NCBI GenBank assembly: GCA_030605695.1
Contig: JAUWHX010000075.1
Location: forward strand, 1 to 34,815
Reading direction: 5' to 3'
DNA: 34,815 nucleotides
Origin: a bacterium
GTDB lineage: Bacteria > Hydrothermota > UBA3073 > JACQXS01
Shown here: positions 1-34,815 of the stretch, piece after piece
How the letters are laid out: each line of letters starts with the position of its first letter
How positions within the stretch are numbered: the first letter of the stretch is position 1
Translations under genes and position numbers: made by a program
Notes under the pieces: generated by a model
Seen by the model: the letters and a program-made list of their open reading frames with translations, nothing else
What the model was told of the DNA's origin: nothing
Databases searched by the model: none

Positions 1-576
1 ATCAAGGTCTCCCCACACAATTTTCTTGTAAAACTCTGGGTCCATTGATTTGAGGTCAATATTAGCCGCATCAATATAAGGCAGAAGTTCACTCAGAGGT
101 TTCTCATTTATCATTCCGTTTGTTACCAACACATTTTTGAGTCCTTTGCTCCGAGCAATCTTTGCTGTATCAAGTAGATATTCATACCAGGTAAATGGCT
201 CTGTATAAGTGTAAGCTATGCCCAGAGAGTCTTTCCGCAAGGCAATTTGCACAAGCTCTTCTGGTGAAACATATTTAGTTAAGCTCTCTCCTTGCGAGAT
301 TTCATAGTTCTGGCAATAAGGACACCTGAAATTACAAGAATTAGGTGCAGTTGAGAGGATAAGAGTTCCGGGATGAAAATGATAAAGTGGTTTTTTCTCA
401 ATAGTATCCATAGCCAGACTCACACATTCGCCGTAGTTTATAGCATATAGGATACCATCTACATTTTTTCTTGCTTTGCAAGGGGATATTTTATTTGGCT
501 TAATTATACAGCTATGGGGACAAAGCTCACATTTAATTCCATCAGGAAGTTTCTCATAATATTTGGCTTCTTGCAT
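1..576 (-). CDS. AmmeMemoRadiSam-system-type radical SAM enzyme (pyruvate formate-lyase activating enzyme-like), truncated by window start
   Basis: Minus-strand translation from ATG at 576 (MQEAKYYEKLPDGIKCELCPHSCIIKP...) contains a radical SAM motif CNFRCPYCQN and runs off the window with no stop; absent from the ORF track for that reason. Confidence 0.85.
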   Translation of the reverse strand, partial: MQEAKYYEKLPDGIKCELCPHSCIIKPNKISPCKARKNVDGILYAINYGECVSLAMDTIEKKPLYHFHPGTLILSTAPNSCNFRCPYCQNYEISQGESLTKYVSPEELVQIALRKDSLGIAYTYTEPFTWYEYLLDTAKIARSKGLKNVLVTNGMINEKPLSELLPYIDAANIDLKSMDPEFYKKIVWGDLD

Positions 577-580
577 TTCG

Positions 581-1468
581 TTACTTGCTTAACTCTTTTG
601 CCTTCTTTAAGTCGGCTTCCGCCTTTTTGATTTTACCAAGCTCTTTGTAAGATTTTGCTCTTTCTCTATAATACTTTGGATTGTTAGGATTAAGCCTAAT
701 TGCTGCAGTATATGTTTTTACTGCAAGGTCCCATTCTCCTGTAATTTGATGCATTTCTCCGACATAAGAAAGGACTTCAGGGTCACGAGTATATATTTCT
801 TGGGCTTCCTCTCTCTTTTTCTTTTTTCTTTTCTGAGGTTTAAACTTGCGTGTCTCTCCAAAGTACATTCCCGTCCGCAATTCTTTTGCTCGCTGTATAT
901 CTTTTTTCGAAAGTTTTCTATTTCCAAGTTTCCAGTAGGCACTGGCTCTACCTTCGTAGGCTCTCGGGTCCTCCGGGATAAGGTCAATGATTTCTGTATA
1001 GGTGTTTATTGCGGGTTTATATCTTTCTATGACAAGATAAATACCCGCTAAGTGAAATAAAACTTTTGTATCATCTGGTTTGATGTTATGAGCTTTCTTG
1101 AAAATTTTCACTGCTTCTTTATATTTCTTTCCCTTTATCAAAACAGCGCCAAGATTAAAGTAAGCATCTATGGTAGGGGCATACTTTATTACGCGTTTAA
1201 AAGTTGTTTCTGCGTGCCAGTAATCTCTTTTGAGATAATAGCTAATCCCGAGTTGATATAAAAGTCCAGTGTCTCTGGGAGCAATGCTCAAGCCCCGTTT
1301 AAAACAATTTATTGCCTCGTCATACTCTTTGTTCTTTTTGTAATGAGCTCCGAGATTCTTATATACATTTATATCTGTGGAACCAAGTTCAATTGCCCTC
1401 TTATAACTTGCAATTGAGGAACTATATTGGTGAACAGTAAATACAAGAATAAATAAAATGCCAACCAC
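581..1468 (-). CDS. TPR repeat protein (N-terminally short paralog of the next gene; GTG start)
   Basis: Repeated TPR units (NLGAHYKKNKEYDEAINCFKRGL, NLGAVLIKGKKYKEAVKIFKKA); close similarity to the 1576..2586 product. Confidence 0.85.
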   Translation of the reverse strand: MVGILFILVFTVHQYSSSIASYKRAIELGSTDINVYKNLGAHYKKNKEYDEAINCFKRGLSIAPRDTGLLYQLGISYYLKRDYWHAETTFKRVIKYAPTIDAYFNLGAVLIKGKKYKEAVKIFKKAHNIKPDDTKVLFHLAGIYLVIERYKPAINTYTEIIDLIPEDPRAYEGRASAYWKLGNRKLSKKDIQRAKELRTGMYFGETRKFKPQKRKKKKREEAQEIYTRDPEVLSYVGEMHQITGEWDLAVKTYTAAIRLNPNNPKYYRERAKSYKELGKIKKAEADLKKAKELSK

Positions 1469-1493
1469 TGAAATTCTCTTGTAATTTTTTGCA

Positions 1494-1519
1494 GGAGCGA
1501 ACCGGTGCGTTCGTTCCTA
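1494..1519. repeat. Imperfect hairpin GGAGCGAAC-cggtgc-GTTCGTTCC
   Basis: Nine-base arms with one G-T wobble around a 6-nt loop, between the two TPR paralogs. Confidence 0.7.
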
Positions 1520-1575
1520 TTTTTAAGGGCAGACATATGGGCCTGGCCTTAAATATCAGCAAGTAGGGAGTCCAA

Positions 1576-2586
1576 TTACTTTAACTCTTTAGCTTTCTTT
1601 AAATCAGCATTTGCCTCTTCTTTCTTCCCAAGTTTCCAGTAAGCGTTAGCCCTTCCTTCATAGGCTTCACGAGTTTCTTCGTCAAGTTCTATAATTTTCG
1701 TGTAAATTTCCACTGCAAGGTCATACTTCTTGGTCAGAAGATAAACACCGGCTAAGTGGCTTAGAGCTTCTATATCATCCGGCTTAAGTTCAACTGCTTT
1801 TTTAAAGAGTGTTATTCCTTTATCATATTTTTCTTCCTTAATTAGGACAGCTCCCAAATTAAAGTAAGCATCCTCTAATGTGCTGTCACATTCAATCGCA
1901 TGCTCAAATGAGCATTCCGCCTCTTTATAATTCTCCTGAAGATAATAGCAAACACCAAGCCAATACAAGATATCAGCATTTTTCGGTTCTACATCCAATG
2001 CTTTCTTAAAATACTCTATGGCGAGGTCATATTCTTTGTTATTTTTATAATGAATTCCCAGATTCCTATATGCCTCTATGTTTTCAGGAGTAATTTCAAT
2101 TACACGCTTATAATATACAATTGCCGAGTCTTCTTTCTCCAGATTTGAATAGACAAGCGCCAGGTTCATATATGTTGACACAGAATCAGGCTCAAACTCA
2201 GATGCCTGAACAAACCTCTGCTTTGCACTTTCAAAATCTTTATCACGATTTGCATAAATACCGGCATTGTAATAAACAAGCCATAGAAATCCACTTTCTT
2301 TTGTAAAATCCTCTTTATCTGGAGCTGTTTTTTTTGCCTCGTCTATATATTTACAGGCTTCCTCATATTTCTCCTGATAAGCATAAGTTCTACCAAGCCA
2401 CAGCAATGCGTCTGCATCTTGCGGATTCATCTCAAGCTGAAGTTTAAACTGATCAATCGCCTTCTCATAATCTTCGCGCTGAATATAAACTTTACCAGCA
2501 GTCATATATTGAGATGCACACCCAGTTACTACTAAAAACCCGATAACCGATAACCGATAACCGATAACCGAAACACACTTTTTCAT
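1576..2586 (-). CDS. TPR repeat lipoprotein
   Basis: N-terminal hydrophobic segment with lipobox VVTGC, followed by many TPR units; SD-like ggaggag upstream. Confidence 0.9.
   Translation of the reverse strand: MKKCVSVIGYRLSVIGFLVVTGCASQYMTAGKVYIQREDYEKAIDQFKLQLEMNPQDADALLWLGRTYAYQEKYEEACKYIDEAKKTAPDKEDFTKESGFLWLVYYNAGIYANRDKDFESAKQRFVQASEFEPDSVSTYMNLALVYSNLEKEDSAIVYYKRVIEITPENIEAYRNLGIHYKNNKEYDLAIEYFKKALDVEPKNADILYWLGVCYYLQENYKEAECSFEHAIECDSTLEDAYFNLGAVLIKEEKYDKGITLFKKAVELKPDDIEALSHLAGVYLLTKKYDLAVEIYTKIIELDEETREAYEGRANAYWKLGKKEEANADLKKAKELK
2540..2570. repeat. Heptad array CCGATAA x4 plus CCG, inside lipoprotein signal peptide
   Basis: Four perfect tandem 7-mers read directly; encodes SVIGYRLSVIGF on the minus strand. 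Confidence 0.97.
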
Positions 2587-2602
2587 CCTCTCCTCCTTTT
2601 TT

Positions 2603-2677
2603 CGTAAATAGTAGTTCGTGAATAGTGAATTGTAACTTGCCTCTCTCTCATCAAACTATTCACGATTTACGATTCAC
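2603..2677. repeat. Opposed heptad arrays (CGTGAAT/AGTGAAT and GATTTAC/GATTCAC) forming an inverted repeat
   Basis: 7-nt phasing at 2603-2637 and 2657-2677; perfect 11-bp inverted repeat 2616-2626 / 2655-2665. Confidence 0.8.
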
Positions 2678-3492
2678 GGCTTAAAAAAGTCCAATATCCT
2701 TACAAGAGTGGCTTTCAACTCTTTCCTCTCAATAATTGCATCAAGAAACCCGTGTTCAAGTAAAAACTCAGATTTCTGAAATCCCTCCGGCAACTCTTGT
2801 TTTATCGTTTGTTGAATTACCCGTGGTCCTGCGAATCCAAGTAATGCTTCAGGCTCAGCTATTACTATGTCTCCCAGTGATGCATAAGATGCCATTACTC
2901 CAGCAGTTGTTGGATTTGTCAAGATTGATATATACGGAATCTTTGCTTCTTCCAGTCTTGCGAGAGCTCCTGATGTCTTTGCCATTTGCATCAAAGATAA
3001 AATTCCTTCCTGCATTCTTGCACCACCTGATGCACCAACTATTATGAGCGGTATATGTTCTTCCTTTGCAAAATCTGTTATCCTCTTTACTTTTTCTCCA
3101 ACGACTGAACCCATTGAACCACCCATAAACTTAAATTCCATTGCCCCAATTGCCACTCTATGTTCTCCTATTTTTGCTTCTCCAGTTATAATTGCATCTT
3201 TAATCCCAGTGCGATTACTTCCAGAATCAAGCTTCTCAAGATAATTTTTAAATTCCAATGGGTCAGCAGATTCTATAGAATCTGCTTTGGGAATGAACTC
3301 ATCTGTTAATATTTCAATGTATTTTTGTGAGGATATTTTAAAGTGATAATCGCATTTTTCACATATCCAGAAATTTTTTGCGAGTTCTTTCTTGTAAAGT
3401 ATCTCTCCACATTTCTCACATTTAAGCCAAAGTCCATCAGGAACTTCACGCTTTGGAGCTGGTTTTAACCCTTTCTTTCTTTTAAACCACAT
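2674..3492 (-). CDS. accD: Acetyl-CoA carboxylase carboxyltransferase subunit beta
   Basis: N-terminal zinc finger CEKCGEILYKKEL...CEKCDYHF and carboxyltransferase core (GGSMGSVVGEK, GASGGARMQEG, PTTAGVMASYASLGD). Confidence 0.96.
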   Translation of the reverse strand: MWFKRKKGLKPAPKREVPDGLWLKCEKCGEILYKKELAKNFWICEKCDYHFKISSQKYIEILTDEFIPKADSIESADPLEFKNYLEKLDSGSNRTGIKDAIITGEAKIGEHRVAIGAMEFKFMGGSMGSVVGEKVKRITDFAKEEHIPLIIVGASGGARMQEGILSLMQMAKTSGALARLEEAKIPYISILTNPTTAGVMASYASLGDIVIAEPEALLGFAGPRVIQQTIKQELPEGFQKSEFLLEHGFLDAIIERKELKATLVRILDFFKP

Positions 3493-3498
3493 ATTATT

Positions 3499-3526
3499 AT
3501 ATTAAAGCAAAAATATTGACTGTCAA
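3499..3526 (-). promoter_or_regulatory. Promoter of accD: TTGACA-N16-TAATAT, 6 nt before ATG
   Basis: -35 at 3521-3526, -10 at 3499-3504 (minus), start 3492, no SD. Confidence 0.65.
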
Positions 3527-3620
3527 GTTCATTTTTCTCTTTGAAAATGATTTCCTTTTTGGCTTTTAAAACTAAACAAAATTTCAGGAGCTTTTGAAAC
3601 GCTTTTGAAATGCTTTTTCC

Positions 3621-3648
3621 TTGACAAATTTATAAAATAAGTTATAAA
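3621..3648 (+). promoter_or_regulatory. Promoter of moxR: TTGACA-N16-TATAAA, 8 nt before ATG
   Basis: -35 3621-3626, -10 3643-3648, ATG 3657, no SD. Confidence 0.7.
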
Positions 3649-3656
3649 ATTCAAAT

Positions 3657-4631
3657 ATGAGTGATATTGAGACTGTAGAAAAACTTGAAACTGCACGAAG
3701 TAAGTTAATAAAAGAAATAAAAGAAAGAATCGTAGGTCAGGATGAAGTGATAAATCAGATTCTTATTTCCCTCCTTGCACAAGGACATTGCATCTTGCTC
3801 GGAGTCCCGGGACTTGCAAAAACACTTATTGTAAATACACTTGCAGAGGCACTCTCATTATCTTTTTCTCGCATCCAATTTACGCCTGACCTTATGCCAG
3901 CAGATATTACTGGCACAGAAATAGTGGATTCAATTGATGGAAGAAGAAGCTTTAGATTTATAAAGGGACCCATCTTTGCAAATGTTGTTCTTGCTGATGA
4001 AATAAACCGTACCCCTCCTCGCACTCAATCAGCATTACTTCAAGCAATGCAAGAGTATAATGTAACTATCTCAGGCAAGACCTATGACCTTGAATCCCCA
4101 TTCTTTGTGCTCGCAACTCAGAACCCAATTGAGCAAGAAGGGACCTATCCATTACCTGAAGCACAGCTTGATAGGTTTATGTTTGAAATAGAAATCCAGT
4201 ATCCTTCACAGGAAGAGGAAGAGTACATCGTGAAGACCACTACATCTGCTTATATCCCAACAGTAAAGAAAGCACTTACATCTCAGGAAATCATAGAACT
4301 CCAGTCTTTGGTGAGAAAGGTGCCTGTTTCTGACGAATTAATTCATTCAGTAGTGAAGTTTGTGAACCTCACGAGACCCAGCTCCAACTCAGACTGCCCT
4401 AAATACATAAAAGACTGGGTAGCGTGGGGGGGGAGTCCTCGGGCTTCACAATACTTGATTCTTGGTGCAAAAGCTCGTGCAATACTTGAAGGCAGATACA
4501 CTCCTTCAATAGAAGATGTCAGATATGTAGCAATTTCTGTTTTGCGTCATCGTATCATTCCAAACTTCAATGCCGAAGCCGAAGGAATAACCACACTTGA
4601 CATCATTCAAAAACTCCTAAAGGAATTATGA
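3657..4631 (+). CDS. MoxR-family AAA+ ATPase
   Basis: Walker A-like GVPGLAKT, Walker B VVLADEINRTPPRTQSALLQAMQE, FVLATQNPIEQEGTYPLPEAQLDRF, WGGSPRASQ. Confidence 0.96.
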   Translation: MSDIETVEKLETARSKLIKEIKERIVGQDEVINQILISLLAQGHCILLGVPGLAKTLIVNTLAEALSLSFSRIQFTPDLMPADITGTEIVDSIDGRRSFRFIKGPIFANVVLADEINRTPPRTQSALLQAMQEYNVTISGKTYDLESPFFVLATQNPIEQEGTYPLPEAQLDRFMFEIEIQYPSQEEEEYIVKTTTSAYIPTVKKALTSQEIIELQSLVRKVPVSDELIHSVVKFVNLTRPSSNSDCPKYIKDWVAWGGSPRASQYLILGAKARAILEGRYTPSIEDVRYVAISVLRHRIIPNFNAEAEGITTLDIIQKLLKEL

Positions 4632-4684
4632 CAACTATAAATAGCAAAAACTTGTATTTTAATGTTGATTTTTAAATTTCACTT

Positions 4685-4770
4685 GCCGAAGTGGCGGAAC
4701 TGGTAGACGCGCCAGACTCAAAATCTGGTCTCTGGTAACAGAGGTGAGGGTTCGATTCCCTCCTTCGGCA
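4685..4770 (+). tRNA. tRNA-Leu, anticodon CAA
   Basis: Acceptor arms gccgaag/cttcggc plus discriminator A, anticodon stem ccaga/tctgg around loop ctcaaaa, long variable arm (type II), T-loop ggttcgattcc; CCA not encoded. Confidence 0.95.
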
Positions 4771-4960
4771 GATTTATCTACAGAACAACACAGAAATCCA
4801 CTGAAATATTTCAAGGAGAAAGCCCCGCATTTTGCGGGATTCCGATACGGCGGGAGGAGAAAATGGAAAAGTGGAGAAAAGATGAAAAATTCAAGATTCT
4901 CCTTTTCCTAATATTCCCCATTTTTCCTTATTTATTTTGTCAAGTAAAGAAATACAAAAA

Positions 4961-5023
4961 ATCGTAAATTACAGATTACGGATTGTGATTGTAGGAGTTA
5001 AGAGTTCAAAGGTTTAAGAATTT
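4961..5023. repeat. Degenerate heptad array (ATCGTAA ATTACAG ATTACGG ATTGTGA TTGTAGG AGTTAAG AGTTCAA AGGTTTA AGAATTT)
   Basis: Nine consecutive 7-nt segments with recurring ATT or AG starts. Confidence 0.6.
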
Positions 5024-5873
5024 AGGGGAGGTTTTTCAGGCGGTCTATTTTCCAGGAATTCAAGAGATAAAAGGTTGGAATTCCTTTAACACGGGCTAGC
5101 TGATTATTGTCATCGGTTTTCTCTCCTATATAAAGAATCTTTTCTTCTCCCTCAACAAGCACTATCTTTACCTCAAGTTCCGTCTCAAATTCTTCGGTTT
5201 CTTCCGAGAAACCATCACACCTAAGATTAGATAAGATATCCAAAATTGGCTTAACTTTCTTGTCCTCAATTACTTCCTTGCCTAACATCCACAGAGTATC
5301 ATCAGTGCGGACTAACTTTTTGTCTCCCAGATGCAATTCTTTGACATCTTCTGAGTCAAATGAGAACATAGTATGGTCGCGCCAATCATCCGGACGCTTG
5401 TCAATCAAGAACTTTGATAATCCCTTTGAGATGTATGTTTCTGGAGCAGGAGGGAATCTAATATACCAGTGCAAAAAATCTCCAGCCATTTTGCCAATAA
5501 TAAAGCTTTTTGAACGGCTATCCCAATGAACTTTGACTTCAATTCCCTTTATTGTATCTACTTCAAAGTCTGCGTGTTTTGCTTCTCGCTTCGAGACTAC
5601 TTCGCCGATTTCTAAATCTTTAAGTCTCTCCAGCAGGGGATAAAATATGCTGGTATCAACTGGATATTCCATAGGTTCGGTAATTTTCCAGGTCTCCCCC
5701 ACCTTTTCAATTATGGATAAAGTATCTTTGGATTTAATCTCTATTCGTTTAAATTCTGTGGTTGCAAAGGGTTTGTTTGATTTTGGGGTTCGTTGAATGA
5801 GTGTATAAACAATAGCAGTTACAATAAGAATTCCTAAGACAAATAGAAGGATTTTGGCGGATTTAAATCTCAT
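5022..5873 (-). CDS. DUF4340-domain protein
   Basis: N-terminal membrane anchor, downstream partner of a GldG-like ABC gene; sequence style matches DUF4340 proteins that accompany these clusters. Confidence 0.75.
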   Translation of the reverse strand: MRFKSAKILLFVLGILIVTAIVYTLIQRTPKSNKPFATTEFKRIEIKSKDTLSIIEKVGETWKITEPMEYPVDTSIFYPLLERLKDLEIGEVVSKREAKHADFEVDTIKGIEVKVHWDSRSKSFIIGKMAGDFLHWYIRFPPAPETYISKGLSKFLIDKRPDDWRDHTMFSFDSEDVKELHLGDKKLVRTDDTLWMLGKEVIEDKKVKPILDILSNLRCDGFSEETEEFETELEVKIVLVEGEEKILYIGEKTDDNNQLARVKGIPTFYLLNSWKIDRLKNLP

Positions 5874-7995
5874 AAACTCGTTTTCCTCTTTTTCTCCATC
5901 TTATAAGTCCTACAACAATTAAAAGGACTGATGGCAGGAGAATATCAAGCCACTTAATAGTTCGCTTAATTCCCTTGCCAACTGGCTTCAATGGACGCTC
6001 ACTAACTCCCTTTGACCTTATTCCGATAAGAGTTTCGTCCTGAGCCAGCCAGTCAATAGTATTCAAGAAGAAAGCAAGGTTTGGAGGAGAAGTATATCGC
6101 CCTTCAGCAAATCTTGCACATCCTGAAACTATAAACCTTGATGGAGTATCTACCGTTACTGCTAAATTAAATGGACCTTTTTCGTCTGTAAGTTGAGGCA
6201 AGTGTTGCTCCATAGGACTTAAGGTGAAGATGTTCTGAGTTAACCAACTTCGTTTAGAGGATTTTACAATAGGGGTCCCTCCTGAGACTGGTGATACAAA
6301 TGGGAATACCATAGACTCAAGTTCACGGACTATGGGGCTTTCCTTATTAAAGTTTGATGCCTTTGGGAAAAATGGATATGGGATAAAGTTTTGCATCATA
6401 AAAGAGCCACGTTGCATAGTGATTCCTACTACTTGATTTTGCATATCTAATACAAGTCCATCTTTAAACTCTATGCCATAACTCTTGAGCAAGCCCTCAA
6501 GTCCTGTTTGCACTTTTCTGCCCACAAATCTATCCAGATTCACATCTATCTTGTCAAGGAAAAACGCACAGGTCTTACCCCCTTCAAGAGCTTTATGTAT
6601 TCTTTTTATTGCGGTGTCGCCGAATTCAGTTTTGGGTCCGAGTATGACTAAGCTTGTGGCATCCAGAGGAATATCCTGAGTGTCTGGATTTACCTGAGAT
6701 ATCTCATATTGCTCTCTCAGTTTTTGAAGCACCCTTTCATTTGGCTCGATTTCCAGATGTCCATTGGTGAATACAATATGTTTTTTCTCCTCGGCTGTCA
6801 GCCGTTTGATTCTTGATGAGATATCATATTCAAGGGTTGCGGTATTTTCTATGATGGGTATTACTTCTCGTTTATCGCCGTATAATATACTGATTCCCAT
6901 ATATCCTTCTTTTATCCCGTATTCGCCTTCTTTTACTTCCGTAATTTGCAACGGGGGAATACCGGCACGTTGGGCTTCCATTTTGATTTCACGGTCAAGA
7001 GGGTCAATTAGCTTAAGCGAGAGTTTGCCTCTTGATTTGGCACGATACTCTGATAGCAAATCATTCGTATATCTGGCTTTTACATTATAGGGAAAGGGTA
7101 ATTTTTTTGTCATATATGCACGAATTATAATGGGGTCTTCAAGTTTTCTTATCATTTTTACCGATGCACGAGAGAGAGAATAAATGTTTCCATCTGTCCA
7201 GTCAAGCCGAGTAAAAATGTGATAGGATAAGAAATTAACAACGATTGTTATTCCGAGAATCGTGCCGATTGCAGTAGCCGAAAGGGCTCTATGCTTGGTT
7301 CTTCTATATGCATAAAAAGCAAATGACAGGAAGAAACCTATCATCGAGAGGAAGTAGATTACGGCTCTTGAGTCAACAACTCCTCTGCCGAGAGAATTTA
7401 AATGATAATCTATGCTCAAATATTGGACAATTCCAACAAAAGCGGTTGGGATAGCAATTAAAACTTTGCCGAGCATAAAAAGTGCAAAGCATAGGATGGC
7501 ACTAATTATAAAAGCTACGACCTGTGATTTAGTAAGGGATGATGCAAATATTCCGATAGCAGAAAATCCTGCGGCAAGAAGTATTAACCCCAGATAAGAG
7601 CTTGCAACAATACCCCAGTCAAGTGGTCCTATAAACCTGACAGAAATTGGGTATATGAGGGTGCATACGATTCCAAGCCCAATTAGTGCCAGAGAAGCAA
7701 GGTATTTTCCAGTTATGATTTCCCAATCCTTGAGAGGAGCAGTTGCTAAAATTTCACTGGTTCCAAGTCTTTCTTCCTCAGCGAGAAGTCTCATAGAGAT
7801 AGCTGGTATGAGGAAAAGGAAAAATAATGGGGCAAAATTAAAGAACCCGTCTATGGTGGCTTCGCCCGACAGGAACAATCCTGACATAAAAAACCATCCA
7901 GAGAGAACAAGCCACGCTATAAGAACAATGTAAGCAACCGGAGAATTAAAATACCCCCTCCACTCTTTCAAAAATATAGTCCGCACATTCTTCAT
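5863..7995 (-). CDS. ABC-2 permease fused to GldG-like auxiliary domain (GldF-GldG fusion)
   Basis: Six-TM ABC-2 permease N-terminus (MKNVRTIFLKEWRGYFNSPVAYIVL...RLLAEEERLGTSEILATAPLKDWEIITGKY) followed by a GldG-like soluble domain and C-terminal TM. Confidence 0.9.
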   Translation of the reverse strand: MKNVRTIFLKEWRGYFNSPVAYIVLIAWLVLSGWFFMSGLFLSGEATIDGFFNFAPLFFLFLIPAISMRLLAEEERLGTSEILATAPLKDWEIITGKYLASLALIGLGIVCTLIYPISVRFIGPLDWGIVASSYLGLILLAAGFSAIGIFASSLTKSQVVAFIISAILCFALFMLGKVLIAIPTAFVGIVQYLSIDYHLNSLGRGVVDSRAVIYFLSMIGFFLSFAFYAYRRTKHRALSATAIGTILGITIVVNFLSYHIFTRLDWTDGNIYSLSRASVKMIRKLEDPIIIRAYMTKKLPFPYNVKARYTNDLLSEYRAKSRGKLSLKLIDPLDREIKMEAQRAGIPPLQITEVKEGEYGIKEGYMGISILYGDKREVIPIIENTATLEYDISSRIKRLTAEEKKHIVFTNGHLEIEPNERVLQKLREQYEISQVNPDTQDIPLDATSLVILGPKTEFGDTAIKRIHKALEGGKTCAFFLDKIDVNLDRFVGRKVQTGLEGLLKSYGIEFKDGLVLDMQNQVVGITMQRGSFMMQNFIPYPFFPKASNFNKESPIVRELESMVFPFVSPVSGGTPIVKSSKRSWLTQNIFTLSPMEQHLPQLTDEKGPFNLAVTVDTPSRFIVSGCARFAEGRYTSPPNLAFFLNTIDWLAQDETLIGIRSKGVSERPLKPVGKGIKRTIKWLDILLPSVLLIVVGLIRWRKRGKRVYEI

Positions 7996-8001
7996 AGAAA
8001 T

Positions 8002-8916
8002 TTACTCCTGAGTTAGCTCTCTAAATACATTTTCAAGTGATACTACACGACGATGCATATCAATGATGGTCCAATTGTTCGCAACACAAAGATTAAATAT
8101 GTTTTCTCTTGGGTCAGTAGCAGATGAGATTTCATATTTTTGGGTTTCCCCTTCTTCTTTTAATTCAATACTCTCAATATCAGGTTGCTCTTGCATTATC
8201 TCAAGAAACTTTTCTTTAGGTGCTTTAAGCTCAAGTTCAATAACTTCCTTACCTTTTGCCATCTTATGAAGCTCATCTTTTCCAGCATCTGCTATGATTT
8301 TGCCACGATTTATAATTAAAATACGTTTGCAGGTTGCCTCAACCTCCGAGAGTCTGTGAGTAGAAAGAAGAACTGTCTTTTCCTTGCCAAGTTCTTTGAT
8401 GAGTTCACGCACTTGAACTACTTGATTTGGGTCCAATCCTTCGGTTGGCTCATCCATAATTAAAATCTCAGGATTATGTAATATAGCTTGTGCCAAACCA
8501 ACTCTTTGGCGATACCCTCTTGAAAGCTCACCTATTGTCTTGGATATGATTTCCTTAATTCTACAAAGTTCTGCTACTTCTTTAATCCTGTTCCGAGAAT
8601 CATGAATCTCTCGCAGAGCTCCCAGAAACTCGAGATACTCCATTACTTTCATCTCATGATAAAGTGGGTTATTTTCTGGCAGATACCCTATACTTCGTTT
8701 TGCCTCGATTGGAGATTCTTCGATATCATAATTTCCTATCTTGCAAGTCCCTTGGCTCGGGGGGAAATATCCTGTCAACATTCGCAAAGTAGTTGTTTTC
8801 CCAGCACCATTGGGTCCTAAGAATCCGACTACCTCTCCACGCTCAACCTTAAAAGAGATATTATCAACGGCTACAACCCCATCATACTTTTTAGTAAGAT
8901 TAATTACTTCTATCAT
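8002..8916 (-). CDS. ABC transporter ATP-binding protein (GldA-like)
   Basis: Walker A GPNGAGKTT, signature LSRGYRQRVGLAQA, Walker B ILIMDEPTEGLDP. Confidence 0.96.
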   Translation of the reverse strand: MIEVINLTKKYDGVVAVDNISFKVERGEVVGFLGPNGAGKTTTLRMLTGYFPPSQGTCKIGNYDIEESPIEAKRSIGYLPENNPLYHEMKVMEYLEFLGALREIHDSRNRIKEVAELCRIKEIISKTIGELSRGYRQRVGLAQAILHNPEILIMDEPTEGLDPNQVVQVRELIKELGKEKTVLLSTHRLSEVEATCKRILIINRGKIIADAGKDELHKMAKGKEVIELELKAPKEKFLEIMQEQPDIESIELKEEGETQKYEISSATDPRENIFNLCVANNWTIIDMHRRVVSLENVFRELTQE

Positions 8917-8923
8917 CTTGAAC

Positions 8924-8952
8924 TATTTAAATAAAGTTAACTTATTTGTCAA
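8924..8952 (-). promoter_or_regulatory. Promoter of GldA-like gene: TTGACA-N17-TAAATA, 7 nt before ATG
   Basis: -35 at 8947-8952, -10 at 8924-8929 (minus), start 8916. Confidence 0.6.
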
Positions 8953-9073
8953 GTAAAAATCTGCTGTAACTTGCCCATTTTTCAAAAGTGTAAAAGCCGG
9001 TCGGAATTTCAATTCAATGCTCATAGCAGAGAGTCAATTAGTAATGTAGATACGCTCAAGAATTACTACTACT

Positions 9074-9598
9074 TTATCTTCTCCATGCTCTTGACTGCCA
9101 TTTTCTTGCTTCCTGCTGCCATCGTTTGAGTTCGTGCTCCCATTGTTCCTTTTCTACCCAACGGTCTTCCCAAGATTTTATCTTATCAATCCTGCCCTGA
9201 TGACGCTTACCTTCAAACTTAGTATCAAGCCATATATCTATAATCTTGGTTGCAAGTTCTTCAGGAACAAACTCAGCTGATAGAACAAGAATATTTGCAT
9301 CATTGTGCTGTCGTGAAGATTCTGCAAGTTTCTCATTTATGCAAAGAGCCGCTCGTATTCCATTTACTTTGTTGGCAACAATTGACATCCCAAGTCCACT
9401 GTTGCATATAAGAATTCCTCGCTCAAAATTCCCCTCTGCCACTTCTTGGGCAACCTTAAATCCAAAATCAGGATAATCACAAGATTTTACGTTCTCAGGA
9501 CCAAAATCCTGAATCTCTATCTTTTTGGATTTTAGAAACTTTTTTATATTTTTTTTAAGCCCGAACCCACGATGGTCTGCACCTATTGCAATCTTCAT
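9074..9598 (-). CDS. rpiB: Ribose 5-phosphate isomerase B
   Basis: MKIAIGADHRGFGLKKNIKKFL, CNSGLGMSIVANKVNGIRAALC; start placed at ATG 9598, not the longer ORF start; Trp-rich C-terminal tail. Confidence 0.93.
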   Translation of the reverse strand: MKIAIGADHRGFGLKKNIKKFLKSKKIEIQDFGPENVKSCDYPDFGFKVAQEVAEGNFERGILICNSGLGMSIVANKVNGIRAALCINEKLAESSRQHNDANILVLSAEFVPEELATKIIDIWLDTKFEGKRHQGRIDKIKSWEDRWVEKEQWEHELKRWQQEARKWQSRAWRR

Positions 9599-9605
9599 AT
9601 AACAC

Positions 9606-9633
9606 AAGATACTCGTCATTTCCGAGTTGTCAA
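9606..9633 (-). promoter_or_regulatory. Promoter of rpiB: TTGACA-N16-TATCTT, 7 nt before ATG
   Basis: -35 at 9628-9633, -10 at 9606-9611 (minus), start 9598; spacer holds ACTCG/CGAGT inverted repeat. Confidence 0.6.
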
Positions 9634-9768
9634 GATTTTTCTCAAATAATGTTCCGCAGCAAACCATCAGATGAGACGAGTTACAAAAAAGATTGACTTC
9701 CTGATTTTTATAGTGTATTTATGCAAAAAGTAACTCATGGAACTGATGTAAATCATTTAGGAGAAGAT

Positions 9769-10590
9769 ATGAGAGTTTTAATAATAAGTATATCGGTTTT
9801 AATCTTTTTATCTGGAATATCATGCTATCATCACTATAATTCCTACGAATATTATGAATATTATAGTGAAGGTGTAGAGTATGGAGCTCAAGCGAAATTT
9901 GAAGAAGCACAAAGACAATTTGAAAAGGCTCTGGATGTCAGTCAACCTTGTCCTCCTACAACTCTTATAAAAAGACGCTTGAAAATCATTGATGATGTAA
10001 TTAAAGAAAAAATAACAAAGGAAGCAGGTGTTTATTTATTCAAAGCAATAGCTCGTATTAACAAGACGATGACACTTCCGGAGAACCTTGTTTCACATAA
10101 GTGGCGTAATGTTACCCACAGACGGAGTTATCTCAATCAATGGAGGTTAGATGATGCTATAAATGATTGCAAAAAAGTTATTACTCTTTACTCAAACTAT
10201 GGAGAAGCATATCGTATTCTTGGGATAGCTTATTACTACAAGGAGATGTATGATGAGAGTGTTACTGAGAGCAAGAAAGCATTGAAGTCTAATCCAAATG
10301 ATGCTCTCGTATACTACGATCTTGGTTTTACCTATCTTGCCAAAGAGATGCTGGACGAGGCATGTGGGGCATGTGAGAAAGCTCTTTATATCAATCCAAA
10401 ATTTGGTGAGGTGCATAAGCTTTTAGCTAAAATCTATTATTGCAAACTAGCATATGAATTAGCTATTGAACATTGTGAGAAATTAGCCAAACTTGGGTGT
10501 ATGGTTCCTTCCGAACTCTTACATGTTTTAAAACCATATGATTATATGGGTAAACTCAAAACTTTAAATTTTTATGATGTGGAAGATTGA
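9769..10590 (+). CDS. TPR repeat lipoprotein
   Basis: Start at ATG 9769 preceded by taggagaag SD; signal MRVLIISISVLIFLSGISC then TPR units (AYRILGIAYYYKEMYDESVTESKKALKSNPNDA). Confidence 0.82.
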   Translation: MRVLIISISVLIFLSGISCYHHYNSYEYYEYYSEGVEYGAQAKFEEAQRQFEKALDVSQPCPPTTLIKRRLKIIDDVIKEKITKEAGVYLFKAIARINKTMTLPENLVSHKWRNVTHRRSYLNQWRLDDAINDCKKVITLYSNYGEAYRILGIAYYYKEMYDESVTESKKALKSNPNDALVYYDLGFTYLAKEMLDEACGACEKALYINPKFGEVHKLLAKIYYCKLAYELAIEHCEKLAKLGCMVPSELLHVLKPYDYMGKLKTLNFYDVED

Positions 10591-13500
10591 GATTAAAAAA
10601 CGAGATAATACAGAAGGAGAGAACCTCAAAAAGGATATCCTTGACCTTGTTGGAACGAATCCCGATTTATCTGGACCTGGCGAGAGAGTTAATATTGAAC
10701 GATGTGAGGTAATTCAGGTTTATTATCTTTTTGGGCAAACACATGTAGGGGTTCAATATATTGAACCCCTACAATCGGAAATTCAAAGAATTGCGGAAGA
10801 GTTGCTTGCAGATAGAGTTTGGGAAACATACAATATAGTTAAGAGTTCAGAGTTGAAAGTTCAGGGTAACAATTCCCTAATTCCCAAATATGAGGTTGAA
10901 GTTGCTTATAATCCCGGAGTGATGGACCCGGTAAGTGCAAGCACCTTAAAAGGAATACGGGATTTGGGAATCAAAGGTGTGCAAGAAGTAAAGAGAGCAA
11001 AAAAGTATTTAATCTATGGCTCACTATCTCAAGAAGAGTTAGAACTCGTTTGTAATAAACTTTTGCTTAATCCAACAATTCAGCATCGAGTTCAGAGTTT
11101 AGAGTTTAGAGTTAAGAGTCCAGAGTTAAGAGTTCCAGTTTTTGATAAACCAAATTATATAGATATTCTGAATGCTCCTATGGAAGAACTTTTAGATATA
11201 AGTAAAAATTATGGTTTAAGTCTTAACTCCGAGGAATTTAAGAAGATACAGTTGCATTTTAGGAGTCTTGGACGAAATCCCACTGATATAGAGCTTGAGA
11301 CAATTGCTCAAACCTGGTCCGAGCATTGCGTGCATAAGACATTCAAGTCAAAAATTAAGTTTAATGGGAAAATCATAGAGCCACTTTTTACCACACTTAT
11401 GAGAGCCACAAAAGAACTCTCGCGAGATTTCTGTGTCTCTGTTTTCAAGGATAATGCAGGTATAATAAAATTTACTGACGAACACAACATTTGTTTCAAA
11501 GTAGAGACTCACAATCACCCATCAGCTATTGAGCCATACGGTGGTGCAGGAACAGGAACTGGCGGAGTAATAAGAGATATTTTGGGAACAGGACTTGGGG
11601 CAAAGCCAATATTAAATACTGATGTTTTCTGTTTTGGGCCACCAGATTATCCTGCGAATAAACTCCCGAAAGGAACACTTCATCCCAAACGAGTTATGAA
11701 AGGAGTTGTAGCTGGGGTAAGAGATTATGGAAACAAAATGGGCATCCCAACTTCAAATGGAGCAGTGATATTTGACGAGAGGTATTTAGGAAATCCAGTA
11801 GTTTACTGTGGAACCGTTGGCTTAATGCCTTGTGATAAATGCGAAAAGCAGATTGTGCCAGAAGATTTGATTGTTCTCTTAGGTGGGAGAACTGGTAGGG
11901 ACGGAATACATGGAGTAACCTTTGCATCCAGAGAACTGACCGAAAGCTCGGAAACCGCGTCATCACAGGCAGTTCAAATCGGAAACCCAATCACCGAAAA
12001 GAAACTTACAGATGTGCTTCTTAAGTTGAGAGATGCAGGCCTATATCGTGCTATTACAGATTGCGGTGGAGGAGGACTTTCATCAGCTGTGGGCGAACTT
12101 CCAAGACCTTATGGAGCAGAAGTTGATTTAGACCTTGTGCCACTTAAATATGAGGGGCTCTCTTATCGGGAAATATGGATATCCGAAGCTCAAGAGCGTA
12201 TGATAATTTTTGTGCCTCAAGAGAATATTAAAAAACTACTTGAGCTATGTGCTAATGAGGATGTAGAAGCAACTGTCATTGGCAAAATAAGGAATGATAA
12301 AAGACTCTTGCTCCAATATAATGACACTATAGTTGGCAATCTTGATATGGAATTTCTCCACGAGGAGGTTCCTTTATCAATAAGAACAGCCAAATGGAGA
12401 CCACCGAAACTCAAGGAATCCAGCGATTCACGATTCACGATTCACGATTCACAAGACTTAACTCCTTACTTATTGAAAATTCTTTCAAGTTTAAATGTTT
12501 GTAGTAAAGAATGGGTAGTCCGCCAATACGACCATGAAGTTCAAGGAGGCTCTGTAATTAAACCTCTTCACGGAGATGCAGCAGTTACAAAACCTTTGCT
12601 TGATTCTAATCGTGGGGTTGTTGTGGGATGTGGGATTAATCCAAAATATGGAGAGATTGACCCATATTGGATGGCAGCCGGGGCTGTTGATGAGGCGATA
12701 AGAAACATCGTTGCGGTTGGAGCTAACCCAGAGCATGTAGCACTTTTGGATAACTTCTCCTGGGGAAACCCGAATAAGCCAGAAATATTGGGGCAGCTTG
12801 TTCGAGCCGTAGAAGGATGCTACTTTGCATCTAAGACTTACAAAGCACCATTTATATCAGGCAAAGACTCATTAAATAATGAATACCGAATAGGAAACAA
12901 AACTATATCTATTCCCTCAACCTTGTTAATTTCTGCTATTGGAATAATAGAGGATGTAAACAAAGCAATCTCAATGGATTTGAAAGCTCCTGATAATTCA
13001 ATATATTTGCTTGGTCTGACATTTGATGAACTTGGAGGCTCACATTATTATGAACTCCATGGATGGAGTAGCAATAAAGTTCCTAAAATTAAACCACAAA
13101 TTAAGATGCTCAAAAAACTTCATCAAGCGATGCAAATTGGGCTTATTCGTGCCTGTCATGATTGCTCGGAAGGTGGAATTGGAGTAACTTGTTCTGAAAT
13201 GTGTTTCTCTGGAAATCTTGGAATGCAAATCCGGCTTGATAAAGTAAAATGCGGAAAGCTCATTACTCAGGATGATACGATTCTTTTCTCTGAGTCTAAC
13301 ACAAGATTCGTGGTTGAAATAGCAAAAGAACAGGAAGCTGAATTTGAAAAACTAATGTCTGGATGTGATTTTAGTAAAATTGGGATAACTACTCCACAGG
13401 ATTCTTCGAAAAAGTCTCCAGAGCTTTTAATATTTGGGCTAAATGGGAAGCAAATTGTTAAGGCAAAAACTGCCGAGCTTAAAGAAGCCTGGCAATCTAC

Positions 13501-14338
13501 ATTAGCTTACAGTCAACGGTCAACAGTCAACAGTCAACAGTCAACGGCTAAAACTAACTCACAACTCACAACTCACAACCCACAACTCGCAACTCGTGTC
13601 TTGATTTTGAGGACAGCTGGAACTAATTGTGATATGGAAACTAAGTTTGCCTTTGAACTTGTCGGCTCAAAAGTAGATTCAGTGCATATAAATCAACTTA
13701 TAAGTCGCAAAAAGAGTCTTCAAGACTATGATATTCTCGTTTTGCCTGGTGGTTTTACCTATGGAGATGACATTTCTGCTGGCAAAATCCTTGCAAATGA
13801 ACTAAAATTTGGACTGGGAGAAGAACTTGAGAAATTCATTGATTCAAAAAAGCTGATACTTGGAATTTGTAACGGCTTCCAGATTCTTGCTAAACTTGGA
13901 TTGTTACCCGGAGGCAAATTAGGAGAACAACTTGTAACACTTACTAATAATACCTCAGGTATATTTCAATGTGAGTGGGTGCAATTAGAAGCTCCTAATA
14001 CTAAATGTGTATTTACCAGAGGGATTGAAGAACTTGAGTTGCCAATTGCTCACGCAGAAGGAAGGTTTGTCGCTTCTCGTCCTGTAATTTCGGAACTTGA
14101 GCAAAATAATCAAATAGCTCTTCGGTATAAAGATTACAATCCAAATGGCTCAATGTCAGATATTGCAGGGATATGTGACCCTTCAGGCAGAATCTTTGGG
14201 CTTATGCCTCATCCGGAGAGATTCGTATCCAAAATTCAACATCCTCAATGGACTCGCGATGAAATAGAGCCCTTAGGACTATTGATATTTAAAAATGCAG
14301 TGGAATATGTATCTAATAAAAAAACGAGTAATTTATGA
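10574..14338 (+). CDS. purL: Phosphoribosylformylglycinamidine synthase, fused PurS-PurL-PurQ
   Basis: Two N-terminal PurS-like segments, PurL core (ETIAQTWSEHCVHKTF, FKVETHNHPSAIEPYGGAGTGTGGVIRD, ITDCGGGGLSSAVGEL), C-terminal glutamine amidotransferase (VLILRTAGTNCD, LGICNGFQIL, GLMPHPER). Confidence 0.97.
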   Translation: MMWKIEIKKRDNTEGENLKKDILDLVGTNPDLSGPGERVNIERCEVIQVYYLFGQTHVGVQYIEPLQSEIQRIAEELLADRVWETYNIVKSSELKVQGNNSLIPKYEVEVAYNPGVMDPVSASTLKGIRDLGIKGVQEVKRAKKYLIYGSLSQEELELVCNKLLLNPTIQHRVQSLEFRVKSPELRVPVFDKPNYIDILNAPMEELLDISKNYGLSLNSEEFKKIQLHFRSLGRNPTDIELETIAQTWSEHCVHKTFKSKIKFNGKIIEPLFTTLMRATKELSRDFCVSVFKDNAGIIKFTDEHNICFKVETHNHPSAIEPYGGAGTGTGGVIRDILGTGLGAKPILNTDVFCFGPPDYPANKLPKGTLHPKRVMKGVVAGVRDYGNKMGIPTSNGAVIFDERYLGNPVVYCGTVGLMPCDKCEKQIVPEDLIVLLGGRTGRDGIHGVTFASRELTESSETASSQAVQIGNPITEKKLTDVLLKLRDAGLYRAITDCGGGGLSSAVGELPRPYGAEVDLDLVPLKYEGLSYREIWISEAQERMIIFVPQENIKKLLELCANEDVEATVIGKIRNDKRLLLQYNDTIVGNLDMEFLHEEVPLSIRTAKWRPPKLKESSDSRFTIHDSQDLTPYLLKILSSLNVCSKEWVVRQYDHEVQGGSVIKPLHGDAAVTKPLLDSNRGVVVGCGINPKYGEIDPYWMAAGAVDEAIRNIVAVGANPEHVALLDNFSWGNPNKPEILGQLVRAVEGCYFASKTYKAPFISGKDSLNNEYRIGNKTISIPSTLLISAIGIIEDVNKAISMDLKAPDNSIYLLGLTFDELGGSHYYELHGWSSNKVPKIKPQIKMLKKLHQAMQIGLIRACHDCSEGGIGVTCSEMCFSGNLGMQIRLDKVKCGKLITQDDTILFSESNTRFVVEIAKEQEAEFEKLMSGCDFSKIGITTPQDSSKKSPELLIFGLNGKQIVKAKTAELKEAWQSTLAYSQRSTVNSQQSTAKTNSQLTTHNPQLATRVLILRTAGTNCDMETKFAFELVGSKVDSVHINQLISRKKSLQDYDILVLPGGFTYGDDISAGKILANELKFGLGEELEKFIDSKKLILGICNGFQILAKLGLLPGGKLGEQLVTLTNNTSGIFQCEWVQLEAPNTKCVFTRGIEELELPIAHAEGRFVASRPVISELEQNNQIALRYKDYNPNGSMSDIAGICDPSGRIFGLMPHPERFVSKIQHPQWTRDEIEPLGLLIFKNAVEYVSNKKTSNL
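10744..10773. repeat. Perfect 30-bp palindrome TGTAGGGGTTCAATATATTGAACCCCTACA inside purL
   Basis: Every base pairs with its partner about the centre at 10758/10759; encodes HVGVQYIEPLQ. Confidence 0.97.
10837..10864 (+). repeat. Heptad array AGTTNAR x4 in purL
   Basis: agttaag agttcag agttgaa agttcag. Confidence 0.88.
11088..11136 (+). repeat. Heptad array GAGTTNA x7 in purL
   Basis: gagttca gagttta gagttta gagttaa gagtcca gagttaa gagttcc. Confidence 0.95.
12425..12452 (+). repeat. Heptad array GATTCAC x4 in purL
   Basis: Four perfect tandem copies. Confidence 0.97.
13510..13593 (+). repeat. Composite heptad array (CAGTCAA family then TCACAAC family), 12 units, in purL
   Basis: cagtcaa cggtcaa cagtcaa cagtcaa cagtcaa cggctaa aactaac tcacaac tcacaac tcacaac ccacaac tcgcaac. 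Confidence 0.97.
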
Positions 14339-14344
14339 AGGATT

Positions 14345-14818
14345 ATGAAGCTTGAGGAAGAAGTTGGGAAGGTTCTCAAACAGAAGGGACTTACAATCTC
14401 GGTTGTTGAATCCTGTACCGGTGGGCTTATTCAAAAACTAATTACTGATGTCTCAGGAAGTTCGGAGTATTTTCTTGGAGGCATTGTTGCTTATTCAAAC
14501 CTATTAAAACAGAAACTTCTTAATGTATCTCCACAGACTTTAATTACGCACGGTGCAGTTAGTGAAGAGACAGCTTGTGAACTTGCTCGTGGCGTGAGAG
14601 AAATCACTGGTGCAGACATTGGAGTTTCAACCACCGGGATTGCAGGTCCTGCTGGTGGAACTCCCAAAAAACCTGTTGGGCTCGTTTATATAGGGTTATG
14701 CACCGAGAAAATTCTAACTGCCCACAAATTTTTATTCAAGGGAACGCGCCAAGGAATAAGAAAACAAACAGCTGACAAAGCTCTTGAACTTGTGAAAAAT
14801 GTAATCCAAAGTATCTAA
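14345..14818 (+). CDS. pncC: CinA C-terminal-type nicotinamide-nucleotide amidohydrolase
   Basis: VVESCTGGLIQKLITDVSGSSEYFLGGIVAYSN, STTGIAGPAGGTPKKPVGLVYIG. Confidence 0.95.
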   Translation: MKLEEEVGKVLKQKGLTISVVESCTGGLIQKLITDVSGSSEYFLGGIVAYSNLLKQKLLNVSPQTLITHGAVSEETACELARGVREITGADIGVSTTGIAGPAGGTPKKPVGLVYIGLCTEKILTAHKFLFKGTRQGIRKQTADKALELVKNVIQSI

Positions 14819-14934
14819 AAAAGTCGTGGTTTTCTAAAGTAATGTATTCAAGTAAAGGTTATATTCATCGGCTGGCAAAACATAGCGAAGGTAAATATAG
14901 TAACAAATAAAATCGGCGTAGATTCTCTTAGAAA

Positions 14935-15237
14935 TTACGGAAGGAAAAAATTCAGAAGATTATTAATGGCTTCTTTTTTTACGCTTTCTTTATCGTAATA
15001 TCCTTCTTTTATACGCTCTCTTACTTCCTGAATTTTCTCTTCTCTTAATTCTGATGATTCTTCATTAAGTAGTTTGAGCAACTCCATTTCTTGCTTATGT
15101 CTGAGTTTTTCCTTTGCCTCCGAAGATATCTCTACCCTATCTTCATTCTTGACTTTATCAGTGAGTTTTTCTCTTTTATTAACTTTGTCAAATGCGTTTA
15201 TTTGCTCACTAATCTTTCTTATCCCATCTATCTCCAT
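14935..15237 (-). CDS. FlgM-like (anti-sigma-28 factor family) protein
   Basis: Short protein with DRVEISSEAKEKL...and C-terminal REEKIQEVRERIKEGYYDKESVKKEAINNLLNFF resembling the FlgM domain. Confidence 0.65.
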   Translation of the reverse strand: MEIDGIRKISEQINAFDKVNKREKLTDKVKNEDRVEISSEAKEKLRHKQEMELLKLLNEESSELREEKIQEVRERIKEGYYDKESVKKEAINNLLNFFLP

Positions 15238-15299
15238 TTTTTTCCTCCTGTTATTCTTATCGGCAGATTCTACATATACTTTAGAAAATATTTAAAAAA

Positions 15300-15854
15300 T
15301 TATACTTTCAAGTCAAGTCTTTGTCCTCCTATTTTCATTCTTGCTTCGCCTCCTACGGTATAAAATTTATGATGTTCCCAATCCACTCTCCATTTCATTA
15401 CGAAATATGCGTGCTCAATTTCTCGGCGATTGACAAGTGCTTTCGCAACTGCCCTTATTACATGCCCACGCTCGTGTCCAGCAACTCGAACCGGAGCTTC
15501 AAGTTCATTCATTGGAGTTGGATGCTGGAAGGTTGCTCCAACATCATCAGAACTATCCTTATAAGTTCGTGTTACTCCATATGTTACTTCAATACCTGGA
15601 AGAAAATTCCCATTTATATTTTCATCCTCTACTATCTTCTCTGCTTCTTTGAGCTTTCGCTCCGCAAGCCCCAAATTACCACGGTCACGAAGAGTCTCAG
15701 CTTCATTAAGGAGAGTATAGAACCTTGGAGAAAGCTTTCCTTGTTGTCCAATTGTTTGTTTTAAGCGAGTAAGCTTTCTCTCAATCTGATTCTCCTTTGG
15801 TGTAGAAGTATTTAGTTGAGGATAAGATGCTTTACTGATAGATTCTGGTCCCAT
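15300..15854 (-). CDS. SprA-related-like putative metallopeptidase
   Basis: HExxH-type motif AGHERGHV and a following YTVGGEARM segment, as in SprA-related proteins. Confidence 0.55.
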   Translation of the reverse strand: MGPESISKASYPQLNTSTPKENQIERKLTRLKQTIGQQGKLSPRFYTLLNEAETLRDRGNLGLAERKLKEAEKIVEDENINGNFLPGIEVTYGVTRTYKDSSDDVGATFQHPTPMNELEAPVRVAGHERGHVIRAVAKALVNRREIEHAYFVMKWRVDWEHHKFYTVGGEARMKIGGQRLDLKV

Positions 15855-15920
15855 ACTATTAACTATATCAAAAAAAGGGGGTTGTCAAGATAAAATCCGA
15901 TTCTTAGACTTAGGAAAAGC

Positions 15921-18587
15921 TTATTTATCAGAAATTTCTTCTTGAATTAATTTGATATGTGCCTCAAGTTTAAGCAATTTTTGCTTATACTCTTTTGCTT
16001 TTTCGTGAGCCTTTTTTACTACTTCTGGTGGAGCTTTCTTCAGGAAATCAGAGGAAGCAAGGCGAAGCTCTGTATTTTTGACAAGCTGTCCGAGTTCTGA
16101 ATGTTCCAGTTCGAGTTTCTTTAATTCTTGCCCTAAATCTACAAGTCCTGCCAGAGGAATAAATATATCTACTCCCTTGGCAAGAGCGTGTTTGCACCCT
16201 TTGGGTATTGACTGTATAAATTCAATAGAATCTATTTTCCCCAAAGATTTAATGTATAGCTCATTCTCTTTAATAATATCTGGATAAGAAGGTTCACATT
16301 TCAAAAGGAGTTTAATGGGTTTTGTTTTTGGAATACGGAAGTCGGTTCTTGTATTCCTGGAAGCCATTATAATATTTTTGATAAGTTCAAATTCCTGTTC
16401 TGCAGGTAAATCTAAATCAGCTGGGTCCGGCAGGGGCCACTCGCTTATCATAATTGAGTTGTGAGTTGCAAGTTGTGAGTTATGAGTTGAGAGCTTTTGC
16501 CATATTTCTTCTGTAATAAACGGGATAAAAGGATGAAGGAGCCGTAATGTATTATCTAATATGCGTATTGCATTTTTTTTGTCCCCTTTTATTTTGAGAG
16601 TCTCAAGATACCAATCACAGAACTCGTGCCAGAAGAAATCATAAATCCGCATAGCAGGTTCTTGTAGTTTAAACTTGTCAAGTAAAGAAGTTACATCTTT
16701 TATAAGTTTGTGTTGTTTGGATAATATCCAGCGGTCAGGAAGTGTTAACCCTTTTCGGGATTCGGGGTTCGGGTTGGTGTTTGGCAATGAATCAAGAAGT
16801 CTATAAGCATTCCATATTTTATTTGTAAAGTCTCGTCCAAATTCAAATGTATTGGGCTGAATATGAGGGTCCTGTCCTTCACCAGCAGTAGTTATTAACG
16901 AAAATCTCAGGGCATCTGTGCCATACTCTCGTATAATATCTCTTGGGTCTATTCCATTTCCCAGGGATTTCGACATTCTTATTCCTTTTACATCTCTGAC
17001 GGTTCCGTGAAGATATACATCCGTAAATGGAGGTTTTCCCATAAACTCGTATCCAGCCATAATCATTCGGGCTACCCAGAAGAAAATTATCTCCGGTGCT
17101 GTACTGAGGAGTGCAGTTGGATAAAAATATTGGAGTTCTGGAGTTTGTGTGGGCCACCCAAAAGTAGAAAAGGGCCAGAGCCACGACGAAAACCAGGTAT
17201 CAAGGACATCTGTGTCCTGAACCAATTTCTTTGATTTGCAGTAAGGACATTGCTTAGGCTTCGTCTTAGAGACAATAATACCGTTTTGCATTTTGCATTT
17301 TGCATTTTGCATTTCTCTGCAATGCCAAACCGGCAACTGATGTCCCCACCATATCTGTCTTGATATACACCAATCTCTGATATTATACATCCAGTTTAAA
17401 TAAACACCCTTCCACCGAGGTGGATAAAATTTAATTTCTCCATCTTCTACTGCCCGGATTGCAGGTTTTGCAAGCTCCTTCATTCTCACAAACCATTGTT
17501 TTGAAAGAGTTGGCTCAATTATAGTTTTACATCTGTAACAATGTCCGATTGCACAATTATAGGGTTCGGTTCGCTCAAGAAGTCCAAGTTCTTCAAGGTC
17601 AGCAATAACCTTTTTTCTGGCTTCAAATCTTTCAAGCCCTTTATACCCACCACCATTCTCATTGATTACTCCTGTTTTATCCAGTATGAGTATTTTGGGC
17701 AATTTATGCTCCTGAGCAATTTCAAAATCAACAGGGTCATGCGCTGGAGTTATTTTAACTATCCCTGTTCCAAATTCAGGGTCGACTTTCTCATCAGCTA
17801 TTACAGGGATTTCACGATTCATAAGAGGAAGTAGAACAGTCCTCCCAATAAACTTAGCATTCTTTTTATCTTTTGGACTCACCGCACAAGCAGTATCACC
17901 GAGCATTGTCTCGGGTCTGGTTGTTGCCACAATTATATACTCTTGTGTTCTTGTGCTCTTGTGCTCTTGCGACTTAAGAGGGTATTTAATATAATAGAGC
18001 TTACCCTTTCTTTCTTTATGTTCAACTTCTTCATCAGCGACTGCAGTTTTACATCTTGGACACCAGTTTACAATGTAATCTCCCTGATAAATCAGTCCTT
18101 TTTCATAAAGCCGTACAAAAGCTTCACGCACAGCCTCGCTGAGACCGGAGTCTAAAGTAAATCTTGTTCTGTCCCAATCGCAACTGCAACCAAGTTTTTT
18201 GAGTTGCTCCAATATAGTGTGTTTTTTTTCATTTACCCATTCCCATACGAGGTTCAGGAATTTATCTTTGCCTATTTTTTCTATGGGCTCATAATGTAGC
18301 ACTTCTCTTTCAACTATTACTTGAGTGGCGATTCCTGCATGGTCAACTCCGGGAAGCCACTCAGCCATAAAACCTTGCATTCTGCGATATCGTATAAATA
18401 TATCCTGAATTGTGTTGTTAAGAGCATGCCCAAGATGTAAAACATCAGTTACATTTGGAGGAGGAATAACAATTGTGAATGGTTTTAACTTAGAGTCCGG
18501 AGTTGCCTTGAAATAACCATTCTCGAGCCAGACTTTGTACCACTTTTCCTCTACGGGGATTGGGTCATATTTTTTAGGTATATCCAT
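15921..18587 (-). CDS. valS: Valyl-tRNA synthetase
   Basis: PPPNVTDVLHLGHALNNTIQD (HIGH region), GVDHAGIATQ, TTRPETMLGDTA editing domain, RMSKSLGNGIDP (KMSKS region), C-terminal coiled coil. Confidence 0.97.
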   Translation of the reverse strand: MDIPKKYDPIPVEEKWYKVWLENGYFKATPDSKLKPFTIVIPPPNVTDVLHLGHALNNTIQDIFIRYRRMQGFMAEWLPGVDHAGIATQVIVEREVLHYEPIEKIGKDKFLNLVWEWVNEKKHTILEQLKKLGCSCDWDRTRFTLDSGLSEAVREAFVRLYEKGLIYQGDYIVNWCPRCKTAVADEEVEHKERKGKLYYIKYPLKSQEHKSTRTQEYIIVATTRPETMLGDTACAVSPKDKKNAKFIGRTVLLPLMNREIPVIADEKVDPEFGTGIVKITPAHDPVDFEIAQEHKLPKILILDKTGVINENGGGYKGLERFEARKKVIADLEELGLLERTEPYNCAIGHCYRCKTIIEPTLSKQWFVRMKELAKPAIRAVEDGEIKFYPPRWKGVYLNWMYNIRDWCISRQIWWGHQLPVWHCREMQNAKCKMQNGIIVSKTKPKQCPYCKSKKLVQDTDVLDTWFSSWLWPFSTFGWPTQTPELQYFYPTALLSTAPEIIFFWVARMIMAGYEFMGKPPFTDVYLHGTVRDVKGIRMSKSLGNGIDPRDIIREYGTDALRFSLITTAGEGQDPHIQPNTFEFGRDFTNKIWNAYRLLDSLPNTNPNPESRKGLTLPDRWILSKQHKLIKDVTSLLDKFKLQEPAMRIYDFFWHEFCDWYLETLKIKGDKKNAIRILDNTLRLLHPFIPFITEEIWQKLSTHNSQLATHNSIMISEWPLPDPADLDLPAEQEFELIKNIIMASRNTRTDFRIPKTKPIKLLLKCEPSYPDIIKENELYIKSLGKIDSIEFIQSIPKGCKHALAKGVDIFIPLAGLVDLGQELKKLELEHSELGQLVKNTELRLASSDFLKKAPPEVVKKAHEKAKEYKQKLLKLEAHIKLIQEEISDK
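16458..16492 (-). repeat. Heptad array TCACAAC family x5 in valS (GTTGTGA on + strand)
   Basis: gttgtga gttgcaa gttgtga gttatga gttgaga. Confidence 0.93.
16756..16783 (-). repeat. Heptad array CGGGRTT x3-4 in valS
   Basis: cgggatt cggggtt cgggttg gtgtttg. Confidence 0.75.
17284..17311 (-). repeat. Heptad array TTTTGCA x4 in valS (TGCAAAA on coding strand)
   Basis: Four perfect tandem copies; encodes MQNAKCKMQN. Confidence 0.97.
17941..17972 (-). repeat. Octad array TCTTGTGC x4 in valS
   Basis: tcttgtgt tcttgtgc tcttgtgc tcttgcga. Confidence 0.92.
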
Positions 18588-18615
18588 ATTAGATTATATT
18601 TAGCATAAACTCATT

Positions 18616-18739
18616 GAAAGTCAACAGAAAAAACTTATAGATTTTAGCTTTTAAAATATTTTTCAATATTTTCTAAAAATTGCTTGACACCATAGAATTA
18701 GTTGTTAATTTTAAACCAGTTAAAAAAGGAGGTATTGTT
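18616..18739 (+). promoter_or_regulatory. Upstream region of DsrE operon, duplicated at 26287-26410
   Basis: TTGACA at 18684-18689 and SD ggaggt; same 124-nt spacing to the ATG and clear similarity to 26287-26410. Confidence 0.75.
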
Positions 18740-19093
18740 ATGGCTAAAGTAGCAATTACGTGTAATGGGTCAGAGCCCGGTAATGTTTTTCCACCTTTTA
18801 TTTTGGGCTCAAGTGCAGTTGCATCCGGTGATGAATTAGTTCTGTTCTTTATACCTGGTGGCGCACCTGCTCTGGTGAAAGGAAAGATGGAAACGATGAA
18901 AGTCAAAGGGTTGCCAGACTTAGTTGAGTTATACGAAGGAGTCCGAGGTCTTGGAGGCAGAATACTTGTCTGTGAACTGGCATTAGATGCTAAAGATTTG
19001 AAAAAAGAGGACTTTAGAGAAGGTGTAGAAATCGTAGGAGCAACCACATTCCTGAATGAGATTAAGGATGCTACGATAACTTTCTCTTTTTGA
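18740..19093 (+). CDS. DsrE/DsrF-like family protein
   Basis: MAKVAITCNGSEPGNVFPPFILGSSAVASGDELVLFFIPGGAP...; SD aaaggaggt upstream of ATG 18740; longer TTG-start ORF rejected. Confidence 0.85.
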   Translation: MAKVAITCNGSEPGNVFPPFILGSSAVASGDELVLFFIPGGAPALVKGKMETMKVKGLPDLVELYEGVRGLGGRILVCELALDAKDLKKEDFREGVEIVGATTFLNEIKDATITFSF

Positions 19094-19115
19094 AATTTGA
19101 TTAAAAGGAGGTAAA

Positions 19116-19340
19116 ATGGCTACACATACACTTGATACTTTGGGACTTAAATGTCCCCAGCCAATTCTTAAAGTGGCAGTGAAAGCTAAGGAACTTCAAC
19201 CAGGCGATATGCTTGAGGTAATAGCTGATTGTCACTCTTTCCCTGATGATATGAAAGCATGGTGTGAAAAGACAGGCAGGACCCTACTTGTCTGTGCGGA
19301 TGAAGGGGGAGGAAAGTTTAAGGCTCAGATACAATTTTAA
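19116..19340 (+). CDS. TusA/SirA-family sulfurtransferase
   Basis: HTLDTLGLKCPQPILKVAVKAKELQPGDMLEVIADCHSFPDDMKAWCEKTG, canonical CPQP motif; SD aaaggaggt. Confidence 0.95.
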   Translation: MATHTLDTLGLKCPQPILKVAVKAKELQPGDMLEVIADCHSFPDDMKAWCEKTGRTLLVCADEGGGKFKAQIQF

Positions 19341-19389
19341 GAAATCAGGAAAATAGAAAATAAGAAAATAGAGGGTAGTATTAGGGTAA

Positions 19390-19421
19390 TAATTTCTTAA
19401 TTTCCTAATTTCTCATTTTCT
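19390..19421. repeat. Octad array TAATTTCY x4 between tusA and mvhD
   Basis: taatttct taatttcc taatttct cattttct, with related opposite-strand tract at about 19341-19372. Confidence 0.8.
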
Positions 19422-19428
19422 TGAGATT

Positions 19429-19854
19429 ATGCAAGAAGAGTTTACACCTAAGATAGTGGGGTTTCTGTGTAATTGGTGCTCCTACGCGGGTGCTGACCTT
19501 GCAGGGACAAGTAAATTGAAAATGCCCCCTTCTCTTGCAGTCATTAGAGTAATGTGCTCCAGTAGAGTAGACCCTGTTCTTGTATTGAGAGCCTTTTTGC
19601 GAGGTGCAGATGGGGTGTTGATTGCAGGATGCCATCCGGGAGATTGCCACTATGAGAAGGGAAATTATTACGCTCGTAGAAGATTCGCACTCTTAAAGTC
19701 AGTTGTTGAGACCCTGGAGCTGGATTCAGAAAGATTACAGCTATCATGGGTTTCTGCATCAGAGGGACCCAGATTTCAACAGGTAGTTACTGAATTTACA
19801 GAGAAGTTAAAAAAGCTTGGACCCAACCCGATGCAGGAAAAAACATCTATGTGA
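19429..19854 (+). CDS. MvhD-family hydrogenase/heterodisulfide reductase iron-sulfur subunit (copy 1)
   Basis: IVGFLCNWCSYAGADLAGTSK...IRVMCSSRVDP...GCHPGDCHYEKGNYYARRR, MvhD family signature. Confidence 0.95.
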   Translation: MQEEFTPKIVGFLCNWCSYAGADLAGTSKLKMPPSLAVIRVMCSSRVDPVLVLRAFLRGADGVLIAGCHPGDCHYEKGNYYARRRFALLKSVVETLELDSERLQLSWVSASEGPRFQQVVTEFTEKLKKLGPNPMQEKTSM

Positions 19855-19863
19855 TATTAAAAA

Positions 19864-21141
19864 ATGAAAGAGAAAAACGGTAATGTATTAATAATAGGAG
19901 CTGGAGTTGCAGGAATGGAGGCAAGTCTATTACTCGCTAATTCAGATAAAAAAGTCTATCTGGTTGAGCGTACATCCTACACCGGTGGCAATGTAATAAA
20001 GTTTGAAAAAGTTTTCTCTAATATGGAATGTGCTACTTGTATGTTAGCACCAAAGCAACAAGAACTTCTGGCAAACGAGAATATTGAACTTTTGACTCTT
20101 GCTGAGGTTATTGATGTTAAAGGTTCCGCCGGAGATTTTACTGTAAAAGTTAGGAAAAAAGCTAGGTATGTAGATTTGCAGAATTGTATTGGCTGTAGTG
20201 CTTGCTTTGAGCCCTGTCCGGTTAGCGTGAAAAATGAATTTGAAGAGGGACTTTCGGAGAGAAAGGCAATATATGTTCCCTGTCCCGGTGCACTTCCAAA
20301 TGTTCCTGCAATTGATACAGAAAATTGTGTCAGATTTAAAGGCAAGGATTGTCAACTGTGCAAAGAAGCTTGTATGTTTGAAGCAATTGATTTTGACCAG
20401 AAAGATGAGGAACTTAAGCTGAAAGTCGGAGCAATAATAGTAGCCACAGGATTCAGCACATTTGACTCCAAAAAGACCCCTCACCTCGGATACGGGAAAC
20501 TTGCTGATGTATATACTGCCTTTGAGTTTGAGAGAATGTTTGCTTCTAATGGACCTACCGAAGGAGAGATTAAGCTCCGAAATGGTGAAACTCCGAAATC
20601 TGCTGTTATCATCCATTGCGTAGGGAGAGAAGAAAAAGGATATTGTTCTGGAGTGTGCTGTATGTATTCCCTTAAATTCACTCACTACTTGAAGGAAAAG
20701 CTTCCAGAAATCAAGATAGCCGAGTTTTATTCTGATTTATGTATTCCGGGTAAGTCCTATCAAAAGTTTTATGAGGAGACCAAAACTATGGGACCCGAGA
20801 TTATTAGATTCAATGAGATTGAAGTCGTCAACGCTAATGGACAACTAACAGTAAACTACAAACCCGACACCCTAAACCCTAAACCCCAAACCCTAAATAC
20901 TGATATGGTTATTCTTGCTCCAGCAATTGAACCGGACGGTAATGCGAATAAACTTGCAGAGGTAATTGGCATTCCCCAAGATGAATATGGGTTCTTTGCT
21001 GAAGGGCATCCAGAGATTGACTCTGTAGCTACGCAGAAAGAAGGAATATTTATTGCAGGGTGTGTGCAAGGACCAAAAGACATTCAAGACTCGGTAGCCC
21101 AATCAGAAGCAGCAGTGGGAAAAATACTTTCATCAAGATAA
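19864..21141 (+). CDS. HdrA-like flavoprotein, short form with internal ferredoxin insertion
   Basis: FAD motif VLIIGAGVAGMEASLLLA, HdrA CATCMLAPKQQE, RKKARYVDLQNCIGCSACFEPCPVSV insertion, HCVGREEKGYCSGVCCMYSLKF. Confidence 0.94.
   Translation: MKEKNGNVLIIGAGVAGMEASLLLANSDKKVYLVERTSYTGGNVIKFEKVFSNMECATCMLAPKQQELLANENIELLTLAEVIDVKGSAGDFTVKVRKKARYVDLQNCIGCSACFEPCPVSVKNEFEEGLSERKAIYVPCPGALPNVPAIDTENCVRFKGKDCQLCKEACMFEAIDFDQKDEELKLKVGAIIVATGFSTFDSKKTPHLGYGKLADVYTAFEFERMFASNGPTEGEIKLRNGETPKSAVIIHCVGREEKGYCSGVCCMYSLKFTHYLKEKLPEIKIAEFYSDLCIPGKSYQKFYEETKTMGPEIIRFNEIEVVNANGQLTVNYKPDTLNPKPQTLNTDMVILAPAIEPDGNANKLAEVIGIPQDEYGFFAEGHPEIDSVATQKEGIFIAGCVQGPKDIQDSVAQSEAAVGKILSSR
20862..20896 (+). repeat. Heptad array ACCCTAA x4-5 in hdrA copy 1
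   Basis: acccgac accctaa accctaa accccaa accctaa. Confidence 0.95.
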
Positions 21142-21283
21142 AATGCAATTAAAAACAGGGATTGAAAGAGAACCCAAGAGAAATAAGAAAAAAATCTCTT
21201 CCAATCTCTTGAAATTCCTGTTAAATTGAAATGAGTACACAGAGTGGACATATTGAAAGTCTCTGTGACCTCTGTGGTTAAAA

Positions 21284-23020
21284 ATGCCTATGGAAGAGAA
21301 AATAGGTGTATATGTATGTGAATGTGGGCCCAATATAGCTGATAAGGTAGATATTGATAAAGTAGTGGAGACAATTTCTTCTCTGCCATCCGTAAATGTA
21401 GTTGAGAGGCATAAGCTTTTGTGTTCCGAAGATGGCAAGAAATTCCTCAAAGAAAGTATCCAAAAAAATGAATTAACGCGTATTGTAGTTGCAGCTTGCT
21501 CACCAAAGCAACATGAGGTTACATTTATGAGAGTATGTGAGTCTGCAGGCATTAACCCCTACTTTTTCCAACTTACTAACATACGGGAGCAGTGTGCCTG
21601 GATTATAGACGATAAGGAAGAAGCTACTGAAAGGACGATAAGATATATAAGAGCAGCTATTAGAAGAGTCCTTTATCATAAAGCCCTTGAGAAGAAAGAG
21701 ATAGAAGCGAATCCTGATGTTCTTGTAATTGGAGGCGGGATTGCAGGAATTTCCGCGAGTCTATTACTTGCCAGTGGAGACAGAAAGGTCTATTTGATTG
21801 AGAAAACAAAAGTTGTCGGAGGAAAAGTCCGAGAATTTGCCAAACTTTTTCCACGAATGGAGCCGTGCTCTGATATTATATCGCAGAAAATCAAGGAAGT
21901 AGAAAACAATAAAAATATTGAAGTTCACACTGACAGCGAAGTTTCTGAAGTATTAGGATTTCTGGGAAACTTTGTTGCAAAAGTAAACACCAGCGAAAAT
22001 AAAGCTATCGAGCAACCAAGCGAGCAAGCTATCAAGGAAAAGGGTTTAGAAAATAAGGAGCTTGAACTCAAAGTTGGAGCAGTGGTAGTGGCTACTGGAT
22101 TTAGTATGCTTGACTTACAACAGCTTCCCCAATATGGATATGGAAAATATGATAATGTCTATACCGCTCTGGAATTTGAAAAGATGAATGCTGAGGGGAA
22201 AATTCTTCTAAAAAATGGTAAACCTCCAAAGCAAATTGCTATTATCCATTGTGTAGGAAGAGAAAAAGTAGGTTATTGTTCAAGGGTTTGTTGTATGTAT
22301 TCTCTTAAGTTTGCTAATTATATCAAATCTAAACTCCCAAGTGTCAAGGTATCTCATTTATATACAGACCTTACTGTTCCAGGCAAAACTTATCAAAAAT
22401 TCTATGAACAGACCAAAGAAAAGGATGTTGAATTCATCCGTGCCCAAGATATTGAAATTACTGAGTCTAATGGACAGCTAACGATAAACCACAAAGGAAC
22501 CCCTAACCTCAAACCCCTAAATACCGATATGGTAATTCTTTCTTCTGCTATTACTCCTTCCTCTGATGCCCACAAGCTCGCAGAGATGCTTAATATTTCT
22601 CAAGGTGATAATGGCTTCTTTGTAGAAGAGCATCCAAAACTTGCACCGGTTTCTACATCAATGGAAGGCATATTTATTACTGGATGTGCTCAAGGCCCAA
22701 AGAATATTTCAGATTCAATAGTTCAAGCACAAGCAGTAGCTGGGAAAATACTCTCAAGTATTATCCCTGGCAAGAAATTAGAACTTGAGGTAAAAACCTC
22801 TGAAATCTCTGAAGCACTTTGTATTGGCTGTCAGACCTGTCTTGAGGTTTGTTCTTATGGGGCTATTTACTTTGATGAGATAAAAAGAGTATGCATCGTA
22901 AATGAAGTATTGTGTAGAGGATGCGGAAACTGTGTTGGAAGTTGTCCATCCGGAGCAGCATCATCTAAACATTTTACCACTACACAACTTCATCAAGAAG
23001 TTGTAGAAGCACTAAGATGA
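21284..23020 (+). CDS. HdrA-like flavoprotein, long form with N-terminal domain and C-terminal 2x[4Fe-4S]
   Basis: N-terminal VYVCECGPNIADKVDIDKVVE, FAD motif VLVIGGGIAGISASLLLA, HCVGREKVGYCSRVCCMYSLKF, C-terminal CIGCQTCLEVC...CRGCGNCVGSCP. Confidence 0.94.
   Translation: MPMEEKIGVYVCECGPNIADKVDIDKVVETISSLPSVNVVERHKLLCSEDGKKFLKESIQKNELTRIVVAACSPKQHEVTFMRVCESAGINPYFFQLTNIREQCAWIIDDKEEATERTIRYIRAAIRRVLYHKALEKKEIEANPDVLVIGGGIAGISASLLLASGDRKVYLIEKTKVVGGKVREFAKLFPRMEPCSDIISQKIKEVENNKNIEVHTDSEVSEVLGFLGNFVAKVNTSENKAIEQPSEQAIKEKGLENKELELKVGAVVVATGFSMLDLQQLPQYGYGKYDNVYTALEFEKMNAEGKILLKNGKPPKQIAIIHCVGREKVGYCSRVCCMYSLKFANYIKSKLPSVKVSHLYTDLTVPGKTYQKFYEQTKEKDVEFIRAQDIEITESNGQLTINHKGTPNLKPLNTDMVILSSAITPSSDAHKLAEMLNISQGDNGFFVEEHPKLAPVSTSMEGIFITGCAQGPKNISDSIVQAQAVAGKILSSIIPGKKLELEVKTSEISEALCIGCQTCLEVCSYGAIYFDEIKRVCIVNEVLCRGCGNCVGSCPSGAASSKHFTTTQLHQEVVEALR
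22003..22034 (+). repeat. Octad array AGCNANCR x4 in hdrA copy 2
   Basis: agctatcg agcaacca agcgagca agctatca. Confidence 0.7.
22499..22519 (+). repeat. Heptad array ACCCCTA x3 in hdrA copy 2
   Basis: accccta acctcaa accccta, at the position matching the array in hdrA copy 1. Confidence 0.8.
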
Positions 23021-23039
23021 AGAATAAAAAAAGAGTGCT

Positions 23040-23516
23040 ATGAAATCTTTGATGATTTTTGTGTTCATTGTGGTATTGGGTGGATGCAAGAATAAGGTAA
23101 CTGAAACAGAAGAGAAAACCCTCTATACTGAATTCCAGCTTATAGACTCTCTCGGAGTTCCCACCACGAGTTTTCATGTTGGAGACAATGTGTATTTTTA
23201 CTGTGCTATTATTAATCGGACTGGCAAGACACAACCGTGGTGGAAATCAAGTACAGCACCCATTGTATTTTTCGAAGTGTTTATTGGAGATAGTTTTATT
23301 GGTTCTTCTGTTGATGGAATGGGCTTTGCAGATGTGATAGTTTCTGGCAAACTATTGAATAGTGATATTCTTGCTCTTAAAGATTCTTGGCTTGCAAACC
23401 TTAAACATGGAGTGTTACCAGTAGGAGAGTATACAGTGTGGGCAAAACCACAATTACGGTTTGATAATTTTGGAGCTTTGCCTGATGAAAAAATCGATTT
23501 CAAAATTTTACCTTGA
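23040..23516 (+). CDS. Small putative lipoprotein of unknown function
   Basis: MKSLMIFVFIVVLGGCKNK signal with lipobox LGGC; same strand inside the hdr operon. Confidence 0.65.
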   Translation: MKSLMIFVFIVVLGGCKNKVTETEEKTLYTEFQLIDSLGVPTTSFHVGDNVYFYCAIINRTGKTQPWWKSSTAPIVFFEVFIGDSFIGSSVDGMGFADVIVSGKLLNSDILALKDSWLANLKHGVLPVGEYTVWAKPQLRFDNFGALPDEKIDFKILP

Positions 23517-23538
23517 TTTCTGCTAACAAGAGAAACAA

Positions 23539-24651
23539 ATGAAAGGTGCAATTCTGAAAATAGAAAATAGCATAGAAAAGACCATTATTGAGTTTCTGAA
23601 AAAGGGATTAGACAAGAAGCTATTTGATGTAGTTCTTATACCTGTAAAGGTACCTGCTGGTGATTCTTATGCTTGGGTTTTGGTGCAGGATAAAGCTCTT
23701 CTTGAAGATGCCAATCCTCTTCCTCCTGTTATGTTGGTTCAGGGAGCTAAAGCATTAAGCAGTATAACGAGAAGAGGGAAATCAAATAAGAAGATTGCGG
23801 CGATTATGAGACCTTGCGAGATAAGAGCATCAATTGAGCTTTCTAAACTTCAGCAAATAGATTTAGAAAATATATGTCTTATCTCAATTGATTGTCCAGG
23901 TGCATTGCCATTAAAGGATTATCTTGAAGACACAAAGAAAGGAATAGATACATTTAAAAAAGTTATCAAAGAATGGGGGAATGAATCTGTGCGTCCCATT
24001 TGTCAGATGTGCGATAAATCTGTAGGGTTATCCATACAATCGGACTTGCATATAGGGATATTTGGAGCAAAAAACAATGAAATTTATCTTATTCCGTCCA
24101 GCCAAAAAGGGAAAAGTATTTTAGAGGAAATCGGTATTCCTGCGGAAGAATCAATGGATAATTGGGAGAAAAAAACGAAGGAGTTCGTAGAAACAAGAAA
24201 GAAAAATAGGAAAAAGATTCAATCTACCTTAAGTGAAAAAGTTATGGGGTTGGATAACTTGCTGGAGACTTTTAGCAATTGTATAAATTGTCATAATTGT
24301 CAAAGTGTTTGCCCTATTTGTTATTGCAGGCAATGTTATTTTGAATCAGAGAAGATGAAACTTTCATCTGATGATTATTTAATAAGAGCAGAAAGCAAAG
24401 GTATTCTGCGATTCCTTCCTGACACCTTATTATTTCATCTTGGACGGATGACACATATGAGTCTTTCTTGCGTAGGGTGTGGAGCGTGTGAAGACGCTTG
24501 TCCTATGTCTATCAAAGTGGCACAAATATTTAGTATAGTAGGAGATAGGTCTCAAAAAGTATTTAATTATATTCCGGGTAAAAGTATTGAGGAGTCTCTT
24601 CCTCTCAAAGTTTATGAAGAAGATGAGTTTCACGATGTAGAAAAACCTTGA
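23539..24651 (+). CDS. FrhB/FdhB-like (coenzyme F420 hydrogenase/dehydrogenase beta subunit family) iron-sulfur protein, copy 1
   Basis: MRPCEIRASIELSKLQQ, DCPGALPL, CINCHNCQSVCPICYCRQC, CVGCGACEDACPMSI. Confidence 0.85.
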   Translation: MKGAILKIENSIEKTIIEFLKKGLDKKLFDVVLIPVKVPAGDSYAWVLVQDKALLEDANPLPPVMLVQGAKALSSITRRGKSNKKIAAIMRPCEIRASIELSKLQQIDLENICLISIDCPGALPLKDYLEDTKKGIDTFKKVIKEWGNESVRPICQMCDKSVGLSIQSDLHIGIFGAKNNEIYLIPSSQKGKSILEEIGIPAEESMDNWEKKTKEFVETRKKNRKKIQSTLSEKVMGLDNLLETFSNCINCHNCQSVCPICYCRQCYFESEKMKLSSDDYLIRAESKGILRFLPDTLLFHLGRMTHMSLSCVGCGACEDACPMSIKVAQIFSIVGDRSQKVFNYIPGKSIEESLPLKVYEEDEFHDVEKP

Positions 24652-24653
24652 AA

Positions 24654-25760
24654 ATGTCAAAAGTCCTAAGAATAAGCAAAGGTGCAGAACAAGGTGTGCA
24701 AGAACTTCTAAAGTTCCTTCTGGAAAGTGGGAAGGTTAAAGGAGTTCTTACCCTTACAAAGATAAACAATAATGGTGCAGTTGATTATTCACTCATTACT
24801 AACTCAGAGATGCTTAAAGATGCTTTACCACTTTTTCCTTTAATGCCTGCAAATGCTGGTAAATTGCTGTCCCGTTTTACACTGAAATCCGCACTTGCCG
24901 AACCCATTGCGGTAGTTGTAAAGCCCTGTGAACTCAGAGCATTTATAGAACTTGTAAAACGAGAACAAGGGAGTCTGGAAAACTTTTTATTTATATCATC
25001 TACTTGTGATGGAGTCTATCCACTTGAAATATCCTCTAATGGAGAAGTAGCTAAAAAACTCTCTAAATATTGGGATGCAGTCAAAAAAGGAGATATTGCT
25101 CCAGATATTAGACCTACTTGTTCCTGCTGTAAGTATTTTTTACCTTACAATGCTGATATTACGATTGCTTTGATTGGTGAGAATATTGACAAAGAATGCA
25201 AAATATTTCTGACTACTGAAAAGGGAAAGAAATCTGTAGAAGGCATGAAAGGACAGCTTGTGGAAGGAGAACTTAAAACACAAGAGGTGAAAAACTTACT
25301 TAACAAAAGAGAGGAAAACAAGAAAAAGCTTTTTGATAACCCCGCATTAATGCAGGATGGGCTCTCAGGATTGATAGAGACTTTCGGTAGATGTATAGGT
25401 TGTCATGGATGTAGCAGAGTTTGTCCTATTTGCTACTGCACACTATGTACTTTTGATTCCAAAGACTATGAAAATGAACCCTCCACTTATGAAACAGAAC
25501 TTAAGAAAAGAGGAGGTATGAGAGTTCCTCCTAATACAATACTTTATCATATTGGTAGGTTAACCCATATTGGGATTTCTTGTGTCGGATGTGGAATGTG
25601 CACAGATGTATGTCCAGTTGATATACCACTTTCAACTATCTTCCTAAAAGTAGGTGGAGAAGTCCAACAAACCTTTAATTATATCCCGGGAAAAAGTGTA
25701 GAGGAAAAAGTCCCTCTTACTATATTTGAGAAAGAGGAACTTACCGAAGTGGAGGATTGA
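24654..25760 (+). CDS. FrhB/FdhB-like iron-sulfur protein, copy 2 (tandem paralog)
   Basis: VKPCELRAFIELVKREQ, CIGCHGCSRVCPICYCTLC, CVGCGMCTDVCPVDIP; start set at ATG 24654 overlapping the previous stop. Confidence 0.85.
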   Translation: MSKVLRISKGAEQGVQELLKFLLESGKVKGVLTLTKINNNGAVDYSLITNSEMLKDALPLFPLMPANAGKLLSRFTLKSALAEPIAVVVKPCELRAFIELVKREQGSLENFLFISSTCDGVYPLEISSNGEVAKKLSKYWDAVKKGDIAPDIRPTCSCCKYFLPYNADITIALIGENIDKECKIFLTTEKGKKSVEGMKGQLVEGELKTQEVKNLLNKREENKKKLFDNPALMQDGLSGLIETFGRCIGCHGCSRVCPICYCTLCTFDSKDYENEPSTYETELKKRGGMRVPPNTILYHIGRLTHIGISCVGCGMCTDVCPVDIPLSTIFLKVGGEVQQTFNYIPGKSVEEKVPLTIFEKEELTEVED

Positions 25761-25763
25761 GAA

Positions 25764-26189
25764 ATGAAAGACGATTTTGAACCAACGATAATCGGATTCC
25801 TATGCAGATGGTGTTCTTATGCAGGTGCTGACCTTGCAGGAACGAGTAGACTTCAATATCCACCGTCTATGCTACCTATTAGAGTTATGTGCTCAAGTAG
25901 AGTAGATCCAGTTTTTATTATAACAGCTTTTTTGCGAGGTGCAGACGCAGTTTTAGTTGCAGGATGTCACCCCGGAGATTGTCACTACATAGAAGGAAAT
26001 TATTATACTCGTAGGAGATTTGCTTGCCTACGCAAAATCTTTGAAACATTGGGTATGGAGTCTGACAGAATAAGACTCTCCTGGATTAGTGCATCAGAAG
26101 GACCAAGATTTGCACAAGTAGTCACAGATTATACGGATAAGATAAAAAAGCTCGGTCCTAATCCTGCCAAAAAGGAAATCTTCCTATAA
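25764..26189 (+). CDS. MvhD-family iron-sulfur subunit (copy 2)
   Basis: IIGFLCRWCSYAGADLAGTSR...GCHPGDCHYIEGNYYTRRR; strong similarity to copy 1. Confidence 0.95.
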   Translation: MKDDFEPTIIGFLCRWCSYAGADLAGTSRLQYPPSMLPIRVMCSSRVDPVFIITAFLRGADAVLVAGCHPGDCHYIEGNYYTRRRFACLRKIFETLGMESDRIRLSWISASEGPRFAQVVTDYTDKIKKLGPNPAKKEIFL

Positions 26190-26213
26190 TTTCCCTTTAA
26201 TCTGCCACAAAAA

Positions 26214-26229
26214 CACTAAATCACTAAAT
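26214..26229. repeat. Octad repeat CACTAAAT x2 (third degenerate copy following)
   Basis: cactaaat cactaaat ttcactaa after mvhD copy 2. Confidence 0.7.
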
Positions 26230-26261
26230 TTCACTAAGGTCATAATGTAATTCTTTTAAGG

Positions 26262-26294
26262 AAACCTTATAGAGAAAACACCGACGGAAAGTCA
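26262..26294. repeat. Dispersed direct repeat, copy A (pairs with 27493-27524)
   Basis: aaaccttatagagaaaacaccgacggaaagtca versus aaaccttataaaaaaacaccgagagaaagtca. Confidence 0.8.
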
Positions 26295-26410
26295 ACATAA
26301 AAAACTTCCAGATTAACTCATTAGAAATGTTTTTCAATATTTTCAAAGAAATCCTTGACATTATAAAATCAGTTGTTAATTTTAAGATGGTTGAAAAAAG
26401 GAGGTAAATT

Positions 26411-27451
26411 ATGTTAGGACTTTTATGGGTGTTACTATTTGCAGAATGTGATGGATGTTCTGCAAAAACAAATGTTGCTGTATTTGAGTTTGAGGCAATT
26501 GGCATAGAGAAAGATTTAGTTACAACTATATCTGACCTTCTTCGTCTTGAACTATCTGAATGTGATAAATACAAAGTTATTGATAAAGGAACTATGATAG
26601 ATACTTTAGGCGAAGACTTAGTGGTTTCAAGTATGGATAAAGCGGTTGAGTACAGCGACTCTTTAGGGGCGTCGCTTGTAGTAATTGGTCATATGAGTAA
26701 ACTTGGGAATAAAATTATTATCTCTGTCTCTTTAATTAATAAATGGGAGAAGGAAAGAATATACACCGATAAGCTTACATCTTCAAGTGTCGAAGACCTT
26801 GAAACAGTAGTTAAACGATTGGCAGCCAGTTTATGCGAAATGAAGAAAGCTAAGGAAAGTGTTACGGTTGAGACTGTTACAGAAGAAGAAGCTATGCCTC
26901 GTAGGAGGAGAGAAAGCTATCACACTGCTGGGTTTATGTTAGGATATTTATTCCCTATGGGTGGCTCCTATGGCAAGAAAGTAGAAAGTGAATTATGGGA
27001 TGATGTCCGATTAGGTGGAAATATTAAAGCAATGCCCGGTGGTAGCTTTTTATATTTTTATGAAACTCCTTACTATATGGCAGAAGTGGCTTGGAGATTT
27101 CATGCAAGGAGTAACGCTTCTTTGTTTGGTGTTGGATTTTCTGGTTATCGTTTTCTATCTCTTGAGGATATTTCTCCTTACATAGGAGGTGGACTTGGAA
27201 TGAGTCGGGGAAGGCGAGTAATGAGTATTGACACAACTGATTATTATTACGATATTCCAGGAGAGAATTTTGATGGTTTAACACTTGATGTAGGTGGAGG
27301 GATAGTAGCATTTAGAACCTACGATTTTCACTTCCTTGCAAATTTGAAATACCATATTGTATTTGCAGAAGGAACTCCAAATGGATTCATATTATCTTTT
27401 GGCATCTCCTATAAGAAGAAAGGGGGGGGTGGTTGTGGTTGCGGATTTTAA
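26411..27451 (+). CDS. CsgG/TolB-N-like domain plus C-terminal beta-barrel-like domain
   Basis: NVAVFEFEAIGIEKDLVTTISDLLRLELSECDKYKVIDKGTM..ASLVVIGHMSKLGNKIIISVSLIN (CsgG-like), then outer-membrane barrel-like segments; SD aaaaggaggt. Confidence 0.72.
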   Translation: MLGLLWVLLFAECDGCSAKTNVAVFEFEAIGIEKDLVTTISDLLRLELSECDKYKVIDKGTMIDTLGEDLVVSSMDKAVEYSDSLGASLVVIGHMSKLGNKIIISVSLINKWEKERIYTDKLTSSSVEDLETVVKRLAASLCEMKKAKESVTVETVTEEEAMPRRRRESYHTAGFMLGYLFPMGGSYGKKVESELWDDVRLGGNIKAMPGGSFLYFYETPYYMAEVAWRFHARSNASLFGVGFSGYRFLSLEDISPYIGGGLGMSRGRRVMSIDTTDYYYDIPGENFDGLTLDVGGGIVAFRTYDFHFLANLKYHIVFAEGTPNGFILSFGISYKKKGGGGCGCGF

Positions 27452-27492
27452 ATATAACTGGATTCTAATCACTCTTACTTTAATCAACGATT

Positions 27493-27524
27493 AAACCTTA
27501 TAAAAAAACACCGAGAGAAAGTCA
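27493..27524. repeat. Dispersed direct repeat, copy B
   Basis: See copy A; the pair brackets the CsgG-like gene. Confidence 0.8.
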
Positions 27525-27571
27525 TTAAATATCCTTCCCCCGGTGTTAATTTTCCTGCAATTTACTAATTA

Positions 27572-29305
27572 CTATCTCAATATCGTGAGTTTTCTGGTTG
27601 CCTTGAAATCACCCACTACGAGTTTTGCAAAATAGATGCCAGTTGTCAACTCTTTTGCATTGAAGTCAACACTATAATTCCCAGCTTCTTTCTCTCCACT
27701 CACTAATGTTTTTACTTTCCTGCCAGTGATGTCATAAATCTTCAATGAGACATTGCCTTTGGCTGGTAGTTGATAGCTGATAGCTGTGGAGTTCGTTAAT
27801 GGGTTAGGGAGAATTTTCATAAATGGTAACTGGTTATTCTGCATCTCTTCAATTCCAACGAACTTACCACATATCAAGCTATCCAGAACTTTTACAGAAG
27901 AGTCCGCGATTTCCATTATCTCCATACCAAGCAGATACTCATATACTGATGAATCAACATACACCTCTGGAGAATCCACAAATATATCAATATCCTGAAG
28001 GCAAGCATTAGGACTATTAGGACAAGGTATATCACCATTCGCATCTGTCTTGGCAACAAGAAGATTAGCAGGAGTCCAAGGGGATGGCCAATCTGTATAT
28101 CCTGTAGCAGCATAAAAATCCTTCGGATATTCTATGACATACTGACCATAGTCATCTAAGTTCATTGGTGTTGCCGGACAACCTGTCAATACCTTTGACC
28201 ATTTTATCAGCCCATTTATATCAATTTTGGTCATCAGAAGGTCAAAGGAACTCGTTTTACCCGGGTCAGTGAATCCTGTAAAGACATAATTGCCATCCGA
28301 GGTATTCTCAATACACCGAGAACTGGCAATATCTGGTATAGTATAAATCCTGCAGTTCCCGAGCCATCCTACCTTTAGGTTCGGGTGTAATTTCATAACC
28401 ACGATACTTGAATCTACATCACCAGTCAGTATATAACCGGGCTGGAGGTGATCGTTCTTGATATTGTATGCACAGCTAAATCGTCCCGGAGGACTGTAAT
28501 CATAAAGCTGTCTTGTCGCAGGGTCAATGGTGCCATCAGACTTTTTCCCTTTGAATGCCAGAATGTCGGACATTGGGTATCCAGGTTCAACTTCATAACA
28601 CGACTTCCCTGCTACCACCCAAAGATTAGGAGTTGCAACACTTGAATCCTCAATAATAGAATATAGATAGTCATCTGTAGGAAACTCATCATAGAGCATT
28701 TTACCATAAGCCCGTGTCCAATTAGGAAAACCACTATCTGCAGTCACACTCATTACCAATGCATCGGAAAGACCTCCACAAGGAGCTGGCCTGCTAATCC
28801 CCTCAACATTTCCAGCAACCAGATAGTCTCCTCCATCATTGGTAATAGAATATGCGTAGTCAGCAAGGGGTCCCGTTTGATCAAACCCACAATACCTATA
28901 TCCCCATACCTTACTGCCATCACTGGCTTTTATCTTGAATATCAGAATATCTGCAAGGTCTTCCGGTGCTATCCCAGGACTGGTATATCCTGTTACCACA
29001 TAATAAGTCGTATCCTCATCATAGTCCACAATAACGGAGCGACCATAGTCATCTCCTTCATACAGAGGACCAAAGACTCTTGACCAGATTACACTTCCAT
29101 CAGCAATGCTTAACTTAGTAACCAGGACATCCAGTCCACCCAGAGGACCCATATTTGTATGTCCAACAACCACATATGCTTTATCAACAGTGTCACAAGC
29201 AATAGAATAAGCGGTATCGTTGTAAGATTCTTCACCGAATCTATCGTATGCCTTTGCCCACGGTGTCTGTCCTATTAACATCAATAAAATACTTATACTT
29301 ATCAT
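27572..29305 (-). CDS. Secreted protein with T9SS-type C-terminal sorting domain
   Basis: N-terminal signal peptide; repeated GG(D/N)Y-type blades; C-terminal PNPLTNSTAISYQLPAKGNVSLKIYDITGRKVKTLVSGEKEAGNYSVDFNAKELTTGIYFAKLVVGDFKATRKLTIL. Confidence 0.88.
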   Translation of the reverse strand: MISISILLMLIGQTPWAKAYDRFGEESYNDTAYSIACDTVDKAYVVVGHTNMGPLGGLDVLVTKLSIADGSVIWSRVFGPLYEGDDYGRSVIVDYDEDTTYYVVTGYTSPGIAPEDLADILIFKIKASDGSKVWGYRYCGFDQTGPLADYAYSITNDGGDYLVAGNVEGISRPAPCGGLSDALVMSVTADSGFPNWTRAYGKMLYDEFPTDDYLYSIIEDSSVATPNLWVVAGKSCYEVEPGYPMSDILAFKGKKSDGTIDPATRQLYDYSPPGRFSCAYNIKNDHLQPGYILTGDVDSSIVVMKLHPNLKVGWLGNCRIYTIPDIASSRCIENTSDGNYVFTGFTDPGKTSSFDLLMTKIDINGLIKWSKVLTGCPATPMNLDDYGQYVIEYPKDFYAATGYTDWPSPWTPANLLVAKTDANGDIPCPNSPNACLQDIDIFVDSPEVYVDSSVYEYLLGMEIMEIADSSVKVLDSLICGKFVGIEEMQNNQLPFMKILPNPLTNSTAISYQLPAKGNVSLKIYDITGRKVKTLVSGEKEAGNYSVDFNAKELTTGIYFAKLVVGDFKATRKLTILR

Positions 29306-29316
29306 TTTTCCTCCTC

Positions 29317-29332
29317 TCCGTCAGCTGACGGA
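29317..29332. repeat. Perfect 16-bp palindrome TCCGTCAGCTGACGGA
   Basis: Self-complementary; sits directly upstream of the SD of the T9SS-type protein gene. Confidence 0.9.
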
Positions 29333-29536
29333 TAAAAACAACAACTCCTGCAAAATTTTATATATTTCACAAACAATGGGGTTCCAACCCTCTATATTTT
29401 AGACTTCCCTCCTTTCGTTAAATCTTTCGTAGCTTGCAGGACTCATTAAAAACCACAAAGCTTAATATGTTAATTACATTATATCTACATCTTCTGGATG
29501 TCAAGAAAAAAAGAACTACTGTTATTTTTCTGGAAC

Positions 29537-29554
29537 TTCAGGAAATTTCCTGAA
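29537..29554. repeat. Perfect 18-bp palindrome TTCAGGAAATTTCCTGAA
   Basis: Self-complementary, intergenic. Confidence 0.9.
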
Positions 29555-29675
29555 ACTTACCTATATTTTTTATGATAAAAACAAGAGACTAATCCTTCAA
29601 ATATCCTTGATATACTTGCTTCCAATCTTCCCTGTTACACTAATTGTTTGGTGATTGCCAAGCAAAGAATCGTAA

Positions 29676-29849
29676 AAATGCTTCATTGGTGTAAAGTATT
29701 TTGAGAGTTTTTTATTTGACAAGGGAAGAGAAGTAATTTATGATGAATGCATAATTCATTTTTGCTTTAAGAGAAGTTCAGAGAGGTATCCAAAGGCAAT
29801 GGAATTCTTTGCTGTCGTGCAGAATGATAAATTGGTTGTCGGTATTTAG
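29676..29849 (+). pseudogene. Possible remnant of a coding sequence (open frame of about 57 codons without start codon)
   Basis: Frame reads ...VKYFESFLFDKGREVIYDECIIHFCFKRSSERYPKAMEFFAVVQNDKLVVGI* and stops 13 nt before leuC; no suitable start. Confidence 0.3.
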
Positions 29850-29862
29850 AGTTTAATTTTAC

Positions 29863-31056
29863 ATGACGATTATTGAAAGAATTTTATCTAATAAAGTCGG
29901 ACGAGAAGTTCATATTGGAGAGAGAATTTGGGTCCCGCTTGATTTAGTAACAATGCGGGATTTTGGTGGTCCTAATGCAATTTTAGAATATAAGGAAAAT
30001 TTTGGTGATGCTCCTTTATTTGACCCAGCCAAAGTGGCAATAACTTTTGATTTACATATACCTCCGAGGAATGAAAAGGTAGCACGCAATCAACAAATTT
30101 GCCGTGAATTTGCAAAAGCTACCGGAGCAAGATTGTTTGATATAAACCAAGGGATTGGACAACATATTTTATGGGAACACGGAATGGTGCAAGAAGGAGA
30201 TGCTATAATTGGGACTGACTCACATATGAACCTTCTGGGAGCTTTTGGAGCATTTGCAAGTGGAGTTGGAACTACTGATATTGTAGCTGGAATGAGATAT
30301 GGCAAGTTCTGGTACCGTGTCCCAAAAACTATAAAAATTAAACTTCGTGGGAAATCAAAGAAGTTTGTTGGTGCAAAAGATGTAATACTCTGGGTGCTGA
30401 AAAACTTAGGCACTGATGGAGCAATAAATAGAGCAGTTGAGTTTAGCGGAGATATAATTGAGCCAATAGGAGTTACAGGACGAATTACCTTAGCATCAAT
30501 GGTAACAGAGCTTTCAGGTGAAATTGGTTTTTTTCAGTCCACAGTCCACAGTCTACAGTCCACAGTAGAGTATGAAAAGGTATATGAATTTGATGTTTCG
30601 GACATTTCACCACAGATTGCTTGTCCGCATTCACCAGACAATGTAAAAGATGTTAAAGATATTGCAGGCACTCCTATAGACCAGGTATTTATAGGGAGTT
30701 GCACCAATGGGAGGTATGAGGATTTAGAGCAAGCCGCTAAGATTCTTAAGGGCAGAAAAATAAAGACGAGATTAATAATAGTTCCTGCAAGCACAAAAGT
30801 TGCACAAGAAGCTTTGAAACACGGACTTTACGAGATATTTTTTGATGCTGGGGCAGTTGTAGTAAATCCTGGTTGTTCCTTATGTACCACTGGACATCCG
30901 GGAATACTTGCTCCGGGCGAGCGTATGGTTTCCACTTCAAATCGCAATTTTATTGGGAAACTTGGCAAGGGAGGAGAAATATGGCTTGCATCACCACAAA
31001 CAGCGGCTGCATCAGCGATTAGAGGAGAAATCACAGAACCAGGAACATTATGTTAA
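29863..31056 (+). CDS. leuC: 3-isopropylmalate dehydratase/homoaconitase family large subunit
   Basis: FDLHIPPRNEKVARNQQICREFA, GTDSHMNLLGAFGAFASGVGTTDI, FIGSCTNGRYEDL, NPGCSLCTTGHPGILAPGERMVSTSNRNF. Confidence 0.93.
   Translation: MTIIERILSNKVGREVHIGERIWVPLDLVTMRDFGGPNAILEYKENFGDAPLFDPAKVAITFDLHIPPRNEKVARNQQICREFAKATGARLFDINQGIGQHILWEHGMVQEGDAIIGTDSHMNLLGAFGAFASGVGTTDIVAGMRYGKFWYRVPKTIKIKLRGKSKKFVGAKDVILWVLKNLGTDGAINRAVEFSGDIIEPIGVTGRITLASMVTELSGEIGFFQSTVHSLQSTVEYEKVYEFDVSDISPQIACPHSPDNVKDVKDIAGTPIDQVFIGSCTNGRYEDLEQAAKILKGRKIKTRLIIVPASTKVAQEALKHGLYEIFFDAGAVVVNPGCSLCTTGHPGILAPGERMVSTSNRNFIGKLGKGGEIWLASPQTAAASAIRGEITEPGTLC
30535..30569 (+). repeat. Heptad array CAGTCCA x4-5 in leuC
   Basis: cagtcca cagtcca cagtcta cagtcca cagtaga. 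Confidence 0.95.
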
Positions 31057-31538
31057 AGGGAAGAGTTTGGAAGTTTGGTAATAATATAGACACAGACCAG
31101 ATATATCCGGGAAAATATCTACCTCTTACTGATAAAAAAGAGATGGCACGACATTCAATGGAAGGAGTCCCTGAAGCAGAGAAATTTATAGAAAATGTGA
31201 AATCAGGAGATATAATAGTTGCTGGAAAAAACTTTGGATGTGGGAGCAGTAGAGAACATGCAGTCATAACAATTAAAGGAGTAGGAGTAGGATGTATAAT
31301 CGCAGAGTCTTTTGCAAGTATATTTTATCGGAATGCAATAAATCTTGGTTTACCTGTCATTGAGTGTCCGGATGTAAAATTAATTAAAGAAGGCGATTAT
31401 ATTATTGTGGACCCGGCTAAGGGAGAAATAATAAATCCTGATAAAAACGAAAGCTATAAAGGACTTCCTTTGTCCGGACTTGAACTTGAAATCATAAAAG
31501 CAGAAGGACTGCTTAATTATTTAAAGAAACACGGATGA
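31050..31538 (+). CDS. leuD: 3-isopropylmalate dehydratase/homoaconitase family small subunit
   Basis: GRVWKFGNNIDTDQIYPGKYL, GKNFGCGSSREHAVITIKGVGVGCIIAESFASIFYRNAINLGLP. Confidence 0.94.
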   Translation: MLKGRVWKFGNNIDTDQIYPGKYLPLTDKKEMARHSMEGVPEAEKFIENVKSGDIIVAGKNFGCGSSREHAVITIKGVGVGCIIAESFASIFYRNAINLGLPVIECPDVKLIKEGDYIIVDPAKGEIINPDKNESYKGLPLSGLELEIIKAEGLLNYLKKHG

Positions 31539-32047
31539 TAGATAAGAGCTATATAGAGAAAGAGTTTAGAGAGCTTCAGAAGATAAAAAATAAGTCTTTT
31601 GAAGAAGGGGTAATAAAGGTATGGATTTTGGGATGCAAAAAAGGAGGATGGGAACGGATAGATGATATTCCATTTACTCTTCTTATACCGACAAAAATAT
31701 CTTTAATCGAGCACACTCGGAGGGTTACACAAATGGCTATTTCTATTGCCGAGAAAAGAAAGGATTTGGATATGGATATTTTAATTGCAGGTGCTTTAAC
31801 TCACGATGTAGGCAAGCTTCTTGAATATACTCGGGAAGGAGACAAGATTGTAAAATCAAGGTTTGGTATGCGAGTTCGTCATCCCATTTCCGGATATGGA
31901 ATTGCACTTGAGTCAGGACTTTCTCAAGAGGTAGCTCATATCATATTTGCTCATTCGCACGAAGGAGACAAGATTGAGAGAAGCCCTGAAGCAATTGTAG
32001 TTCATCACTGTGACTTTATTGAGTTTGAGATAGCAAAAACAATTTAA
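31535..32047 (+). CDS. HD-domain phosphohydrolase
   Basis: HTRRVTQMAI...GALTHDVGKLLEY...RHPISGYGIAL...HSHEGDK, HD motif; ATGA overlap with leuD. Confidence 0.88.
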   Translation: MIDKSYIEKEFRELQKIKNKSFEEGVIKVWILGCKKGGWERIDDIPFTLLIPTKISLIEHTRRVTQMAISIAEKRKDLDMDILIAGALTHDVGKLLEYTREGDKIVKSRFGMRVRHPISGYGIALESGLSQEVAHIIFAHSHEGDKIERSPEAIVVHHCDFIEFEIAKTI

Positions 32048-32069
32048 CGATTAAGAAAGGGAGGAAAGA

Positions 32070-33233
32070 ATGGAAATAGATACAAAAGTTGTGCATGGAG
32101 GTCAACATCCTGACCCAAGCACTGGGGCTGTTTCGCAACCCATATATCAAACTTCTACTTTTGCTTTTAAGGACGCTGACCACGGTGCAAGATTATTTAA
32201 AAAAGAAGAGAAGGGTTATATTTATACCAGACTTGGAAATCCTAATATAGACCTTCTTGCCCAAAAACTTGCAGTATTAGAAGGTGCTAAGGCAGGACTT
32301 GTTTTTTCATCCGGGAGTGCAGCAATATTTGGAATTATGTTTTGCATTGCTGGCAAAGGAAATAATATCGTCTCTGACAACATAATATACGGTGGCACTT
32401 ATGCACAGTTTATGAAAGTATTACCAAAAACAGGTATAACAACTACTTTTGTTGATGCAACTCAGGTTGAAGAGCTTGAACAGTCTATTAAGCCCGATAC
32501 TAAACTTATTTTCATAGAGACCCCTGCCAATCCTACTTTAAAGATAATAGATATTGCTAAATGTGCTGAGATTGCTCATAAGCATAATATACCTCTTGTG
32601 GTGGACAACACTTTTGCAACTCCTTGCCTCCAGAGGCCAATTGAGCATAAAGCTGATATAGTTGTTCATTCAATGACTAAATATCTTACTGGACACGGAG
32701 ATTCTATCGGTGGTGTTGTAGTTGGGAAAGAAGAGGTTATAAAAGAATTGAAAGTGCTGAATGATTTGGGAGCCTGTTATAATCCTTTTGGAGCGTGGCT
32801 TACTTTGCGAGGACTTAAGACGCTTGCAGTAAGAGTTGAACGACATTCTAAAAATGCTATGGAACTCGCAAAATTCCTTGAGACTCATTCTAAAGTGGAG
32901 AAAGTTTATTATCCGGGACTTGCCTCTCATCCGGGTTATGAGATTGCCAGACGACAGATGAGTGATTTTGGAGGAATGGTGAGTTTTGAAGTCCGTGGCG
33001 GAAGAGAAGCAGGGAAAACTTTGATAAACTCCGTCAAGCTTTGTATTGTTGCGGTGAGTCTTGGGGACACGGATACTCTTATAGAACATCCCGCGAGTAT
33101 GACTCACTCTTCGTATTCAGATGAAGAATGTCTGAAAGTTGGAATTAAGCCTGGACTTGTGAGAATCTCTGTTGGGATAGAAAACATTAAGGATATAATT
33201 GCTGATTTAGAGCGGGGATTGGACAAAATATGA
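32070..33233 (+). CDS. Cys/Met metabolism PLP-dependent enzyme, methionine gamma-lyase-like
   Basis: YTRLGNPNIDLLAQKLAVLEGAKAGLVFSSGSAAI, VVDNTFATPCLQRPIEHKADIVVHSMTKYLTGHGDSIGG, ISVGIENIKDIIADLE. Confidence 0.94.
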   Translation: MEIDTKVVHGGQHPDPSTGAVSQPIYQTSTFAFKDADHGARLFKKEEKGYIYTRLGNPNIDLLAQKLAVLEGAKAGLVFSSGSAAIFGIMFCIAGKGNNIVSDNIIYGGTYAQFMKVLPKTGITTTFVDATQVEELEQSIKPDTKLIFIETPANPTLKIIDIAKCAEIAHKHNIPLVVDNTFATPCLQRPIEHKADIVVHSMTKYLTGHGDSIGGVVVGKEEVIKELKVLNDLGACYNPFGAWLTLRGLKTLAVRVERHSKNAMELAKFLETHSKVEKVYYPGLASHPGYEIARRQMSDFGGMVSFEVRGGREAGKTLINSVKLCIVAVSLGDTDTLIEHPASMTHSSYSDEECLKVGIKPGLVRISVGIENIKDIIADLERGLDKI

Positions 33234-33400
33234 AAAAAAACATTGACAAAAGATTTATAGATAATAATAATAAATAATTAAGGGGAGGTGATGCATATAG
33301 AGAATCTTTTCCTTTCTTCTGTTAAGTGGAGGCGCAAAAGAAAGGAACAAGATTAAGTCTTCCGCAAACAAGAAAAAAGTACTTTTTAGGAGGGGGAAAA

Positions 33401-34060
33401 ATGAAAAGAGGATTAATTATATTAGCAACAGTTTTTGGTTTAGCAACTGCTTCTTTTTCTCAGGTGTCCATTGGGGTAAATGTCCCATTTTCAGGCAGTT
33501 CGTTAAAATCAGGTGAGGAAGTAAAAAATACTGAGTCATGGGCAGGTGTCTATGGAACAATTGAAGTCGGTTTCTTCTCAGTTTATCGTAATTACACCTG
33601 TCCTGGTGGAGGAGAAATTACGAAACAACTTGGCAATACTCCTGTTCTTGGAGTTGAATTAAAATATGGTCCGCAGTTTAGTCTCGGTGGAAAGGATACA
33701 AAAAATGATTCAACAACAAGAGAGTATAAAAACGATGGGAATGTAATTGCCGTTGTTTTGAAATACTATTTCCCTATGGCTGAAGAATCACCTTTTCACA
33801 TTTATGCAGGTGCAGGACCTGAAGTTTCTATGATTATCAGAAAAGAAAAGGATGAAGATGGCAATTATGATGATGAAGGAAAAGAGCTCACCAATGTCAG
33901 GTTCTTTGCTCCTTTAGGGTTCGATTACGATGTCAATGAAGAGAAAACTGCGAAGTTAGGTGTTTTTGGTAGTCTTGCATATACTCTATCAAGCAATTTA
34001 GTAAGGAGCGGAACCACTGTAAATTATACCGTAGGTGCAGGACTTAAATATTGTTTCTAA
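33401..34060 (+). CDS. Putative outer-membrane beta-barrel protein
   Basis: Signal peptide MKRGLIILATVFGLATASFSQ, beta-rich body, C-terminal VGAGLKYCF; SD taggaggggg before ATG 33401. Confidence 0.75.
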   Translation: MKRGLIILATVFGLATASFSQVSIGVNVPFSGSSLKSGEEVKNTESWAGVYGTIEVGFFSVYRNYTCPGGGEITKQLGNTPVLGVELKYGPQFSLGGKDTKNDSTTREYKNDGNVIAVVLKYYFPMAEESPFHIYAGAGPEVSMIIRKEKDEDGNYDDEGKELTNVRFFAPLGFDYDVNEEKTAKLGVFGSLAYTLSSNLVRSGTTVNYTVGAGLKYCF

Positions 34061-34156
34061 TAACTTACCATATAGCTTCTGAATAAATAGGGTTCTTGTA
34101 TCTTGAGAAAAGAACATATATTTTAATATTTCTTGACTTCCCTTCTCTACCCACAT

Positions 34157-34815
34157 ATGGATATTGTCAAGAAGCTTCTAAAAGGGGATAAACGAACACT
34201 TGCGCGTGCAATTAGTGAAGTTGAGGACGGGAATACCTCTATTTTAAGGGAGATTTATCCACACACTGGCAACGCTTATTATATTGGGATAACCGGCCCT
34301 CCCGGAGCAGGCAAATCCACAATCGTTGATAAACTCACTTCTAAATTACTTGTTCGTGATAAAAAGATAGGGATTATTGGTGTTGACCCAACCTCACCAT
34401 TTTCCGGTGGTGCTTTGCTTGGTGACCGCATCAGGATGTCGGACATTGCGACAAAAGAGGGCGTGTTTATCCGAAGTATGGCATCCAGAGGAAATCTTGG
34501 CGGATTGGCTCACACTACGAAAAATGTGGCATTACTTTTTGACGCCGCTGGTATGGATTACATATTCATAGAAACAGTGGGAGTTGGGCAGGTGGAGCTT
34601 GATATTGCCGGAGTGTGTGATACCACGATTGTAGCTCTTGTTCCCGAGTCTGGCGATTCAATCCAAACAATGAAAGCAGGGCTGTTAGAGATTGCTGATA
34701 TAATTGTGGTAAATAAAGCTGACAGAGATGGAGCAGACCGCATAGTTGCCGAACTTAGATTTGTTTCGGAGATGAGAGTGAAAACGCAGGGCTGGGAATA
34801 TCCTGTGATGAAAAC
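34157..34815 (+). CDS. meaB: Methylmalonyl-CoA mutase-associated GTPase MeaB/ArgK family, truncated by window end
   Basis: YYIGITGPPGAGKSTIVDKL, GVDPTSPFSGGALLGDRIRM, FIRSMASRGNLGGLA, ETVGVGQVELDI, VVNKADRDGA; no stop in the window. Confidence 0.94.
   Translation, partial: MDIVKKLLKGDKRTLARAISEVEDGNTSILREIYPHTGNAYYIGITGPPGAGKSTIVDKLTSKLLVRDKKIGIIGVDPTSPFSGGALLGDRIRMSDIATKEGVFIRSMASRGNLGGLAHTTKNVALLFDAAGMDYIFIETVGVGQVELDIAGVCDTTIVALVPESGDSIQTMKAGLLEIADIIVVNKADRDGADRIVAELRFVSEMRVKTQGWEYPVMK

What the first reader, a model, noticed from the sequence alone, without database searches (positions are those of the whole stretch)
16458..17972. Four different repeat arrays inside valS
Seen: TCACAAC family (16458-16492), CGGGRTT (16756-16783), TTTTGCA x4 (17284-17311, encoding MQNAKCKMQN) and octad TCTTGTGC x4 (17941-17972, encoding SQEHKSTRTQ). 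They fall at EEIWQK/ISEWPLP, before LPDRWIL, after the WHCRE catalytic segment, and just before the editing-domain IIVATTRPETM, all plausible loops. The signature motifs remain intact.
Basis: partly seen in the sequence, partly recalled or inferred. Interest (0 to 1): 0.75.

Follow-up and report, generated by a model that had tools for sequence, protein, structure and literature searches.

The report
Seven-base repeat arrays inside bacterial genes
In an uncultured bacterium (candidate phylum WOR-3), short runs of a repeated seven- or eight-base word sit, in frame, in flexible loops of the essential enzyme valyl-tRNA synthetase and of many other proteins; related species carry different words in the same loops, so some process keeps building repeats inside working genes.

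Summary
valS (15921-18587, minus strand, 888 aa) carries four tandem arrays, and they are the four strongest in the gene. Two (TGCAAAA x4.4, octad GCACAAGA x3-4) far exceed chance on their own. The other two are degenerate and rest on comparison with relatives. All four fall in coil in an AlphaFold2 model; the ValRS fold is intact.

The octad and the TCACAAC array are present in the two closest species and absent from a third of the genus, which lacks 24 and 21 bp (three units each). The TGCAAAA site is older. It interrupts a CxxC...CxxC knuckle, and the knuckle's second cysteine is encoded inside the array. In other species of the class the same loops carry different heptads; purL behaves likewise.

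Genome-wide, period 7 dominates and period 6 is absent. 83 of 86 strict heptad arrays lie inside ORFs, mostly encoding hydrophilic loops or, at N-termini, hydrophobic leaders. Unit words recur beyond chance.

Best reading: recurrent in-frame heptad/octad expansions, filtered by frame and fold. This is a new variant of a known kind, unusual in living mainly in coding sequence. The generating mechanism is open.

The parts
15921..18587 (-). valS, valine--tRNA ligase, 888 aa, host of the four arrays
   Evidence: NCBIfam TIGR00422/NF004349 above cut-off; phmmer and Foldseek best hit 1gax
17940..17972 (-). Array A: octad, coding-strand unit GCACAAGA, encodes SQEHKSTRTQ at the entry to the editing domain
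   Evidence: TRF; +8 aa / 24 bp = 3 octads relative to G002 and G003
17284..17314 (-). Array B: heptad, coding-strand unit TGCAAAA x4.4, encodes MQNAKCKMQN between the first and third Cys of the CxxC...CxxC knuckle; C430 lies in the array
16754..16783 (-). Array C: decaying heptad, coding-strand CCCGAAT/CCCGAAC, encodes NPNPESRK in the loop before LPDRWIL
16455..16493 (-). Array D: heptad family, coding-strand AACTCAC/AACTCAT/AACTTGC, encodes STHNSQLATHNS in the loop after EEIWQK
   Evidence: G002 lacks 21 bp = 3 heptads (gap; +7 aa measured on the G001 copy)
10837..10864 (+). Degenerate heptad array in purL (GAGTTCA type); other species carry AAAAATC, CAGAAGA or AAATGCT here
11088..11135 (+). 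Heptad array in purL (GAGTTTA), encodes RVQSLEFRVKSPELRV; CAGAAGT in G003
12424..12452 (+). Heptad array in purL (CGATTCA x4); CGAATCC in G001 and CAACTCA in G002 at the same site
13509..13545 (+). Heptad array (ACAGTCA) in the linker of the PurL-PurQ fusion
13556..13596 (+). Heptad array (AACTCAC) in the same PurL-PurQ linker
2540..2571 (-). Heptad array (TTATCGG on the coding strand) encoding SVIGYRLSVIG, the hydrophobic core of a lipoprotein-type signal peptide (MKKCVSVIGYRLSVIGFLVVTGCASQ)
20860..20897 (+). Heptad array (AAACCCT) inside the 425-aa ORF 19864-21141
30535..30566 (+). Heptad array (CAGTCCA) inside the 397-aa ORF 29863-31056 (aconitase/LeuC-like by eye); absent from G001

Best explanation
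The four arrays are a local sample of a genome-wide load of heptad and octad tandem arrays. A mutational process specific to units of 7-8 nt repeatedly adds about three units (+21 or +24 bp) next to a pre-existing unit. Because three units of 7 or 8 nt are a multiple of three, these additions keep the reading frame (gains of three or six units shown for arrays A and D and for G003 at site B). Selection keeps those that land in loops, domain linkers or leader peptides, on the strand that reads without stops and with the right polarity (shown as a pattern, inferred as cause). The arrays then decay by point mutation and the same tolerant loops are refilled, so the site is old but the word is young (shown by comparison). 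The generating step is inferred: most likely slippage or template switching that re-anneals one 7-8 nt unit, favouring certain words. At site B one array codon (C430) has apparently become a ligand of the Cys4 knuckle (inferred).
For: Period spectrum in 574 kb of G000: 44 arrays at period 7 and 12 at period 8, but 0 at 6, 1 at 5 and 2 at 9, although 6 and 9 would be frame-neutral; relaxed scan 62 and 19 against 0 in simulations. Net gains against array-free relatives: A +8 aa, D +7 aa, G003 at B +14 aa over G000, i.e. 3 or 6 units. Strict arrays inside ORFs of at least 100 aa: 83 of 86 with coverage 0.90-0.91. Of ten array-bearing ORFs tested, nine hit Pfam domains, with arrays in loops or at domain junctions, e.g. 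CCA-adding enzyme, a class II tRNA synthetase with editing domain, T9SS sorting-tail junctions. Interior arrays encode hydrophilic peptides (mean GRAVY -1.19 against +0.79 for the opposite strand, n=115), while N-terminal ones in G000/G001/G003 are hydrophobic in 5 of 6. Same loops, other words: valS sites A-D and purL sites in G003, G005, G008, G009, G014, G015; three species of one genus carry three words at purL 12424. Cys: C-x7-C in G000, G001, G002, G006, G008, G014 against CxxC in distant ValRS.
Against: Random slippage does not predict a shared vocabulary: 44 arrays fall in 28 word classes where 42.3 are expected (P<0.001), TGCAAAA five times; 8 G000 arrays share a class with G003 against 2.1 expected. 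Neutral addition should fill intergenic DNA first, yet arrays are about as common per base in genes as between them. Intermediates of +7 or +14 would break an essential gene, so a single multi-unit event is needed. No enzyme has been identified: reverse transcriptases of the RVT_1 family were not found in the 16 class genomes, and mutS1 is present in G000. Many other arrays show no clean empty site in the relatives sampled.
Confidence: 0.6

Rival explanations
1. Copy-and-paste: discrete elements of about 32 bp (four and a half heptads) are copied between loci, as a selfish element or through template switching on a donor array.
For: Word classes recur within and between genomes. TGCATTTx3 occurs in 13 of 147 WOR-3 genomes, ten of them in this class, against 0 for a composition-matched control word and 0 for the reversed pattern. 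Total length is near 32 bp in most classes, and start or end phase is non-uniform in several. In G003, AACCGAT arrays share unit order beyond chance (P 0.01) and several loci carry near-identical copies of AAAGTTCAAATGTCAAAGCTCAAAGTTCAAA.
Against: For most classes, unit order is no more alike between loci than after shuffling units. Flanks are unrelated, net gains are 21-24 bp rather than 32, and no RVT_1 reverse transcriptase was found. Phase bias may partly reflect extension into A-runs, and part of the ~32 bp length follows from frame selection (one old unit plus three).
Confidence: 0.22
2. Adaptive linkers: the arrays are kept because the added disordered peptide improves the protein.
For: Hydrophilic strand used in 86-89% of interior arrays and hydrophobic strand in leaders; arrays at domain junctions, in the PurL-PurQ linker and at T9SS-tail junctions; conserved Cys in site B.
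Against: Peptide sequence and presence change between species of one genus; relatives without arrays keep intact genes; purifying selection against the wrong strand explains polarity equally well.
Confidence: 0.1
3. The arrays reflect repeated amino-acid use in low-complexity loops rather than repetition at the DNA level.
For: Permuting synonymous codons while keeping the protein still leaves some high scores (maximum 26, 95th percentile 20) because the peptide itself is periodic.
Against: Units of 7 and 8 nt are out of step with codons, so the same word is read in three frames (MQNAKCKMQN); the same word occurs in several genes in different frames, and heptad arrays also occur in intergenic DNA.
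Confidence: 0.03

Closest known systems
Heptameric simple sequence repeats of Xanthomonas and Nostoc (GGGAATC, GGGGA(C/T)T; PMC4692102, which also cites an earlier report that heptamers are over-represented in many bacteria)
   Same: Period 7, about four units, dispersed over the genome.
   Different: Those are G-rich, one word family per species and over-represented in non-coding DNA. Here there are many words, not G-quadruplex-like, and nearly all lie in coding sequence.
TAACTGA repeats of Beggiatoaceae, cyanobacteria and Bacteroidetes (PMC4679880)
   Same: Period 7, a shared word across species, reverse orientation readable as LSVISYQ inside some ORFs.
   Different: Mostly just upstream of start codons with one dominant word; in-gene copies mainly at protein ends. 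Here they lie in the interior of essential enzymes.
Rickettsia palindromic elements inserted in frame in genes (review PMC10969869)
   Same: In-frame insertions in unrelated metabolic genes, tolerated by the fold.
   Different: RPEs are ~150-bp palindromes of defined families; these are ~30-bp tandem arrays without inverted ends.
Tandem repeats of Borg elements (PMC9879509)
   Same: Recent, fast-evolving arrays in ORFs that make disordered segments; recurrent hot spots.
   Different: Borg in-ORF units are always divisible by three and very rarely shared; here units are 7 or 8 nt and words recur.
Constant-size, variable-sequence tandem repeats of Bacillus and others (PMC8161180)
   Same: Repeat size conserved while sequence varies.
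   Different: Sizes 20-21 or 52 nt; the large families are not in protein-coding genes.

Membership tests
Heptameric/octameric simple sequence repeats | Tandem units of 7-8 nt beyond chance | tested here: met
Heptameric/octameric simple sequence repeats | Preference for about four units | tested here: met
   Copy histogram peaks at 4-5; partly expected from frame selection
Heptameric repeats as described in Xanthomonas, Nostoc and Beggiatoaceae | Mainly non-coding location | tested here: not met
   83 of 86 strict and 101 of 116 relaxed heptad arrays in ORFs
Phase-variation (contingency) repeats | Copy-number change switches the frame of a surface or variable gene | tested here: inconclusive
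   Host genes are largely housekeeping enzymes and the frame is kept in the orthologs examined; no population data
Rickettsia palindromic elements / MITEs | Palindrome or terminal inverted repeats | tested here: not met
   The arrays are direct repeats; listed copies show no inverted ends
Borg-type in-ORF tandem repeats | Unit length divisible by three | tested here: not met
   Units 7 and 8 nt
Retroelement-derived insertions | Reverse transcriptase in the genome | tested here: not met
   PF00078 gave 0 of 16 class genomes while control genomes ring; the MAGs are incomplete
Valyl-tRNA synthetase (host protein) | Fold and family score | tested here: met

The most novel reading that the evidence does not exclude
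This bacterial class has a dedicated or strongly biased DNA process that writes ~30-bp heptad arrays, from a shared vocabulary of words, preferentially into coding (perhaps transcribed) DNA in steps of three units, so that reading frames survive. The arrays have supplied linkers, signal peptides and even a probable metal-binding cysteine in essential enzymes.
Probability: 0.2. Interest if true: 0.78.

Novelty: new variant of a known kind. Interest (0 to 1): 0.52.

Why it matters
Short repeats in bacterial genes are usually explained as contingency switches or as rare accidents. Here they are numerous in core enzymes, with a unit size that would wreck the frame unless added three at a time, and the same loops are refilled with different words in sister species. 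This gives a natural record of where essential enzymes tolerate insertions and a clear case for asking what makes 7- and 8-nt units special. It also warns that MAG proteins containing peptides such as NSQLTTHNSQL or MQNAKCKMQN are real, not assembly errors.

Tried and rejected
Assembly artefact: rejected, because the arrays are shorter than a read and several are identical in the separately assembled relative G001. Chance: rejected for A and B by shuffling and for the genome-wide set by simulation. Loss of mismatch repair: mutS1 found above cut-off in G000 and in 12 of 16 class genomes. Reverse-transcriptase origin: no RVT_1 hit in the class. Wholesale copying of arrays: unit-order test negative for most words; low P values only for AACCGAT in G003 (0.01) and TGCAAAA in G000 (0.025, not corrected for about 25 tests), and suggestive for AAAGTTC in G003. 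Shared vocabulary with other phyla: TGCATTTx3 absent from 36 genomes and CACAACTx3 from the other-phylum genomes sampled. The coding fraction leaned on a simple ORF caller, so I repeated it at several ORF thresholds and checked ten ORFs against Pfam. Some G003 and G001 stretches were chosen because they matched the window, so their array densities may be inflated; G000 contigs were taken in numerical order plus the window.

Full report
What is there. The window is contig C58 of a 2.0-Mb draft genome of 93 contigs; its nearest named relative is a candidate division WOR-3 MAG with 95% ValRS identity. valS lies at 15921-18587 on the minus strand (888 aa). Tandem Repeats Finder gives four arrays in it, at 16455-16493, 16754-16773, 17284-17314 and 17940-17969. 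A separate scan of the coding strand returns the same four as its best hits; two exceed every one of 400 codon shuffles and two are degenerate. Below they are called D, C, B and A respectively.

Structure. AlphaFold2 with 24 relatives gives mean pLDDT 86.8. All four arrays are in coil between regular elements and carry the lowest confidence of their regions. The model matches T. thermophilus ValRS 1gax (TM 0.84/0.87). In the alignment to 1gax the Thermus enzyme is shorter at A and D.

Gain and loss. In an alignment of 30 ValRS of the phylum, A and D are present in G000 and G001 and absent from G002 of the same genus. The gaps are 8 aa (24 bp, three octads) and 7 aa (21 bp, three heptads). B is older: a segment of the same length, more or less degenerate, is found in G002, G006, G008 and, in another family, G014. 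C varies throughout. Other class members carry other words in these loops: GAAATTC x4, ACCGGAT x8, or AAAAATC x4 plus CGATTCA x4 at A; AGAAGAC or AAAAATC at B; AAAACTC or CCCCAAC at C; AAATCCG or AAATCCC at D. purL behaves the same at several sites; at 12424, three species of one genus have CGATTCA, CGAATCC and CAACTCA. Two heptad arrays make up much of the linker of the PurL-PurQ fusion.

The knuckle at site B. Distant ValRS have CxxC...CxxC here. In the G000 lineage, and in G002, G006, G008 and G014, the first pair is C-x7-C with the second Cys inside the array or its degenerate counterpart (AKCKM, EKCKM, EECKK). In G003 and G009 the array also lies between the first two cysteines, with the second just after it; in G005 and G015 the insertion follows the second cysteine. 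The second cysteine is thus never lost. That it binds zinc is inferred from the motif, not tested.

Genome-wide. In 574 kb of G000 the strict count by period is 44 at 7, 12 at 8, 10 at 14 (partly doubled heptads), 0 at 6, 1 at 5 and 2 at 9; 25 at period 21 include ordinary protein repeats. G001 and G003 have similar densities of period 7. G002 and G007 have far fewer strict arrays, and G024, a distant member of the phylum, has none in 200 kb. For G000, G001 and G003 together, 83 of 86 strict heptad arrays lie in ORFs of at least 100 aa, which cover 0.90-0.91 of the sequence; two lie fully outside. A relaxed scan gives 101 of 116 coding in G000 plus G003. Octad arrays in G000 differ: most are intergenic and long. 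Of ten array-bearing ORFs tested, nine have Pfam domains, including a CCA-adding enzyme, a class II tRNA synthetase with editing domain, an amino-acid kinase and three proteins with T9SS sorting tails. Arrays sit repeatedly at the junction before the sorting tail, with different words.

Selection signature. Interior arrays use the strand that encodes hydrophilic peptides (mean GRAVY -1.19 against +0.79 for the other strand; sense lower in 86%). In G000, G001 and G003, five of six arrays within 25 codons of an ORF start encode hydrophobic leaders, such as SVIGYRLSVIG in a lipoprotein-type signal peptide. This fits filtering by fold and secretion; it does not require that the arrays be useful.

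Vocabulary. Words are not random draws from coding sequence: 28 classes among 44 arrays where 42.3 are expected, and 8 G000 arrays share a class with G003 against 2.1 expected. The pattern TGCATTTx3 is found in 13 of 147 genomes of the phylum, ten of them among the 16 of this class; a composition-matched control word is found in none. It is absent from 36 genomes of other phyla. Arrays of several words share end phase and are about 32 bp long. A unit-order test shows no general copying between loci; the clearest exception is AACCGAT in G003 (P 0.01), with several near-identical AAAGTTC copies as a suggestive second case.

Mechanism. Shown: period 7-8, net gains of three or six units, loop location, strand choice, site persistence with word turnover. 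Inferred: a slippage or template-switch process in which one 7-8 nt unit re-anneals and several units are added at once, because +7 or +14 would break an essential gene. Unexplained: why words recur, and why coding DNA is not avoided. In Xanthomonas, Nostoc and Beggiatoaceae such heptads are mainly non-coding (PMC4692102, PMC4679880). Borg in-ORF repeats always have unit lengths divisible by three (PMC9879509), and RPEs are palindromes (PMC10969869). mutS1 is present, and RVT_1 reverse transcriptase was not found in the class.

Verdict. Real, correctly interpreted at the protein level, and part of a wider pattern. It is a new variant of a known kind.

Noticed in passing
window 10744-10773: A perfect 30-bp palindrome (TGTAGGGGTTCAATATATTGAACCCCTACA) inside purL, in frame (VGVQYIEPLQ), with matching copies elsewhere in G001; most relatives lack the segment. 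An RPE-like in-gene palindromic insertion.
   Followed up: partly
L005 valS site C, L006 valS site D, L011 valS site B: GC-rich inverted-repeat inserts sit in the same valS loops as the heptad arrays in other species, so those loops accept several kinds of short insert.
   Followed up: partly
window 13486-13600: The linker of the PurL-PurQ fusion is largely two heptad arrays; in G005 and G008 stop codons separate the two parts.
   Followed up: partly
L038:6648-12739, L040:13255-15007, L047:1011-3007: Long octad arrays (GAGTTTAA/GGGTTTAA/GTTCAAGA family, up to about 240 bp), mostly intergenic, unlike the short in-gene arrays.
   Followed up: no
L036:11991-12051 and L037:19470-19586: Long pure arrays of period 4 (CAGA) and period 5 (TCAAG), rare exceptions in this genome.
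   Followed up: no
window 10574-14338 against G001: purL stretches are 97-100% identical to G001 apart from the 12424 array, while several neighbouring stretches are 90-95%, suggesting recent recombination or strong conservation there.
   Followed up: no
L041 (G000 contig C11): The 2661-bp contig reads as N throughout the scanned length (masked).
   Followed up: no
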